Source: Chloroflexota bacterium (GTDB lineage: Bacteria > Chloroflexota > Limnocylindria > P2-11E). From it: a stretch of 64,000 bases of DNA. The notes below the pieces were generated by a model. That model worked only from the letters and a program-made list of their open reading frames with translations, did not search any database and was not told the origin of the DNA. Position numbers and translations under genes: made by a program. Shown one piece after another: positions 1 to 64,000 of the stretch (positions are counted from its first letter, which is position 1; each line of letters opens with the position of its first letter). Location of the stretch: contig DAIDAP010000037.1 in the NCBI GenBank assembly GCA_027310565.1, forward strand, positions 320,163 to 384,162, read 5' to 3'.

Positions 1-129
1 CACTTGGCTACGTCGCCCAAGGGCGAGAGGCGTGCGAGCCGCGGCCGTCTGACCTCGCGGAAATCGCCCCGCCGTGCCCAAGTCTACCGACCCGCAGCCC
101 GTGGCACTCGGAGTGCATTCCACCCGCAC

Positions 130-675
130 ATGTCCACCCACGTCGCCGAGCAGCCCGGCGCCCTCGCCCGCAACTGGGGCCTCACGCTGGCCCGCGGCCT
201 CGCCGCGATCGCGCTCGGGCTCGCCGCGTTCACCTTCCCCGGCATCACGCTCACCGCGCTGGTCTGGCTCTGGGGCGCCTACGCGGTCATCGACGGCATC
301 GCCGCGCTCGTCGCCGCGTTCGCCCACGACGACCAGCGCTGGTGGCACTACGTCGAGGGCCTCGCGGGGATCATCGCCGGCGTCGTCGCGTTCGCGCTGA
401 CCGGACTCAGCGCGCTGCTCCCCCTCTTCATCATCGCGGCCTGGGCCATCGTGACCGGCGTCTTCGAGATCATCGCGGCGATCCGCCTGCGGGACCAGCT
501 CCGCGACGAGTGGATCCTCGCGCTCGCCGGCTTCGTCTCGCTCGTGCTCGGCGTCACGCTCGCGAGCGTCCCCGACGCGGGCCTCCTCGTGACGGTCGGG
601 CTCGTCGGCGCCAGCGCGCTGCTGTTCGGCATCAGCCTGGTCGTCCTCGCGTTCCGCGAGCGCTCCACCGTCTAG
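130..675 (+). CDS. HdeD/DUF308 family membrane protein
   Basis: A 181-residue polytopic inner-membrane protein of the HdeD (DUF308) family. Six hydrophobic segments are arranged as three helical hairpins, and the repeated pattern of a glycine/alanine-rich helix followed by a short charged loop is typical of the family. HdeD is linked to acid resistance in enterics; here the role is unknown. I chose the ATG at 130 because the upstream codons encode an Arg/Ser-rich stretch with no family similarity, and the first membrane helix begins about 17 residues after this Met. The last residues (FRERSTV) are cytosolic and polar. A decayed rhomboid gene follows 20 bases downstream on the same strand. Confidence 0.8.
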   Translation: MSTHVAEQPGALARNWGLTLARGLAAIALGLAAFTFPGITLTALVWLWGAYAVIDGIAALVAAFAHDDQRWWHYVEGLAGIIAGVVAFALTGLSALLPLFIIAAWAIVTGVFEIIAAIRLRDQLRDEWILALAGFVSLVLGVTLASVPDAGLLVTVGLVGASALLFGISLVVLAFRERSTV

Positions 676-694
676 TCACCTCTAGGCTCCCGAC

Positions 695-1067
695 ATGATC
701 CGATCGGCGACAGCGACACGCGTCGCGGGCTCCCGGTCGTCAACCGCACGATCATCGCGATCAACGTCCTCGTCTTCGTCATGCTCCAGATCCCGAGCGA
801 CGCGTTCACGATGGGCGTCAGCGTCATCCCGCGCGAGATCACGCGGGGCGTCGACCTCGTCGGGTCGCAGACCGTCGCCCTCGCCGACGGCACGACGGCG
901 GTGATCGACGAGGCGCCCGGGCCGCCGCCGATCTGGCTCACGCTCTTCACGTCGATGTTCATGCACGCCGGGTGGGCGGCATCGGCGGCTTCCTCACCGG
1001 GCTCGTGATCGCCTTGGCCGTGCGCACCCCGGCGCGCGATGGCACGCGGCGGACCTCCCCGCTTTAG
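695..1067 (+). pseudogene. Degraded rhomboid intramembrane protease
   Basis: Remnant of a rhomboid serine protease. After the ATG at 695 the reading frame is wrong by one base; in the next frame the text IGDSDTRRGLPVVNRTII, a first membrane helix and then WLTLFTSMFMHAGW appear, all typical of rhomboid N-terminal halves. Directly after HAGW the sequence jumps, in a third frame, to GIGGFLTGLVIALAVR, the last transmembrane helix of rhomboids, ending at TAG 1065-1067. The segment holding the catalytic Ser (GxSG) is absent, so no active protease can be made. The junction lies where a rhomboid would have two similar stretches (GWAH and WWAHIGG), suggesting a deletion between short repeats. The 3' end overlaps the convergent TPR gene by a few bases. 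Confidence 0.75.
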
Positions 1068-2410
1068 AGGATGCGCGCGAGCCGCTCGACGTCCTCGGCG
1101 GTCTGGGCGCGGCCGTCGAGGCGGTAGGCCTGGGACAGCAGCGAGCACTTCTCCTTCGCGACGTCGCGCCGGCCGAGGCCGCAGTCGACCTCGATGAGCA
1201 GCCGGTGCGCCTCGCGGTCGGTGAAGCCGTGACCGATGTAGTCGAGGAGCACGTCCGACGCCGAGGCGAGCTTGCCGAGCGCGAGCAGGCGACGCGCGGC
1301 GTCGAGCACGGCGTCGGTCGCGCGCAGGTCGCCCGCGCCGGTGAGGATCGCGGCGCGCGAGGCGGCGACCGCGGCGGCGTCGTCGCCGCTCCCCGATACG
1401 CGGAGGAGCGCGAGCTGCTGGTCGACGTCGACCATCGGCCTGGGCTGCGGCTGCGCACGAGCGACGCGCCCCACGACGCCGGCGCGCGCGAGCACGTCGA
1501 CGGGCTCGCCGGCCTCCCGTGCGTCGGCGAACGGCACGGACGGGGCGGCCGTCGCCGCGGCGAGGACCGCGACGGGCACCACGGGCTCGGGCGTGAGCGT
1601 CGGCGCGGCCGCCGCGCGCCGGATCGCGAGCTGTGGCGGCGGCTCGGGCGCGGGTCGCCTCACCTCGGCGGGCGGCTTCATCCGCGGCGCCGTCGCGCCC
1701 CCGTCGATCCGGTCGACGAGCGCGACGAGCGCGGGGAGGTCGCCGAGCGTCTCGCGGCCGTACGCGAGCTCGAGCAGCGCACGCCGCGAGTCGCCCTGGA
1801 GCAGCGCCGCATCGACGTAGCGCGCGTACTCCTCCACCGCCCCCGGGAGATCGCCCTGGTTCGCGAGCGCCGCCGCGAGCCGCCGGTGCGCCGCGAGGTC
1901 CAGCGGCGCGAGGGCGACGGCCTCCGCCAGCACCGACACGGCCGACGCCCGGTCGCCCTTGCGCGCGAGCGCGGCCGCCCCGTCGCGGAGCGTCGCGAGC
2001 GCCGCGGCCCCGTCCTCGAGCGCGGCGAGGGTCCGCGCGAGCCCGACGTGGGCGTCGGCGTCGCCGTGCTTGCGGACGAGCTCCCCGTACGCCTTCTCGG
2101 CCTGGCGCAGCTTCCCCGCGGCGAGGAGCTTCGCCGCCGCGTCGGACGCGAGCCGGTGGCCGCCCGAGACGCGCCGCGGGGCGTGCCCCGCGCACGCCGC
2201 GAGCGCCGCGGCGAGCTCGTCGGCGCGCTCCGCGCCGAGGGCGCGCGCGCCGCGCTCGCGCACGCGGGCGACGAGCTCGGCGACGCGGTCCGGCGTCACG
2301 GTGTTCGCGTTCACGCCCATCGCGTGCAGCTCGCGCGCGAGGAACTGCTGGGCGGCCGGGCCGAAGTAGCCCTTGGCGACCCCGAGCAGCGACTCGGCAA
2401 GGGCGTTCAA
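1064..2410 (-). CDS. TPR-repeat protein partnered with a Cache-HAMP sensor
   Basis: About 448 residues, cytosolic, no signal peptide. The first 90 residues (starting LNALAESLLGVAKGYFGP) form a helical domain of unknown type, followed by TPR-like helical pairs (for example KLRQAEKAYGELVRKHGDAD and DLAAHRRLAAALANQGDLPG), a Pro/Ala-rich linker around residues 235-310 and a second helical block at the C-terminus. The likely start is TTG at 2408-2410, which overlaps the TGA of the upstream sensor gene (TTGA), so the two are translationally coupled and probably act together. No catalytic motif is visible; a scaffolding role is inferred from the TPR repeats. Confidence 0.65.
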   Translation of the reverse strand: MNALAESLLGVAKGYFGPAAQQFLARELHAMGVNANTVTPDRVAELVARVRERGARALGAERADELAAALAACAGHAPRRVSGGHRLASDAAAKLLAAGKLRQAEKAYGELVRKHGDADAHVGLARTLAALEDGAAALATLRDGAAALARKGDRASAVSVLAEAVALAPLDLAAHRRLAAALANQGDLPGAVEEYARYVDAALLQGDSRRALLELAYGRETLGDLPALVALVDRIDGGATAPRMKPPAEVRRPAPEPPPQLAIRRAAAAPTLTPEPVVPVAVLAAATAAPSVPFADAREAGEPVDVLARAGVVGRVARAQPQPRPMVDVDQQLALLRVSGSGDDAAAVAASRAAILTGAGDLRATDAVLDAARRLLALGKLASASDVLLDYIGHGFTDREAHRLLIEVDCGLGRRDVAKEKCSLLSQAYRLDGRAQTAEDVERLARIL

Positions 2411-3651
2411 TCGTCGCCTCCCGCCGCGTCGTCGGACAGCGCGTAGAAGCGCAGCGCGTTGAGCATGCGGTCGAATGCCGCGGCTACCTCGCGCGTGATG
2501 TCGTCCCCCGCGCGAGTGTCGAACCGCGCGACGCGGAGGTCGACGTCGCCGGTGGAGACGGCCGTCGCCTCGCCGACGAGCCGGCGGAGCGGCCCCACGA
2601 GCGAGCGGGTGAGGACGACGCCGATGACGAACGACAGCAGGAGCCCGATCGCGACGGCGGAGAGCGCGTTGTACGTCGCGTCGTCCGCGGCCTTCAGGTA
2701 TGTCGCGAGCGGCACCGCGAGGACGTACGCCCACGGCTTGGCCACCAGCCGCGTGACCACGCCGCGCTGCTCGCCGGTGCCCGATCCGTACGCGAACTCC
2801 GCGGTGGTCGCGGCGCCCGTCGGCAGCGCGTCGAGCGCGGTCTTCAGCGTCGGCAGCGCGTCGACGACGAGGTCGCTCGGCTGCTTGAGGTTCCCGAAGC
2901 GCTTGTCGGCGATGAGCCGCTGCGCCGTCGCCGCGTCGATCGGCGCGATCGGACGGTAGATGAGCGTCTCGGCCTGGTCGCGCCTGCCCTTCGTCTCCGA
3001 CACCGCGAGGCGGACCCCGTAGTCGTCCAGGAGGAAGCCGTGCGTGCCGGCGCCGACCGATCCTCCGTCGGACTCGACGAGGTCCCAGATCGCCGCGAGG
3101 TTGACGCGCGTGCGCACGACCGCCAGGACGCTCCTGCCGTCGCTCACCGGCGCGGAGAAGAACAGCGCCGGCCGGTTGGTGATGACCGAGTAGCTGGGGT
3201 CGCTGATGTACGGCGTCCCCTTCATCGCCGTCGTGAAGTACTCGCGGAACTTGACGCTCGTGCCCTCGTCGCTGCCGATCGAGGCCGCGGTGATCGTGCC
3301 GTCGGGCCCGACGACGGCGACCGATTCGTACTCCGGCGAACGCTCCGCCGCGGCCGCGAGCGCGACCTTCGCGGCCGCCTTCGCGCCGGGGTCCGCGAGG
3401 TTGGCGGCGTAGCGCACGATGTCCGGGAGCTTGCCGACGAGCTTGATGTCCCCGAGGCGGCTCAGAAGGTACGCGTCGATCGCGCCCGCCGTCGAGGTCG
3501 AGCGCTGGACGATGTGCATCACCCCGAGGCTGGTCAGGTCGCGGCGCGTGCTGCTGATCGAGACGGCGCTGACGAGCGCGACGGGCACGACGCCCACGAG
3601 CAGGAGCGCCGCGAGCACCTTCTGCCAGAGCCGCGGACGCAGCCAGGACAT
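2407..3651 (-). CDS. Cache-HAMP membrane sensor without output domain
   Basis: 414 residues with a membrane helix at the N-terminus (residues 12-32), a long extracytoplasmic double-Cache-like sensing region (about 33-300, including PDGTITAASIGSDEGTS and the Cache-typical FREYFTTAMKGTPYISDPSY), a second helix near 310-330 and a HAMP linker (ending in EVAAAFDRMLNALRFYALSD). It resembles the sensory half of chemoreceptors and histidine kinases but stops right after HAMP, with no methyl-accepting, kinase or cyclase domain. The ATG at 3651 is preferred over a further upstream start because the intervening residues are a Gly/Arg run. The downstream TPR protein is coupled by a TTGA overlap and is the obvious candidate for its effector. 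Confidence 0.75.
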   Translation of the reverse strand: MSWLRPRLWQKVLAALLLVGVVPVALVSAVSISSTRRDLTSLGVMHIVQRSTSTAGAIDAYLLSRLGDIKLVGKLPDIVRYAANLADPGAKAAAKVALAAAAERSPEYESVAVVGPDGTITAASIGSDEGTSVKFREYFTTAMKGTPYISDPSYSVITNRPALFFSAPVSDGRSVLAVVRTRVNLAAIWDLVESDGGSVGAGTHGFLLDDYGVRLAVSETKGRRDQAETLIYRPIAPIDAATAQRLIADKRFGNLKQPSDLVVDALPTLKTALDALPTGAATTAEFAYGSGTGEQRGVVTRLVAKPWAYVLAVPLATYLKAADDATYNALSAVAIGLLLSFVIGVVLTRSLVGPLRRLVGEATAVSTGDVDLRVARFDTRAGDDITREVAAAFDRMLNALRFYALSDDAAGGDD

Positions 3652-3770
3652 CCTGGGTCCCCCTCCGCGCCTGCCTCCCCCGCCACCCGCGTCCGGCAAT
3701 CCTTGTCAGCCAGCCAGGCGCCCGCGAGTCATGCGAACGGGTGCAACTCGTACCGAAAAGGGGCTAGTAC

Positions 3771-4345
3771 TCAGCGGATGGCGCGAGGGCTGCGCCGCAG
3801 GTCGCGCAGGAGCCCGCGGAGCAGCCTCTTGGAGGCCTCGACTCCGAGGCGATCGTCGTCCGTGAGACCCGAGCGCTCCTGATCCGTCCGCCACCAGCAC
3901 TCGAAGCCCCACAGGCGCTCGTCGGCGACGCGCAGCCGCGGGATCCCGCTGCCGGGACGGCGCGGCTCCCCGCTCTCGAAGTCGAAGAAGCCCTCGAACA
4001 CCGCGGCCTCGCCGGTGCGATCGGGCTCGCCCTCGCGGGCGTCGAGGAGGATCACGCACGCCGTGCCGGGGCGGACGTCGGCCGGGCCGCGCGGCTCGCC
4101 ACGTCCGCGCCCGCCGCGCCGCGTCCGTCCGCGGCCGCGCTCGGCGCGCGGCTCGAGGGCACGTTCGTCGCGTCGTGCGATCCGCCGGTCGTCACCCGGT
4201 GCGGGTCGACGCTCGCCGCGCGGCGTGCGGTCGCGCGGCGAGGCCGGACGCTCGGGCTGCGCCGCCGCCTGCTGCGGCCGCGGCGGACCCCGACGACGTC
4301 CGCCGCGCGCGCGCCGACGTGGTGGACGTGGCCCCTCTGGCACAC
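3771..4345 (-). CDS. Hypothetical protein with Arg/Pro-rich N-terminus
   Basis: Probably a real gene but not recognised. The first two thirds are low-complexity Arg/Pro/Gly/Ala sequence; the last 95 residues look like a folded domain, with a strand VILLDAREGE, then VFEGFFDFESGEP, RLRVADERLWGFECWWR and a C-terminal basic helix. The acidic/aromatic pattern of that part is not what antisense of GC-rich DNA usually gives. A GTG at 4343-4345 is the best start I can find; the true start is uncertain because of the low-complexity region. It is transcribed divergently from aceE. Confidence 0.4.
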
Positions 4346-4377
4346 CGTGAGTGTGACATCTCCGCGACATACACTCG

Positions 4378-7077
4378 ATGGAGGTGAGAGACGACGGCCT
4401 CCACGAGGTCTTCGACGAATTCAAGCGGCAGCTCCCCGACGTCGACCCCCAGGAGACGGAGGAGTGGATCGAGTCGCTCGACGCGCTCGTCGCGAGCGCG
4501 GGGCCCGAGCGCGCGCGCTTCGTCCTTTACAAGCTCCTCAAGCGCGCCCGGATGCTGCAGATCGGGCTGCCGCCGCTCACGCAGACGCGCTACATCAACA
4601 CCATCTCGCCCGAGCAGGAGCCTGAGTTCCCCGGCGACGAGGCGATGGAGCACCGCATCCGGCAGTTCATCCGCTGGAACGCGGTCGCGATGGTCGTACG
4701 CGCGAACCACCACTACGAGGGCATCGGCGGCCACCTCGCGACCTACGCGTCCTCGGCGACGCTCTACGAGGTCGGTTTCAACTACTTCTTCCGCGGCAAG
4801 GACCACCCGGGCGGCGGCGACCACGTCTTCTTCCAGGGGCACGCCTCGCCGGGGATCTACGCGCGGGCGTTCCTCGAGGGCCGCCTCAGCGAGTCGCAGC
4901 TCGACCGCTTCCGCCGTGAGGTCCTGCCCGGTGAAGGCCTTTCCTCATATCCGCACCCGCGCCTGATGCCCGACTTCTGGGAGTTCCCGACCGTGTCGAT
5001 GGGCCTCGGGCCGCTCGCCGCGATCTACCAGGCGCGCTTCGACCGCTACCTGCACAACCGCGGGATCACCGACACCGGCGGCCAGCGCGTGTGGGGCTTC
5101 CTCGGCGACGGCGAGTGCGACGAGCCCGAGGCGCTCGGCGCGCTGCACGTCGCCGCGCGCGAGGGGCTCGACAACCTGACGTTCGTCGTGAACTGCAACC
5201 TGCAGCGGCTGGACGGCCCGGTGCGCGGCAACGGCAAGATCATCCAGGAGCTCGAAGCGGTGTTCCGCGGCTCGGGCTGGAACGTCATCAAGGTCGTGTG
5301 GGGACGCGAGTGGGACGGCCTCCTCGCGCGCGACGTCGACGGCCTGCTGGTGAACCGCATGAACGAGACGACCGACGGCGAGTCGCAGCGCATGACCGTC
5401 TCCGACGGCGCGTACATCCGCGAGCACTTCTTCGGCCCCGACCCGCGGCTGCGCGCGCTGGTCGAGCACCTCTCGGACGAGGACCTGCGCAAGCTGCGGC
5501 GCGGCGGCCACGACTACCGCAAGGTCTACGCCGCCTACAAGGCCGCGACCGCGCACCGCGGCGCGCCGACGGTCATCCTCGCGCAGACGGTGAAGGGCTG
5601 GGCGCTCGGCCCGTCGGTCGAGGGGCGCAACATCACGCACCAGGCGAAGAAGCTCACCTACGAAGAGCTCAAGCTGTTCCGCGACCGGCTCGAGCTCCCC
5701 ATCCCCGACGAGCGGCTCATGGAGGACCCGCCCTACTACACGCCGGGACCCGACAGCCCCGAGATCCGCTACATGCTCGAGCGCCGCCGCGCGCTCGGCG
5801 GGTTCGTGCCCCGGCGCGTCGTGCGGCCGGTCGCGGTGGCGGCACCGAAGGACGAGACGTACGCGGAGTTCCCGAAGGGCTCCGGCAAGGCGGCCGCCTC
5901 GACGACGATGGCGTTCACGCGCCTGCTGCGGAACCTGCTGCGCGACCCGAACGTCGGCAGGCGCGTCGTCCCGATCATCCCCGACGAGGCGCGCACGTTC
6001 GGCATGGACCCGCTCTTCAAGGAGGTCGGCATCTACTCGCCGCTCGGCCAGCGCTACGAGCCGGTCGACGCCGAGACGCTGCTCCCCTACCGCGAGGCGA
6101 CCGACGGGCAGGTGCTCGAGGAGGGCATCACCGAGGCGGGATCGATGGCGAGCTTCACCGCGGCCGGCACGTCCTACGCGACGCACGGCCAGCCGATGAT
6201 CCCCTTCTACATCTTCTACTCGATGTTCGGCTTCCAGCGGACGATGGACCAGATCTGGGCGTTCGGCGATCAGCGCGGGCGCGGCTTCCTCATGGGCGCC
6301 ACCGCCGGACGCACCACGCTCAACGGCGAGGGGCTGCAGCACGAGGACGGCCACAGCCAGCTGCTCGCGACGGCGATCCCGAACGTCCGCGCGTACGACC
6401 CCGCGTTCGCGTACGAGACGTCGGTCATCGTGCGCGACGGCATCCGCCGCATGCTCGCCGACGAGGATCGCTTCTACTACATCACCCTGTACAACGAGAA
6501 CTACCCGATGCCGCCGATGCCCGAGGGCGTGGAGGAGGGCATTCTGCGCGGGATCTACCTCTTCCGGAGGGGCGAGGAGGGCAGACGGCGCGTCACGCTC
6601 CTCGGCTCGGGCCCGATCCTCCTCCAGACGCTCCGGGCGCAGGAGATCCTCCAGGAGCGGTACGACGTCTCGGCTGACGTGTACAGCGTCACGAGCTACC
6701 AGCAGCTGCGGAACGACGCGCTCGAGTGCGAGCGCTGGAACCGGCTGCATCCCAGTGAGCAGGCGAGGATCCCGTACGTCGTGCAGGTGCTCGGCGGCGC
6801 GACGCCGATCGTCGCCGCATCCGATTACCTGAAGGCGATCCCCGACCAGATCGGCCGCTGGATGAGCCGGCCGTTCGTCCCGCTGGGGACCGACGGCTTC
6901 GGCCGCAGCGACACGCGTGACGCCCTGCGCCGCTTCTTCGAGGTGGACGCGGAGAGCATCGCCGCCGCGTCGCTCCACGGCCTGCAGGAGTGCGAGCAGT
7001 ACGGCGCGGACGGGGTCGCGAAGGCGATCCGCGACCTCGGCCTCGATCCCGCGAAGCCGGAGCCCCGCGTCTCGTAG
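4378..7077 (+). CDS. aceE: Pyruvate dehydrogenase E1 component, homodimeric type
   Basis: 899 residues, full length for the single-chain (homodimeric) E1 found in proteobacteria and actinobacteria. It uses thiamine diphosphate to decarboxylate pyruvate and transfers acetyl to the lipoyl group of E2. The TPP motif is clear ([14 protein letters not shown] followed by [16 protein letters not shown]), as are the N-terminal [20 protein letters not shown] and [18 protein letters not shown] blocks, and the transketolase-type pyrimidine-binding and C-terminal domains ([20 protein letters not shown]). No aceF or lpd lies adjacent, so the partners must be elsewhere. An inverted repeat CACAC-CGTGA-GTGTG at 4341-4355 precedes the gene and could be an operator. 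Confidence 0.95.
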
Positions 7078-7095
7078 CCGCGCCTGCGCACGTCG

Positions 7096-7518
7096 TCAGG
7101 CCGTGAGGTCGGGGACCAGCTCGAGCGCCTGAACGTGCCGCGGACGCATCACCGAGAAGTGGCGCCGGTCGAGCGTCGCGAGCTTCCGCTCTCCGAGCCG
7201 CTCGACGATCGCCAGGATCGCCGCGTCGACGTAGCCTACGCGCAGGTCTCGGTACGTCGATCGAAGGTCGATCACGCGTACGAGATCGCCGTCGACCACG
7301 TGCGCGAAGTCGACCCTGCCGGCGTGCACATCGCCGAGCACCCGATCGAATCCCCGCGCGAGCCCCTTCACGCCGCACCAGTAGTCGAGCTCCGCGAGGA
7401 CCGGCTCGGGTACGACCAGCCGCTGCGCGCCTCGAAGGAGGGCGGCACAGCGGGCATGCGCAGGGTCGGCGCGATCGAGAGCGGCGAGTAGAACGCCCGT
7501 GTCGAGGATGAGCGTCAC
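7096..7518 (-). CDS. vapC: PIN-domain ribonuclease toxin, VapC type
   Basis: 140 residues forming a PIN domain. The acidic metal-binding residues are in place: D in LILDTGVLLAALD at the N-terminus, E in PVLAELDYW, D in VGYVDAAILAIVERLG and D in LATLDRRHF. VapC toxins cleave RNA, often initiator tRNA or rRNA. The GTG start at 7516-7518 overlaps the TGA of the antitoxin gene (GTGA), the usual arrangement for vapBC. Convergent with aceE, with a gap of 18 bases. Confidence 0.85.
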   Translation of the reverse strand: MTLILDTGVLLAALDRADPAHARCAALLRGAQRLVVPEPVLAELDYWCGVKGLARGFDRVLGDVHAGRVDFAHVVDGDLVRVIDLRSTYRDLRVGYVDAAILAIVERLGERKLATLDRRHFSVMRPRHVQALELVPDLTA

Positions 7519-7760
7519 GCGCGGTCGGGCGGTTCGCTCGCGTACGGCTCGGCCACGTACCTGTCGTCGATCTCCGACGCCGACGGCCCGCGACCCCTCG
7601 AGTCTCCCATCCCGATGAAGGTCGGACCCGAGGGCCTGCGGCCCAGGGCCTCCTCGAGGGCATCGCGGACGACCCGCGCGACCGAGACGCCGCGTTCGGC
7701 GGCCCGCTTCTTCACCCTGCGGATGAGATCGTCGTCGGCTTGCACGATGAACCGTCGCAT
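7515..7760 (-). CDS. vapB: Ribbon-helix-helix antitoxin, VapB type
   Basis: 81 residues. The N-terminal strand MRRFIVQADDDLIRRVKKRA and helix AERGVSVARVVRDALEEAL are a classic ribbon-helix-helix DNA-binding fold. The C-terminal 35 residues are polar and probably wrap the toxin. Such antitoxins both neutralise VapC and repress their own promoter. The gene ends with GTGA shared with vapC. Confidence 0.8.
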   Translation of the reverse strand: MRRFIVQADDDLIRRVKKRAAERGVSVARVVRDALEEALGRRPSGPTFIGMGDSRGRGPSASEIDDRYVAEPYASEPPDRA

Positions 7761-7765
7761 GATGA

Positions 7766-7776
7766 CATGATATCAG
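7766..7776 (-). promoter_or_regulatory. Putative vapBC promoter/operator
   Basis: On the minus strand a TATCAT hexamer lies only 6 bases before the vapB ATG, inside the palindrome TGATATCA (7768-7775). This spacing would put the transcription start at or next to the ATG (leaderless mRNA), and the palindrome is a plausible VapB operator. No convincing -35 element is visible. Confidence 0.3.
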
Positions 7777-7822
7777 TCCTCCGAGCAGTCGCCCAGTCAC
7801 GCACCTGCCGCGTAGCAGGACC

Positions 7823-8545
7823 TCAGGCCGCCGGCGCCGCAGGCGGAGACGGGCGACCGCGAACGCGCATGTTCAGCAGCTCGACGAAGACGCTGAACGC
7901 CATCGCGAAGTAGATGTAGCCGCGCGGGATGTTCACGTCCACGCCGTCGGCGATGAGCGCCGTGCCGATGAGCAGCAGGAACGCGAGGGCGAGCATCCGG
8001 ATCGTGGGGTGGCGCAGCACGAAGCCCGCGATGACCCCCGAGCTCACGAGCATCACGCCGACCGCGATGACGATGGCCGCGATCATGACCCACACCTGCT
8101 CCGCGAGACCGACCGCGGTGAGCACCGAGTCGAGGCTGAAGACGACGTCGAGCGCGAGGATCTGCGCGATCACCGCGCCGAACGACGCGACCGGCCGTGC
8201 CTCGATCTCACGCCCCTCGAGCAGCTCGTGGATCTCGCTCGTGGCCTTGCCGAGGAGGAAGAGCCCGCCGGCGATGAGAATGAGGTCTCGCCCGGACAGC
8301 TCGTTCCCGAGGATCGTCAACAGCGGAGCGGTGAGGCCGATGAGCCAGGTGATCGAGAGGAGCAGGCCGATGCGGAGGAACATCGCGATCGTGAGCCCGG
8401 TGCGGCGGGCGCGCTCCTGCTCCCATCGCGGCAGCTTCGCGGCGACGATCGAGATGAAGATGACGTTGTCCACGCCGAGCACGATCTCGAGGACCGTGAG
8501 CGTGACGAGCGCGGCCAACGTCGTGGGGTCGAGGAGCTGCTCCAC
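7823..8545 (-). CDS. TerC family membrane protein
   Basis: 240 residues with about seven membrane helices. The family signatures are seen: LEIVLGVDNVIFISI near residue 20-34 and ALDVVFSLDSVLTAVGL near 130-146, each with intramembrane Asp/Asn residues thought to bind metal ions. TerC-family proteins are linked to tellurite resistance and, in better studied members, to Mn2+ export or metallation of secreted proteins. It lies 3 bases downstream of ettA and is probably cotranscribed with it. Confidence 0.88.
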   Translation of the reverse strand: MEQLLDPTTLAALVTLTVLEIVLGVDNVIFISIVAAKLPRWEQERARRTGLTIAMFLRIGLLLSITWLIGLTAPLLTILGNELSGRDLILIAGGLFLLGKATSEIHELLEGREIEARPVASFGAVIAQILALDVVFSLDSVLTAVGLAEQVWVMIAAIVIAVGVMLVSSGVIAGFVLRHPTIRMLALAFLLLIGTALIADGVDVNIPRGYIYFAMAFSVFVELLNMRVRGRPSPPAAPAA

Positions 8546-8548
8546 GGA

Positions 8549-10225
8549 TCAGGCGCGCATGAGCGGGCGGTACTTGATGCGGTGCGGCTCCCAGTCCGTG
8601 CCGTGCTCCCTGCGCATCCACTCCTCGTACGCCTGGTAGTTCCCCTCGAGCCAGCGGACCCCCGAGTCACCCTCGAAGACGAGCATGTGCGTCGCGATGC
8701 GGTCGAGGAACCAGCGGTCGTGGCTGATGACCACGACGCATCCGGCGAAGTCGACGAGGGCGTCCTCGAGCGCGCGCAGGGTGTCGACGTCGAGGTCGTT
8801 CGTCGGCTCGTCGAGCAGCAGCACGTTGCCGCCGGACCGGAGCAGCTTCGCCAGGTGCACGCGGTTGCGCTCGCCCCCGGAGAGGTCGCCGACCCTCTTG
8901 TTCTGGTCCGAGCCGCGGATGTTGAACGACGCGACGTACGCGCGCGCGTTGCGCAGCCGGCCGCCGACGTCGATCTGCTCCTGCCCGTCGGCGATCTCCT
9001 CGAACACCGTCTTGCCCGGGGTGAGCGTGTCGCGTGACTGCGACACGTAGGCGAGCTTCACGGTCTCGCCGACGCGCAGCGTCCCCGCGTCCGGCCTCTC
9101 CTCGCCGGTGATGAGACGGAAGAGCGTGGTCTTTCCCGCGCCGTTCGGCCCGATGACGCCGACGATCCCGCCGCGCGGCAGCTTGAACGAGAGGTCGTCG
9201 AACAGCAGGCGGTCGCCGTAGGCCTTGCGCAGGCCATCCGCCTCGATGACGACGTCGCCCAGGCGCGGCCCGGGCGGGATGGAGATCTCGAGGTCGCGCT
9301 CGCGGCGCTCGGGCTCCTCGGCCAGGAGCCGCTCGTACGCCTCGACGCGCGCCTTGCTCTTCGCCTGCCGCGCACGAGGTGAGGCTTTCACCCATTCGAG
9401 CTCGCGGGCCAGGGTGCGCTGCCTGGCCGACTCCTGCTTCTCCTCGTCGGCGAGTCGCCTGCGCTTCTGCTCGAGCCACGACGAGTAGTTGCCCTCCCAC
9501 GGGATGCCCGCGCCACGATCGAGCTCGAGGATCCAGCCGGCGACGTTGTCGAGGAAGTAGCGGTCGTGGGTGACCGCGACGACGCAGCCCTTGTAGTCCT
9601 TCAGGAAGCGCTCGAGCCAGGCGACCGAATCCGCGTCGAGGTGGTTCGTCGGCTCGTCGAGGAGCAGCAGGTCGGGATGCGAGAGCAGCAGCCGGCAGAG
9701 CGCGACGCGGCGGCGCTCGCCGCCGGAGAGCGTCGTCACGTCCTGGTCACCCGGCGGGCAGCGCAGCGCGTCCATCGCGTGCTCGACGTTGCTGTCGAGG
9801 TCCCAGAGCCCCTTCGCCTCGATCTCGTCCTGGGCCCGCTGGAACTCGTCCGAGACCCGCTCCATCTCCGCGGGCGAGAGCTCCTCGGCGAACCTCGCCG
9901 AAAGCTCCTCGTAGCGCCGCAGGACCGCCCGCTGCGCCGCGATCCCGTCCTCGACGTTGCCGCGCACGTCCTTGGCGGGGTCGAGCTGCGGCTCCTGGGC
10001 GAGCAGGCCCGCCCGGTACCCCTGGGTGATCCGCGCGTCCCCCAGGAACTCGGTGTCGACGCCCGCCATGATCCGAAGGAGCGTGGACTTGCCTGCCCCG
10101 TTGGGCCCCAGGACCCCGATCTTCGCGTCGGGGTAGAAGGCGAGGGTGATGCCGCGCAGGACCTCCCGCTGCGGCGGCACGACCTTCCGGAGCTGATACA
10201 TGGTGTAGATGAACTGCGCCGGCAT
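8549..10225 (-). CDS. ettA: ABC-F translation factor EttA
   Basis: 558 residues, the usual length of EttA (energy-dependent translational throttle). Two soluble ABC domains: Walker [10 protein letters not shown] at about 39-47 and GPNGAGKTT near 350; signatures [19 protein letters not shown] with [12 protein letters not shown], and [15 protein letters not shown] with [11 protein letters not shown]. The start [19 protein letters not shown] matches the conserved EttA N-terminus. The ABC-F linker between the domains carries the basic PtIM-type helix ([17 protein letters not shown]-like region around 300). EttA binds the ribosomal E site and senses the ATP/ADP ratio. It is transcribed divergently from the aminopeptidase gene. 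Confidence 0.93.
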
Positions 10226-10282
10226 GGGGACACCGTATCAAAGGATTGGATAGGCTTGCTGCACCACACCGGGGAGGCCACC

Positions 10283-12853
10283 GTGACCGGATTCGACCGG
10301 GACTTCCGCCTTTCGAAGGACGTGCTGCCCAGCCGCTACGAGCTGCGCTTCAGGCTGGACCTGGACGCCTGGACCTCGACGGCGAGCGAGCGCATCACCC
10401 TGCGGCTCGCCAGGTCCGCGAGCGAGATCGTCCTGCACGCGGTCGACCTCGACATCACGCGGGCGACCGTCGACGGCGACGTCGCGCTCGCCGCGAAGAC
10501 GGTCCACGACGAGGCCCAGGCGGTCACGCTGCGCTTCGCCCGGGAGATCGCCGCGGGCGAGCACACGCTCGAGATCGGGTGGACCGGCGCGATCCCTGAG
10601 TCGCTGCGCGGCCTGTACCGCTCGATCCGCGGCGAGGAGCGCTACGCCGCGACGCAGTTCGAGGCCGCCGACGCGCGCCGCGCGTTCCCCTGCTTCGACG
10701 AGCCGGAGTTCAAGGCCACGTTCGCGCTCGCGGTCGAGCACCCCTCGCGCCACAGCGCCCTCGCGAACATGCCGGCCGTCTCGCGCGAGGACGCCGGTGG
10801 CGGCTGGACGCGTACGACGTTCCGCGAGACGCCGAAGATCTCCACCTACCTCGTGGCGTTCACGGTCGGGCCGTACGAGGCCACCCCGGAGGCCCGGACC
10901 CCGTCGGGGATCCCGGTGCGGGTGTGGCTCTCGCCGGGGCTCGCCGAGCAGGGCGTCTACGCGCGTGACGCGCACGTGCGCGCCGTGGAGTGGCTCCAGG
11001 CCTACACGGCGCTCCCCTACCCGTACGTCAAGGTCGACGCCATCGGCATCCCCGACTTCGCGGCCGGCGCGATGGAGAACCCCGGCGCGATCACCTACCG
11101 CACGCGCCTGCTGGCCGCCGACCACCGCAACGCGTCGATCAGGACGCTGAAGGGCATCTTCGCCACCGCGGCCCACGAGCTCACGCACATGTGGTGGGGC
11201 GACCTCGTGACGATGCGCTGGTGGACGGACCTGTGGCTCAACGAGTCCTTCGCGTCCTTCGTCGGCGAGAAGGCGACGGCCGCGCTGAACCCCGAGTGGG
11301 GCTACTGGCGCGACTTCGTCGCGCAGAACACCTCGGCGTTCAACCTCGACGCGCTCGCGTCGACCCACCCCATCTCGGTGGAAGCGCGCAACGCCGAGGA
11401 GGCGTCCGAGCGCTTCGACGCGGTCACGTACGAGAAGGGAGCGGCGGTCCTGCGGATGATCGAGAGCTTCCTCGGCGAGGGCCGCTTCCGTGACGGCGTC
11501 CGCATCTACCTGAACCGGCACCGGGAGGCGAACGCGTCGGCGGACGACTTCTGGCACGCCCTCGACGAGGCGTCCGGGCAGGACGTGACCGGCATCATGA
11601 ACGCCTGGATCAGGGAGCCCGGCCACCCGATCGTCAGCATCGCGGTGCGCGACGACGGCGACGCCCTCGCGCTCGACCTCTCGCAGGCCCGGTACTTCAG
11701 CGACCCGGACGCGCCCTCGTCGGCGCAGCGCTGGCCGGTCCCTCTCGTCCTCAAGTGCGGGACCGACGACGGCGTGCGCGAGGAGCGCTTCCTCCTGCGC
11801 GACGAGCGCGCGTCGCTCCGCTTGCCCGGCGCCCGATGGCTGTACCCGAACGCCGGCGGCCGCGGCTTCTACCGCTGGATGCTCGACGGGGCCGGTGAGC
11901 GGATGCTCGACGGCGGCGTCCGCGAGCTCGCCCCGGAGGAGCGGCTCTCGCTCGTCGACGACGCGTGGGCGCTCACCCGCACCGCCCGCATGAGGCTCGC
12001 GGCGTTCCTGCGCCGGCTCGATTCGCTCGGCGGCGAGCGGGACCGGGCCGTGATCGGCGCGGTGTCCGACGCGCTCGCATGGATCTCGAGCTACGCGGTG
12101 CGCGACCGCACCCAGAGCGCCTTCGCGCGGTTCATCGAGGGCTTCTACCGCCCGATCCTGTCGGACATTGGGATGCGGCCGAGGCCGGACGAGGACGCCG
12201 ACACGCGTGAGAAGCGCGGACGCGTCATCGGGATGCTCGGCCATCACGCCCGCGCCGACGACGTGCGCCGCGAGGCGCGCGAGCTGGTCCTCCGGCACCT
12301 CGACGGGCGCGAGCGTCTCAGCCCGGACATCGCGGGCGTGATCGCGGGCGTCGCGGCGACCGAGGGCGACGCCGCGCTGTGGGACCGCTACGTGGAGCGC
12401 ATGCGGCAGGCGCAGGCATCCGACGCGCAGGAGGAGGCCCGCTTCCGCCAGGCCCTCGTGTCGTTCGAGGACGCCGCGCTCGCCGAGCGCACGGCCGAGG
12501 CGATCTTCTCGCCGCTCATCCGGGCGCAGGACCGCGGGCTCATGGTCATCCCGCTGCTCCAGGGCCGAGGGACCCGTGACGCCGGCTGGCGGGCCGTCCG
12601 CGCGCACTGGGACGCGGACATCGCGACGTCGGAGCCGCTCCTCAAGCAGCGCTTCGTCGCCGGCGTGAGCCAGCTCGCCACGAGGGCCTACCGCGACGAG
12701 GCGACGGCGTTCCTCGAGGCCAAGCGCACGATCGACATCGCCGAGGCGGTGGAGCAGGCCGTGGAGCGGCTGCGCATCAACACCGCGGCTGCCGAGCGCC
12801 TGGCCGACGAGCTCGACGCCGCGCTCGCGGCGCCCGGTGTTGGAACACGGTAG
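10283..12853 (+). CDS. M1 family zinc aminopeptidase (PepN/ERAP-like)
   Basis: About 856 residues, cytosolic, no signal peptide. The GAMEN exopeptidase motif is at about residue 263, the zinc motif HELTH at 298-302 with the third ligand in NESFASF (Glu321). The order is N-terminal beta-saddle, thermolysin-like catalytic domain, small beta domain and a C-terminal ERAP1-like helical domain, so it is closest to the puromycin-sensitive/ERAP branch rather than enterobacterial PepN. It removes N-terminal residues from peptides. I place the start at GTG 10283 with GGGGAGG ten bases upstream; further upstream the same frame runs antisense through ettA and is not coding. Confidence 0.92.
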   Translation: MTGFDRDFRLSKDVLPSRYELRFRLDLDAWTSTASERITLRLARSASEIVLHAVDLDITRATVDGDVALAAKTVHDEAQAVTLRFAREIAAGEHTLEIGWTGAIPESLRGLYRSIRGEERYAATQFEAADARRAFPCFDEPEFKATFALAVEHPSRHSALANMPAVSREDAGGGWTRTTFRETPKISTYLVAFTVGPYEATPEARTPSGIPVRVWLSPGLAEQGVYARDAHVRAVEWLQAYTALPYPYVKVDAIGIPDFAAGAMENPGAITYRTRLLAADHRNASIRTLKGIFATAAHELTHMWWGDLVTMRWWTDLWLNESFASFVGEKATAALNPEWGYWRDFVAQNTSAFNLDALASTHPISVEARNAEEASERFDAVTYEKGAAVLRMIESFLGEGRFRDGVRIYLNRHREANASADDFWHALDEASGQDVTGIMNAWIREPGHPIVSIAVRDDGDALALDLSQARYFSDPDAPSSAQRWPVPLVLKCGTDDGVREERFLLRDERASLRLPGARWLYPNAGGRGFYRWMLDGAGERMLDGGVRELAPEERLSLVDDAWALTRTARMRLAAFLRRLDSLGGERDRAVIGAVSDALAWISSYAVRDRTQSAFARFIEGFYRPILSDIGMRPRPDEDADTREKRGRVIGMLGHHARADDVRREARELVLRHLDGRERLSPDIAGVIAGVAATEGDAALWDRYVERMRQAQASDAQEEARFRQALVSFEDAALAERTAEAIFSPLIRAQDRGLMVIPLLQGRGTRDAGWRAVRAHWDADIATSEPLLKQRFVAGVSQLATRAYRDEATAFLEAKRTIDIAEAVEQAVERLRINTAAAERLADELDAALAAPGVGTR

Positions 12854-12877
12854 TCGTGGGCGAATGCGCGATCCGGG

Positions 12878-13876
12878 CTAACCGCCGATGAAGCTCATCT
12901 CGATCTTCTTGAGGCCGGCGGTGTCCGCGGAGCGCAGCTCCGAGTAACGGTCGGCGCGGGCCGTCCAGACGCTCTCGATCGCCTCGCGCAGCTCCTCGTC
13001 GCCTGCGCCGCCGCGCAACAGCGGCCGCAGATCGCGTCCCTCCGTCGCGAAGAGACAGGTGTACAGCGAGCCGTCGGCGGAGAGGCGCGCGCGCGTACAG
13101 TCGGCGCAGAAGGGCTGCGTCACCGACGAGATGACACCGATCTCGCCCGCCCCGTCGCGGTAGCGGTAGCGCCCGGCCACCTCGCCGCGGTACGCCGGAC
13201 CCTGCGGCTCGAGCGGGAACACGCGGTCGATCGCGGCGACGATCTCGCGCGCGGAGACGACGTCGTCGAGACGCCAGCCGTTCGACGTGCCGACGTCCAT
13301 GTACTCGATGAACCGCAGGATGTGGCCGGTGCCGCGGAACGCGCGGGCCATGGGGAGGACGCTCGTCTCGTTGATGCCTCGCCGCACGACCATGTTCACC
13401 TTGATCGGCGCGAGGCCGGCGGCGTCGGCCGCGGCGATGCCGTCGAGCACCCGCTGGACCGGGAAGCCCACGTCGTTCATGCGGCGGAACGTCTCGTCGT
13501 CCAGCGAATCGAGGCTCACCGTCACCCGCTTCAGGCCCGCGTCGGCGAGCGCCCGCGCCTTCGGCGCGAGGAGCGAGCCGTTCGTCGTCAGCGTGAGGTC
13601 GACGTCGAGCGGCGCGAGCATCGCGACGAGGCGCTCCAGGTCCCGGCGCACGAGCGGCTCGCCGCCGGTGAGACGAACCTTGCGGACGCCGAGGCCGACG
13701 AAGATCCGCACGAGGCGCGCGATCTCCTCGAACGACAGGACCTGCGAGTGCGGCAGGAACGCGTGGTCCTTGCCGAAGACTTCCTTCGGCATGCAGTAGA
13801 CGCAGCGGAAGTTGCAGCGGTCGGTCACGCTCACGCGCAGGTCGCGGAGCGGTCTGCGGAGGACGTCCACGGTCAC
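12878..13876 (-). CDS. moaA: GTP 3',8-cyclase MoaA
   Basis: 332 residues, standard size. A radical-SAM enzyme that starts molybdenum-cofactor synthesis by converting GTP to 3',8-cyclo-7,8-dihydro-GTP. The SAM cluster cysteines are C21, C25 and C28 (CNFRCVYC); the second cluster has FCADC and a third Cys after SLYTC. The C-terminal double glycine (FIGG) needed for activity is present. GTG start. No other moa genes are nearby; it is a singleton between convergent pepN-like and a redox-protein group. Confidence 0.95.
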
Positions 13877-13915
13877 GGGAAAAGTATGGGGCCGCGGATC
13901 GCTCCCGACGCGACG

Positions 13916-14167
13916 CTAGGCGCCACGCAGCCTGGTGCGCACGGCGCTCAGGATGGCTGCCGCCTCGGGGAACCCGCCCTCGCGCCGCATGGAGTGCACG
14001 AGGCTCCCGTCGATGGACACGTCGAAGGTGCCGGACTCCCAGGGGATCAGCTCGATACCCGAAAGATCGCCTCCGAACTCGTACATCAGGGCTTTCGTCA
14101 GCTCGAGCGCCTGCGGCTCGTAGCCGCATTCGGCGCAGTAGGTGATCTTGACCCTGACCGGGCTCAC
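13916..14167 (-). CDS. SelW/Rdx family redox protein (Cys form)
   Basis: 83 residues, the size of the Rdx (SelT/SelW/SelH) family. The thioredoxin-like fold starts with the strand VKITYC and the active site CAEC; in selenoprotein W the second position is Sec, here it is an ordinary Cys codon (TGC). The family-typical FGGDLSGIELIPWESGTFDVSIDG and a C-terminal helix follow. Role: thiol-dependent redox, partner unknown. Its GTG start overlaps the TGA of the thioredoxin-like gene upstream (GTGA), so both are made together. Confidence 0.85.
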   Translation of the reverse strand: MSPVRVKITYCAECGYEPQALELTKALMYEFGGDLSGIELIPWESGTFDVSIDGSLVHSMRREGGFPEAAAILSAVRTRLRGA

Positions 14168-14766
14168 CGCGCCGCGACCCGCACAACGAGCTCGCGGAGC
14201 TCCCGCTGGACCTCCGCGTTGGCGAACGGCGTCATCTCGTCGCGCATCCGCTGGAGCTCCGCCTGCAGTGCGGCACGCACATGGTCCGGGAGCTGATCCA
14301 CCGGCGCGTCGGGTGGGCCGAACTCCGGGTGCGAGGCGAAGATCTCCGCGCGCTTGCGGGCGCGCAGCTCCGTCACCGCGGCCGGCCGCTCGATCCAGTG
14401 GCCGAGCTCGCGGAAGTCCTCGTCGTGGAACACGAACACCGGGATGGACCGGTACTTCCCCTGATTCAGCCACCGGTCGATGAGGTCGAGGTTCTGGTCG
14501 CGATAGAAGACGCGCACGTCGAGCGTGCCGGACTCGCGGGCGAGGGCGCCGAGCACGGGCAGGTTCGCGATGACGTCGCCGCACCAGTCCTCGGCGAGGA
14601 CGAGCACGCGCAGCGGCCGGGCGAGCGAGCGGAAGGCGCGTCGCGTCTCTTCGTCGATGACGACGCGGGCCTCGTTCGCCTCGAGCCGTTCGCGGTTGCG
14701 CGACATCCCGGCCTTGAACGCGTCGTAGGTCAGTCCCTGCGCGAACCGCTCCGCCGTGATCGTCAT
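14164..14766 (-). CDS. Thioredoxin-family protein with single active-site Cys
   Basis: 200 residues. After a 50-residue N-terminal helical part there is a thioredoxin-like domain with EDWCGDV in place of WCGPC, so only one catalytic Cys remains, then the cis-Pro region SIPVFVFHDED. This pattern matches the thioredoxin_9 group of small bacterial proteins. Probably a one-Cys thiol reductase or sensor. It is coupled to the SelW-like gene downstream (GTGA overlap), and follows the HAD gene by only 1 base, so the three may be one operon for thiol redox. Confidence 0.75.
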   Translation of the reverse strand: MTITAERFAQGLTYDAFKAGMSRNRERLEANEARVVIDEETRRAFRSLARPLRVLVLAEDWCGDVIANLPVLGALARESGTLDVRVFYRDQNLDLIDRWLNQGKYRSIPVFVFHDEDFRELGHWIERPAAVTELRARKRAEIFASHPEFGPPDAPVDQLPDHVRAALQAELQRMRDEMTPFANAEVQRELRELVVRVAAR

Positions 14767-14767
14767 C

Positions 14768-15454
14768 TCATCCTCCCGCGCGCTGGCCGTGCTTTCCTAT
14801 GAACATCGCGAGCGCCTCGGGTGTTCCCGCGAGCGCCGGCAGATCCGCGATGCCTTCGATGGTCGCATCCGGCGCCGGTCCCACGTACGGGTCGTCCGCG
14901 TACTTCCCCTGCAGGACGTGCACCGTGCTCACTCGATCGGCCCACGCGTCCTTCACGCGCGCGAGGATGCTCGCCTTGTCGTCCACGGCGACGTAGTGCT
15001 CGGCGGGGAAGAGCCGCGCCACGTCATGAAGGTGCCGCTCCTTGCGCGAGAATACGAGCACATTCCCGCGCACCGCCCGCTCGACACCCGACCGCGCGAC
15101 CTTGAGCGGCTGGAAGATCGGATCGCCGTCCGAGAGCACGACCGGCGTGCCGACCGTCCAGAGCGCCGCGAGCACCGCGAGCGTCCTCGGATAGCGGACG
15201 TCCGCGTACGGGAAGTCAAGCACCGCGCGATCGAGGGCTCCGGCGGACGGATCGCCGTGACGCTCGTGGAACCGCGCCAGGGTCGCGAGCGTGTCGACGT
15301 ACCCGAGGTCGGCGCGCACCTCTTCGTAGACCGCCCAATAGCGCGTCGACAGCTCGTCGCCGAGCACCGCCCGTGTGGCGACGGCGAGACGCTCACGCGC
15401 GCCGTCGTTGTCGATGAGCGTGTTGTCGAGATCCAGGAGGAACACGACCTGCAT
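14768..15454 (-). CDS. HAD-superfamily hydrolase
   Basis: 228 residues. Haloacid-dehalogenase fold with the nucleophile motif LDLDNT (Asp8, Asp10), motif II Ser in VVLSDGD, a Lys in motif III region (SRKERH) and the motif IV acidic pair in AVDDKASI. Substrate unknown; probably a phosphatase. Leads the thioredoxin-like and SelW-like genes. Confidence 0.8.
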   Translation of the reverse strand: MQVVFLLDLDNTLIDNDGARERLAVATRAVLGDELSTRYWAVYEEVRADLGYVDTLATLARFHERHGDPSAGALDRAVLDFPYADVRYPRTLAVLAALWTVGTPVVLSDGDPIFQPLKVARSGVERAVRGNVLVFSRKERHLHDVARLFPAEHYVAVDDKASILARVKDAWADRVSTVHVLQGKYADDPYVGPAPDATIEGIADLPALAGTPEALAMFIGKHGQRAGG

Positions 15455-15524
15455 GCGACCACCGTATCGCGATCCGACGGCTGACGGTGTCAGCGTGCCT
15501 CGGTCGGTGTGACCTCCACGGCGG

Positions 15525-16037
15525 TCAGTTCAGCGGACCGGAGCCGCGCACCTGTCCGACCTTCGCGATCGCCTCGCGCAGCTCGCCGAGCCACTCCTTC
15601 TGGTTGCGCTCCACCAGGCGGACGCACCACGCCAGGGCGTGCGCACGGTTGCGCGCGACGCCGGCATCGATGAGCGTGTCGAGGATCTCCCGCTCGGGCA
15701 GCCGAAGCCTCGTCATCACGGGGAGCGCCAGATGCGTGAACATCTGCTCCGTGGCGCCGCAGCGCACGCCCCACGCGACCCTCCGGCCGAAGCGCCGCTG
15801 CCCCTCCTCCGAGATCCGCATGCGCGCCTCCCGGGTGTCCTCCCGGAACTGGCGGATCCGCCCGGCGCGCGCGGCCGCGAGGGCGTCCGCTGACGCGTCC
15901 TTCCCGAGATCCACGTCCGCGATGGTCCCCACGACCCAGATCTCCTCACGATCGCGGCGCACCTGGGGTGCGCCCGTGAACCACTCGCGCGGCACGCGGC
16001 CCGCGAACCAGCCGGTCACCTCGTCCTCAGCAGCCAT
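15525..16037 (-). CDS. Conserved hypothetical protein
   Basis: 170 residues, soluble. N-terminal region (EVTGWFAGRVPREWFTGAPQ, EEIWVVGTIADVDLG) has a short beta region, followed by a long basic helix (RAGRIRQFREDTREARMRIS) and a C-terminal helical part with ALAWCVRLVERNQKEWLGELREA. I do not recognise a named family; such proteins occur in high-GC Gram-positive and Chloroflexota genomes. A clear RBS GGGAGGT precedes the ATG. Transcribed divergently from the MFS gene across a phased repeat. Confidence 0.65.
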   Translation of the reverse strand: MAAEDEVTGWFAGRVPREWFTGAPQVRRDREEIWVVGTIADVDLGKDASADALAAARAGRIRQFREDTREARMRISEEGQRRFGRRVAWGVRCGATEQMFTHLALPVMTRLRLPEREILDTLIDAGVARNRAHALAWCVRLVERNQKEWLGELREAIAKVGQVRGSGPLN

Positions 16038-16054
16038 GCCGTACCTCCCGATTC

Positions 16055-16082
16055 GATTACGTCAGATTACGTTATATTACAG
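16055..16082. promoter_or_regulatory. Three 10-bp-phased direct repeats in a divergent promoter
   Basis: The AT-rich 60-base gap between the divergent hypothetical and MFS genes contains GATTACGTCA, GATTACGTTA and TATTACAGAC at exact 10-base spacing (starts 16055, 16065, 16075). A TATATT hexamer at 16073-16078 can serve as -10 for the MFS gene and TAATCT/TAATAT on the opposite strand for the other gene. One-helical-turn phasing suggests a regulator bound on one face of the DNA and controlling both genes. Confidence 0.45.
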
Positions 16083-16097
16083 ACTGCCGAGGGGCGT

Positions 16098-17246
16098 ATG
16101 AAGGGCGCGGTCGCGCTGGTCATCCTGGTCGCGGTCGCCTTCGGCCTGACCTACGCCGACTACGCCCCGCTCATCCCCCTGGTCCGGGCGGAATACGCGC
16201 TCGACGATCTCGCCGCCGGGCTCCTCTCGACCGCCCTCTTCACCTCGTACCTCATCGTCACGGTCGCGACGGCCGGACTCGTCGACCGGGTCCCGCCCAA
16301 GCGGCTCGTCGCGGTCGGCCTCGCGGGCTCCGCGGTGGGAACGGCGCTCTTCGCCTCGTCGCCGGCGTACGCCGTGGCGGTGCTGGGCAAGGCGCTCCAG
16401 GGCGCGGGGTCGGCGGTCTCCTTCGTCGCCGCGACGCGCTACGTCGCGGCGCTCTACGGACCGCGGCGCAGCCACTTCGCGCTCGGCCTCTACGGCGGCG
16501 GCTTCACGCTGGGCAGCGCGCTCGCTCTCCTCGCGATGCCGACGCTCGCGACCGCGCTCGGCGGGTGGCGCGACGCCTTCCGCCTCGAGACGGCGGTCAT
16601 CGCCGCGACGCTGCTGCTGTGGCTCGCCGCGCCGCCGCTCGCGGCGGCGCGCACGCCCGGCGGGATGCGCGACGCGCTGCGGTGCGGGAACTGCTGGTGG
16701 ACCTTCGTGCAGCACGCGGCGGGCTTCGGCCTGGCGCTGTCGTCGGGCACCTGGATCACCGTGTACCTGCTGCGGGAGTTCGCGCTGCCGCTCGCGCTCT
16801 CGGGCGTCCTCGGCTCGCTCCTTCTCGTCGTCGCGGTGGTCGCGCGACCGTTCGGCGGCCTCCTGCTCGCGCGCGAGCACGTCGCGACGCGCGTCGTCAT
16901 GCGCCAGGGCACCGCGGCGATCCTCGCGGGCGTCGCACTTCTCGCCGTGCCCGGACGGCCGCTCGCGCTGGCGCTGCTGGGCGCGGTGCTCGTGGGCGTC
17001 GGCGTCGGCCTCCCCTACGCCGCCGTCTTCAACACCGCCGCCGCGTCGCTCCCGCGCTCGCCGGGTGCGGCGCAGGGCCTCGCCGCGATCGGGGGGACGA
17101 CCGGTGTGATGGTGGGCGCGCCGGTCATGGGCTACGCGGTGCAGACGTTCGGCTTCTCGGCGGCGTGGCTCTTCGTCGGTGCGGTCGCTGCCGTGGCGTT
17201 CGCCGGCACGTTCGTCATGCTCGGCGAGGAGGACGTCGGGCGCTGA
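16098..17246 (+). CDS. Major facilitator superfamily transporter
   Basis: 382 residues with about 12 membrane helices. The MFS loop between helices 2 and 3 is seen as GLVDRVPPKRLVAVGL, and the glycine-rich helices resemble the NarK/CynX-type (nitrate, cyanate) group. Substrate cannot be told from sequence. ATG at 16098 with GAGGGG upstream. Regulated with its divergent neighbour through the phased repeat at 16055-16082. Confidence 0.85.
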   Translation: MKGAVALVILVAVAFGLTYADYAPLIPLVRAEYALDDLAAGLLSTALFTSYLIVTVATAGLVDRVPPKRLVAVGLAGSAVGTALFASSPAYAVAVLGKALQGAGSAVSFVAATRYVAALYGPRRSHFALGLYGGGFTLGSALALLAMPTLATALGGWRDAFRLETAVIAATLLLWLAAPPLAAARTPGGMRDALRCGNCWWTFVQHAAGFGLALSSGTWITVYLLREFALPLALSGVLGSLLLVVAVVARPFGGLLLAREHVATRVVMRQGTAAILAGVALLAVPGRPLALALLGAVLVGVGVGLPYAAVFNTAAASLPRSPGAAQGLAAIGGTTGVMVGAPVMGYAVQTFGFSAAWLFVGAVAAVAFAGTFVMLGEEDVGR

Positions 17247-17255
17247 GGGCGAGGC

Positions 17256-18227
17256 TCAGCCGAGCCGCGACGAGGCGACCTCTCTCCGGATCCGCTCGAT
17301 CGTCCCGTCGGACTCGAGCGACTGGAACGCGCTCACGACCTCCGGGTCGAACTGCGCGCCGGCGGCGGCGGCCACCGCGGCCATGCCCTCCGCGGCGCTC
17401 CAGGCCTCCTTGTAGGGCCGCTTCGAGGTGAGCGCGTCGAACACGTCGGCGACCGAGACGATCCGGGCCGCCAGCGAGATCTCGTCGCCCTTCTTCCCGT
17501 CCGGGTAGCCTCGCCCGTCCCAGCGCTCGTGGTGCTCGCGTGCGATGGCGCGCGCGGTCTCGAAGAAGCGGGCGTCGCCGAGCATCACCTCGCCGTCGAC
17601 GCAGTGCTGCTTGATGACCTCGAACTCCTCGGTCGAGAGGTGGTGCTCGCTCTGGAGGATGTGGTCCGGCGTGTGGATCTTGCCGACGTCGTGCATGACG
17701 CTCGAGTAGCCGAACTCCTCGACCTTCTCGCGCGGCAGCCCCAGGCGCTCGGCGATCGCCTCGACGTAGCGGCGCACGCGCAGGAGGTGCGCACCGGTGG
17801 TCCGGTCCTTGATCGTCGCCGCCAGCAGCAGGTGGCTGATGCCCTGCAGGCCGGTCCGCCGGAGCTCCTCGTTGGCGAGGCGCTCCTGCTCGAGCGCGCG
17901 CTCGAGCTCCATCCGGCGGTCGCGCTCGCCGCGCAGCATCTCCGCGAGGTCCTCGGCGTAGCGGGTGCTCTGCCCCTCCATGATGCGCAGCTCGCGGAGC
18001 TTCCCCTCGTACTCGGACCGGATGGCCTGCTCGCGGCGGTAGATGTCGGCGAAGTCCTGCGCCATGCGCACGGCCTGCGTGTTCGCCTGGTCCGCGATGC
18101 GGATGGCCTGCTGCAGCAGCTGCCGGAAGACCTCGCTCTGCACGCTCTGCGTCGGCGGCGGCAGGTGCACGTTGGGCGAGACCTCCACGACCTCGATGGT
18201 CATGCGCTCTCGCTCGTCGGGGGACAT
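17256..18227 (-). CDS. HD-GYP domain cyclic-di-GMP phosphodiesterase
   Basis: 323 residues. The first 150 residues are a long coiled coil (EYEGKLRELRIMEGQSTRYA and following). The C-terminal HD-GYP domain has HDVGKIHTPDHIL, HHERWDGRGYPDGKKGDEI and ADVFDALTSKRPYK, so metal ligands and the GYP motif are intact; it should hydrolyse cyclic-di-GMP. No REC domain is fused, but a free REC protein is encoded 5 bases upstream, so the pair may act as a split response regulator. Last gene of the signalling run. Confidence 0.9.
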   Translation of the reverse strand: MSPDERERMTIEVVEVSPNVHLPPPTQSVQSEVFRQLLQQAIRIADQANTQAVRMAQDFADIYRREQAIRSEYEGKLRELRIMEGQSTRYAEDLAEMLRGERDRRMELERALEQERLANEELRRTGLQGISHLLLAATIKDRTTGAHLLRVRRYVEAIAERLGLPREKVEEFGYSSVMHDVGKIHTPDHILQSEHHLSTEEFEVIKQHCVDGEVMLGDARFFETARAIAREHHERWDGRGYPDGKKGDEISLAARIVSVADVFDALTSKRPYKEAWSAAEGMAAVAAAAGAQFDPEVVSAFQSLESDGTIERIRREVASSRLG

Positions 18228-18232
18228 ACGGC

Positions 18233-18604
18233 TCAGGAGGTCGTGAGGATCCCGCGGATCGTGTCGATGAGCTCGAGCGGGCCGAACGGCTTGGTGAGGT
18301 ACTGCGTCGCGCCGGCCGCCAGGCCGAGGGCGCGGTCGCTCTCGCTCTCGTGCGCCGTCAGCATCACGACGGGGATGGCCTTGGTCGCCTCGTCGGCCTT
18401 GAGCTTCTCGCAGACCTCGAAGCCGTTCGGCCCGGGCCCCATGTCGACGTCCAGGAGGATGAGGTCCGGCCTCTCCCGCTGCGCGAGGTCGAGCGCCTCG
18501 GTGCCGTTCTTGGCCTCGAGGATCGTCCAGCCCTGCGTCGACAGCGTGATGCGCACCATCTGACGGATCGGGACGAGGTCGTCGGCGACGAGCAGCGTTG
18601 CCAT
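18233..18604 (-). CDS. Single-domain response regulator
   Basis: 123 residues consisting of one REC domain: acidic pocket VADD, phosphoacceptor Asp in LILLDVDMGPG, conserved Thr in VVMLTAH and Lys in YLTKPFG. No output domain. It could shuttle phosphate from the two upstream histidine kinases or drive the adjacent HD-GYP protein. The start at ATG 18602-18604 gives a domain of standard length. Confidence 0.9.
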   Translation of the reverse strand: MATLLVADDLVPIRQMVRITLSTQGWTILEAKNGTEALDLAQRERPDLILLDVDMGPGPNGFEVCEKLKADEATKAIPVVMLTAHESESDRALGLAAGATQYLTKPFGPLELIDTIRGILTTS

Positions 18605-18659
18605 GTCGGGGATGGTAGAGGGCCGCTGTACCCCGCGCGCTCCCCCGCCCCGGGGGAAG

Positions 18660-19351
18660 TCAGGGCTCACGGGCCAGCACCTTCCCGCCGCTGGGGGCGC
18701 CGGCGCCCCTGCGCGTCCAGGAATCGAGCGTGATGAGGCCCAGGCGGGCGGCCTCGGCGACCGCCTCGAGCCGCGAGTGCGCCTGGAGCTTGCGCAGGAT
18801 GGCCTGCACGTGCGCGCGCAGGGTCGCCGGGGAGATCCCGAGCTCGCCGGCCGCGGCGGCCGTGCTCGACCCCGCGGCGAGCAGCCGCAGGACCTCCAGC
18901 TCGCGCGCGGTGAGCGGCTCGTCCGGCTGGCGGCCGGGCTCGTCGGCGAGGAGCAGCCGCTGCAGCTCGCTCGGCGCGAACAACACCTCACCCGCCGCCG
19001 CGGCGCGCACTTTGGCCACGACCTCGTCGAGCGGGCGGCCCTTCGTCATGTGCCCCACCGCGCCGGAGCGGGCCACCTCGGACAGGATCTGCGCGCTGGC
19101 GTCGCCGGTGAGCACGAGCACGGCCACGTCGGTGCCGCGGAGCCCGCGCGCGACGTCCGCGCCGGTCCCGTCCGGCAGGTGGTAATCGGAGAGCACGAGC
19201 GTCGGCGCCGTCTCCCTCGCCCGGCGCACCGCGCTCGCGACGTCGTGGACGACGTCGACCACCTCGAAGCCGGGCGCGCTCGACAGGGCGAGCCGCATGA
19301 GCTCGGCGAACAGACGCTCGTCGTCGACGATGAGCACGCGCACCGGGCCGG

Positions 19352-19355
<4 letters not shown>
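18660..19355 (-). CDS. NarL/LuxR-type response regulator
   Basis: 231 residues: REC domain (VRVLIVDDERLF, phosphoacceptor in LVLSDYHLPDG, Lys in MTKGRPLD) and a LuxR-type helix-turn-helix (LTARELEVLRLLAAGSSTAA, AHVQAILRKLQAHSRLEAV). The only DNA-binding output of this signalling group. The GTG start overlaps the TGA of the upstream hybrid kinase (GTGA). A 20-residue tail after the HTH is unusual. Confidence 0.9.
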
Positions 19356-20893
<1,538 letters not shown>

Positions 20894-20896
20894 CGG

Positions 20897-23230
20897 CTAC
20901 TCCTGGCGCTCGGCGGCGGCTGCCTGCCGCTGCCGGGGCCTCGCCGCGGCGTAGCCCGTCTCGCTCGACGCCGGCCGCACGCGGACCGGAAGGGTGAACG
21001 AGAACACGCTGCCCTCGCCCGGCGCGCTGTCGGCCCAGATGCTGCCGCCGTGGAGCGCGATGAGCCGCTTGCTGATCGCCAGGCCGAGTCCGGTCCCGCC
21101 GTACCGGCGCGTCGTCGAGGAGTCGGCCTGCCGGAACTCGTCGAAAACGTAGGAGAGCGCCTCCTTGGGCATGCCGACGCCGGTGTCCCTCACCGTGGTC
21201 GTGAGCCAGCCCTCCGCCGACGACACGGCGACCGTGACGCCGCCGCTGTCGGTGAACTTCACCGCGTTCCCCAGCAGGTTCACCAGCACCTGCCGCACGC
21301 GCGCGCGGTCGGCCCAGGCCGGCGGGAGGTCGGCGGGGACGTCCATCACGAGACGCAGCGACTTCGCGTCGGCGCTCGGCTTCATGAGCTCGAGCGCCTC
21401 GCCCACGAGCTCGCGCATGTCGAGCTCCTCGGCGTTGAGCTCCATCCGACCGGCCTCGATCTTCGCCAGGTCGAGGATGCCGTTGATGAGGCCGAGGAGG
21501 TTCTCCGCGGCCTGCGCCACACGTGTCAGGTCGGCCTGCTGCTGCTCCGTGAGCTCGCCGTCGAGGCCGTCGAGCATGAGCTTCGTGTAGCCGATGATCG
21601 CGTTCATCGGCGTCCGCAGCTCGTGGGACACCGAGGCCAGGAACTCGCTCTTCAGGCGGTTCGCGCGCTCGAGCTGCAGGTTGCCGTCGCGCAGCTCGTT
21701 CACCAGGTCGGCGTTCTCCTTCGCCACGGACACGAGCCGCGCGATGGTCCGAAAGCCGCGCGCCTCGGACTCGGTGATCTCGTGCTTCTCGCGGTAGGCG
21801 ACGGCGAGCAGCCCGACCGCGCGGCCGCGCGCGGACAGCGGGATCGCGGCGAGGTGCGGCAGCGCCATGGCCGGCACGTGCAGCTCGTGGATGGTGTTCG
21901 GGTCCTGCACCTCGCGCACGAGGATGCGCGCGGCCACCGCGGCCGCGGCGTCGGGGTCCATGTCGAGCGTGTGCGGCGCGACGAGGCGTCCGCCCGAGCC
22001 GGGCGGCGCACCGGGGGCGTCCGCTCGGATCACGATCGCCGCTCCCGCCGCCTTCGTGAGATGAACGAGGCGCCCGAGCGACTCCGTGAAGATGCGCTCG
22101 CGGTCGGTGACGCCGACGATCGCGTCGGCGACCTCGTTCACGGTGCGCACCTCGTCCACGTACTCGCGCCGCGCCCGCTCGCGGTCGTCGAGCGAGCTGG
22201 CCATCGTGTCGAAGGCGCGCTCCAGCGTGCCGATCTCGTGAGCGGAGCGCTCGGGGACGCGCACGGAGAAGTCCCCCGCCTCGATCCGCTGCGCGGCGGC
22301 GGCGAGGTCCCCCAGCGGCCGCGTCATCCGGCGCGCGGTCAGCAGCGCGAAGTAGGCGATGATGACGCCGAGCACGAGCGCGACGCCGACGACGATGCCG
22401 ATGAGGGTGAGCTGCGCGGCGACGACCTGATCCTTCGGGACCATGACGAGCAGGAGCCCGGGCGTCTGCCGGTCGGAGCGGACCACGCTGAAGATCCCGT
22501 AGTAGTCGGCGCCGCCGACGCGCACGTCGCGGACGGCCTGGCCGCCGGCCGCTTCGACGTCCGTGAGCGTCGGGAACGCCGAGGTGTCGGGCAGCGCGAT
22601 CGTCGACGCGCGCACGGCGCCCTGCCAGACGAGCGCGATCTGGGCATCGCTGGTCGCCTTCACGTCCGCGAGGTACTGCTCGCCGAGGACCGACCCGACC
22701 TGCACGAGCCCGATCACCGAGGAGTCCGAGCCCCTCACCTCCGCGACCGCGCGGATCACCAGACCGTCGGCCTCGTCGGAGAGGGCCCACGATTTGGCGG
22801 TGTCGCCGCCGGCGACCGCCAGCAGACCCGCGGGCAGCGTCGCCCCGGGCGCGAAGCCCTGCGCGCTCGCGAGCACGCGCCCGCTCGCGTCGGCGACGCT
22901 CAGGTAGTCGACGTCGAGGGCACGCTTGACGTCGAGGAGGAACGCGTTGAGGCGCGCCGGGTCACGCGCCTGCGTGAGGTCCCTGAGCGTGGGCAGCGAC
23001 GCGAGCAGCGAGGCGTCGGCGGTCATGAGCGCGGCCTGGCGCCCGATCTCGCTCGTCGCCGTCCGGGCCACGAGCTGGGCCTGGCCGGTGAACTGCCCGA
23101 CGATCAGGCGGTCCGACTCGTAGATCGCCGCCGCCGCCAGCGCGGCGAGGGCCAGGACGGCGACCACGAGGGTCCGTCCGACGAGCGCGCGCAGCAGGCT
23201 GGGCGCGAAGAGCGAGCGCGGGAGGCTCAT
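20897..23230 (-). CDS. Membrane histidine kinase, Cache-HAMP-GAF-HisKA-HATPase
   Basis: 777 residues. N-terminal membrane helix (about 15-40), an extracytoplasmic double-Cache-like region to about 265, second helix (LIGIVVGVALVLGVIIAYF), HAMP (near 300-350, RRMTRPLGDLAAAAQRIEAG), GAF domain (about 385-535), HisKA with FLASVSHELRTPMNAIIGY, HATPase_c (NLLGNAVKFTDSGG, DTGVGMP, GGTGLGLAISKRL). The phosphoacceptor His and all ATP-binding boxes are intact. First gene of the five-gene signalling run; the Ala/Gln-rich last 25 residues are low complexity. Confidence 0.92.
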   Translation of the reverse strand: MSLPRSLFAPSLLRALVGRTLVVAVLALAALAAAAIYESDRLIVGQFTGQAQLVARTATSEIGRQAALMTADASLLASLPTLRDLTQARDPARLNAFLLDVKRALDVDYLSVADASGRVLASAQGFAPGATLPAGLLAVAGGDTAKSWALSDEADGLVIRAVAEVRGSDSSVIGLVQVGSVLGEQYLADVKATSDAQIALVWQGAVRASTIALPDTSAFPTLTDVEAAGGQAVRDVRVGGADYYGIFSVVRSDRQTPGLLLVMVPKDQVVAAQLTLIGIVVGVALVLGVIIAYFALLTARRMTRPLGDLAAAAQRIEAGDFSVRVPERSAHEIGTLERAFDTMASSLDDRERARREYVDEVRTVNEVADAIVGVTDRERIFTESLGRLVHLTKAAGAAIVIRADAPGAPPGSGGRLVAPHTLDMDPDAAAAVAARILVREVQDPNTIHELHVPAMALPHLAAIPLSARGRAVGLLAVAYREKHEITESEARGFRTIARLVSVAKENADLVNELRDGNLQLERANRLKSEFLASVSHELRTPMNAIIGYTKLMLDGLDGELTEQQQADLTRVAQAAENLLGLINGILDLAKIEAGRMELNAEELDMRELVGEALELMKPSADAKSLRLVMDVPADLPPAWADRARVRQVLVNLLGNAVKFTDSGGVTVAVSSAEGWLTTTVRDTGVGMPKEALSYVFDEFRQADSSTTRRYGGTGLGLAISKRLIALHGGSIWADSAPGEGSVFSFTLPVRVRPASSETGYAAARPRQRQAAAAERQE

Positions 23231-23238
23231 TCCCCTCC

Positions 23239-23265
23239 AATCGGCGGAGCCGGGCTCCGCCGATT
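23239..23265. repeat. Perfect 13-bp inverted repeat (hairpin)
   Basis: AATCGGCGGAGCC and its exact reverse complement are separated by a single G. It lies between the DUF2277 gene and the histidine kinase gene, both on the minus strand. No T-run follows on either strand, so it is not a standard intrinsic terminator; it could be a strong RNA hairpin between two transcripts or a dyad operator. Confidence 0.6.
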
Positions 23266-23302
23266 GCAGAGTCTGGCTCAGCCGAATTGACTGTCCATCC
23301 CT

Positions 23303-23560
23303 CTAATGGGCGAGGCCGGAGGATGCTGCGGGAGGCGTCCCAGAGCCGCCGGCAGGCCGCGGCCGCCTCGGCGGCAGCTCGCGCAGGAGCCTCGCCGACG
23401 AGCCCGCGACGTCCGCGACCGCCCGGTCGAAGGCGGCCTGGTTGGCCGCCGACGGCTCGCGGAGGCCGCTGATCTTGCGGACGAACTGGCGCGCCGCGGC
23501 CTCGATCTCGGCCTCCGAGGCGGGCGTGACCCCGCGCAGGGTCTTGATGCTGCGGCACAT
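23303..23560 (-). CDS. DUF2277 family protein
   Basis: 85 residues. The conserved N-terminus MCRSIKTLRGVTPASEAEI and the helix AAARQFVRKISGLREPSAAN are the hallmark of DUF2277, a small family of unknown function common in high-GC bacteria. The C-terminal Pro/Arg/Gly-rich tail is variable in the family. Divergent from the next membrane-protein gene. Confidence 0.85.
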   Translation of the reverse strand: MCRSIKTLRGVTPASEAEIEAAARQFVRKISGLREPSAANQAAFDRAVADVAGSSARLLRELPPRRPRPAGGSGTPPAASSGLAH

Positions 23561-23643
23561 GCTCCTCGGGAAAGGTACGGCATCCTCGGCGAACCTGGGG
23601 CGGATGTTTGACGGTGCGCGCCGCCCGCCGGAACGTTGCCGCC

Positions 23644-24657
23644 GTGGATCCGAACGTCGCCCTGCCGTTCCTGTCCTCGTCCACGAGCTTCGTGTTCGCG
23701 GCGCTGGTCTTCTCGCAGTGGGCCCGCCGGCGCCGCAGCTTCCAGCTGGTCTGGACGATCGGCCTGCTCGCCTACGGCGTCAGCGCGGGCACGGAGTTCT
23801 GGGGCGGCGCGTTCGGCTGGAGCGAGCCGCTGTACCGCCTGTGGTACCTCATCGGCGCGTTCTTCGTCGCGGCGTACCTCGGGATGGGCACGGCCTACCT
23901 CCTCGGGCGAACGCGCTTCGGGTACTTCGTGTCGGCGAGCCTGCTGCTGGCGGCGCTCATCACGCTCGCCGCCGGCGCCAAGTACGAGACGCCGGGAGCG
24001 GCGGGCGCCGCGGCCGGGCTCACCGCCGCCGTGGCCGTCCTCGTCGCGGTCGCGACGACCGTGCGGCGCGAGTGGAGCGCGCACGTGCTGATGGCCGCGC
24101 TCGTGATCGCGTCGCTCGCCGTCGGCGCCGCGGTCCTCGGCGCTCCCGTGGACGCGCCCGGGTACGCGCTCGACCCCGCCACCGGCGTGCCGGTGGGCGG
24201 GGCGATGCCCGCCGCGCTCCGGCCCCTCACCATCCCGTTCAACGTCGGCGGCGCCTTCTCGCTCGTGTTCGGCGCGCTCTTCTCGGCGTACGTGTTCATG
24301 CCCAAGCGCAAGGTCCTGCGGGCGCGCGCGCTGCCCCCGGTGATCGCGCAGCTGTACGGCGCCCTCGCGGTCGTCGTGAACCTCCTCGCGTCGCTGCCGC
24401 TGGCGCTGGGCGCGCTCACGGGCGGCCGGCTGCATTCGCGCGTCCCGGCCACGCTGCTCATCGCGCTCGGCGGCTTCATCCCGGGCATCACCAGCGGCCT
24501 CAACCGCTTCGGGTTCACCTGGTCCTTCTTCCTCGGTGAGCTCCTCGGCGTGCTGCTCATCTTCATCGGGTTCGTCGTCTCGTCCGAGGTCTTCGCGACG
24601 CGCGTGCGGATCGGCCCCCTCAGCATCGGTCGAAGGGACGAGACGGCAGCGACCTAG
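23644..24657 (+). CDS. Polytopic membrane protein of unknown function
   Basis: About 337 residues with nine to ten predicted membrane helices and very short loops. Sequence such as TEFWGGAFGWSEPLYRLWYL and LNRFGFTWSFFLGELLGVLL recurs in unnamed actinobacterial/Chloroflexota proteins; I cannot assign a family with a function. GTG at 23644 is preferred because it starts right before the first helix; an earlier in-frame start at 23608 would add 12 residues. Confidence 0.7.
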   Translation: MDPNVALPFLSSSTSFVFAALVFSQWARRRRSFQLVWTIGLLAYGVSAGTEFWGGAFGWSEPLYRLWYLIGAFFVAAYLGMGTAYLLGRTRFGYFVSASLLLAALITLAAGAKYETPGAAGAAAGLTAAVAVLVAVATTVRREWSAHVLMAALVIASLAVGAAVLGAPVDAPGYALDPATGVPVGGAMPAALRPLTIPFNVGGAFSLVFGALFSAYVFMPKRKVLRARALPPVIAQLYGALAVVVNLLASLPLALGALTGGRLHSRVPATLLIALGGFIPGITSGLNRFGFTWSFFLGELLGVLLIFIGFVVSSEVFATRVRIGPLSIGRRDETAAT

Positions 24658-24679
24658 CGTCGCTCGTAGCATCCATCTC

Positions 24680-25654
24680 GTGCTGCTCCTCTCGCGCTCG
24701 GACGTCGACGCGCTCCTGGACCCGGACCTCCTGCGGGAGGAGGTGGCGGCCGCGCTCGCGGAGCTCTCGGCCGGGCGCGCCTCGATGCCGACGCGGATCG
24801 CCGCGATCGTCGGCGACCGGGACGCGCTCCTCGCCGCGATGCCCGCCTACCTCCCGAAGGCACGCGCGCTCACGACGAAGCTGGTGTCGCTCTTCCCGCA
24901 CAACGCCGACCGCCCCACGCATCAGGCGGTGATCGTCGTCTTCGACGCGTCGAGCGGGACGCCGATCGCGTTCATGGACGGCGAGGCGATCACCGCGGCC
25001 CGGACCGCCGCCGCGTCGGCGCTCGCGACGGATCTGCTCGCGCGGAAGGACGCCGCGGTCCTCGCGGTGCTCGGCACGGGCGTCCAGGCCCGCGCGCACC
25101 TGCGCGCCGTGCCGCGGGTGCGCCGCTTCGAGGAGATCCTCGTCGCGGGACGAGACCGCGCGAAGGCGGAGGCGCTCGCGGCGGAGCTCTCGGGTGCGAT
25201 CCCCGTGCGCGCCGTGCGCTCGTTCGCCGACGCCGTGTCGGCCGCCGACGTCGTGTGCGCCGCCACGCACAGCCCGGACCCCGTGGTCCGCCGCGCGTGG
25301 CTCGGCGACGGCACGCACGTCTGCTCGGTCGGGTACAACACCGCGGGCCGCGAGGTGGACGAGGAGACGATCGTCGACGCGCGCGTCGTCGTCGAGTCAC
25401 GCGCCGCGGCGCTCGCGCCTCCGCCGGGCGGCGCCAACGACCTGCTCTGGCCGATCCGCGACGGGCGCATCACCGCCGAGCACGTGCGCGCCGAGCTCGG
25501 CGAGATCGTCGCCGGCACCCGTCCCGGGCGCGCCGACCCCGCCGAGATCACCGTGTACAAGTCCGTGGGCGTGGCGGTGGAGGACGCCGCCGCCGCCGCG
25601 CTGGTGCTGCGGCTCGCGCGCGAGCGCCGCGCCGGCCGCGAGATCGAGATCTAG
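24680..25654 (+). CDS. Ornithine cyclodeaminase/mu-crystallin family protein
   Basis: 324 residues. NAD(P)-dependent family with TKLVSLFPHN, ARTAAASALATDLLARKDA, the nucleotide-binding VLGTGVQARAHLRA and the closing EITVYKSVGVAVEDAAAAA, all standard blocks. Members include ornithine cyclodeaminase, alanine dehydrogenases and ketimine reductases; the exact substrate is open. The GTG at 24680 gives the family-typical N-terminus (VLLLSRSDVDALLD). Confidence 0.88.
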   Translation: MLLLSRSDVDALLDPDLLREEVAAALAELSAGRASMPTRIAAIVGDRDALLAAMPAYLPKARALTTKLVSLFPHNADRPTHQAVIVVFDASSGTPIAFMDGEAITAARTAAASALATDLLARKDAAVLAVLGTGVQARAHLRAVPRVRRFEEILVAGRDRAKAEALAAELSGAIPVRAVRSFADAVSAADVVCAATHSPDPVVRRAWLGDGTHVCSVGYNTAGREVDEETIVDARVVVESRAAALAPPPGGANDLLWPIRDGRITAEHVRAELGEIVAGTRPGRADPAEITVYKSVGVAVEDAAAAALVLRLARERRAGREIEI

Positions 25655-25665
25655 GACAGCGGCCC

Positions 25666-27453
25666 TCAGTACTGCCCGTCCGCGGCACGGCGCGGCCCCT
25701 CGAGCAGCTGACCGATGCCGCGCTGATCCGCGCGCAGCGCGTCGAGCACCCGGAGCGCCTCGTCGAGCGTCAGTCCGCTGCGAAAGTCCGTGAGGGCCTC
25801 CTCCAGGTCCGGCGCCGACTCCGCCGTGCTGCCGCTGTCGCCCGGGGACGGCTGGTTGGGCTCGCCCGAGGCGCCCGGTCGCGGCGATCCGCTCGCGCCG
25901 GGCTGGGCGGACGAGCCCGGACTTCCGCCGCCGGCGGGCGCGCCGCTCCCCCCGGGGCCCGGGCTGCGGCCCGCGGGCGCGACCGACGGGCTCGGCTTCG
26001 GCGCGAGCAGGTCCATGAGCAGCTCGAGGTTGAACTTCGCGTCGCGGTCGGTCGGATCGAGGCGCAGCGCTTCACGGTAGGCGTCGCGCGCGTCCTGCAG
26101 ACGCCCGAGGCGGAACAGCGTGTTGCCGCGGTCGTACTGCGCGATCGCTCGCAGCTCGGGCGGGCCGACGTCGATCGCGCGCGAGTACTCGGGCAGCGCG
26201 TCCTCGAGCCGACCGAGCATGTGGAGCGCGTTGCCCGCGTTCACGCCGAGCTCCGGGACGTCCGGCTTCTCGCGCGCGAGCGCGCGGTACATCTCGAGCG
26301 CGCCCGCGTAGTCGCCGGCCGCGAAGCGCTGGTTGGCGGCCTCGTTCGAGACCGGCTCGCCGCCGCAGGCCGCGGCCCAGAGCAGCGCCGAGCCGATGAG
26401 GGCGCCGAGGATGCGCCGGCCGCGGCGGCGCGGCGCCGGCGCCGCGGCGCGGGGCAACGGCATGCGGCGGCGATCGCTGATGAAGCGCTCCGCCAGGAGC
26501 GCGGCGACGGCGACGGCGACGAAGAGCTGCGCGCGCTCGTCGGGGACGGTACCGGGATCCTGCACCTCCTCGACGGCCTCGAGCACGCGAAGCTGGGTCC
26601 CGAGCTCGCGCACGATGCCGTCGTCGCCCGTGTAGCGCAGGTACGCGCCGCCGCCCGCGCTCGCGAGCGCGCGGAGCGCGTCCTCGTCGAGCCTGGTGAC
26701 GACGCTCCGACCGTCCGCGCCCGCGAGGTAGCCGGTGAAGCGGCCGTCCGTCGCGGCGTACGTCGGGATCACCGTGCCCTCGGGCGTGCCGACGCCCACC
26801 GTGTACAGGAGGACGCCGCGGTCGGTGAACCCGGTGAGGTCGGGGGCGGAACCGAGGGTGATCTCGCCGTCCGAGACGAGCACGACGACCCGGCGCCGCC
26901 GCGCGTCGCCGGCGTCGGCGAAGGCGCCGAGCGCGGCATCCAGACCCGAGCGGAGCGAGGTGCCCGACAGCAGGCGCACGCCGGTGCCCGAGTTGTCGAG
27001 CACCTCGCCGAGGATCCGCGGGTCGGTCGTCGCCGGGTAGCGCACCGTGCCCTCTCCGGCGAACAGCACGAGCGACACCCTGCTGCCAACCATCTCCTCG
27101 CCGAGGGCCTGCGCGAAGCGCCGCGCCGCGCGCAGCCGATCCGGCGCGACGTCTCGCGCCGCCATCGACTGCGACACGTCGATCGCGAGCACGATGTCGA
27201 CGCCGAGGCGGCGCGCGGAGCGGGTCCGGAGATCGACGAACGGGTCGGCGAGCGCCACGATCACCGCGGTGAGCGCCACGAGCAGGAGCGCCGCTTTGAG
27301 CCACGAGCGCGAACCGCTGCGCGACGCGAGCCCGACCGGCCCCGCGAACGCGCGCGCGGCGCGCTCGCGCGCCCGCGCGGCACGCCACACGAGGGCGGCG
27401 GCAGGCGGCACGATGAGGAGCAGCCAAAGCAGCTCGGGCCGCACCAGACCCAT
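25666..27453 (-). CDS. VWA-domain/TPR fusion protein (BatB-BatC-like)
   Basis: About 595 residues. Two N-terminal membrane helices, then a von Willebrand A domain with an intact MIDAS (DVSQS, and DGE later), a membrane helix near 325-345, another helix followed by AACGGEPV near 375, then three TPR motifs (about 385-500) and a Pro/Gly/Ser-rich linker to a C-terminal helix. This corresponds to BatB and BatC, which are separate genes in many bacteria. Metal-dependent adhesion/scaffolding at the envelope with the MoxR ATPase is the inferred role. The ATG at 27451-27453 overlaps the preceding TGA (ATGA). Confidence 0.85.
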   Translation of the reverse strand: MGLVRPELLWLLLIVPPAAALVWRAARARERAARAFAGPVGLASRSGSRSWLKAALLLVALTAVIVALADPFVDLRTRSARRLGVDIVLAIDVSQSMAARDVAPDRLRAARRFAQALGEEMVGSRVSLVLFAGEGTVRYPATTDPRILGEVLDNSGTGVRLLSGTSLRSGLDAALGAFADAGDARRRRVVVLVSDGEITLGSAPDLTGFTDRGVLLYTVGVGTPEGTVIPTYAATDGRFTGYLAGADGRSVVTRLDEDALRALASAGGGAYLRYTGDDGIVRELGTQLRVLEAVEEVQDPGTVPDERAQLFVAVAVAALLAERFISDRRRMPLPRAAAPAPRRRGRRILGALIGSALLWAAACGGEPVSNEAANQRFAAGDYAGALEMYRALAREKPDVPELGVNAGNALHMLGRLEDALPEYSRAIDVGPPELRAIAQYDRGNTLFRLGRLQDARDAYREALRLDPTDRDAKFNLELLMDLLAPKPSPSVAPAGRSPGPGGSGAPAGGGSPGSSAQPGASGSPRPGASGEPNQPSPGDSGSTAESAPDLEEALTDFRSGLTLDEALRVLDALRADQRGIGQLLEGPRRAADGQY

Positions 27454-28427
27454 CACGGCGCCCTCCGGAAGAGCGTGGTCGCGAGCAGCAGCTCGAGCAC
27501 GATGAGCGCCGCACCGAGCGCGATGAACGGCGGCGACGCGTCGGCCGTCTCGATGAAGCCGCGGCTCCCGACACGCGCCTTCTCCAGCGTCGCGATCTGG
27601 GCGTAGACGTCACGCAGCGTGGTCGCGTTCGAGGCCCGGTAGTACTGCCCGCCGGTGAGACCGCTGATCTGCCGCATGAGGGCCTCGTCGACGTCGGTGG
27701 TCCCCGGCCCACCGATGGGGATCGCGCCGATCGTGTACACCCGGATCCCCAGCAGCTTCGCGATCTGCGCGGCGTCGAGCGGCTGGAGGTCGCCGGTGTT
27801 GTTCTGCCCGTCGGTGAGCAGCACGATTACCTTCGAGCGCGCCGTGGAAGGACGGAGCACGTTCACCGCCGTCGCCAGCCCCGTCCCGATCGCGGTGCCG
27901 TCGCGGAGCGGATACCCCGCGCGGATCGGCTCCACGAGCCGCTGCGCCGCGCCGTAGTCGAGCGTCAGCGGGCTCAGCACCATGGCCTCGGCGCTGAAGA
28001 GCACGACGCCGACGCGATCGTTCGTGAGCCTGCCGAGGAACTCCAGGAGGACCCGCTTCGACGCGTCGAGGCGCGCCTCGCCGCCGAAGTCGAGCCCGCC
28101 CATCGACGACGAGCCGTCGAGGGCCACGACGATGTCGATCCCCTCGGCGGGCACGTCGAACGCCGCGCGCACCACGGTCGGCGACGCGAGCGCGACGATG
28201 AGCGCGGACACGGCGAGGACGCGGATCGGCAGGAGGAGCCAGCGGGCGCGGACGCGCCAGCTCGGATGACCGCGCGGGAGCAGCCCCAGCGAGGAGAAGA
28301 GCATCCCGACGGGCCGGGTCGACTCGCGGCGCGTCTCGAGCGCGAGCGCGATCGCCACGAGCGCGAGCAGCGCGAGCGCCCACGGCGTGTCGAACCGCAC
28401 CTCGCTCCCGAAGACGCGCACGCTCAC
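27453..28427 (-). CDS. VWA-domain membrane protein (BatA-like)
   Basis: 324 residues. N-terminal helix (about 15-33), second helix (60-80), VWA domain with MIDAS DGSSSMG and distal TDGQNNTG, and a C-terminal membrane helix. It pairs with the VWA/TPR protein after it and overlaps the BatD-like gene before it (GTGA). Works with MoxR and DUF58 in an envelope-related ATPase-VWA system, as known for Bat/MoxR operons; substrate unknown. Confidence 0.88.
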   Translation of the reverse strand: MSVRVFGSEVRFDTPWALALLALVAIALALETRRESTRPVGMLFSSLGLLPRGHPSWRVRARWLLLPIRVLAVSALIVALASPTVVRAAFDVPAEGIDIVVALDGSSSMGGLDFGGEARLDASKRVLLEFLGRLTNDRVGVVLFSAEAMVLSPLTLDYGAAQRLVEPIRAGYPLRDGTAIGTGLATAVNVLRPSTARSKVIVLLTDGQNNTGDLQPLDAAQIAKLLGIRVYTIGAIPIGGPGTTDVDEALMRQISGLTGGQYYRASNATTLRDVYAQIATLEKARVGSRGFIETADASPPFIALGAALIVLELLLATTLFRRAP

Positions 28428-29377
28428 TGCGGCTGGAGCGCCGCCGTCTCGTACTCCTCGGCGGACGCGGCGCGGCGGACGACATCGAGCGCGGCCCGGA
28501 CGGTGTTCTGGGCATGCGAGGGGTACGGCACCCGATGGCGGAACCGGACCTCGTCGCCCTCACGCAGGATCTCGTAGATCGCGGCGGCCTGCGCGCGCTC
28601 GAGACCGGACCGCTCGAGGGCGACGCGGATCTCGCGGCTCGTGCGGCCCGGATCGACCGCGTAGCGCTCGACGACGTAGCGGCGCATCGTCTCGACGAGA
28701 CGCGCGTAGTGCTCCTCGGTGCGGCCCTGCTCGGGTAGGCGCTCCGCGACGAGCTGGTCGAGCGCGCCCAGCGCGCGCCGCACCGGCGTGAGCTGCTCCC
28801 CCGCCCCGCGGGCGCCCCGCCGCAGGATGAGCCAGAAGACGAGCGCGGCGAGCCCGCCGATCGCGGCCGCGCCGGCCACGCCCGTCGCGAGGCGCCGCAC
28901 GCCGTCGAGGAACGCGGCCGGCAGGTCGAGCTGCGGCTTGAGCGGCTTGATGTCCGTCGTCGCCTCGCCCGGCGCGCGAACGCTGCTCACGGTGATCGGG
29001 ACCTCCGCCGTCCGCACGGCGCCGCGGCTGCCGTCCGGCGCGAGATAGGGGACCTCCACCGGCGGCACGACGAGCGCCCCGAGCGTCCACGCGGTCACGA
29101 GGTAGCGGAAGGTCCAGCGCACGCGCCCGCCGTTGTCCTGCTTGCGCGTCGCCAGCGCCTGGAGCACCTCGAACACGCCGACCTCTCGCGCGATCGTCGG
29201 ATCGGCCACCTGGTAGCCGGCGTCCGCGTCGACCACGATCGCGAGCGTGACGCGATCGCCGAGCGTGATGGTGTCCCGATCGGCCGTGGCGACGGCGGTC
29301 ACCGGCTGCGCCGCGCGGACCTGCCCGCCCGCGAGCGGCGTGCCGAGGACGACGACGAGCGCCACGAGGAGCTTCAC
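28424..29377 (-). CDS. BatD-like/DUF4381-type membrane protein
   Basis: 317 residues with a Sec-type signal peptide (VKLLVALVVVLGTPLAGG, cleavage near ARA/AQP), an Ig-like beta domain exposed outside (about 25-145, with ITLGDRVTLAIVVDADAGYQ), one membrane helix (GAAAIGGLAALVFWLIL) and a cytosolic helical domain (EEHYARLVETMRRYVVERYA). This architecture matches BatD/DUF4381 partners of MoxR operons. GTG start coupled to the DUF58 gene. Confidence 0.8.
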   Translation of the reverse strand: MKLLVALVVVLGTPLAGGQVRAAQPVTAVATADRDTITLGDRVTLAIVVDADAGYQVADPTIAREVGVFEVLQALATRKQDNGGRVRWTFRYLVTAWTLGALVVPPVEVPYLAPDGSRGAVRTAEVPITVSSVRAPGEATTDIKPLKPQLDLPAAFLDGVRRLATGVAGAAAIGGLAALVFWLILRRGARGAGEQLTPVRRALGALDQLVAERLPEQGRTEEHYARLVETMRRYVVERYAVDPGRTSREIRVALERSGLERAQAAAIYEILREGDEVRFRHRVPYPSHAQNTVRAALDVVRRAASAEEYETAALQPQ

Positions 29378-30291
29378 GCGCGCCTCGTCCGCGCGTTGAA
29401 GAAGCCCATGAGCGCGGGTACGTACGGCCGGTCGGTGGACAGCTCGAGCGACTCCATCTTGAGCGCGGCCAGCGCGTGGCGGCGCTCGAGCCGTCTGCGT
29501 CGCGCCGCGGCGGCGTAGTCCTCGCGCAGGCGCCGGTCGCTCGTGTCGACGTATCGCATCGCGCCGGTCTCGGCATCCTCGAGCGCGACCACGCCGACGT
29601 CCGGCAGCTCGAGCTCTCGCGGGTCGCTCAGCACGAGCGCGATGACGTCGTGCTTCCGCGCGAGCATGCGGCACGAGGCGTCCAGGTCCACGCCGATGAA
29701 GTCCGAGACGAGGAAGACCACGCCCCGCTTCTTCGTGACGTTCGTGAGGAACCGCGCGGCCGGCCCGAGGTCCGTCCTCGTCCGCCGGGGCGCGGCGAGG
29801 AGCAGCTCGCGGATCACGCGCAGCAGGTGGTCCCGGCCACGGCGCGGAGGCAGCCACTCCTGCAGCCCCGACGCGAAGCGCAGGAGCCCGACGCGGTCGC
29901 TGTTGCTCATCGCGGTCATGGCGAGGAGCGCGGCGAGCTCGGTGCCGAGGTCGCGCTTGCTCCGGTCCACGCTGCCGAACCACGACGACGCGGAGACGTC
30001 GACCGCGAGGAAGATGTTGAGCTCGCGGTCCTCGCGGTACTTCTTGACGAACGGCGAGCCGACCCGCGCGGTCACGTTCCAGTCGATGCTGCGGATGTCG
30101 TCGCCGGGCTCGTACTCGCGCACCTCCTCGAACTCGAGGCCCGATCCGCGGAAGACGCTGCGGTACGTCCCCAGGAGCGACTCGTCGGCGAGGATGCGGG
30201 CCTTGATCTCGAGCTGCCGGATCCGCCGCAGCATCGCGGCCGGGATCGCGCCCTGCTCGCCCAGATCGACCGCTCGCGCGAGCGCGGCCAT
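29374..30291 (-). CDS. DUF58 domain protein
   Basis: 305 residues, cytosolic. Has the DUF58 core: GSGLEFEEVREYEPGDDIRS then IDWNVTARVGSPFVKKYRED, followed by a VWA-like fold (FLAVDVSAS). Almost always encoded next to MoxR ATPases, as here (2 bases downstream of moxR). Function presumed as adaptor between MoxR and the VWA proteins. Confidence 0.93.
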   Translation of the reverse strand: MAALARAVDLGEQGAIPAAMLRRIRQLEIKARILADESLLGTYRSVFRGSGLEFEEVREYEPGDDIRSIDWNVTARVGSPFVKKYREDRELNIFLAVDVSASSWFGSVDRSKRDLGTELAALLAMTAMSNSDRVGLLRFASGLQEWLPPRRGRDHLLRVIRELLLAAPRRTRTDLGPAARFLTNVTKKRGVVFLVSDFIGVDLDASCRMLARKHDVIALVLSDPRELELPDVGVVALEDAETGAMRYVDTSDRRLREDYAAAARRRRLERRHALAALKMESLELSTDRPYVPALMGFFNARTRRA

Positions 30292-30293
30292 GG

Positions 30294-31286
30294 CTAGGGC
30301 AGCGCGACCTTGTCCAGGACCTGCGTGATGATCACCTCCGGCGTGACCTCTTCCGCCTCCGCCTGATAGGTGACGATCAGGCGGTGGCGCATGACGTCGA
30401 GCGCGACGGCCTTCACGTCGTCGGGCAGGACGTAGTCGCGGCCCTCGAGGAACGCGTTGGCGCGGGCGGCGATCGCGATGTAGATCGAGGCGCGCGGCGA
30501 GACGCCGAACGAGATGAGTGGCCGCAGCTCCGCCAGGCCGAACTCCGCCGGATCGCGCGTCGCGAACACGATCCGCACGACGTAGTCCTTCAGCGATTCC
30601 TCCATGTGCACCTGGCGCACCGCGGACCGAGCGTCGAGCACCGCTTTCGGCGTCGCGACGCGGCGGACCTGCGGGATCTCGCCCGACGCCTGCCGGTCCA
30701 TGATCTGCCGCTCCTCGGCCTGCGAGGGATAGCCGATGACGACCTTCATCATGAAGCGGTCGACCTGCGCCTCGGGGAGCCGGTACGTGCCCTCGTGCTC
30801 GATGGGGTTCTGCGTCGCGAGCACCATGAAGAGCTCGCCGAGCGGGTGCGTCGTCCCGCCGATGGAGACCTGCTTCTCCTGCATCGCCTCGAGAAGTGCG
30901 CTCTGCACCTTCGGCGGCGCGCGGTTGATCTCGTCCGCGAGCAGGATGTCGGTGAAGATCGGGCCCAGCCGCGGCCGGAACGTCTGGTCGGCCGGGTTGT
31001 AGATCATCGTCCCGTTGAGGTCGGCGGGCAGCAGGTCCGGCGTGAACTGGATGCGCCTGAAGCTCGCCTCGATCGTGTCGGCGAGCGTCTTCACCGCCAG
31101 CGTCTTCGCGAGGCCCGGCACGCCCTCGATGAGGAGATGGCCGTTGCAGAGGAGCCCGAGCAGCAGCCGGTTCACGAGGTAGTCCTGGCCCACGATGACC
31201 TTGCGGATCTCGTGGAGCACGGGTGCGATGAAGTCGCCCCGCCGCAGCACCGTGTCGTTCGTGGTCGGCGGGCGGTACGTCTTCAC
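30294..31286 (-). CDS. MoxR-family AAA+ ATPase
   Basis: 330 residues. Walker A GVPGLAKT, Walker B ILLADEINRAPPK, sensor 1 ATQNPIEHEGTY, and the arginine-finger region QVDRFMMKV; C-terminal lid domain with SPRASI. MoxR ATPases act as chaperones that remodel or metallate target proteins together with VWA partners. GTG at 31284-31286 is the start that begins at VKTYRPP; the longer open frame upstream has no similarity. First gene of the five-gene cluster. Confidence 0.93.
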   Translation of the reverse strand: MKTYRPPTTNDTVLRRGDFIAPVLHEIRKVIVGQDYLVNRLLLGLLCNGHLLIEGVPGLAKTLAVKTLADTIEASFRRIQFTPDLLPADLNGTMIYNPADQTFRPRLGPIFTDILLADEINRAPPKVQSALLEAMQEKQVSIGGTTHPLGELFMVLATQNPIEHEGTYRLPEAQVDRFMMKVVIGYPSQAEERQIMDRQASGEIPQVRRVATPKAVLDARSAVRQVHMEESLKDYVVRIVFATRDPAEFGLAELRPLISFGVSPRASIYIAIAARANAFLEGRDYVLPDDVKAVALDVMRHRLIVTYQAEAEEVTPEVIITQVLDKVALP

Positions 31287-31338
31287 GGGGTCACAGCGTA
31301 GCCAGTCGGACGCGCTCTGGCGCGTCCCATCGGGGCGC

Positions 31339-31791
31339 TCACGCGCCGAGCTCGGCCAGCACCTCGAGGGCATGGCCGTCCGGCTTCACGGAGTACCAGG
31401 CCTTCCGGATCCGGCCGTCCGGGCCGACCAGGAAGCTCGAGCGGATGACGCCCTCGCCGCGGCCGGGGCGGTCGCCCCAGGCGCCGTAGGCCGCGTGCGC
31501 GCGGCGATCGGCGTCGGTGAGCAGCGTGAAGCGCAGCCCGTATTTCTCCTGGAAGGCATGGTGCGAGGCGGCGTCGTCCTGCGAGACGCCGATGACCGGG
31601 ACGCCGAGCGTCCGGAACCGCGCCAGGTTGTCGTTGAGCTGGCAGGCCTCGGTGGTGCAGCCGGGCGTGTCGTCCTTCGGGTAGAAGTAGAGGAGGTACG
31701 TCGTGCCCCGGAGCGCATCGCTCGAGACGGTCTTCCCGTTCTCGTCGGGCAGCGCGAAGGCCGGTGCGGGGTCGCCTGGCGTGAGCTGCAT
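31339..31791 (-). CDS. bcp: Thioredoxin-dependent peroxiredoxin (Bcp/PrxQ)
   Basis: 150 residues. AhpC/TSA fold with peroxidatic Cys in the motif YPKDDTPGCTTEAC; the second Cys five residues on is the resolving Cys of the PrxQ type. Reduces hydroperoxides using thioredoxin. Full length, intact TLLTDADRRAHAAYGAWG segment. Cotranscription with the GMC gene is possible (gap 20 bases). Confidence 0.95.
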   Translation of the reverse strand: MQLTPGDPAPAFALPDENGKTVSSDALRGTTYLLYFYPKDDTPGCTTEACQLNDNLARFRTLGVPVIGVSQDDAASHHAFQEKYGLRFTLLTDADRRAHAAYGAWGDRPGRGEGVIRSSFLVGPDGRIRKAWYSVKPDGHALEVLAELGA

Positions 31792-31811
31792 GGTGATCCT
31801 CCCGCGCCAGT

Positions 31812-33701
31812 CTAGGAAGCGGCCGCCATCCGCTGTGCGGTCCGCCTCGCCAGAGCCATGACCGTCAGCATCGGGTTCACGCCGGAGGCCGACGGGAAGG
31901 CGCTCGCGTCGGTCACGAACAGGCCGCGCACGTCCCACACCCGGCCGTCGGGGTCGGCGACCGACGAGCGGCGCTCGCGCCCGATCCGGCAGCTCGACAT
32001 CTGGTGCGCCGAGAAGAGCGTGAGGCGATTCGAGACGACGCCGCGCCGCTCGATCTCCGTGACGAGCTCGTCGAGGCGGTCGGCCGGGCGCTCGAGCGGC
32101 GGAGTGTGCAGCGTGAAGAGGGTCGTCGCGCCGGCGGCGGCGTGGACGCGGGCCGCCTCGACCATGCCGCGCACGAGCAGGCGCCGTTCGAGCCCGCCGC
32201 ACGTGTAGCGCACGACCGGCTCGCCCGCGCCGTCGACGATCACGCGACCCGCGGTCCTGTCGCGCACGATCGCGATGAACGCCGCGGTGTGCCGCGCCTG
32301 CGCCGTCCGGATGCGGTGCTGCTCGGCACCCCACCACGGGGAAGACGCCGCGAGCGTTCCCGGGAGCGCCTGCGGCACCTCGAGCCGGAACCCATGGGCG
32401 CCGTCGACCTCGGCGAAGCCGTCGCCGAGCACGGACTGCGGGACGCCCGACCAGAGACCGCCGAGGTCATCCGGGTAGACGCCCGAGACCACGGACACCG
32501 GGTGCAGGTGGAAGCCGCGGCCGGCCCGCTCGCGCGCGATGCCGCTGCGCAGCAGGAGCGCCGGTGAGAGGATCGCCCCGCCGGCGAGCGCGACGGCCGG
32601 TGCGCGGACGCGCAGCTCCCCGCCCGCGACGCGCGCGACGACGCCGGTGACGCGGCCGCTCGCGGTCTCGATGCGGCGCGCGTCCGCGCCGTGCACGATC
32701 TCCGCGCCGGCGGCGCACGCGTCGGCGAGGTACGTCCGCAGCACGGACCGCTTCGCCCCGATGCGGCAGCCGAGCATGCAGAGGCCGCAGTCGCCGCAGC
32801 CGCTCACGTTGCGCTCGATCGTCCGGGCGCGGCGGCCGAGCGCGAGCAGGCCGCGCTCCAGGGCGGCGTTCGCGCCGTTGCGCGCGCTCTCCTCCGCATC
32901 GACGTCGCTGCGGGCGGCGACCGACTCATAGTGCTCGGCGAGGTCGTCGACGCCGGCGGCCTGCCACTCCTCGGCGACCGACGGCGGGATGCGCAGCGAC
33001 GTGTTCCAGTTCACGACCGTCCCGCCCCCGAGCGCCGACCCGGCGAGCAGCGCGATCGCGCGGTCCTCGGTCGCCGCGATCCCGCGGTCGTAGAAGAGCG
33101 CGGCGTAGCCGTCGAGCTCGCCGCGGCCGAACTCGTCCTCGAGGCGCGCGCGGGCGCGCTCGAGGACGACGACGCGCCGGCCCGCGCTCGCCAGCTCCGC
33201 GGCGGCCACCGCGCCGCCGGCGCCGGATCCGACGACGCAGACGTCCGCGTCGATCGTCTCGCCGGCGGTGGCCGCACGGAGCCGCAGCGGCGCCCGCTCG
33301 GCGGGTGGCGGCAGGGGCGGCGGCGCGAACCCGGCGGCGCGCGCGTACGGGGAGCCCTCCGCGCCGTACGTGTAGAGCAGCACCAGACGCTTCATCACCT
33401 GGAACGCGCGCCGCTTCAACGCCAGAGGGCTCGCCGCCCAGCGGAGCAGGTACGCCTCCCGCGCGTGGCGCTCGAGCGCCGAGAAGCGCACGGCGCGACC
33501 GGTGAGGGCGAGGTTGAGCGCGGGCGAGTCGAGCGTGTCGAGCAGCCGATCGAGCTCGGCCACCAGGGCGGGCCGGCCGAGCGCCGCGACCTCGGCGCGC
33601 AGCACGCCGGGGACGCCGAGCGCCGACGCGGACGGCAGCGTGCCGCCACCCGGGACGAACGTGTCACAGAGAGCGGCGAGCGTCGCGCCGCGATCACGCA
33701 T
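31812..33701 (-). CDS. GMC-family oxidoreductase (long-chain alcohol oxidase-like)
   Basis: 629 residues. The first 150 residues are helical, resembling the gluconate-2-dehydrogenase subunit 3 type region often fused in this group. Then a Rossmann FAD motif DVCVVGSGAGGAVAAAELA, a Cys-rich insert SGCGDCGLCMLGCRIGAK typical of fatty-alcohol oxidase relatives, and the C-terminal GMC_oxred_C domain with LFSAHQMSSCRIG and DASAFPSASGVNPMLTVMAL (active-site region). Oxidises an alcohol, substrate unknown. No twin-arginine signal is seen. Start ATG 33701; upstream codons overlap the tRNA-Gly gene and cannot be coding. Confidence 0.9.
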   Translation of the reverse strand: MRDRGATLAALCDTFVPGGGTLPSASALGVPGVLRAEVAALGRPALVAELDRLLDTLDSPALNLALTGRAVRFSALERHAREAYLLRWAASPLALKRRAFQVMKRLVLLYTYGAEGSPYARAAGFAPPPLPPPAERAPLRLRAATAGETIDADVCVVGSGAGGAVAAAELASAGRRVVVLERARARLEDEFGRGELDGYAALFYDRGIAATEDRAIALLAGSALGGGTVVNWNTSLRIPPSVAEEWQAAGVDDLAEHYESVAARSDVDAEESARNGANAALERGLLALGRRARTIERNVSGCGDCGLCMLGCRIGAKRSVLRTYLADACAAGAEIVHGADARRIETASGRVTGVVARVAGGELRVRAPAVALAGGAILSPALLLRSGIARERAGRGFHLHPVSVVSGVYPDDLGGLWSGVPQSVLGDGFAEVDGAHGFRLEVPQALPGTLAASSPWWGAEQHRIRTAQARHTAAFIAIVRDRTAGRVIVDGAGEPVVRYTCGGLERRLLVRGMVEAARVHAAAGATTLFTLHTPPLERPADRLDELVTEIERRGVVSNRLTLFSAHQMSSCRIGRERRSSVADPDGRVWDVRGLFVTDASAFPSASGVNPMLTVMALARRTAQRMAAAS

Positions 33702-33806
33702 CGCGTCCCGCCTAATCTCTTGCTGGCATCGCCTGCAAGCGATTGTAGCGAGCGCTGTCAAGGCCGGACGACAGCCGACCGCAAGAGACCACCGGCGGGG
33801 GATCGG

Positions 33807-33879
33807 AGCGGGAGACGGGTCTCGAACCCGCGACCTCGTCCTTGGCAAGGACGCGCTCTACCAACTGAGCCACTCCCGC
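33807..33879 (-). tRNA. tRNA-Gly (anticodon GCC)
   Basis: 73 nucleotides. The acceptor arms GCGGGAG/CTCCCGC pair fully, the D arm AGCTC..GAGC and the T arm with GGTTCGAGACC are intact, and the anticodon loop reads TTGCCAA. No CCA is encoded. A TATACT hexamer about 40 bases upstream on the minus strand may be its -10 element. Confidence 0.97.
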
Positions 33880-33957
33880 AGATCTCACGTCGACGGCGAT
33901 CGGCGTGAGCAGATCGAGTATATGGGGCCGCGCCGTCCGGCCGAACGGTCCGGGCGT

Positions 33958-33975
33958 TAGGGCCGTCCGGCCCTA
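33958..33975. promoter_or_regulatory. Palindrome upstream of the ferredoxin-oxidoreductase operon
   Basis: TAGGGCCGTCCGGCCCTA is a near-perfect dyad, followed by a further half-site TAGGGCCG (33983-33990), all within 55 bases before the first gene of the Nfn/Kor operon. It could be an operator or a leader hairpin; nothing else explains it. Confidence 0.35.
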
Positions 33976-34011
33976 CCGGCTGTAGGGCCGCTCGCCTGAA
34001 GTTAGTCAGCA

Positions 34012-34893
34012 ATGATCGAGGAGCCGCCGCCCTTCGAGATCGTTCGCCGCGAGGACTTCTCCGACGTGACCTACCTCCTCGAGGTGCGGCATCCCGAGAT
34101 GGCCCGCGCGGCGCGGCCGGGCCAGTTCGTCATCGTCATGTCGCACGAGGCCGGCGAGCGGATCCCCCTCACCATCGCCGACTTCGACCGCGACCGCGGC
34201 ACCGTCACCCTCGTCATCCAGGCCGTCGGCAAGACCACGCGCGAGATGCAGCGCGATCTCGTCGCCGGCGCGCGCCTGCACGCGCTCGTCGGGCCGATGG
34301 GCGAGCCGAGCCGGCTCGACGGTTTCAGGAAGGTGGTCGTCGTGGGCGGCGGACTCGGCGTCGCGCCGACGTACCCGATCGCGCGCGGCCTGAAGGAGCG
34401 GGGCGCCCACGTCATCGGCGTCATCGGCTTCCGCAGCCGCGACCTGGTGTTCTGGGAGGAGAAGTTCCGCGCCGTCTGCGACGAGCTCATCCTCTGCAGC
34501 GACGACGGGTCGGTCGGCATCAAGGGCCTGGTGACGCTCGGCCTCGAGCAGGCCATGAGCGCGCACTCCGACATCGACGAGGTCGTTGCGATCGGCCCGC
34601 CGATCATGATGCGGGCCTGCGCCGCGACGACGAGGCCGAAGGGTCTGCGCACGGTCGTCAGCCTGAACCCGATCATGGTCGACGGGACGGGCATGTGCGG
34701 GGGCTGCCGCGTGAAGGTCGGCGGCCGCATCCGCTTCGCCTGCGTGGAGGGCCCCGAGTTCGACGCCCACCAGGTCGACTTCGACGACCTCATGTTCCGG
34801 CTCGCGCGCCACAGGGCCGCGGAGAAGGTCGCGCTCGAGCGCTGGCAGCAGGGCTGCCGCCTCGAGGCGCAGGCCGTGCCGGCGAGGGCCTGA
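34012..34893 (+). CDS. Ferredoxin-NADP reductase-type subunit (NfnA/SudB-like)
   Basis: 293 residues. FAD-binding beta barrel (RPGQFVIVMSHEAGERIPLT), NAD-binding domain (VVVGGGLGVAPTYPIARGL), and a C-terminal [2Fe-2S] site with MCGGCRVK and RFACVEGPEF. Same family as dihydroorotate dehydrogenase electron-transfer subunit and the small subunit of NADH-dependent ferredoxin:NADP oxidoreductase (Nfn). It passes electrons between NAD(P)H and ferredoxin together with the next gene, with which it shares a TGATG junction. Confidence 0.9.
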   Translation: MIEEPPPFEIVRREDFSDVTYLLEVRHPEMARAARPGQFVIVMSHEAGERIPLTIADFDRDRGTVTLVIQAVGKTTREMQRDLVAGARLHALVGPMGEPSRLDGFRKVVVVGGGLGVAPTYPIARGLKERGAHVIGVIGFRSRDLVFWEEKFRAVCDELILCSDDGSVGIKGLVTLGLEQAMSAHSDIDEVVAIGPPIMMRACAATTRPKGLRTVVSLNPIMVDGTGMCGGCRVKVGGRIRFACVEGPEFDAHQVDFDDLMFRLARHRAAEKVALERWQQGCRLEAQAVPARA

Positions 34894-36395
34894 TGGCGCC
34901 GAAGAAGCGCACCATCCGCACCATCCCGCCCGAGCGCACGGCGATGGCCGAGCTGCCCGCTGCCGAGCGCGCGCGCACCTTCGGCGAGGTCGCCTGCGGC
35001 TACGCGCTCGAGGACGCGCTCCGCGAGACGGAGCGCTGCCTCTTCTGCCCGGACGAGCCGTGCGTGCGCGGGTGCCCGGTGGGCATCGATATCCCCGGCT
35101 TCATCAAGCGCCTCGGCGAGCGCGACTTCCGCGGCGCATACGACACGATCACCGACACGAACCTCCTCCCCGCGATCTGCGGCCGCGTGTGCCCGCAGGA
35201 GACGCAGTGCGAGGGCGTCTGCACCGTCGGCGACACCTACGCGCCGGTCGCGATCGGCCGGCTCGAGCGCTTCGTCGGCGACATGGCGATCGGCGAGGGC
35301 TGGGCCAACGTGCCCTACGTCGAGCCGAACGGCCTCAAGGTCGCGGTGGTCGGCTCCGGTCCGGCCGGCATGGCCTGCGCCGCGGACATGGCGAAGGCCG
35401 GGTGCGCCGTCACCGTGTTCGAGGCGTTCCAGCAGCCCGGCGGCGTGCTCCGCTACGGCATCCCCGACTTCCGCCTCCCGAACACCGTCGTCGACGCCGA
35501 GATCGAGAAGCTCACCCGCCTGGGCATCGTCTTCCGCGCCAACACGCTCGTGGGCCGCCTCTTCACCATCGAGCAGCTCGTCGGCGAGATGGGCTACGAC
35601 GCGGTGTTCATCGGCACCGGCGCGGGGACGCCGACCTTCATGGGCATCCCCGGCGAGTCGCTGAACGGCGTCCTGTCCGCGAACGAGCTGCTCACACGGT
35701 GCAACCTCATGCACGCGCGCGACTTCCCCGCGTACGACACGCCGCTCGACCTCGGCAGGCGCGTCGCGGTCATCGGCGCGGGGAACACCGCGATGGACGC
35801 GATGCGGGTCTCGCTGCGGCTCGGCGCCGAAGAGGTGCTGTGCGTCTACCGGCGCGGCAGGGAGGAGGCGCCGGCGCGCGCCGAGGAGCTGCACCACGCC
35901 GACGAGGAGGGCATCCGGTTCCACTGGCTCACCAACCCGGTCGAGATCCTCGACGACGGGAGCCGCGGCGTGCGCGGCATGCGCTGCCAGCGCATGGAGC
36001 TCGGCGAGCCCGACGCGTCGGGACGGCGCCGGCCGGTCGCCGTCGCGGGGAGCGAATTCGAGCTGCCCTGCGACACGGTCGTGTTCGCCATCGGGACCAA
36101 CGCCAACCCGATCCTCGGCCAGACCACGCCGATCGCGCTCGACGCGCGCGGCTACATCGCCACCGACGCGACCCTGCGGACCTCGCTCGACGGCGTGTTC
36201 GCCGGCGGCGACATCGTGACCGGCGCGGCGACGGTCATCGAGGCGATGGGCGCGGGCCGCCGCGCGGCCGCCGCGATGAAGCGCTACCTCGGCCTGCGCG
36301 ACACCGACGCGGTGTACCAGGACGCCGCGCCGGACGGCGAGCTGTTCGGCATCGCCGCCGCCGAGCGCAACTACGCGCGGGTGCGGGTCGCATGA
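34893..36395 (+). CDS. Glutamate-synthase small-subunit-like flavoprotein (NfnB/SudA-like)
   Basis: 500 residues. N-terminal double 4Fe-4S domain (CLFCPDEPCVRGCPVGIDIPG; CGRVCPQETQCEGVC), FAD Rossmann motif VAVVGSGPAGMACAADMAKA, second nucleotide motif VAVIGAGNTAMDAMRVSLRL, and FAGGDIVTGAATVIEAMGAG at the FAD end. This is the large-subunit type of Nfn and of NADPH-dependent glutamate synthase beta chains. No glutamate synthase large subunit is nearby, and the neighbours point to ferredoxin exchange with the Kor subunits downstream (ATGA overlap). Confidence 0.9.
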   Translation: MAPKKRTIRTIPPERTAMAELPAAERARTFGEVACGYALEDALRETERCLFCPDEPCVRGCPVGIDIPGFIKRLGERDFRGAYDTITDTNLLPAICGRVCPQETQCEGVCTVGDTYAPVAIGRLERFVGDMAIGEGWANVPYVEPNGLKVAVVGSGPAGMACAADMAKAGCAVTVFEAFQQPGGVLRYGIPDFRLPNTVVDAEIEKLTRLGIVFRANTLVGRLFTIEQLVGEMGYDAVFIGTGAGTPTFMGIPGESLNGVLSANELLTRCNLMHARDFPAYDTPLDLGRRVAVIGAGNTAMDAMRVSLRLGAEEVLCVYRRGREEAPARAEELHHADEEGIRFHWLTNPVEILDDGSRGVRGMRCQRMELGEPDASGRRRPVAVAGSEFELPCDTVVFAIGTNANPILGQTTPIALDARGYIATDATLRTSLDGVFAGGDIVTGAATVIEAMGAGRRAAAAMKRYLGLRDTDAVYQDAAPDGELFGIAAAERNYARVRVA

Positions 36396-38254
36396 AGGAA
36401 GCGGTCACGCTCGGCGAGCACATCGTCGAGATCGTCTCGGACTCGGGCGAGGGCGCCCAGCGCTGCGGGCAGTCGCTCGGCGCGATCGCCGCGAAGTCCG
36501 GCAACGGCGTGTGGACGGTGGAGATCATCCCCGCCGAGATCCAGCCGCCGGCGCGCAGCATCGCGGGCGCGAGCGGCAACCGCGTGCGGCTCGGCGCGCG
36601 TCGCGTCACCAACGGCGGCGACCAGGCCGACCTCGTCGTGGCGTTCAACGAGCAGGTGCTGCTCGGGCGCGTGCAGGCCGAGGAGCTGCGGCCCGGAGCG
36701 ACGATCCTCCTCGAGGGCCGCTGGCGCAACGATCGCGATCCGCTGGTCGCCTCGGCCTACGCCGAGACGTACGACGAGCTCGTCGGCCTCGGCTACCGGG
36801 TCCTCGAGATCCCCATGGAGCGCGAGTGCCTGAAGCTCGTCCCCGACCCGCGGCGCGGCAAGAACATGTTCGTGCTCGGGATGCTCTGCGGCATCTACAG
36901 CCTCGACCTCGAGCTCGCGCGCGAGCAGGTCGCGATCACGTTCGGGAAGAAGGACGCCAAGGTCATCGCGACGAACGTCAAGCTCCTCGAGGCGGGGTTC
37001 GCCTGGGCGGAGGAGAACCTCGACTTCAAGTACCGCATCCCCGCGGTGCGCGCGACCGAGCCGCAGGTGGTGATGAACGGCAACACCGCGCTCGCCCTGG
37101 GCATCCTCGCGTCGGGCATGGAGATCTGCGCGATGTACCCGATCACGCCGGCGACGTCCGCGTCGCACTACCTCTCGGAGGTCTTCGAGCGCGTGGGCGG
37201 CATCGTGCACCAGGCCGAGGACGAGATCGCGGCGTGCGCGTTCGCGATCGGCGCGTCCTACGCCGGGAAGGTCGCGGTGACGATCACGTCCGGTCCCGGC
37301 TACTCGCTCAAGCAGGAGGGCATCGGGCTCGCTGCGATGGCCGAGATCCCGCTCGTGGTGGTGGACGTGCAGCGCGGCGGGCCGAGCACGGGCCTGCCGA
37401 CGAAAGCCGAGCAGGGCGACCTGCTCGCGGTCCTGTTCGGCACGCACGGCGACGCGCCGAAGGTCGTGTACGCGGTGAGCGGCATCGAGGACTGCTTCTA
37501 CGCGATGATCACGGCGCGCAAGATCGCCGAGACCTTCAACATGGTCGTCGTCGTCCTCTCCGACGCGAGCCTCGCGACGGCGCAGCAGCCATTCCCCCGC
37601 CCCGTCTTCAGCGAGGACTGGCTCGCGGCGCCGGTCGACCAGACACCCGTGCCGCCCGGTGCGCGCCCCTACGACTGGGACGCGTCGACGGGCCTCGTGC
37701 GGCGCTTCATCCCGGGCCAGCCCGGCGGCATGCACACCGTCACCGGCCTCGCGCACGACCGCGAGTCGCACGTCGCGTACGACCCGCAGAGCAACGAGGA
37801 CGGCCTGCGGCACCGCAGCCTCAAGCTCGCGGCCCTGCAGAAGACGCTGCGCTGCCCGCCGGTGTTCGGCGCGGCGGAGGGCGACCTGCTCGTCGTCGGC
37901 TGGGGCAGCAGCAAGGGCGCGATCGAGGAGGCCGTCGAGGGCCTGCGCGCCGAAGGGCACCGCGTCTCCGCGCTCCACCTCGGCTTCATCCAGCCGATGC
38001 CGTCCGGGATCGGGGACATCCTGCGGCGCTTCGGGAAGGTCATGACGGTCGAGTCGAGCTGGGCCGACCGGCCGGCCGAGGACCCGATCGTCGACGCCGA
38101 CAACCGCCGCTACTCCGCGCTCGCGATGCTGCTGCGCTCGCGCTACCTGGTGGACGTCGACTGCTGGACCGAGGCGCGCGGTCGTCCGATCACGCCGGGG
38201 AGCGTGCGGAGCGCGATCCTCGGCGCGCTCGCGCGCGAGGCGGTACCGGCATGA
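36392..38254 (+). CDS. korA: 2-oxoacid:ferredoxin oxidoreductase, fused gamma-alpha subunit
   Basis: 620 residues. The first 190 are the gamma domain (SGEGAQRCGQSLGAIAAKSG, NGGDQADLVVAFNEQVL); the alpha domain follows with the substrate motif YPITPATSASHYLSEVF and PGYSLKQEGIGLAAMAEIPL, and the C-terminal transketolase-type domain (VVGWGSSKGAIEEAVEGL). The gamma-alpha fusion and the YPITP motif are those of 2-oxoglutarate-type enzymes (KorA). Catalyses CoA-dependent oxidation of a 2-oxoacid to acyl-CoA with reduction of ferredoxin; the exact acid is not settled by sequence. Confidence 0.92.
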   Translation: MKEAVTLGEHIVEIVSDSGEGAQRCGQSLGAIAAKSGNGVWTVEIIPAEIQPPARSIAGASGNRVRLGARRVTNGGDQADLVVAFNEQVLLGRVQAEELRPGATILLEGRWRNDRDPLVASAYAETYDELVGLGYRVLEIPMERECLKLVPDPRRGKNMFVLGMLCGIYSLDLELAREQVAITFGKKDAKVIATNVKLLEAGFAWAEENLDFKYRIPAVRATEPQVVMNGNTALALGILASGMEICAMYPITPATSASHYLSEVFERVGGIVHQAEDEIAACAFAIGASYAGKVAVTITSGPGYSLKQEGIGLAAMAEIPLVVVDVQRGGPSTGLPTKAEQGDLLAVLFGTHGDAPKVVYAVSGIEDCFYAMITARKIAETFNMVVVVLSDASLATAQQPFPRPVFSEDWLAAPVDQTPVPPGARPYDWDASTGLVRRFIPGQPGGMHTVTGLAHDRESHVAYDPQSNEDGLRHRSLKLAALQKTLRCPPVFGAAEGDLLVVGWGSSKGAIEEAVEGLRAEGHRVSALHLGFIQPMPSGIGDILRRFGKVMTVESSWADRPAEDPIVDADNRRYSALAMLLRSRYLVDVDCWTEARGRPITPGSVRSAILGALAREAVPA

Positions 38255-39225
38255 CGATGGAGGTCACGCGGTGCCTCCTCCAGGCGAGCGACGAGCGCCA
38301 CGAGCTCGGCGACTACGAGCAGGGCGTGCCGCGGTGGTGCAACGGCTGCGGCGACAACGGCATCCTCACCACGATGCAGCGGCTCTGCCGCGACAACGAC
38401 CTCGCGCCGGAGCGGACGGTGTTCGTCTCCGGCATCGGCTGCTCGAGCCGGCTCCCCCACTACATGCACACGTACGGGTTCCACGGGACCCACGGCCGCG
38501 CGCTCCCGATCGCCGAGGGCGTGAAGATGGCGCGGCCCGACCTCACGGTGTTCGTGAGCACGGGCGACGGGGACTGCCTGTCGATCGGCGCCGCGCACTG
38601 GATCCACGCGCTCCGCTACAACATGGACCTCACCGTCCTGCTGCACGACAACCGCATCTACGGCCTCACGAAGAAGCAGGCCTCGCCGACGTCGCCGCTC
38701 GGGACGAAGAGCAACACGACCCCGCAGGGCTCCTACCTCGAGGCGCTGAACCCGCTCACCGTGACGCTCGGCGTGGCGAACGTCTCGTTCGTCGCGCAGG
38801 CCGTCGACTGGATCCCGGAGCTGCTCTACGACATCCTGACCGCCGCGTACCGCCACCGCGGCCTCTCGTTCGTCCGCATCGTCCAGCGCTGTCCGGAGTT
38901 CATGCCCGGATTCTTCGACCCCTGGATGCAGGATCCGCGGCGCACGCTGATCCTGCGGCACGCGAGCGGCCTCACGCTGAGCCCGGCGATCGCGAAGACC
39001 TACACCAACCAGCTCGAGCACGACCCGTCCGACATCCACCGCGCGCGTGAGATCGCCTCCGACGAGGAGCCCATCCCCGTCGGCATCCTCTACCGCGACG
39101 ACGACGTCCCCTGCTACGAGGACGTCCGCCACGCGGGCGCGGTCCGGACCGCCGAGCAGGTGCGACGCGGCCTCGCGGCCGAGCTCGACCGGTTCACCAT
39201 CTGGCCGGACGGGGCCGAGCGATGA
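38251..39225 (+). CDS. korB: 2-oxoacid:ferredoxin oxidoreductase, beta subunit
   Basis: 324 residues. TPP-binding subunit with WCNGCGDNGILTTMQRL, GIGCSSRLPHYMHTYGFHG (cluster and TPP contacts) and GDGDCLSIGAAHW plus N in the DNRIYGLTKKQASPTS loop (Mg-TPP binding). Beta subunits without their own ferredoxin domain normally hold one 4Fe-4S cluster with these cysteines. ATG overlaps the TGA of korA (ATGA) and its own stop overlaps the ATG of the next gene. Confidence 0.93.
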   Translation: MTMEVTRCLLQASDERHELGDYEQGVPRWCNGCGDNGILTTMQRLCRDNDLAPERTVFVSGIGCSSRLPHYMHTYGFHGTHGRALPIAEGVKMARPDLTVFVSTGDGDCLSIGAAHWIHALRYNMDLTVLLHDNRIYGLTKKQASPTSPLGTKSNTTPQGSYLEALNPLTVTLGVANVSFVAQAVDWIPELLYDILTAAYRHRGLSFVRIVQRCPEFMPGFFDPWMQDPRRTLILRHASGLTLSPAIAKTYTNQLEHDPSDIHRAREIASDEEPIPVGILYRDDDVPCYEDVRHAGAVRTAEQVRRGLAAELDRFTIWPDGAER

Positions 39226-41228
39226 CCGCGCGGACCCTCTTCCGGACCACGGGCCGCATCGACGGGGCGGAGCTCGCGCCGATCGACGGGCTCGCACTGC
39301 GGCCCGCGCTGTTCGCGCGCTTCCACGACCTCCCCGCGCTGCGCTACGACTACCCGCTCGTGCTCGTCGACGGCACCCCCGAGGAGCCGGTCCGGTCCCT
39401 CTCGCGGATCGTGGACGGCGTCCTGCGCGACGTCGCGCCGCGCGGTCTCGAGGGCGAGCGGATGCGGCGCGCCGTTCTGCGCGTCGAGCGCGACCTGCGC
39501 CGCGGGATCGCGCACGGCGCCGGCGGACGGCTCGGCGCGCGCTGGGACGAGGCGGCGGCGCAGGTCGCCGAGCGCGGCGGCGCCGCGGTCCGGCAGGAGC
39601 TCGCGACGATCCGAGCCGCGCTCACGGTCGACGGCGAGCTGCTCGACTGCGATGCGACGGCGGCGCCGCGCGTCGTCACGCACCTCTGGGTCGCGACGTA
39701 CGCGGCGAAGGCGAGGGCGATGCGCGGGGCCATCGACGGGCTCGTCGCCCGGCTCGAGGACCTCGTCCGCGCCGACCGCCTGCGGTCCGAGGAGGGCCGC
39801 GGGGCCGACGCGCTGCGCTCCGGCATCGGCACCGCGCATCGGGACGCGTTCGACTTCGACGTCATGGCGCGGCTGCTCGCGCGCCCGTCCGGACCGAGCG
39901 GCATGCACCCGGAGCGCCGCCGGCGCATCGCGGACGTGCTCGTGACGCTGCGCGCGCAGCATTTCTTCCTCGCCGCCGCCGACCCGTACTCGTTCGTCTT
40001 CGACCGGATCGACACGGCGCTCGCGACGTTCCGGAGGCGCCTTCCCGACGCCGCGGCGCTCGTGCGCGCGATCGCGATCGCCGAGCTCGAGGTGCGGGGC
40101 CACTACGTCGAGGCGGTCCACGACGCCCACTTCGCGCGCTTCGACGAGCGCTCCCTCGCGGCGGAGGACCTCGCGCGCTTCCCGGACTACCTCGTCCGCG
40201 TCGCCGGCCCCGCGAACCGCGCCGAGATCATCGGCGCGCTGTCGTCGGGCGTGCCGCTCAAGATCGTGACGACGACGAACGACGTCGTGGAGGAGACCGC
40301 CACCGCGGAGCCCGCGCCCTCTCTGGGCGCCCAGCTCGCGACGACCGCGATGGGCCTGGGCGACGTCTTCGTGGTCCAGACGCCGTCGGCGTCGCTCTTC
40401 CGGATGCGCCATGCGCTTCGCGCGGCGCTCGCGTTCCGCGGCCCGGCGCTCGTGAGCACCTACGGCGGCGCGGTCGCCACGGGGCTGCCGCCGTACCTGG
40501 TGAGCGCCGCCGCACTCGAGTCGCGCGCATTCCCCGCGTTCTCGTACGACCCCGGCGCGGGCGCCGACTGGGCCCACCGCTTCGCGCTCGGGCCCAACCC
40601 CCAGCCCGAGGCGACCTGGCCCGAGCACGAGGTCGCGTGGGCGGACGGGGAGCTGCGACGCTCGACGGCGCGCCTCGCGTTCACCCTCGCCGACTTCCTC
40701 CTCGCCGACCCGCGCCACGCGTCGCACTACGCGCGCATCGCGTCCGGCGACGGGGACGATGGCCTGCCGGCGCTCGACCCCGACGGGCGGCTGCACCGCG
40801 TGCTCGCGGACGACCGGATGCGCGGCGCCGCGCGGCGCTGCGCGGAGACCTGGGACCGTCTGCGGGAGCTCGACGCGCTCAAGCGGCCGGCCGCGGCCGC
40901 CCCTGCCGCGACCGCGACCGCGGCGCCCGCGCCGGCCGTCGAGGCGGCGAGCGAGCCCGCGCCGGCCGCCGCCGCGTCGAGCGACGAGCCCTGGATCGAG
41001 ACGCCGCGCTGCACGACCTGCAACGAGTGCACGACCATCAACAACAGGATGTTCGCGTACAACGAGAACAAGCAGGCGTACGTCAAGGACGCGACGGCGG
41101 GGACTTACCGCCAGCTCGTCGAAGCCGCCGAGAGCTGCCAGGTGGCGATCATCCATCCCGGCAAGCCGCGCGACCCGAACGAGCCCGGCCTCGACGAGCT
41201 CATCGCGCGCGCCGAAGCGTTCCGCTGA
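39222..41228 (+). CDS. Large PFOR-related protein with C-terminal 4Fe-4S ferredoxin domain
   Basis: 668 residues, no name known to me. Residues 1-290 are helical and unlike anything I recognise. Residues about 330-500 resemble the TPP-half of one-chain pyruvate:ferredoxin oxidoreductases: GLGDVFVVQTPSASLFRMRH, FRGPALVSTYGGA and especially SRAFPAFSYDPGAGADW followed by LGPNPQPEATWP. The TPP motif itself (GDGxxxxxG) is missing. After an Ala/Pro linker (560-590) comes a ferredoxin-like end with Cys597, 600, 603 and Cys639 (CTTCNEC, then AAESCQVAIIHPG). The gene is last in the operon with an ATGA overlap. Inferred role: electron carrier/assembly partner of KorAB or a degenerate PFOR subunit. Confidence 0.75.
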   Translation: MTARTLFRTTGRIDGAELAPIDGLALRPALFARFHDLPALRYDYPLVLVDGTPEEPVRSLSRIVDGVLRDVAPRGLEGERMRRAVLRVERDLRRGIAHGAGGRLGARWDEAAAQVAERGGAAVRQELATIRAALTVDGELLDCDATAAPRVVTHLWVATYAAKARAMRGAIDGLVARLEDLVRADRLRSEEGRGADALRSGIGTAHRDAFDFDVMARLLARPSGPSGMHPERRRRIADVLVTLRAQHFFLAAADPYSFVFDRIDTALATFRRRLPDAAALVRAIAIAELEVRGHYVEAVHDAHFARFDERSLAAEDLARFPDYLVRVAGPANRAEIIGALSSGVPLKIVTTTNDVVEETATAEPAPSLGAQLATTAMGLGDVFVVQTPSASLFRMRHALRAALAFRGPALVSTYGGAVATGLPPYLVSAAALESRAFPAFSYDPGAGADWAHRFALGPNPQPEATWPEHEVAWADGELRRSTARLAFTLADFLLADPRHASHYARIASGDGDDGLPALDPDGRLHRVLADDRMRGAARRCAETWDRLRELDALKRPAAAAPAATATAAPAPAVEAASEPAPAAAASSDEPWIETPRCTTCNECTTINNRMFAYNENKQAYVKDATAGTYRQLVEAAESCQVAIIHPGKPRDPNEPGLDELIARAEAFR

Positions 41229-41258
41229 CGCCTCCGCGCGGCACGGCGAGGCGCCTCG

Positions 41259-41999
41259 CTACGCGAGCAGGTTCTTGACCGCGGCGACGAGCAGGACGAT
41301 GCCGAGCGACACCTGGACCGCGCGGAGCGGGAGACGGCTCGCGCCCAGGTACGAGCCGAGGAGCGCCCCGGCGACGACCGCGACGAGGAGCGGCCCGAGG
41401 ACCGCGGCGTCGACCGGCGTCGTCGGCAGCCTCGCCGCGAGGCCCGCGAGGGAGTTCATCACGATGAACGCGCTCGCGACGCTGCCGGCCTGCTTCACCG
41501 TCGCCCAGCCGCAGGCCACGAGCACCGGCGAGAGGAAGATCCCGCCGCCGATCCCGGTCGCGCCCGCGAGGAACCCCAGGAGCGCGCCGATGACGACGGC
41601 GGTGAGGTAGAACGGGGCGCCCGCGCGCGGCAGCGGCAACGTCGGGACGCGCGCGAAGAAGAGCAGACGCGCCGCGCCGGCGAGGAGCGCGAGCCCGAGG
41701 AGCACGGCCTGCGCCCGCCCCGCGAACGGGAGCAGGCCGCCGAGGTACGCCATCGGGACGCTCGTCACGACGAACGGGACGAGCAGCCGCCAGCGCAGGT
41801 GCCCGGCCTGACGGAACATGATCCACGCGATGCCCGCCGCCGCGACGTTCATGACGAGCACGACGGTGACGAGCGGGGCGGTCGCGACCCGGAACAGCGT
41901 GAACACGGCGAGGTATACCGTCGCGCCGCCGTGGCCGACGCTCGAGTAGAGCAGCGCCCCGAGGAAGATGAGCGGGAGCAGGGGCAGGAGGTCCGGCAA
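41259..41999 (-). CDS. TauE/SafE family sulfite exporter-like protein
   Basis: 246 residues with about eight membrane helices. Both internal repeats show the family motif: [20 protein letters not shown] near the N-terminus and [22 protein letters not shown] in the middle. Family members export sulfite, sulfoacetate or other organic anions; substrate unknown here. Convergent with the PFOR-like gene. Confidence 0.88.
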
Positions 42000-42028
42000 C
42001 GCGCCTGAGCGTAGCCGGGAGGCGGCCT

Positions 42029-42412
42029 CTACTCGGTCCGCGCTCCGCGCCGGCGCTCCTGATGGCGCGCCGCGGCCGCGGCGTTCTTCGACATCCGCGC
42101 GCTCCCGTCGAAGGTGGCGCCCCGCGCGATCGCGAGGGTCGGCGCGGCGAGATCCGCGGTGACCCGGGCGGTCTCCTGGAGCTCGATCGCGTCCGTCGCC
42201 GTGATGGTGCCGGAGACCTCGCCGGCGACGATCGCCGTCCCGCAGCGGATGAGCGCGTCGACCTTCCCGGTGGCCCCCACGACCAGGAGGCCGCGGGCCG
42301 CGATCTCGCCGCTGAACGTCCCGTCGACCCGCGCGCCCCGCTGGAAGCTCAGCTTGCCACGCAGCTCGACGCCCGCGCCGAGCGTCGCGTCGGGTGTGTC
42401 GTGCTCGTCCAT
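42029..42412 (-). CDS. Bactofilin
   Basis: 127 residues. A single right-handed beta-helix repeat domain: hydrophobic residues recur every 5-6 positions ([39 protein letters not shown]). Bactofilins polymerise into filaments linked to cell shape and envelope organisation. Start at ATG 42412 with GGGAGG upstream is chosen over an ATG five codons earlier. The basic tail ([12 protein letters not shown]) could bind membrane or DNA. Confidence 0.85.
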
Positions 42413-42502
42413 GGCCCCTCCCGTCATCTCGTCGTGCCTCGGGTGAACGCTACAGCGGCGCCGAACGCTACGGTCGTGCGCCTGCCGGGCGAGCGCCCCC
42501 GC

Positions 42503-43084
42503 CTATGCCGCCGCACGGAGCGTGACCGCGATCGTCCTGTCCGGCAGGTCGATCTGGAACCCGTAGCAGCCGTCGGCGGGCAGGCGGACCTCGGAGCGCA
42601 GGTACCGCCACCCGAGCGCCGACCCCTGCGTGGCGTCGCCGACGGTCGTGCCCGTGTCGAGGCCGAAGCGCAGGCTCTTGGCCCCGTCCGCGAAGGTCAC
42701 CTCGCCCGCGGCGTCCAGCCGGGCGCCGCGGATCAGCGCGCCGCCCTTGTAGTCGGGGCTCGCCAGCCACAGGACCTTCACCGTGTACGAGGCATCCGGC
42801 GCCTTCGTCCCGAGGACGATCGTCGGACCGCCCGGCACGGCGTAGACGGGGCCGGCGCCGAACGCGAGCCCGGTCGCGCTGCCGGTGAGCATCGCCGAGT
42901 CCGAGATCGGGCAGCTCGCGCCCGCCGCGAGCGGTGTGATCTGGAGCGGCCGCGCCTCGAGCTTCGCCCAGGCCGCCTCGTCGAGCGGCACCGCCGCGCC
43001 GCCGCCCTGGGCCGCCCCGCCGGTGCCGGCCGTCTCGGAGCCACACGACGCGAGCAGGAGCGCGACGACGAGCAGGCGCTTCAC
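42503..43084 (-). CDS. Predicted lipoprotein of unknown function
   Basis: 193 residues. Lipoprotein signal peptide [14 protein letters not shown] with the lipobox LASC, followed by a Gly/Ala linker. The mature part is beta-rich ([40 protein letters not shown]) and may be a jelly-roll-like domain. GTG start; divergent from the NUDIX gene. Not assigned to a known family. Confidence 0.7.
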
Positions 43085-43154
43085 GGCGCACACGGTACGG
43101 CATGGACCAAGGCCGGCGGCGGCGGCCGGCGGGACCGCACGGTACGCTCCGAGC

Positions 43155-43736
43155 GTGACGGGCGATCCGCGGCCGTGGAGCCTCGTCCGCCGGGGACCGC
43201 GGCAGGACCTCACCGTCCTTCGCGCCGGCGAGGACCAGTTCGCCGATCCGCGCGACGGAGCTCCGCACGGGCGCGCGATCATCGACGCCGACGACTGGTG
43301 CAACGTCCTGCCGATCACGCGGAGCCGCGAGGTCGTGCTCGTGAAGCAGTTCCGCGTCGGCAGCGGGGAGGTCTCGCTCGAGCTGCCCGGGGGCGTCGTC
43401 GACGCGGGCGAGGATCCCGCGGCCGCCGTGGCGCGCGAGCTCGAAGAGGAGACCGGCTACCGGGCGCGGCGGCTCCTCCCGCTCGGCACGTACTCGCCCA
43501 ACCCCGCGCACTTCACGAACCGCGTGCACGCCTTCGTCGCGCTCGACTGCGAAGTGGTCCACGACGGGCGGCCCGATGCGGGCGAGGACCTCGTGATCGA
43601 GGTCGTCCCGATCGCCCGCGTCCGCGAGCTCGCCGCATCGGGAGGCATCACGCACGCCCTCATGCTCGCCACGCTGCATCTGGCGACGCTGCGCGGCTAC
43701 CTGTTTGGAGAAGCGGACGCGCCGGCCGCGCCTTAG
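43155..43736 (+). CDS. NUDIX hydrolase (ADP-ribose pyrophosphatase-like)
   Basis: 193 residues. The NUDIX box fits the consensus Gx5Ex7REUxEEx[22 protein letters not shown]. The sequence before it ([20 protein letters not shown]) and the [18 protein letters not shown] segment after it are typical of ADP-sugar pyrophosphatases. GTG at 43155 gives the conserved N-terminus. Substrate unproven. Confidence 0.88.
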
Positions 43737-43775
43737 CGTCGTCCCATCGACTTCTCGCAGAGGAGAGAGCAGGCC

Positions 43776-43901
43776 ATGATCACCGAGCTCAACGTCACCG
43801 CCGTCGTCGAGATCGTCACCGACATGGGCCTCCGCGACCCGTTCGGCAACGCCATCCGGATCCTCCGGCGCGCGAAGGTCGCGCAGAAGGCGACGGCCTG
43901 A
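43776..43901 (+). CDS. Small 41-residue protein
   Basis: A short open frame with AGGAGAG 11 bases before its ATG and a sensible composition: [18 protein letters not shown] then a basic tail ([14 protein letters not shown]). It ends 2 bases before the next gene, suggesting one transcript. Not recognised; could be a genuine small regulatory or membrane-surface peptide, or a leader peptide. Confidence 0.4.
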
Positions 43902-43903
43902 GC

Positions 43904-44344
43904 ATGGCTGAGAGGAAGACCGGGAAGAAGGGCACCCGGAGGGGATTCACGGCCGAGGAGCGGGCCGCGATGAGGGAGCGCGCCAAAGAGCTGAAGGCTT
44001 CCGCCGGCAAGGCGGAGGAGGAGAGCGCCGCGCTCGCGGCGATCGCCGCGATGTCGGGGCCGGACCGTGCCATCGCCAAGCGGCTCCACGCGCTCATCAA
44101 GGCCAGCGCGCCGGTCCTCGCGCCGAAGACCTGGTACGGGATGCCCGCGTACGCCAAGGACGGCAAGGTCGTCTGCTTCTTCACGCCCGCGGAGAAGTTC
44201 AAGGCGAGATACGCGACGTTCGGGTTCAACGACTCGGCGACCCTCGACGAAGGCGCCATGTGGCCGACCTCGTGGGCGCTGAAGGAGCTGACCGCCGCCG
44301 ACGAGACGAGGATCGCCGCGCTCGTGAAGAAGGCGGTGCGCTGA
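43904..44344 (+). CDS. DUF1801/YdhG-like protein
   Basis: 146 residues. A basic, Ala/Lys-rich N-terminal helix (about 1-55, [20 protein letters not shown]) precedes a DUF1801-like domain ([60 protein letters not shown]). The fold is YdhG/frataxin-like and some members are called iron chaperones. Its stop codon lies 24 bases before the integrated element. Confidence 0.85.
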
Positions 44345-44367
44345 GGACCGCATCTCCGTGACTGACT

Positions 44368-44412
44368 CTGTGCCGAGGGCCAGGATCGAACTGGCGACAC
44401 ATGGTTCTTCAG
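44368..44412. repeat. Left attachment site: displaced 3' half of tRNA-Phe
   Basis: 45 bases identical to 49563-49607. The right copy is part of the intact tRNA-Phe gene (anticodon loop to 3' end, plus 3 bases). The left copy is followed by unrelated DNA instead of the 5' half, as expected for attL after site-specific integration. Confidence 0.9.
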
Positions 44413-44465
44413 GTGAACTTCTCAGTGCTTCGCGATTTTCCGAGACAACTCGCGTGCTGCGGCTC

Positions 44466-44493
44466 TTGGTTCGTCGTGATGGGTGTTGGTTCG
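44466..44493. repeat. Direct repeats TTGGTTCG beside attL
   Basis: TTGGTTCG occurs at 44466-44473 and 44486-44493, 20 bases apart (two helical turns), between the att repeat and the integrase stop. A related TTGGTTTGCG lies near the right end at 49497. Candidate arm-type binding sites for the integrase; not proven. Confidence 0.35.
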
Positions 44494-44500
44494 CGCTGGG

Positions 44501-45496
44501 CTAACTGACGCGGCCGAGCGCCGCGTCGAGGGCCTTCGGGTAGCGCTTGAGCTGCGCGACGGGGATCGTGCCGCGGTACCGCCGCAGCATCCGCCAGCCG
44601 TTCGCGCCCCAGCCGTGGACCTCCATGTTCGCGCTGTCCGGCCATCCGGCCTCGTGCTTCTGGCGCACGCTCGTCGCTCGCAGGCGGTGCTGCTTGAAGG
44701 CGAGCCCGGTCTCGGCGCGGATGAGGCGCCGCAGTCGCTGGGCCATCGAGTTCCAGCCCAGCCGGGTGAACGCGTCGCCCGACTCGGTGAGGAAGAGCGG
44801 CTCGTCGACGGAGCCGCGGTACGCTGGACGTCCGGCGTGCAGGTACGCGCGGATCGCGTCGCGGCCGGCGTCCTCCATCGGGACCTCGCGGACGCCGTGC
44901 GTGCCGCGCTTGGTCTTCGACTCGTCGTCGATGATGAAGTGGCCGGACTCGCGGTACTTCGCCATCACGACGTTGTGCAGGGTGAGCTCGCGCGCCTCCT
45001 TCGCGCGGAAGCCGTGGAGGAGGGTGGCGATGACCGCGACGCTGCGCAGCCGGTTGGGGCCCTGGTCGACGGCGCGGAGGATCGCGCGGACCTCGGCGTC
45101 GGTGTACGCGGGCATGCCGCGGTCGCTCGGCCGCGGCTGCTTCACCTCCGCGAGCGCGCTCACCCGGACGTCGTCGCTGCCCGCGTACCAGATGCGCTTC
45201 CGTGCGAGGTAGGTGGCGAAGCTCTTGAGCGCCACGACCTTGTTCATGCGCGTGTTGAGGTTGCGCGCCGTGCGCACGTAGCGCTCGACCGTGTCGGGCT
45301 CGAGGCTCGCGAGGGTGCGCGCGCGCTCGGGAAGGAAGGCGAGGAACGCCAGGAGATGCGAGCGGTACACGGCGAGCGTCGTGGGCTGGACCTCGTCGGC
45401 CTTGTCCGCGAGGAACCAGCCGACCGCGTCGGCGAGCGGGAAGTCAGGACGCCGCACGCGATTGTCTCGGTATGGAGCTTGAAAGGATCGACCCAT
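44501..45496 (-). CDS. Tyrosine recombinase (integrase)
   Basis: 331 residues. SAM-like N-terminal core-binding domain (about 25-110) and catalytic domain with Arg164 (HGFRAKEARE), His270 and Arg273 (QHRLRATSV), His/Trp at EVHGWG (about 294-296) and the nucleophile Tyr307 (RRYRG). All catalytic residues are present, so the protein should be active. Its position beside attL in a tRNA gene supports the role. Its start overlaps the 3' end of the Replic_Relax gene by 53 bases. Confidence 0.9.
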   Translation of the reverse strand: MGRSFQAPYRDNRVRRPDFPLADAVGWFLADKADEVQPTTLAVYRSHLLAFLAFLPERARTLASLEPDTVERYVRTARNLNTRMNKVVALKSFATYLARKRIWYAGSDDVRVSALAEVKQPRPSDRGMPAYTDAEVRAILRAVDQGPNRLRSVAVIATLLHGFRAKEARELTLHNVVMAKYRESGHFIIDDESKTKRGTHGVREVPMEDAGRDAIRAYLHAGRPAYRGSVDEPLFLTESGDAFTRLGWNSMAQRLRRLIRAETGLAFKQHRLRATSVRQKHEAGWPDSANMEVHGWGANGWRMLRRYRGTIPVAQLKRYPKALDAALGRVS

Positions 45497-46445
45497 CCGT
45501 CTTCTCCGGTCCGGACGGGATGACAGGCGCAGGCGAGTCTAGCGAGGCCGGCGTGTCGGCCAAGAGACTCACGCGCGCTTCGCTCCCGACGACCTGCCAG
45601 ATCGCGCGCTCGACGCTCGCGTCGGCGGTGAGGTGACCGAGCGTCGCGAAGCGGAACGTCGCCGAGGCGGCGGAGCGGCGCGGCGGCCGCGCGACGGCGA
45701 GCTCGCACACGCGGCGCAGCTGCGTGGCGCGCGCCCGCGTTTCCGCGAGCACGAGCACGAGCGGCCACACCGGAATCTGCGCCTGCCACGCTCCGCCCTC
45801 GCACAGATCCAGATACCGGCTGAATCTTCGTCCGATCTCGAGGGTGTGATCGGTCCCGAGGTCGACCTCGGTGAGGAGGTGAATGCGCTGGTGCGCAGCG
45901 CGATACACAACGTACGCGTCCGGCCGCACGCACGATGAGCCGAGCCGCCTCGCGGCCTGCCAGTCGCATTCCCACGACGCAAGCGCATGGCCGTCGTGCG
46001 CCCTGGCGGCCCGCGCGATGGCAAGCAGCACGTCGGCGGTGGCGAGAGCCCGACGGATGAGCAAGGCGCCCGACGACTTCAAGCGCCACGACGGCATCGC
46101 CGGGTCCTGGGTACGCGCGATGCGCCAGCCCGCGCTGGTGAGCCCGTACACGGGGTAGAGCGCGCCCTCGGAGGGACCGCCGAACATCCGCGTGGTCATC
46201 GCGGCAAGGCCACGACGGCGCAGTGACTGCAGCACGCGGTGTGTCATGACCAAGCGCGACCGCGCGGTCACCGCGGATCCCGCGAAGAGGAACTCGCTGA
46301 CCTGCGCCGCGCTGAGGTAGCGCAGGCGCGCGAGGTACGCGAGGACCTCCGTTTCGCGATCGCTGAGCGGGACGGTCGTGTACCGCATCAGGAGCGCGGA
46401 AGTTCCGGCACCGGGTCGGGCCGACACGGCCGTGGATCGGGCCAT
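45444..46445 (-). CDS. Replic_Relax family protein
   Basis: 333 residues. Winged-helix start (LSDRETEVLAYLARLRYLSA, then VMTHRVLQSLRRRGLAAM), followed by a nuclease-like domain (SSCVRPDAYVVYRAAHQRIH, TEVDLGTDHTLEIGRRFSRY). This matches the Replic_Relax family found on plasmids and integrative elements and thought to act in replication or DNA relaxation/mobilisation. A second Met at position 20 (46388) is an equally good start. Coupled with the integrase gene. Confidence 0.75.
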   Translation of the reverse strand: MARSTAVSARPGAGTSALLMRYTTVPLSDRETEVLAYLARLRYLSAAQVSEFLFAGSAVTARSRLVMTHRVLQSLRRRGLAAMTTRMFGGPSEGALYPVYGLTSAGWRIARTQDPAMPSWRLKSSGALLIRRALATADVLLAIARAARAHDGHALASWECDWQAARRLGSSCVRPDAYVVYRAAHQRIHLLTEVDLGTDHTLEIGRRFSRYLDLCEGGAWQAQIPVWPLVLVLAETRARATQLRRVCELAVARPPRRSAASATFRFATLGHLTADASVERAIWQVVGSEARVSLLADTPASLDSPAPVIPSGPEKTDGSILSSSIPRQSRAAS

Positions 46446-47400
46446 CGGGCCGGCTCCCTGCGTTGACCGGAGGCAACGTCGAAAGAACGTGAAAGCAACG
46501 CGGAATCAACAGCCGCGACGAGGGCCCGCGCCCGTCCCGATGGCTGCTCGACTCCGTTGCGCAGACACCTGAACAGCACGATCACGCGCGAGTGATATGC
46601 CGGGCGGGCTCGGCGGGCTATGACGGGCGCCACGACGCGAGCGTGACGCGGGTCACGCTACAAGCGGTAGGACAAACTGCGCAGCCGCAGTGGGCAATTC
46701 TGCGCACCTTCCCGTCCCGAGACGGGACGGTTGTCGGACGGAACAACAGCGCTGCCAGGAATGCCGAAGTGTCGTTTCGGCGCCACCATCCAGGGTGGGA
46801 CGGATTGGCTCGCGCGGCACCCGCTCATGCACTGTATATCGGTGACCTGCTGAACCGGCGAACTCGCCGCCGTGACCAATTGCAGCCGCAAGCGCGCACC
46901 AGCGTCGTCCGTGTAGTACACGCGGTCAAGGTGGCCCGTTTCGCCCTCGCCAGGCGTGCGCGAGCAACCGCAGGAGCCCATCGCCACTGTGCGCGGCGTG
47001 GCTCGTCCTTGGATGCGCGGCGCGCGAATGTGCTCGAGGGTCAGCCACCCGACGTCGCGGCGCTCGCCCTCGCCAGCGAGCAGCGTCTGCACCGGCGGTA
47101 CTGGCGCATCGTGCGCCGCGGCAAACTCGGCCAGACCGCCGCGGTCGCGGTCGCCCGCGAGTCTCGGCGGCCTCTTCCGGCGTGAGGAGCAGACTTCCGG
47201 CGAACCACTGTCATGATGGAGCGGCCGGTCAAGTCCTGATCGGATGTGGTGCCCGAGGAGCAGCGAGGGTGCGCCGGGCAGGTGGCAGCCCCGACTTCAG
47301 GCCACTCTGATATCCGCGGGTCAAGACCGTATATCAGGTCGTTCGAGTATTCCGCTCGGCTGCGTAACTCACGTAGGTCGAGCGGCCAGCGCACCAGCTA
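46446..47400. other. Element region without a convincing gene
   Basis: About 950 bases. A 144-codon open frame on the minus strand (46658-47092) contains the plausible stretch LDRVYYTDDAGARLRLQLVT but no recognisable family and no good RBS; it may be a gene remnant. A perfect hairpin CCGTCCCG-AGA-CGGGACGG lies at 46712-46730. Nothing else is seen. Confidence 0.4.
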
Positions 47401-47982
47401 TCAGTCGCACCCCCACCCCATCAGGAACTCTCCCGTTTGCGCATCAACGATCGCCGCGACGACGGTCACTGGAGCGAGTTGACGGGGGAGCGGCTGAAGG
47501 GACGCCTTGTGTCGCGCGGGGCCGGCGCTTGGCCGCTGAATCGATTGCCCACGGAAGACCAGGGCCCACGCGGGTCTTGAGAGCACCGCCTGCCCCCGAC
47601 TGTCCTTCTGAATGGTGTTCGCAGTGGGGGCAACTCCCAAGGTCCCGCCCGATGTAACGAGCGCAGGTACTGCGATGGCGGCTGTGCCCTTGGCGCCGAT
47701 CGCTCCAACGGCACGTTCCGCAGTTGCGCGGTCCACAGCGGAGACGCTGAAGCTCGTCGCCACGACGGCCACGTTCGCGCGATCGCACTCTTGCAGCACC
47801 GCGTTGACGTTGACGGACGAGCCGGCCGAGCTGCTTTGCACGCTCGCCTCAGCCGGGGGCTGCAGGGACGAGCTGCTGGCTTGCATGAGCGCTGCCCTGA
47901 TCTGGGTTCCGCCGCCCAGGGTCAGGTACGCGAGAACGAGCACGAAGGCGAACGCGAGTCTCACGGACATCTTGCGTCCCAT
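47401..47982 (-). CDS. Secreted hypothetical protein
   Basis: 193 residues with an N-terminal signal sequence (MSVRLAFAFVLVLAYLTLGG). The mature part begins with a Ser/Gln-rich stretch, then a region with NVNAVLQECDRANVAVVATS and a C-terminal strand VAAIVDAQTGEFLMGWG. Not recognised. The ATG at 47982 overlaps the upstream secreted-protein gene by 22 bases; ATG 47970 is an alternative and makes the signal peptide more regular. Likely an operon with that gene. Confidence 0.55.
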   Translation of the reverse strand: MGRKMSVRLAFAFVLVLAYLTLGGGTQIRAALMQASSSSLQPPAEASVQSSSAGSSVNVNAVLQECDRANVAVVATSFSVSAVDRATAERAVGAIGAKGTAAIAVPALVTSGGTLGVAPTANTIQKDSRGQAVLSRPAWALVFRGQSIQRPSAGPARHKASLQPLPRQLAPVTVVAAIVDAQTGEFLMGWGCD

Positions 47983-48719
47983 ATGTCGAAATCACTCCCA
48001 CTCGAAGCTGTCAGCGCGTCGTATCCGGCGTCGCCTCGGTCCGGGTTACTGGGATTGTTCGGCGTCCCAGCTTGGTACGGGTTGCTGGGCGTTCCGAATT
48101 GCGTGAACCACCAGTTCGAGAAATCCGAGTACTGCACCGAACGAAAGGTAGTGTGGGTCAGCCGATCGCCAGCAGTTTGGTCACCAGAGAAATTCCACTC
48201 CTCGCCAAATGACTGCACCTCGTTCGGCAGCCATCCCAGCCCAACCCCCGAGACGATCGTCGAACCCATTTGGAACGTCCACACACCGTTCGTCGCAGGA
48301 CTGTTGGCCTGGTAGAAGTACACGTTCGGCGGGTAGATCGTGCCGTACCACTGCGGTGGGTAGATGTGACCAGTCGCGTCGGTGTACTGAATGAAGAATA
48401 CCGGGTTGTAGGGATCGCTATTCGTCGGGGCCTTTGCCCAGCCCGCCTGCGCATACCGGGTGCCGTTGACACCCATGACCCATGCGGAAGTCGAGCCGCC
48501 GTTGTAGTAGACGAACGGGTTGTAGGTTCGAATGTAGCCACGCGCGCCGCTGATGGTTCCCCCGAAAACCTGATACCCACCGGTGAACCAGTTGTCGTAG
48601 ATGCCGGAGCCTGGGAGCGACGTACAGGCACTGTCTGCCCTCGCCTGTGAGGGAGCGAAGAGTGTCGCCGCTACGGCGAAGACAGCTGCTAATGACAAAC
48701 GCAACGCTCTCATGTACAA
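47961..48719 (-). CDS. Secreted beta-rich protein of unknown function
   Basis: 252 residues. Signal peptide with AxA cleavage (about 1-29, ending SQARA). The mature chain is rich in Tyr, Trp, Asn, Gly and aromatic strand patterns (GYIRTYNPFVYYNGGSTSAW, GTRYAQAGWAKAPTNSDPYN, PVFFIQYTDATG), like extracellular beta-sandwich proteins of unknown function in soil bacteria; it has only two Cys. The TTG at 48717-48719 is favoured as start because AGGAGGG ends 8 bases before it; ATG 48713 is the alternative. GC content is far lower than the chromosome, so it was probably acquired. Confidence 0.65.
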   Translation of the reverse strand: MYMRALRLSLAAVFAVAATLFAPSQARADSACTSLPGSGIYDNWFTGGYQVFGGTISGARGYIRTYNPFVYYNGGSTSAWVMGVNGTRYAQAGWAKAPTNSDPYNPVFFIQYTDATGHIYPPQWYGTIYPPNVYFYQANSPATNGVWTFQMGSTIVSGVGLGWLPNEVQSFGEEWNFSGDQTAGDRLTHTTFRSVQYSDFSNWWFTQFGTPSNPYQAGTPNNPSNPDRGDAGYDALTASSGSDFDIWDARCP

Positions 48720-49562
48720 CGCGAGATCCCTCCTCGGTGTCGGCCCAAGCCATTGCGAACCGTCTCGTCCGTTTCAACCGGTTGAGCACCGGCCAGTATC
48801 TAGCTCCAGTATCTAGCTTTCCCGCTGCACTGTGGGTAACGCGCACGCAACGATTCAATGACGGTCCCGTGTCGGCGGGCCGCGCTTATGTGTGCTATGC
48901 AGACGCACAGCCTGGCATGGCGAACTGGCGGCCACCGCGGCCCGCGATGGCAAGGCGTGAATGTCACCCGCGCATCGGTCAGCGTCGCCATGGAGCATCC
49001 TCGGCCAGACGCGGAGGAACTCGCGCCACAGCGCCGCCTTCGTATGGGGTCGAGGCAGCGAGCGATCTTGCGCGCGAAGTAGCGTGCCCCTCGGTGGCCG
49101 AGGTCGGCCCCCCGAGTTCGACCGCTTGGTGCTCGGCGTCCACGCGCCCCACGTCGGACGGCGAGCTCAATCTCCGTCGTCACGACGCCGTGCTGCGTGA
49201 GGAACGCTGAGCGTGTTCGCGGGTCGATGGCTCGGGGGATCCGGGCAGACATTTGGGGCTGCGCGGAGCCCACGCGCGGTCAGCAACTACGAATGGAGGC
49301 TCGAGCGTGAGGCTGCCGCTCGTGACGAAGACCGCGCTCTTGCGCCTTTGTCGTCGTCGAGCACGCCCAGAGCCCGCGCAGTCGAACGCCACCGACGCGC
49401 TGCGCATGCTGGTGCTTGGCTTGGACGATCCGCCGACCGGCATCGTCGTCCAGCAGCAGATCAACGGGCGGACGGCCTGTCACCCCGCCGTGAATGTTGG
49501 TTTGCGTCGCCGCCGTGGGCTCGGAGGAGCCCGACTTCGTGCGTCTTGTTGAGGAATGGCGA
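48720..49562. other. Element region without a convincing gene
   Basis: About 840 bases. Several overlapping open frames exist on both strands (for example 48800-49273 minus, starting MGSAQPQMSARIPR) but none has family features. I treat it as non-coding or decayed DNA. It contains the promoter side of the secreted-protein gene and a 13-base tandem repeat. Confidence 0.4.
48793..48818. repeat. Tandem 13-bp repeat CCAGTATCTAGCT (2 copies)
   Basis: Two exact, adjacent copies about 75 bases upstream of the secreted-protein gene. On the minus strand each contains TAGATACT, similar to a -10 element. May be an operator or promoter duplication. Confidence 0.4.
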
Positions 49563-49607
49563 CTGTGCCGAGGGCCAGGATCGAACTGGCGACACATGGT
49601 TCTTCAG
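49563..49607. repeat. Right attachment repeat inside tRNA-Phe
   Basis: Identical 45 bases to 44368-44412. It spans from 3 bases beyond the tRNA 3' end to the anticodon loop, so crossover at this site rebuilds a complete tRNA. Confidence 0.9.
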
Positions 49608-49638
49608 ACCATTGCTCTACCGACTGAGCTACCTCGGC
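49566..49638 (-). tRNA. tRNA-Phe (anticodon GAA), integration target
   Basis: 73 nucleotides; acceptor stem GCCGAGG/CCTCGGC pairs fully, anticodon loop CTGAAGA, T arm with GTTCGATCC. No CCA encoded. Its 3' half is supplied by (or shared with) the integrated element. Confidence 0.96.
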
Positions 49639-49755
49639 GAGGGTCTCATTTTACTCGGAAAGTCTGCGAGCGAATCGAATCGGTGTGGGGGCCGATGGTC
49701 ACGACGACCATGTGCGCCGGGCGGCGCAGTGGTCTACCCACCTCCGCACGAACGG

Positions 49756-49776
49756 GTTGAGACCATTGCTCTCAAC
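49756..49776. repeat. Hairpin containing a tRNA-Phe fragment
   Basis: GTTGAGA and TCTCAAC pair around the loop CCATTGC. The core AGACCATTGCTCT is identical to 13 bases of the intact tRNA-Phe gene starting at its anticodon stem. A further copy of AGACCATTGC is at 49796-49805. Likely scars of earlier recombination at this locus. Confidence 0.45.
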
Positions 49777-49911
49777 GGAGATCACGAGCAGGCGAGACCA
49801 TTGCCCTTGACCGACCCTTGCGCCGCAAGCAGCCAATGTGAATGTGAATGTGACGCCTCTTGACCGGTGTTCGCGCTGCTCATGGCGCAGCCGCGCGGAG
49901 AAGGCAAGACG

Positions 49912-50232
49912 CTAGACGGCAGCAGCCTCCGCGGGCACGATCGCGAGCTGAGCGCCAAGAGCCCGAGCGAGACGCGCGAGGGTGTCTTCTGTCGCGTTGC
50001 TAGCGCCCCGCTCGATCTTGCTGATCTCCCCTTGGTCGATCCCGGTGAGTTTCGCGAGCTCTGCCTGGGTCAGCTGGCGACGGTGTCGTAGGACGGAGAG
50101 CTCGCCACCGATGCGGAAGCGATGTGCCGTGCGCTCGAGCTGAGCGACCGCCGCGGGCCCTTCGGCGCGCGCCTCCGCCTCGACCTCCCGCCAGAACTCC
50201 TCGAACGACGTTGGCTTCCGTGCTTTCTCCAC
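49912..50232 (-). CDS. XRE-family antitoxin (HigA-like)
   Basis: 106 residues. C-terminal helix-turn-helix RQLTQAELAKLTGIDQGEIS and KIERGASNATEDTLARLARA. The N-terminal 45 residues are acidic and should contact the toxin. It lies 33 bases after the toxin gene, the toxin-first order of higBA-type systems. Autoregulation is expected. Confidence 0.82.
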   Translation of the reverse strand: MEKARKPTSFEEFWREVEAEARAEGPAAVAQLERTAHRFRIGGELSVLRHRRQLTQAELAKLTGIDQGEISKIERGASNATEDTLARLARALGAQLAIVPAEAAAV

Positions 50233-50265
50233 GGACAGGATTATGGCCTTTGGCCCATATGGGCG

Positions 50266-50715
50266 TCAAGGGGTCGGTCGTGAGCGGTACTCATGGAGGC
50301 GCTTCCTCGCCGGCTTGATCTCCTCGTCCTGGCGGCGACCGCTTGCGTCGTCGCCCTTGTCATAACCGTTGAGGAGAAGCAGCAGCTTGTTGCCATGCGG
50401 GTAGAAGAACACTCGCAGCGTGAGCCGCTCGTTCGCCTCCGGATACTTCGCGTGACCGCCGTACATCTCGAGGATCTCCTCGGCGTTCCGCCGAACGCGG
50501 AACTCGAAGAGGCCGTCGCCCAGCGCCTTGCCCCACTCACCCTGACAGACCTCCACGCCTCGGCGCTGCAGCACCTCGCGAAGCGCGATGCCGATCGCGC
50601 GGCGCAAGTATGGGTCGAGCCCGCGCATCCACTCGAGCACGGGCTGTCGCCCGGTGTGCGGATCGTCGTAGAACTCAAGTGAGTACGGGAATGCCGTCGG
50701 CGGCGTGCTCGGCAC
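50266..50715 (-). CDS. RelE/HigB-type toxin
   Basis: 149 residues, longer than minimal RelE. Core: SLEFYDDPHTGRQPVLEWMR, LGDGLFEFRVRRNAEEILEM and LRVFFYPHGNKLLLLLNGYD, then a basic C-terminal tail (EIKPARKRLHEYRS). This fits the phage-derived Gp49/HigB-like branch; such toxins cleave mRNA at the ribosome. Paired with the XRE antitoxin. Inserted to the right of the tRNA-Phe gene, in DNA that seems acquired. Confidence 0.82.
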   Translation of the reverse strand: MPSTPPTAFPYSLEFYDDPHTGRQPVLEWMRGLDPYLRRAIGIALREVLQRRGVEVCQGEWGKALGDGLFEFRVRRNAEEILEMYGGHAKYPEANERLTLRVFFYPHGNKLLLLLNGYDKGDDASGRRQDEEIKPARKRLHEYRSRPTP

Positions 50716-50756
50716 GGAGTCAGCCTAACCCGGGCTACACGCACGACAATCAGTCC

Positions 50757-51309
50757 ATGCGCGATCCAGGCGCACCGCTGGACCTCTATCGGCTGCTCAA
50801 GCCCGCGGGCGAGCCCGAGCTCATCCATGCGCAGGTCGCAGCCGGGGCATCGATCTTGGATCTCGGCTGCGGAACTGGCCGAATCACGCACGAACTGATC
50901 CGGCTCGGTCACCCGGTCACCGCCGTCGACTTCGACGAGCGAATGCTTCGCGAGATTCGCGGTGCGGAAACCGTGTTGTCGCGCATCGAGGATCTTCGAC
51001 TGCGCCGCACGTTCGATGCGGTCCTCCTGATGAGACCCTGACGACCCGGACATCGGACGCGACGGCAAGTCGAGCCAGAGGGACGTCGGTGGGGTCACGA
51101 TCCGCGTGTCCAACGTCCACCGCGAGGGACCGCTGCTCTATCAGACCGTCGAGTACGACGCGGGTGAGCGTGGTATCTGGCGGATGCAGCTCGACGGAAG
51201 GTACGTACTCAGCGACGAGGAGACGCTCGCCGATCGCGCCTCAGCCGGTCTGCGCTTGGACCACCGGATTGACGAGCGTCGGCGCTGGCTCGCCGCACGA
51301 GCGACGTAA
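50757..51309 (+). pseudogene. Broken SAM-dependent methyltransferase
   Basis: The first part (from ATG 50757) has the class I methyltransferase motif ILDLGCGTGRITHELIRLGH and AVDFDERMLREI, then DAVLLM, and stops at 51041. The C-terminal part is in another frame from about 51061 (DVGGVTIRVSNVHREGP, YVLSDEETLADRASAGLRLD) to the stop at 51309. About 40-50 codons expected between the parts are missing, so there is both a deletion and a frameshift. No product of full length is possible. Confidence 0.75.
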
Positions 51310-51336
51310 CTCGGCGAATCTCGTCGCGATCCTTCG

Positions 51337-51374
51337 AGACCATTGCCCCACCGACCGAGCGACCTCGGCGAGGG
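51337..51374 (-). pseudogene. Degraded 5' half of tRNA-Phe
   Basis: Aligns with the intact tRNA-Phe gene from the anticodon loop to its 5' end plus about 5 bases (34-35 of 38 identical). The 3' half is absent. The break coincides with the inner boundary of the att repeat in the intact gene, so it looks like the other side of an integration event. Confidence 0.75.
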
Positions 51375-51403
51375 CGACAGAACGATGCCAGCGCGACGAC
51401 GCG

Positions 51404-52063
51404 CTACTTCGCGGGAAAGTCGACCTGCCGCCCGATGATCGGCAGGTACCGCCCCGCCCCGATGATCGCGGGCGCGAGCCTGCTGCCCAGGAGTGCCGGC
51501 CGCACCGTGTCCAGATAGAACCCGAGCGTCGCGTCGAACCGCGCGACCTGATCGGCCGGGATCGCACCCTTCGCGACCTGCGCGGCGATCGCGTCGAGCG
51601 TCGCCGGGTCGAGCATCACGGCGAACTGCGGGTTCGCGGCGAGCGCGGTCTTCATCGCGGCGACGGCGGCCTGGTCGATGGTGGGCTTCCCATTGAATGG
51701 CGCGAGCAGGTCGTCGAACGACACGACCGCGACGAGCGCGACGTAGACCCCCACGAGCGCGGTCGCGGCGCCGAGCGGCAGGCCGAGCGTGTGATCGGCC
51801 GCGCGCAGGAGCGCGACGCGCCGCACCAGCCCCGCGAGGGCCCCGCCGACGCGCGCGACGACGCCCACCGCCACGCCGAGCACGAGCACGCCGAGCCCGA
51901 TCCCCGCCGTGCCGGCCGGCACGAGGCCGGCGCCGGGCCCGGCGTAGAGGGCGTACAGGCCGGCGACGCTCGCCCCGACCGCGACGAGCGGCATCATGAA
52001 GCCTCGCCGCCAGCCGGCGAACGCGCCGAGCGCCACCGCCGCGACCATCGCGACGTCCAGCAC
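51404..52063 (-). CDS. CvpA-like membrane protein
   Basis: 219 residues, GTG start. Four membrane helices in the first 130 residues, beginning DVAMVAAVALGAFAGWRRGF as in CvpA/colicin V production proteins, then a soluble C-terminal part (PQFAVMLDPATLDAIAAQVA, FYLDTVRPALLG). CvpA proteins affect envelope homeostasis; function here unknown. Confidence 0.7.
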   Translation of the reverse strand: MLDVAMVAAVALGAFAGWRRGFMMPLVAVGASVAGLYALYAGPGAGLVPAGTAGIGLGVLVLGVAVGVVARVGGALAGLVRRVALLRAADHTLGLPLGAATALVGVYVALVAVVSFDDLLAPFNGKPTIDQAAVAAMKTALAANPQFAVMLDPATLDAIAAQVAKGAIPADQVARFDATLGFYLDTVRPALLGSRLAPAIIGAGRYLPIIGRQVDFPAK

Positions 52064-52082
52064 GAGCCCTCCCTCGAGACCG

Positions 52083-52156
52083 TGGGCGACAGAGGGTTCG
52101 AACCTCTGACCTTCTCCGTGTAAAGGAGACGCTCTGACCGGCTGAGCTAGTCGCCC
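52083..52156 (-). tRNA. tRNA-Val (anticodon TAC)
   Basis: 74 nucleotides; GGGCGAC/GTCGCCC acceptor stem, anticodon loop TTTACAC, T loop GTTCGAACC. No CCA encoded. Confidence 0.97.
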
Positions 52157-52178
52157 GTGTCAAGTATGACGGCGCGGA

Positions 52179-52676
52179 TCAGGACGCGACGCGTCCCTCG
52201 GCCGCGGCCCACGGCATCGGAGGCAGCGGGAAGAGCCGCACGTTGCGCCCGGCGAGGATGAGCGCGTCGGCCATGCCCTCGAGCCGGCCGAGATGCGAGG
52301 CGAAGAAGTCCCGCCGCTCCGCGGCGCGCTCGTCGAGCGGCCACTCCCGCCCGGCGTGGCGCGCGATGAGCTGCCAGAGCTGGAAGTACTCGCGGGTGAT
52401 GTCGTCCGCGCGCTCGTCGAGCTGCGGCTCGTAGCGGCAGCGCGCCAGCCGCAGGCTGACGATCTCGAACGACTCGAGCCGTCCGAGCGCCGCCAGGAAG
52501 TCCGCGCGGAGGCTCTCCGACTCGGGGCTGTCCGCGGCGGCGCGCGAGCGGCGGTACGAGCGCGCGCGCAGCTTGGCCTGGATCGTCAGCTCGCGGTGAC
52601 GCTCGTCGAGCCGCCTGCGGAAACGCTCGCCCCCGACGGCGGCGGTCGCCCAGACGACGGGTGCGCGTGGTGGCAT
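52179..52676 (-). CDS. Conserved hypothetical protein
   Basis: 165 residues, all-alpha and rich in Arg/Glu. Pattern RRRLDERHRELTIQAKLRAR then ESFEIVSLRLARCRYEPQLD and a C-terminal MADALILAGRNVRLFPLPPM. No named family recognised. ATG 52676 is chosen since upstream codons overlap the divergent CoA-binding gene region. Confidence 0.55.
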   Translation of the reverse strand: MPPRAPVVWATAAVGGERFRRRLDERHRELTIQAKLRARSYRRSRAAADSPESESLRADFLAALGRLESFEIVSLRLARCRYEPQLDERADDITREYFQLWQLIARHAGREWPLDERAAERRDFFASHLGRLEGMADALILAGRNVRLFPLPPMPWAAAEGRVAS

Positions 52677-52745
52677 CTCGCTGGCGATTATCCTGCGGTC
52701 CCGACATGCGACAAGACCTTGTCGCCGATGCACGGACGTGAGAAA

Positions 52746-53168
52746 ATGAACGACGCCGCGCTCATCCGCGGGCTCCTCTCCACACCCCACACCATCGCCG
52801 TCGTCGGCTACTCGACCGACCCCGCGCGACCGAGCAACTCCGTGTCGCGCACGCTGCGCGCGGCAGGCCACCGCGTCATCCCGGTGAACCCGCTGCTCCG
52901 CGGAGCGCTCATCGAGGGCGAGCGCTCGTACGACCGCCTCACCGACATCCCCACGAGCACTCCGGTCGACTTCGTCGACGTGTTCCGTCGCGGAGAGTTC
53001 CTCGACGCCGTCGTCGACGACGCGCTCGCGTCGGGTATCGGCGCGATCTGGTTCCAGCTCGACCTCGGCAACGTCGCCGCCGCGCGCCGCGCCGAGGCCG
53101 CCGGGTTGCGCGTGGTCTGGGATCGCTGCACGGCCATCGAGCAGCGCCGGCTGGCGCAGGGCCGATAG
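52746..53168 (+). CDS. CoA-binding domain protein (YccU-like)
   Basis: 140 residues: single Rossmann CoA-binding domain with IAVVGYSTDPARPSNSVSRT, RVIPVNPLL, VDFVDVFRRGEFLD and the conserved WFQLDLGN and VVWDRCTAIEQ (Cys in the usual place). Size and order match the YccU group. Ligand binding inferred; function unknown. Confidence 0.9.
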   Translation: MNDAALIRGLLSTPHTIAVVGYSTDPARPSNSVSRTLRAAGHRVIPVNPLLRGALIEGERSYDRLTDIPTSTPVDFVDVFRRGEFLDAVVDDALASGIGAIWFQLDLGNVAAARRAEAAGLRVVWDRCTAIEQRRLAQGR

Positions 53169-53672
53169 CTACATCCGGCTGCGCGGCGTGAGCGCGATCT
53201 CCTTCGAGATGTCCTTGCCCGCCGCGACCGCGCTCCAGAACTCGTCCAGCTCCACGCGCGGGTTCGCCCGGCGCAGCAGCTCGAGCAGCGGGACGAACGC
53301 CTTGAGGCGGTACGGCTTCGTGTTCACGCGGACCGTCGTGTCGCGGCCGCGCGCGACGAAGAACGGCGCCGACACGCCGGAGTGCGCGCCCGGGTAGCGC
53401 TTCGCGTCCACCCGTTGGAGCGACCCGACCGGGACCGTCTCCACTTTGAGGCCGAAGTTCGTGCGGAAGACGAGCGCGTCGTCCTCGAGCGCGAGCGTCG
53501 TGAAGTACGCCTGGTTGACGACGATCGCGATGTCGATGGCGAGCAGCAGCAGCCCGATGCCGATCATGACCGGATCGCGCCCGAGCGAGCCGAAGAGCAG
53601 CACGCCCAGCGCCGCGAGCGGGAAGAAGGTGAACGACGGCCACAGCAGCGCCAGGTCCGGCCGCACCGCCAT
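53169..53672 (-). CDS. Small membrane protein with PH-like domain
   Basis: 167 residues. Two membrane helices (about 8-25 and 33-53), then a PH-like beta domain (TLALEDDALVFRTNFGLKVE, VGSLQRVDAKRYPG) and a C-terminal helix (LKAFVPLLELLRRANPRVEL). Unknown function. ATG 53672 is used; the frame upstream crosses the tRNA-Leu gene on the other strand. Confidence 0.6.
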   Translation of the reverse strand: MAVRPDLALLWPSFTFFPLAALGVLLFGSLGRDPVMIGIGLLLLAIDIAIVVNQAYFTTLALEDDALVFRTNFGLKVETVPVGSLQRVDAKRYPGAHSGVSAPFFVARGRDTTVRVNTKPYRLKAFVPLLELLRRANPRVELDEFWSAVAAGKDISKEIALTPRSRM

Positions 53673-53756
53673 GACGGGGAGTCTAGGCGGGCGCGGCGGG
53701 CGCGATCGCGGAGCGGGCGCGGGGGCGAACGGATCCGGGGGCGGCGGAAGATGCGC

Positions 53757-53783
53757 TTGGGAGGATCCTCGTTGCGGTAGAAT
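53757..53783 (+). promoter_or_regulatory. Putative tRNA-Leu promoter
   Basis: TTGGGA (53757-53762) and TAGAAT (53778-53783) with a 15-base spacer, 11 bases before the tRNA 5' end. The spacer is shorter than ideal, so this is tentative. Confidence 0.4.
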
Positions 53784-53794
53784 CGTCGCACCAC

Positions 53795-53878
53795 GCCCAG
53801 GTGGTGGAATGGCTATACACGCAAGTCTGAGGGGCTTGTGCCCGTAAGGGCGTGAGGGTTCGACTCCCTCCCTGGGCA
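53795..53878 (+). tRNA. tRNA-Leu (anticodon GAG)
   Basis: 84 nucleotides with a long variable arm; acceptor GCCCAGG/CCTGGGC, anticodon stem CAAGT/GCTTG with loop CTGAGGG, T arm GGTTCGACTCC. The genomic sequence continues CC after the discriminator A. Confidence 0.96.
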
Positions 53879-53895
53879 CCGAGCGCGCTCACCGA

Positions 53896-55284
53896 TCACA
53901 CCGTCACCCGAGCCCACGCACCGCTCCTGAACCGCCACGCCAGGAGCGCCGCGCGCACGAAATAGTCCACCGCGATGCCCAGCCAGATCCCGGTGAGCCC
54001 CATGCCGACGACGAACGCGAGCACGTACGCGAGCGGCAGGCGGACGAGCAGCCAGTTCACGAGCGAGGCCAGGAGCGGGTAGCGCGTGTCGCCGGCGCCG
54101 CGAAGCGCCCCGCCGAGCGCGAAGATCACGGCCTGCGCGGGCTGGGCGATGCCGATCACGGCGAGCGCGCCGACGCCGGCGGCGATGACGCCCGGCGCGC
54201 TCGTGAAGAGGCCGAGCAGGAGCGCCGGCGCGACGACGAAGACCGCGCCCGCGAGCGTCGACCACACCACGGCCATGCCCGCCGCGGCCCACCCCGCGCT
54301 CGCCGCGCGGCCCTTGTCGCGCATGCCGAGGCCCTGCCCGACGAGCGCGCTCCCGGCGACGCCGAAGCCGATGCACGGGAAGAACGAGAACGTCTCGATC
54401 TGGCTCACGATCTGGTGCGCCGCGACCTCGTCGGTCCCGAGGCGGAACACCAGGCCGGTGAGCGCGAGGATGCCGAAGCTGAACGTCGCGCTCTCCGCAG
54501 CCGAGGGGAGGCTGATGCTGAAGATCCGCCGGATCGTCGTCCGGCTCAGCCGCCACGGGCCGCCCGCGATCGAGAGGCCGGCCCGGCCGCGCCACAGCAG
54601 CACGAGCACCGCGGCGACGTAGAGGAGCCAGGTGATCGCGAGCGCCCACGCCGCGCCGAGCGGCCCGATCCGCATTACCTCGACGAGCACGTACGCGATC
54701 GCCACCGTGACGGCGACGCTCGCGAACGCGAGGAACATCGGCGTCCGCGTGTCGCCGGCGGCGCGCATCGCCGACGTGCCGATGAGCGCGACGGTCGACG
54801 CGCCGGTCCCGATGCCGAGCACCGCGAGGTACGGCCCGCCGATCGCCACGACCTCCTCGTCGGCCCCGAGCAGGCGCAGGAGGTCCGCCGAGACGAACAG
54901 GAACAGTGCGCCGAACGCCAGCCCGGCGAGCGCGCCGAGCATGATCGACTGGCGGGTCGCGTCGGCCGCGTCGCGGGGCCTCCCCTCGCCCATCCGGCGG
55001 CTCACGATGGCGATCGTGCCGATGGCGAGCGAGCGCCACACCGGGAACAGCAGGAAGATGAAGTTCGTCGCGGAGCCCGCGCCCGCGGCGGCGCTCGGGC
55101 CCAGCCGCGCGACGAACGCGAACACCACCGCGGTCCCGAGCGCGCTGACCGACTGCTCGATGATCCCCGGCCACGCGAGCTCGAGCGCCGCGCGCACCGG
55201 CGAGAGCCGCGCCAGCTCGGCCGCGCGGCCCGCTGGCGCCGGTGCCTCCTCGAGCTCGATCTCCTCGGTCTGGTGGATCGTCAC
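53896..55284 (-). CDS. MATE family efflux transporter
   Basis: 462 residues, 12 membrane helices in two related halves (LELAWPGIIEQSVSALGTAV and IFSISLPSAAESATFSFGIL start each half; both contain the RxAGDTR motif: AMRAAGDTRTP and ALRGAGDTRYP). Exports cationic drugs or metabolites using Na+ or H+. GTG start overlaps the TGA of selD (GTGA), so it is coupled with it; a functional link is not known. Confidence 0.9.
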   Translation of the reverse strand: MTIHQTEEIELEEAPAPAGRAAELARLSPVRAALELAWPGIIEQSVSALGTAVVFAFVARLGPSAAAGAGSATNFIFLLFPVWRSLAIGTIAIVSRRMGEGRPRDAADATRQSIMLGALAGLAFGALFLFVSADLLRLLGADEEVVAIGGPYLAVLGIGTGASTVALIGTSAMRAAGDTRTPMFLAFASVAVTVAIAYVLVEVMRIGPLGAAWALAITWLLYVAAVLVLLWRGRAGLSIAGGPWRLSRTTIRRIFSISLPSAAESATFSFGILALTGLVFRLGTDEVAAHQIVSQIETFSFFPCIGFGVAGSALVGQGLGMRDKGRAASAGWAAAGMAVVWSTLAGAVFVVAPALLLGLFTSAPGVIAAGVGALAVIGIAQPAQAVIFALGGALRGAGDTRYPLLASLVNWLLVRLPLAYVLAFVVGMGLTGIWLGIAVDYFVRAALLAWRFRSGAWARVTV

Positions 55285-56348
55285 GCAAGCACGGTGACGC
55301 CGGAGCCGTCGACGACCTCGCCGATGCGCGCGGCCTCGACGCGGTGCGACGCGCGCGCGCGATCCCACGCCGCCGCATGCGCGGCCGGCACCGCGACGAG
55401 CAGGCCGCCGGACGTCTGCGGGTCGAGCGCGAGCGTGCGCAGCGCCTCGTCGACGCCCTCGAAGCGCACGCGCGCCTCGGCGAGGAAGTGGGCCTGGTTG
55501 CGCTCGAGGCCGCCGAAGCTCGTCCCGAGGGCGTGCTCGCGCGCGCCGGGCAGCAGCGGCACGGCGCCCATCCGGATCCGCACGGATACGCCCGACCGCT
55601 CGGCCATCTCGTGCGCGTGGCCGGCGAGCCCGAAGCCGGTGACGTCGGTCGCGGCGTGCACGCCGGCCTCGAGCGCCGCGTGGCACGCGTCGCGGTTGAG
55701 CGCGACCATCGAAGCGATCGTCGAGGCGAGGTCCTCGGGCGTCAGATCGCCGCGCTTGTGCGCGGTCGTGAGGACGCCCGTCCCGATCGGCTTGGTGAGC
55801 CAGAGGGCGTCGCCCGAGCGCAGCGCGTCCTTGCGCAGCAGGCGCGACGGATGCGCACGGCCGGTCACGGCGAGCCCGAACTTCGGCTCGCGGTCGATGA
55901 CGGTGTGGCCGCCGGCGACGACGCCGCCCGCCGCGGCGACCGTGTCGACCGCGCCGGCGAAGATCCGCTCGAGCGCCGTCAGGGGCGCGTCTTCCGGCCA
56001 CGCGGCGATCTGCAGCGCGAAGAGCACCTCGCCGCCCATCGCGTACACGTCGGACATCGCGTTCGCCGCGGCGATCGCGCCCGACGCGTACGCGTCGTCC
56101 ACGATCGGAGGGAAGAAGTCCAGCGTCTCGACGATCGCGACGTCGGGCGCGACGAGGTACACCGCCGCGTCGTCGGCTCGTTCGAGGCCGACGAGGAGCT
56201 CGGCGGGCGCGGGCTGTGACGCGAGAGGGCGCAGGACCTGCGCCAACGGGCCGGGGCCCAGCTTCGCCCCTCAGCCGGCGCAGCTCGAGAGCGTCGTCAG
56301 CCGGATCTCGTCGCGGGTGAACACGCCACTGAGTCTACGGATGGTCAC
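55281..56348 (-). CDS. selD: Selenophosphate synthase SelD, itself a selenoprotein (UGA-Sec)
   Basis: Makes selenophosphate from selenide and ATP, the selenium donor for Sec-tRNA. After the UGA the frame holds all SelD blocks (VGLERADDAAVYLV, ETLDFFPPIVDDAYASGAIA, GGHTVIDREPKFGLAVTG, DPQTSGGLLVAV). Upstream of it the same frame continues through UGA 56271-56273 into IRLTTLSSCAGU-GAKLGP, matching IRLTQYSHGAGCGCKISP of E. coli with Sec at catalytic Cys17 and the essential Lys three residues later. GTG 56346-56348 overlaps the previous stop (GTGA) and gives 355 residues with Sec26; GTG 56324 would give 347, the E. coli length. A short GC hairpin (GGGCCCCGGCCC) 13-24 bases after UGA may be the SECIS. 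Confidence 0.93.
56271..56273 (-). other. In-frame UGA decoded as selenocysteine
   Basis: The only stop in an otherwise open selD frame, at the residue that is Cys or Sec in all active SelD enzymes. Both flanks of the codon match the SelD N-terminus, so it is recoding, not the end of a gene. Confidence 0.9.
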
Positions 56349-56530
56349 GGCAGGGTGGGCGGCGTGCGGATCGACGTGTACCAGAGGCCGATCGCGAGCA
56401 GGATGAGGAACGCCGCGAGCACCACGTACTGGGGCGAGCGGCCGCGGCGCACGATGACGACGAGGAGCAGCACGCCCGCCACGGCGAGGAGCGCGATGTC
56501 GAGGGCGAGGAACGCGAGCAGGGCGCTCAG
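56345..56530 (-). CDS. Small membrane peptide between oxidoreductase and selD
   Basis: 61 residues, two membrane helices (SALLAFLALDIALLAVAGVL and YVVLAAFLILLAIGLWYTS) joined by a basic loop RRGRSP. The only available start is CTG at 56528-56530, overlapping the TGA of the previous gene (CTGA), and its own TGA overlaps the GTG of selD. The overlap pattern and the clear two-helix design support it; the start codon is unusual. Confidence 0.55.
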   Translation of the reverse strand: MSALLAFLALDIALLAVAGVLLLVVIVRRGRSPQYVVLAAFLILLAIGLWYTSIRTPPTLP

Positions 56531-57669
56531 ATGACGTTGTGCTCCGTCACGAGCTGGCCGCGGGCGTAGCGCGAGAGCGCGAGCGGCGAGATGTCGAGCG
56601 TGGTGCGGCCGTCGACGATGAGCTCCGCGATCGCCTCGCCGGCCGCGGGCGCGTGCATCAGCCCGTGGCCGGAGAAGCCGGCGGCGCACACGAAGCCGTC
56701 GAGGCCCTCGACGCGCCCGAGGACGGGATGCTTGTCGGGCGTGTCCTCGTAGAAGCCGGCCCAGCCGGTCTTCACGTTGGCCTTCTCGAGGCGCGGCAGG
56801 CGGTCGAGCGCGCGCTCCACGATCGTCGGCAGGAAGCCCCAGTTCACCGAGTCGTCGAACCCGGGCTTGTCCGCGGGGTCGGCCATGCCCATGAGCACCC
56901 CGCCCGACTCGCGGTGGAAGTAGAAAGACGTCGCCATCTCCACGGTGAGCGGGAAGTCGTGATCGAGGCCGGCCACCGGATCGGTGACGAAGATCTGCCG
57001 GCGCAGCGGGGTGATCGGGATGCTCACGCCCGCCAGCGCGCCGACCTGGGCCGCCCAGGGGCCCGCCGCGTCCACGACGACCTCGCAGGCGATATCCCGC
57101 TTCGGCGTGCGCACCGACGCGACGCGCCCGCCCTCGCGAGCGATGGCGACGACCGGCTCGGCCTCGACGAAGGTCACGCCGTGCGTGCGCGCGCGGCCGA
57201 CGTACCCGTTGAGCAGGCTGGTCGGGTCGCAGTAGCCGTCCTTCTGGCAGAACGTGGCGAAGCGGACGTCGTCGGCGCGCAGCTCCGGGAACACCGCGCG
57301 CACGCCCTCGCGATCGAGGCGGCGCGCCGGGACGCCGAGGCGCTCCCATAGCGCGAGCGAGCGCTCGAACACCGCGGCGTCCGCGTCGGTCGTGATGAGG
57401 AACAGGTAGCCGACCTGATGGAGGTCCGGGTCGACGCCGATCTCGTCCGAGAAGCGCTCGATCATGGGGATGGAGCGCTGCGACAGACGGACGTTCACCT
57501 CGGTCGAGAACTGCAGCCGGATGCCGCCGGCGTTGCGCGTGGTGGAGCCGCTCCCGAGCGTGTCACGTTCGAGCACGACGACGTCGCGGACGCCCTTCGT
57601 GGCGAGGTGATAGGCGATCGAAGCGCCGACGATGCCCCCGCCGACGATGACGATCTGCGCGCGGTCCAC
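56527..57669 (-). CDS. FAD-dependent oxidoreductase (sarcosine oxidase beta/DAO family)
   Basis: 380 residues. FAD motif IVIVGGGIVGASIAYHLATK at the N-terminus, GSGSTTRNAGGIRLQFST (FAD attachment region), VVVDAAGPWAAQVGALAGV and C-terminal GFVCAAGFSGHGLMHAPAAG. DAO-fold enzymes of the sarcosine/dimethylglycine dehydrogenase type oxidise N-methyl or D-amino acids. Start GTG 57669: a longer frame runs into the tRNA-Leu gene and is not coding. Confidence 0.88.
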   Translation of the reverse strand: MDRAQIVIVGGGIVGASIAYHLATKGVRDVVVLERDTLGSGSTTRNAGGIRLQFSTEVNVRLSQRSIPMIERFSDEIGVDPDLHQVGYLFLITTDADAAVFERSLALWERLGVPARRLDREGVRAVFPELRADDVRFATFCQKDGYCDPTSLLNGYVGRARTHGVTFVEAEPVVAIAREGGRVASVRTPKRDIACEVVVDAAGPWAAQVGALAGVSIPITPLRRQIFVTDPVAGLDHDFPLTVEMATSFYFHRESGGVLMGMADPADKPGFDDSVNWGFLPTIVERALDRLPRLEKANVKTGWAGFYEDTPDKHPVLGRVEGLDGFVCAAGFSGHGLMHAPAAGEAIAELIVDGRTTLDISPLALSRYARGQLVTEHNVI

Positions 57670-57702
57670 CGGTGGGCGATGGTAGAAGGTCGAGGGAGGC
57701 TG

Positions 57703-57785
57703 TGCCGACGGCGGGACTCGAACCCGCACCCGCTTGCGCGGACCGCCTCCTGAAGACGGCGCCTCAACCATTGGGCTACGTCGGC
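57703..57785 (-). tRNA. tRNA-Leu (anticodon CAG)
   Basis: 83 nucleotides with long variable arm; acceptor GCCGACG/CGTCGGC, anticodon loop TTCAGGA, T arm GGTTCGAGTCC. No CCA encoded. Confidence 0.96.
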
Positions 57786-57834
57786 GGAGACCCCAATCGT
57801 AGCCCAACGAGACTTCGGGTTGAAGAGAGCACGA

Positions 57835-59472
57835 CTACCGGCTGATCGCGGTCTTCACGTACCAGTCCGCGACGTTCCAGAGCCGCGCGCTCGGCGCGGT
57901 GATCGGCATGACCCGCAGGCCCTGCACCTTCGTGCTCTGTGCGTAGAGGTAGTCCGCGAAGTACAGGAAGATCACCGGCTGCTCGGTCGCGATCGCCTCG
58001 AACACGGGTCTCAGCAGCTCGAGCCGCTTGGCCTCGTCGCTCGTGCGGCGCGCGGCCTCGAGCGCCCGGTCCATCGGCAGGGTGAAGTACCCCGAGAGGT
58101 TGCTGCCCGGCGACGGGATCTCGCTCGAATGGAACAGGGCGTACGGCTCGGGATCGCCGCTCCCGGCCACGCCGATGAGCAGCGCGTCGAAGGCCCGCGG
58201 CGGGACGATGACCTGGACGAGCTCGGCGAACGGCACCGCGCGCACCCTCACGTCGATGCCGATCTGCCCCAGGTCGCTCTTGATCTGCGCGGCGGCCGCG
58301 GCGCGCGCCGGCTCGTCCGAGGTGGCGAGCTCGAACGCGAGCTTCACCCCTCCCTTGTCGCGGATCCCGTCGCCGTCGCCGTCCTTCCATCCGGCCGCGT
58401 CGAGCATCGCCCGCGCCGCGTCGTACGAGCGCTCGAACCTCGGCAGGTCCTTCACGTACGCCCAGGACGTGGGCGGCACCATCTGGTCGGCGACGCGACC
58501 GCGCCCGTCGAGCGCGACGTCGAGGACGCGTCCCTTGTCGATCGCGGTCGCGATGGCCTGGCGGACGACGGTCTCGCGGAACGCCTGCTTCTCCGGCCGC
58601 ACGTTCAGGAAGAGCGCGACGAAGTCGTTCGTCGGGAACGAGTACAGGCTCACGCCCTTGAGCGTCCGCGCGCGCTCGGCGTCGCCGGCCGATAGCCCGC
58701 CGACGCCGTCGACCTCGCCGCGGGCGAGCGCGGTGAGCGCCTCGGACGGGCCGGGGTACGAGCGCAGCACGATGCGATCGAGGTACGGACGGGCGCGCTC
58801 GGGCCGCACGCCGTAGTAGTCGTCGTTCCGGGCGAGCGTCACCTGGCGCGCATCGGAGGACACCACGCGGAACGGCCCGCTGCCGACCGGCCGCTGGTTG
58901 AACGCCACGGCCGCGAGCTCCGCGTACGAGATCCGGCCGAGCAGGTGCTCCGGCAGGAGCGGGACGGTGGTGTTCGCGCCGAACGCGCCGTAGGCGTCGG
59001 GGAGCGTGAAGCGCACGACCCGGTCGCCCGCGGACTCGACGCGCACGCCGCGGAACGCACCCAGGTACGGTCCGGCGTACGCGGGATCCTGCAGCAGCGA
59101 CGTCGTGTAGATCACGTCGGCCGCGGTCACCGGAGTGCCGTCCTGCCAGCGCGCGTCGTCGCGGATCGTGAACGTCCAGACCTTGCCGTCGTCCGTGACG
59201 CGGTACGACGCGAGGTCGCCCACGACCCTGCCGTCGTGATCGAACCGCGTGAGACCGCTGAAGACCAGACGCACCACGTCCTGGTCGATGTCCGACGACG
59301 CGAGCACCGGATCGAAGTACCGCGGGGATCCGGTCACGCCCTCGACGTACGTGCCCCCGTAGGCGGGCACGATGCCGCCGCGCTCCGCCGCATCGAGGTA
59401 GACGGCGCCGACGCTGACGGCGGCGAAGACCGCCAGGAGCACGACGACGACGGCCTTGTCGCGTGCCCTCAC
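57835..59472 (-). CDS. Peptide/nickel-type ABC transporter substrate-binding protein
   Basis: 545 residues, SBP_bac_5 family. N-terminal hydrophobic helix (AVVVVLLAVFAAVSVGAVYL) without a lipobox, so probably membrane-anchored. Blocks: SPRYFDPVLASSDIDQDVVR, WTFTIRDDARWQDGTPVTAA, GSGPFRV, FLNVRPEKQAFRETVVRQAI. No permease or ATPase genes are next to it; it lies directly after secG. Ligand likely peptides. Confidence 0.88.
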   Translation of the reverse strand: MRARDKAVVVVLLAVFAAVSVGAVYLDAAERGGIVPAYGGTYVEGVTGSPRYFDPVLASSDIDQDVVRLVFSGLTRFDHDGRVVGDLASYRVTDDGKVWTFTIRDDARWQDGTPVTAADVIYTTSLLQDPAYAGPYLGAFRGVRVESAGDRVVRFTLPDAYGAFGANTTVPLLPEHLLGRISYAELAAVAFNQRPVGSGPFRVVSSDARQVTLARNDDYYGVRPERARPYLDRIVLRSYPGPSEALTALARGEVDGVGGLSAGDAERARTLKGVSLYSFPTNDFVALFLNVRPEKQAFRETVVRQAIATAIDKGRVLDVALDGRGRVADQMVPPTSWAYVKDLPRFERSYDAARAMLDAAGWKDGDGDGIRDKGGVKLAFELATSDEPARAAAAAQIKSDLGQIGIDVRVRAVPFAELVQVIVPPRAFDALLIGVAGSGDPEPYALFHSSEIPSPGSNLSGYFTLPMDRALEAARRTSDEAKRLELLRPVFEAIATEQPVIFLYFADYLYAQSTKVQGLRVMPITAPSARLWNVADWYVKTAISR

Positions 59473-59506
59473 TCGGCGTCACGTCCCGGACTGCGTGGAC
59501 GCGACA

Positions 59507-59731
59507 CTACGCCGCGCTCGCGCTCCTCGCCCCCAGCAGCGAGATCACGACGAACACGACGATCAACACGATCGTCAGACGGAAGAGCGTGCGCTCCAGA
59601 CCGCGGCGGCTGCGATACGCCGTCGACTCGCCCCCGAACGTGGACGAGAGGCCCGTTCCGCGCGCCTGCAGAAGGATCGACGCCCCAACGGCGACGGCGA
59701 TGACGACCTGGGCGACCTGGAGGAGATCCAT
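59507..59731 (-). CDS. secG: Protein-export membrane protein SecG
   Basis: 74 residues, two membrane helices (LLQVAQVVIAVAVGASILLQ and FRLTIVLIVVFVVISLLGA) with the family loop RGTGLSSTFGGEST between them. Part of the SecYEG translocon. Position after gpmI-tpiA is a common arrangement. Confidence 0.9.
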   Translation of the reverse strand: MDLLQVAQVVIAVAVGASILLQARGTGLSSTFGGESTAYRSRRGLERTLFRLTIVLIVVFVVISLLGARSASAA

Positions 59732-59740
59732 CGGTCCATT

Positions 59741-61258
59741 CTAGACGGCGTCGCGCGCCAGGAGCGAGCGACCCGTCATGCGCTCCGGCACGGCGAGACC
59801 CATGAGCTCGAGCAGCGTCGGCGCGACGTCGCGCAGGCCGCCGTCGCGCAGCCGGTACGACCCGGCGTCGCGCGCGGCGAGGAGGACCGGCACGCGGTTC
59901 GTCGAGTGCTGCGTGTTGCGGCTGCCGTCGGGGAACAGCATCTCCTCGGCGTTGCCGTGGTCGGCGGTGATGAGGACGCAGCCGCCCGCCCCCAGCGCCG
60001 CGTCGACGGTCCGGCCTACGGCGGCGTCGGTCGCCGCCATCGCGGCGAGCGCCGCCTCGATGTCGCCGGTGTGTCCGACCATGTCGGGGTTGGCGTAGTT
60101 CACGATCGCGAAGTCGTACGTGCCCGACCGGATCGCCTCGACGATCGCGTCGGCGACGCCCACCGCGCTCATCTCGGGACGCTGGTCGTAGGTCGCGACC
60201 TTGGGCGAGGGCACGAGCACGCGGTCCTCGCCCGCGAACGGCTCCTCGCGTCCGCCGTTGAAGAAGTACGTCACGTGCGCGTACTTCTCCGTCTCGGCGG
60301 CGTGGAGCTGCCGCAGCCCGTGCGTCTCGAGGATCTGCGCCATGGGGACGACCGGCTGCGGCGGGAACGCCACCAGCACGTTCGGCAGGCCGACCCGGTA
60401 GTCGGTCATCGTGACGAACACGAGGTCGCGCGGCCGCCGGCGGCGCGGGAAGGCGTCGAAGCCGTCCTCCATGAACGCCCAGGTGATCTGGCGGGCGCGG
60501 TCCGGGCGGAAGTTGAGGTAGACGATCGCGTCGCCGTCCTGGACCCTCGCGCCCTCCCCGATGACGCGCGGCTCCATGCGCTCGTCGCCGCAGTCGGGCC
60601 TCGCGTAGCAGTCGCGCACCGCGGCCTCCGCGCTCGCGGCGTGCGGCGCGTCGGCGTCGACGATCGTCTCGAAGGCGCGCCGTGTCCGGTCCCACCGCTT
60701 GTCGCGGTCCATCGCCCAGAAGCGGCCCTGGATCGTCGCGATCGGCGCCGTCACGCGCGGGAGGAGCTCGAGGGCGCTGCGCGGCGGCATGTCGCGTCCG
60801 TCGAGGAAGCAGTGGTAGACGACGCGCCGGACGCCCTCGCGCCGCGCGAGCTCGACGAGCGCGCCGAGGTGCGCGAGGTCGGCGTGGACGCCTCCGGTGG
60901 ACAGCAGGCCCATGAGGTGCAGCGTCCCGCGCTCGCGCACCGCCGCGCAGGCGGCGCGCAGCGCGGCGTTCTCGTAGAAGGAGCCGTCCGCGATCGCGTC
61001 GGCGATCCGCACGAGCTCCTGGTACCTCACGTAGCCGGCGCCCATCGTGAGGTGGCCCACCTCGCTGTTGCCCATCACGCCGTCGGGCAGACCGACCGCG
61101 CGGCCGCTCGCCTCGAGCGTGGCGTGCGGGCAGCGGGCGAAGAGCGCGTCGAGCCGCGGCGTGCGCGCGCGGGTCACGGCGTTGCCCGGTCCGTCGGGCG
61201 CGATCCCCCACCCGTCGAGGACGCAGAGGACGACCGGACGGCAGCGCGCCGTGCTCAA
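59741..61258 (-). CDS. gpmI: 2,3-bisphosphoglycerate-independent phosphoglycerate mutase
   Basis: 505 residues, full length. Converts 3- to 2-phosphoglycerate with two Mn2+. The catalytic Ser lies in MGNSEVGHLTMGAG; metal ligands in VLCVLDGWG, FNGGREEPFAGEDR, IVNYANPDMVGHTGD and ITADHGNAEEM. TTG start overlapping the tpiA stop (TTGA). Confidence 0.95.
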   Translation of the reverse strand: MSTARCRPVVLCVLDGWGIAPDGPGNAVTRARTPRLDALFARCPHATLEASGRAVGLPDGVMGNSEVGHLTMGAGYVRYQELVRIADAIADGSFYENAALRAACAAVRERGTLHLMGLLSTGGVHADLAHLGALVELARREGVRRVVYHCFLDGRDMPPRSALELLPRVTAPIATIQGRFWAMDRDKRWDRTRRAFETIVDADAPHAASAEAAVRDCYARPDCGDERMEPRVIGEGARVQDGDAIVYLNFRPDRARQITWAFMEDGFDAFPRRRRPRDLVFVTMTDYRVGLPNVLVAFPPQPVVPMAQILETHGLRQLHAAETEKYAHVTYFFNGGREEPFAGEDRVLVPSPKVATYDQRPEMSAVGVADAIVEAIRSGTYDFAIVNYANPDMVGHTGDIEAALAAMAATDAAVGRTVDAALGAGGCVLITADHGNAEEMLFPDGSRNTQHSTNRVPVLLAARDAGSYRLRDGGLRDVAPTLLELMGLAVPERMTGRSLLARDAV

Positions 61259-62010
61259 CCGAACGCCCGGACGATCGACGCGAACTCCGCGGCCGCGAGC
61301 GACGCGCCGCCGACGAGCGCACCGTCGATCCCGTCGGCCGCCGCGAACTCGGGCGCCGACGCGGCGGTCACGCTCCCGCCGTACAGCACCGCCGTCGCGG
61401 CGCCGTCGAGCCCCAGGCCGTCGAGCGCGCGCCGGATGACGCGCGCGGCGTTCGAAGCGTGCGTCGGCGTCGCCGGGCGGCCGGTGCCGATCGCCCAGAT
61501 CGGCTCGTAGGCGACGACGAGGGCGCCGGAGCGCTCGCGTGCCGCCTGCAGCGGCGCCGCGTCGACGGCGATCTGCCGCACGATCAGGCGCTCGGTCTCG
61601 CCCGCGAGGAACTCCGCCTCGCTCTCGCCGACGCAGAGCACCACACGCAGGCCGCCCGCCACCGCCCGCGCGAGCTTGCGCGCGACGCGCGCGTCGTCGT
61701 CGCCCTGCTCGCGGCGCACCTCCGAGTGGCCGACGATCGTGCCCGTCGCGTGGCCCGCGAGCATCGACGCGGCGATCGCACCGGTGTGGGCGCCCCGGTC
61801 CTCCCAGTGGACGTCCTGCGCGTACACGGCCACAGGCGAGCCACGGAGCGCGGCGGACACGGCGACGAGCGCAACGGACGGGGGCGCGACCCCGACGGCG
61901 ACGTGTGCCGGCGGCGGCGTCTCGGCCACCGCGCGCGCGAGCGCGACGGCGGCGTCGACGGACGGGGGGTTCATCTTCCAGTTGCCGACGACCAGGCGCG
62001 CGCGGGTCAC
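61255..62010 (-). CDS. tpiA: Triosephosphate isomerase
   Basis: 251 residues, TIM barrel. VVGNWKMN (Asn, Lys), IVGHSEVRRE (catalytic His), AYEPIWAIGTG (catalytic Glu) and LYGGSVT, ALVGGASL phosphate loops. HSE-V-R replaces the usual HSERR. GTG start overlapping whiA stop (GTGA). Confidence 0.95.
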   Translation of the reverse strand: MTRARLVVGNWKMNPPSVDAAVALARAVAETPPPAHVAVGVAPPSVALVAVSAALRGSPVAVYAQDVHWEDRGAHTGAIAASMLAGHATGTIVGHSEVRREQGDDDARVARKLARAVAGGLRVVLCVGESEAEFLAGETERLIVRQIAVDAAPLQAARERSGALVVAYEPIWAIGTGRPATPTHASNAARVIRRALDGLGLDGAATAVLYGGSVTAASAPEFAAADGIDGALVGGASLAAAEFASIVRAFG

Positions 62011-62747
62011 GCGCCGGCCTCGGCCACGATGCGCCGGAGCCGCTGCCGCACCGCCCACTTCGTGGCGTCGAGACGTGCCGCGAGCTCCGCGAGCGTCGCC
62101 TCCGGCGCGCGCCGCCGCGCCGCGGCTGCCTCGCGCACCGGTCCGGGCAGCGACCGGAGGCGGCCGGCGGCGGCGAGCGACGCGATCGCCCGCGACTGGG
62201 CGCGCGCGCTGGCGACGGCCCGCGCGAGGTTCGCGGCCTCGGCGTTCACCATCGCGTTCGTCCGCCCGCGCACCTCGCGCGACACGCGGCGGCTCTCGAA
62301 ACGCAGGAGCGTCTCGCCCGCGCCGGCCAGCCGGAGGAATGACGCGATCGCGTCCGCGCTCCGCAGCATGAGCACCGCCCGCCCGCGCCGCGTCCGCGCA
62401 CGCGCGCCCAGGCCCGCGCCGCGCAGCATCCGGCGCGCGCGCGCCGTCTCGCCGCGCGGCGGCCGCAGCTCGAGGAGGTACCCCGAGGGACCGGCGGAGA
62501 GCGACCCGCCGGCGAGGAAGAGGCCGCGCAGGTACGCGCGGCGGCAGCACGCGCGCCGCAGCGAGGGCGCGCTGGCGTGCTCGGTCGTGTGCGCGAGCCG
62601 CCGCGCCGGGGCGCCGAGGTGCGCGGCGCGCGGGAGCAGCGCCGCGAGCACGCGCGCGTCGCACGCCGAGGGCCGCACCCGCGCGAGCTCGGCCTTCACC
62701 TCCTCCGAGAGCGGCGAGCGCGCCGCCCGCGTGATGCCGCGCGTCAC
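62007..62747 (-). CDS. whiA: WhiA-family DNA-binding protein, short form
   Basis: 246 residues; WhiA is usually 300 or more. The start (RSPLSEEVKAELARVRP), CCRRAYLRGLFLAGGSLSAG, RRVSREVRGRTNAMVNAEAA and the C-terminal HTH (LAELAARLDATKWAVRQRLR) are all there. The part missing is between residue 50 and the CCRRAYLRG motif, the first half of the LAGLIDADG-like domain. Nucleoid/cell-division-linked regulator in Gram-positives. Coupled with rapZ upstream and tpiA downstream. Confidence 0.88.
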   Translation of the reverse strand: MTRGITRAARSPLSEEVKAELARVRPSACDARVLAALLPRAAHLGAPARRLAHTTEHASAPSLRRACCRRAYLRGLFLAGGSLSAGPSGYLLELRPPRGETARARRMLRGAGLGARARTRRGRAVLMLRSADAIASFLRLAGAGETLLRFESRRVSREVRGRTNAMVNAEAANLARAVASARAQSRAIASLAAAGRLRSLPGPVREAAAARRRAPEATLAELAARLDATKWAVRQRLRRIVAEAGA

Positions 62748-63637
62748 GAGCGCACCTCGGCGCGTCCGACGTCGCGGTGCGCGACGGTGATCTCACCGGG
62801 CCACAGCGAGCCCAGACGGCGCACGATCTCGTCGGCGATCACCACCGAGCGGTGCCGCCCACCGGTGCACCCGAACGCGATCTCCAGGCGGGCCTTCTTC
62901 TCCTCCTCGTAGCGCGGGAGGGCGAACCGGAGGAACGGCGCGAGGTGATCGAGGAACTCGCGCGTCGCCGGGTGACCGAGCACGTACTCGCGCACCGGCG
63001 CGTCGCGCCCGTCCAGGTCGCGCAGCTCCGGGATGTAGAACGGGTTCTCCATGAAGCGCACGTCGAACACGAGGTCCGCGGCGGGCGGGAGGCCGTACTT
63101 GTAGCCGAAGCTGACGACGTGCACGAGCATCGCCGGCGTGCCGGTGCCGTAGAGCGAGTGCAGCGTGTCACGCAGATCCTTCACCGAGAGGTGCGTCGTG
63201 TCGATGACCTTGTCGGCGCGAGCGCGCAGGTCGACGAGCAGCCGGCGCTCCTCCTCGATCGACGGCTGCACGCCGCGCGTGCCCTCGAGCGGATGGCGGT
63301 GGCGGGTCTCGCTGTACCGCCGGAGCAGGACGTCGTCGGACGCGTCGAGGAACAGCAGGTGCGGACGCTCCGCCGCCGCGAGCTCGTCCAGCGCGGCGTT
63401 CGCCTCGGCGAACAGGGCGCCGCTGCGGGCGTCGATGACGAACGCGACGCGGTCGTGCCCGCCGCGCCTGCAGACGTCGAGCGCGGTCGTCATGAGCGCC
63501 GGCGGCAGGTTGTCGAGGATGTAGAAGCCGAGGTCCTCGAAGACCTTGACCGCCTGCGACTTCCCCGCGCCCGAGAGGCCTGTGATCACGACGAAGCGCG
63601 GCGGCGCACCGGGACCGCGGCGTCCGTGCTCGCTCAG
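62744..63637 (-). CDS. rapZ: RNase adapter RapZ / YvcJ-type nucleotide-binding protein
   Basis: 297 residues. Walker A GLSGAGKS, IDARSGALFAEAN, DTTHLSVKDLRDTL, FGYKYGLPPAADLVFDVRFM and GCTGGRHRSVVIAD are all hallmark blocks. In Gram-positives YvcJ binds GTP/ATP and in enterics RapZ steers small RNA decay. The only start fitting the family N-terminus is CTG 63635-63637, overlapping the TGA of the upstream gene (CTGA); a GTG in RFVVITG is too late. Confidence 0.92.
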   Translation of the reverse strand: MSEHGRRGPGAPPRFVVITGLSGAGKSQAVKVFEDLGFYILDNLPPALMTTALDVCRRGGHDRVAFVIDARSGALFAEANAALDELAAAERPHLLFLDASDDVLLRRYSETRHRHPLEGTRGVQPSIEEERRLLVDLRARADKVIDTTHLSVKDLRDTLHSLYGTGTPAMLVHVVSFGYKYGLPPAADLVFDVRFMENPFYIPELRDLDGRDAPVREYVLGHPATREFLDHLAPFLRFALPRYEEEKKARLEIAFGCTGGRHRSVVIADEIVRRLGSLWPGEITVAHRDVGRAEVRS

Positions 63638-64000
63638 CGGACCACCCGCGAGAGCACGCCGCTCACGAGGGAGATGAGGATCGACGCCACGAGCGCCACC
63701 CAGAAGCTGCCGACGTAGAAGCCGAGCTGCGGGACGAGCGATACGAGGATGAGGAGCAGCGCGTTGATCACGAAGACGAACAGGCCGAGCGTCGCGCAGG
63801 TGATCGGGAAGCTGATGAGCAGCAGGACCGGCCGGACGAACGCGTTGACGACGCCGAGGACGGCCGCGGTGAGGAAGAGCGACAGGTACCTCCCGGCCTC
63901 GCCGAGCCCGTAGTCGACCTGGCCCCACCGGATCGCGTCGGGTGCGAAGGAGGTGACGATCCACGTCGTGATGGCGATCGCGACGGCGGTGACGAGGCTG
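63634..64000 (-). CDS. Phage-holin-4-like membrane protein, 5' end cut by window
   Basis: At least 121 residues, with the beginning outside the window. Three to four membrane helices: AVAIAITTWIVTSF, FLTAAVLGVVNAFVRPVLLL, TLGLFVFVINALLLILVS, SFWVALVASILISLVSG. The NAFVRPVLLLISFPIT segment is typical of the DUF360/holin-4 group often next to rapZ/whiA genes or envelope genes. Function unknown. Confidence 0.8.
   Translation of the reverse strand, partial: SLVTAVAIAITTWIVTSFAPDAIRWGQVDYGLGEAGRYLSLFLTAAVLGVVNAFVRPVLLLISFPITCATLGLFVFVINALLLILVSLVPQLGFYVGSFWVALVASILISLVSGVLSRVVR

Follow-up and report, generated by a model that had tools for sequence, protein, structure and literature searches.

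A tRNA-Phe gene as a probable integration site from two sides in a Chloroflexota bacterium

We analysed a 64-kb stretch of DNA from a soil Chloroflexota bacterium (the window) and found that its tRNA-Phe gene has probably served as an integration site from two sides, with the crossover lying within the anticodon loop and the upstream event repeated in relatives; we put the probability of this reading at about 0.8. On the downstream side, a 5.2-kb element that encodes a tyrosine recombinase of its own would have integrated into the gene, restoring the 3' half and displacing the old 3' half to position 44368. On the upstream side, an integrase-less cassette would have integrated, either earlier or later than the 5.2-kb element, and one end of this cassette would have brought in a tRNA promoter and a new 5' half that replaced the native ones, so that the native 5' half would have been displaced to position 51337 and be decaying there. 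In the relatives, repetition of the upstream insertion would have built up an array in which the cassette nearest the tRNA is the newest. The best reading of these features (Table 1) is site-specific integration at the anticodon loop, the upstream insertions being of a rare 5'-restoring type that is serial and non-autonomous.

Table 1 Features on both sides of the tRNA-Phe gene in the window.
Feature	Position	Strand	Basis
Displaced tRNA-Phe 3' half, outer att copy of the 5.2-kb element; crossover presumably in the anticodon loop CTGAAGA	44368..44412	-	Exact 45-bp repeat
att arm, from outer att copy to Int stop codon	44413..44500	-	Sequence read directly
Tyrosine recombinase Int, 331 aa	44501..45496	-	PF00589 1e-9, PF02899, phrog_1 integrase 1e-19
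Replic_Relax protein, 333 aa; start possibly 46388	45444..46445	-	PF13814 2e-18
Secreted-looking ORF 2, 193 aa, no family	47401..47982	-	ORF list; pair order conserved in G045
Secreted-looking ORF 1, no family; 252 aa from TTG, 250 aa from ATG at 48713	47961..48719	-	ORF list
Inner att copy, 3' half of the functional tRNA-Phe, probably supplied by the 5.2-kb element	49563..49607	-	45-bp repeat and tRNA position
Functional tRNA-Phe (GAA), probably rebuilt from two sides	49565..49638	-	ARAGORN, Rfam
Right arm of the 5' cassette	49639..49813	-	nhmmer right-arm profile E 9.4e-33 (inflated, as the window copy was an input row of the profile); aligned with relatives
5'-type cassette, 1.7 kb, integrase-less, partly decayed	49646..51336	-	Right arm at one end, displaced 5' half at the other
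XRE-type antitoxin-like protein, 106 aa	49912..50232	-	PF13560 1e-13; homologs in G003, G006 and G019 cassette loci
Gp49/RelE-like toxin candidate, 149 aa	50266..50715	-	PF05973 2e-4, below cut-off
Methyltransferase fragment, pseudogene-like	50757..51041	+	PF13649 3e-10 over 70/97 positions
Displaced, decaying 5' half of the native tRNA-Phe, 89% identity	51337..51374	-	Sequence comparison

The 5.2-kb element downstream of tRNA-Phe

The initial annotation described exact 45-bp att repeats on the tRNA-Phe 3' half bracketing a 5.2-kb block, and this proved correct. The two copies are identical direct repeats covering tRNA-Phe nt 32-74 and a further 2 bp past the 3' end (the tRNA itself scored 70 bits with Rfam), and they are the sole exact direct repeat of at least 30 bp in the window, with a chance expectation of about 1e-18 in 10 kb. 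The recombinase named in that annotation is indeed intact and located at one end (PF00589, 38.8 bits against a cut-off of 27.1), and the Replic_Relax protein is likewise present, its ORF overlapping that of Int by 53 bp and giving the only PF13814 match in the genome. No Pfam match to a relaxase or conjugation gene was found among the ORFs of the element, in agreement with the earlier claim, which speaks against an integrative conjugative or mobilizable element. A phage or phage satellite is not indicated either: structural, packaging and capsid-hijacking genes were not found in it, the PHROGs matches being confined to the integrase and weak replication-initiator hits. The stretches 46500-47400 and 48720-49560 contain no recognisable gene. 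The att arm contains GAACCAACAC and GAACCAAGAG, which are similar to the tRNA core site GAACCATGTG. With an intact tRNA, a correctly oriented displaced fragment and a tyrosine integrase inside the bracketed segment, the block has the makeup of a tRNA island. These data support an integrated element with exact att repeats and its own tyrosine recombinase but without conjugation genes, which as a find is ordinary: a standard small integrative element.

Among the relatives compared, none shares the left flank of the window, and none has an empty tRNA-Phe site with that flank. The type of element recurs elsewhere: genome G016 carries an independent 5.5-kb twin in tRNA-Thr with a 52% identical Int, a Replic_Relax protein and exact 45-bp repeats (contig C49, 11567-11611 and 17092-17136), and five tandem elements with Int, Replic_Relax and exact 43-50-bp tRNA-Glu 3' halves occupy tRNA-Glu in G002 (contig C102). 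These two occurrences show that the element type is real. A pattern scan of the viral contigs in IMG/VR gave no relative of the window Int, which also had no match among PDB sequences, and the Replic_Relax protein was absent from the 72,556 plasmids searched.

The two low-GC secreted proteins reported earlier stood up in part. Both ORFs begin with signal-peptide-like stretches (judged by eye only), and the GC content at the element is locally 0.61-0.67, compared with about 0.73 in the flanks. Both also have homologs in the distant relative G045 that are again overlapping neighbours, demonstrating that they are a real pair; the G045 homolog of ORF 1 is 34% identical, and a weak one exists in G038. 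Neither ORF matched anything in Pfam, PHROG, NCBIfam or PADLOC, and a single-sequence structure of the 252-aa protein (pLDDT 34) was discarded for fold search. A secreted trait may be the cargo of this element.

The upstream cassette and the arrays in relatives

The tRNA had been taken as a simple attB. This view is incomplete: the promoter and the 5' half appear to come from an upstream insertion, and the window contains a third tRNA-Phe piece, the decayed 5' half, which sits just downstream of a Colicin_V/CvpA-like gene (51404-52063). The right arm of the 1.7-kb cassette comprises 175 conserved bp, in which iterated GAGCAATGGTCT-type sites in both orientations are followed by a -10-like TAAAAT just upstream of the tRNA. 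The left arm of this cassette was not significant (the R1 search gave no match in the genome of the window, G000). The toxin candidate has 51-62% identical homologs adjoining the same antitoxin in G003, G006 and G019, and the toxin-antitoxin pair, facing one way or the other, occurs at cassette loci in four genomes.

Similar 5' halves, which cover nt 1-39 and break off within the anticodon loop, are also present in G001, G002, G003, G004, G006, G013 and G016, where they are mostly 97-100% identical, in a single orientation and upstream of the lone full tRNA-Phe. They are spaced 1-15 kb apart, and most have a promoter arm before them and a conserved left arm after them. The latter spans 131 positions and was found at 36 places in 10 genomes (E down to 2e-32), the right arm with its promoter being conserved among relatives as well; the arm model matched 10 of the 177 genomes of the class, all within one family. 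What the 5'-half and 3'-half repeats have in common is exactly the anticodon loop. In G016, the oldest 5' half has no right arm and follows an oppC-type gene, and in G008 such a gene lies just upstream of an uninterrupted tRNA-Phe, with 86.6% identity to G016 over 806 bp. Because the relatives all come from metagenome assemblies, with several contigs breaking off at tRNA halves, array order is given within contigs.

Cassettes of 1.0-1.7 kb with a single gene and intact arms are common, and the cargo of the arrays is varied (toxin-antitoxin, PIN, AbiEii, glyoxalase, RibD_C, SnoaL, DinB and MFS). An 88-kb stretch between two 5' halves on contig C32 of G001 was rejected as a cassette, having chromosome-like GC and gene content. 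The arms are 79% identical within a genus and 62% between genera; inside the genus the left arms showed no within-genome clustering (p 0.48), indicating that the arms are not species-specific. Neither an integrase nor an integrase remnant was found in the array loci searched, and the scan of viral contigs gave no 5' att site. In the literature searched, with subscription journals mostly outside the search, no description of such 5'-half arrays was found. Overall, the stacked integrase-less cassettes on tRNA-Phe in these bacteria possibly constitute a gene-collecting site.

Possible origins of the arrays

A serious competitor, to which we give somewhat less than even odds, is that the arrays are graveyards: autonomous islands would have integrated serially in the rarer 5'-restoring mode and then shed their integrases along with further genes, and no cassette system would exist. 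Such islands are already known, accounting for 159 of the 3919 in Islander (PMC4383910), and G002 shows that autonomous 3'-type elements can accumulate in tandem; some cassettes hold little recognisable coding sequence and some sites are decayed, as is the one cassette of G000. However, conservation is high in the interior 5' halves and in the arms, small single-gene cassettes with intact arms are frequent, and the many sites yielded no integrase remnant in the cassettes searched, G001 (96% complete) having one full PF00589 gene overall. That the tRNA pieces are merely by-products of tRNA duplication or homologous recombination is very improbable: the 5' halves do look homogenised per lineage, with nt -1 and 17 as the only lineage-diagnostic positions around the site, but they always end at the anticodon loop in one orientation, arms are present, and the cargo differs between halves.

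Which recombinase might move the cassettes was also considered. Integron-like capture run by the host, with non-autonomous cassettes entering and leaving tRNA-Phe through a recombinase encoded on the chromosome, is a tentative and rather doubtful explanation; it would suit integrase-less cassettes with conserved, genus-specific arms and varied cargo. The sole tyrosine recombinase found in G001, G003, G004 and G013 is a single-copy Xer-like gene, which scored 55.6 bits against the integron integrase model (cut-off 265); in G000 the Xer-like gene occupies 38907-39941 of contig C8. Serine recombinases were not found in G001, G002, G004, G013 and G016 and were rejected as the cassette enzyme, not being common to the array genomes. 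On the other hand, relatives without arrays also have the Xer-like gene, which may simply resolve chromosome dimers, and G001 has one of a different subgroup together with a remnant of the other. Slightly less probable still is the fuller version, in which a family of soil Chloroflexota would maintain this capture site on a functional tRNA-Phe, and cassettes each bringing their own tRNA promoter and 5' half would be moved in and out by a host enzyme acting in trans, possibly the Xer-like one. Finally, the Int of the 5.2-kb element might move the 5' cassettes in trans, which we consider improbable. The crossover segment is the same for both, and a palindrome in the Int-side arm resembles the cassette left arm, although this weak similarity (score 28, best control 26, one strand tested) is at the edge of the controls and is suggestive, not significant; however, this Int has no homolog in G001, G003 and G004, which do contain arrays, and its homolog in G016 is located in tRNA-Thr.

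Relation to known systems

Serial integrase-less insertions, each providing an essential tRNA gene with a substitute promoter and front half, are the less standard part of these findings. If active, they would be a third route, besides integrons and tandem islands, for gathering small gene cassettes at a fixed site, and incoming DNA would then control an essential tRNA. The lineage is known here from metagenome assemblies only, and island finders that require one integrase per island would overlook such arrays.

The 5.2-kb element matches the layout of Islander tRNA islands, sharing the intact tRNA, the displaced fragment, the integrase between them and the anticodon-loop subsite. Tandem islands are also known, but Islander accepts them only with an own integrase and tRNA fragment for each member (four arrays of three or more are listed; PMC4383910), whereas the 5' cassettes have no integrase. 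In 5'-restoring insertions, including archaeal pTN3-like elements (PMC8371274), the element likewise provides the 5' half and hence a new tRNA promoter; the known examples, however, are single and carry an integrase, while the cassettes here are small, integrase-less and serially stacked with conserved arms. Integron arrays resemble them in having integrase-less units of one polarity at a fixed site, similar cargo including toxin-antitoxin pairs and lineage-specific recombination sites. In contrast to integrons, no integron integrase lies near the array in the loci searched, the anchor is a functional tRNA, and each site is a tRNA 5' half whose long arms appear to be of a double-stranded type rather than attC hairpins; folded as single strands, the arms give no more than irregular structures (z -0.6 to -3.4). 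Cargo units at tRNA genes are also seen in tycheposons and in additive genomic islands that bear tRNA repeats, but their repeats are 3' ends and tycheposons, at 4-200 kb, carry a recombinase (PMC10872708, PMC5217437), whereas the arrays described here use 5' halves and consist of small, integrase-less cassettes.

The 5.2-kb element and its relatives

The initial annotation had described a 5.2-kb block between 45-bp att repeats covering the tRNA-Phe 3' half, which contained a tyrosine recombinase alongside a Replic_Relax protein. Both repeat copies were exact, forming the sole exact direct repeat of at least 30 bp within the 64-kb window, and the segment indeed encodes both proteins. The two proposed secreted proteins held up in part: both ORFs have signal-peptide-like starts, and neither matched a family. 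About half of the segment lacks a recognisable gene. Outside the element, the same two overlapping genes are kept in one relative (G045), where the match of the second is a resemblance at the C-terminal end only. The element as first described is correct, and ordinary.

In the relative G016, a recombinase 52% identical to that of the window neighbours a Replic_Relax protein and a family-less ORF between exact 45-bp copies of a tRNA-Thr(UGU) 3' half; the contig ends at one such copy, and the full tRNA-Thr lies at the start of contig C17. In another relative, G002, the 3' half of a full tRNA-Glu recurs behind the gene as five exact copies of 43-50 bp, separated by related recombinases and Replic_Relax proteins. 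Given this twin and this tandem, the 5.2-kb element belongs to a family of small elements at tRNA 3' halves that recurs among the relatives.

In G006, tRNA-Phe 3' halves were also observed in large numbers, scattered over contigs C6, C58, C63, C64, C75, C77 and C87, several of them followed by a common arm (TCCTAGCGAATT..GCGCCCGCGCTGACC..GAACCAATG); these form a multi-copy 3'-type family.

Features in the window and in relatives (G, genome; C, contig; L, fetched locus)
Feature	Location	Remarks
45-bp exact repeat	window 44368-44412 and 49563-49607	tRNA-Phe nt 32-74 + 2 bp
tRNA-Phe	window 49565-49638	minus strand
Right arm	window 49639-49813	E 9.4e-33; this copy is one input of the search profile
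tRNA-Phe 5' half, third piece	window 51337-51374	89%
tRNA-Thr(UGU) 3'-half copies	G016:C49:11567-11611 and 17092-17136	exact, 45 bp
Five tandem tRNA-Glu elements	G002:C102:16001-48000 (L223 + L224)	several with recombinase and Replic_Relax, one with subtilase cargo
Integrase-less cassette arrays, tRNA-Phe 5' halves and promoter arms	L057 (G003:C79), L061 (G001:C57), L060 (G016:C66), L066 (G002:C89), L069 (G004:C43)	

Cassette arrays upstream of tRNA-Phe

A tRNA-Phe query against the relatives returned dozens of half-tRNAs. The 5' pieces comprise nt 1-39 and end with the anticodon loop CTGAAGAA, with which the 3' pieces start, so that the two overlap by this 7-8-bp loop, flanked by ATGGT/ACCAT. 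Such geometry is expected of a tyrosine-recombinase overlap region. The same overlap geometry has been described before (PMC8371274).

In the five arrays, the 5' halves are spaced 1-15 kb apart in a single orientation, and lie upstream of the full tRNA-Phe wherever the contig includes it. Upstream of most lies a right arm (~175 bp), in which repeated GAGCAATGGTCT-type sites, facing either way, give way to TAAAAT or TAGAAT directly upstream of the tRNA; behind most lies a left arm (~115 bp). The oldest 5' half of G016 lacks a right arm and follows an oppC-type gene; in G008, an uninterrupted tRNA-Phe lies downstream of this gene (86.6% over 806 bp), a one-sided empty-site comparison in that the right flanks differ. 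Judged from sequence, this anatomy and comparison fit serial insertion at tRNA-Phe, in which each cassette would donate a promoter and a 5' half to the tRNA, the newest being the one adjoining it.

The window carries its own cassette, with a left-arm match below significance. Its 5'-half remnant at 51337 lies directly behind a Colicin_V/CvpA-like gene and adjoins tRNA-Val; G001:C37 and G002:C74 likewise have tRNA-Phe remnants close to tRNA-Val. The cargo consists of a methyltransferase fragment and an XRE/RelE-like pair; homologs of the pair lie at cassette loci in G003, G006 and G019 (66-70% DNA identity, either orientation).

Separately, two same-orientation tRNA-Phe 5' halves bracket an 88-kb chromosome-like stretch in G001 (C32:3312-91747; L063, L233-L236, L064), with many genes for CoA-transferases and acyl-CoA dehydrogenases, which would be either a rearrangement or a very large insertion.

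Apparent homogenisation of the halves and candidate recombinases

All eight 5' halves of G003 are identical, with C at nt 17 and at nt -1; those of G001, G002 and G004 have T at nt 17 (13/13) and at -1 (12/13). The nearby arms, in contrast, hold no lineage-diagnostic position and do not group by genome within the genus. Thus, the 5' half seems to be homogenised within each lineage while the arms are common to lineages, which could reflect recombination whose position varies along the 39 bp, or within-clade turnover.

No integrase ORF was found inside the fetched array loci, and serine recombinases were absent from five of the eight array genomes searched or their neighbours. PF00589 genes above 1e-5 numbered one each in G001, G003, G004 and G013, this single gene encoding an Xer-like protein that array-less relatives also have. 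By exclusion, the Xer-like protein is a candidate cassette recombinase; the recombinase of the 5.2-kb element is a second, weaker one. In G001:C50 (L136 6200-6730), a remnant of one Xer-like subgroup lies beside an intact member of another; the chromosomal Xer-like recombinase seems to have been replaced there.

Cargo, distribution and known systems

Cassette cargo in the relatives includes PIN toxins, AbiEii, glyoxalase, RibD_C reductase, SnoaL, luciferase-like monooxygenase, DinB, MFS pumps, formamidase, histidine kinase, a LuxR regulator and an NHL protein, with a GC content of 0.60-0.68 versus ~0.73 for the window flanks. A large AAA ATPase, MADS/Lamassu-type defence-like, adjoins a cassette left arm in G002:C44 (L225 7970-10399). 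Of 177 genomes in the class, 10 had matches to the left-arm model, at 36 places in total, and these 10 belong to a single family; a sample of 400 genomes from the phylum gave no match outside that family. Named records are soil 'Chloroflexi bacterium' assemblies and one contig from an Eisenbacteria bin, where it may have been placed in error.

Islands restoring the tRNA 5' end make up ~4% of tRNA islands in Islander (159/3919; PMC4383910), and archaeal pTN3-like elements use the 5' half, bacterial cases being termed rare (PMC8371274). No description of integrase-less 5'-half arrays was found in the partially covered literature searched. The 5'-cassette system beside the 5.2-kb element is, by its sequence organisation, an apparently new form of tRNA-targeted integration built as a cassette array. 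Islander counts a tandem array only when every member brings an integrase (PMC4383910), whereas the 5' cassettes here carry none; likewise, the additive islands of Methylophilaceae show recurring tRNA-Lys 3' ends (PMC10872708), whereas tRNA-Phe 5' halves recur in these arrays.
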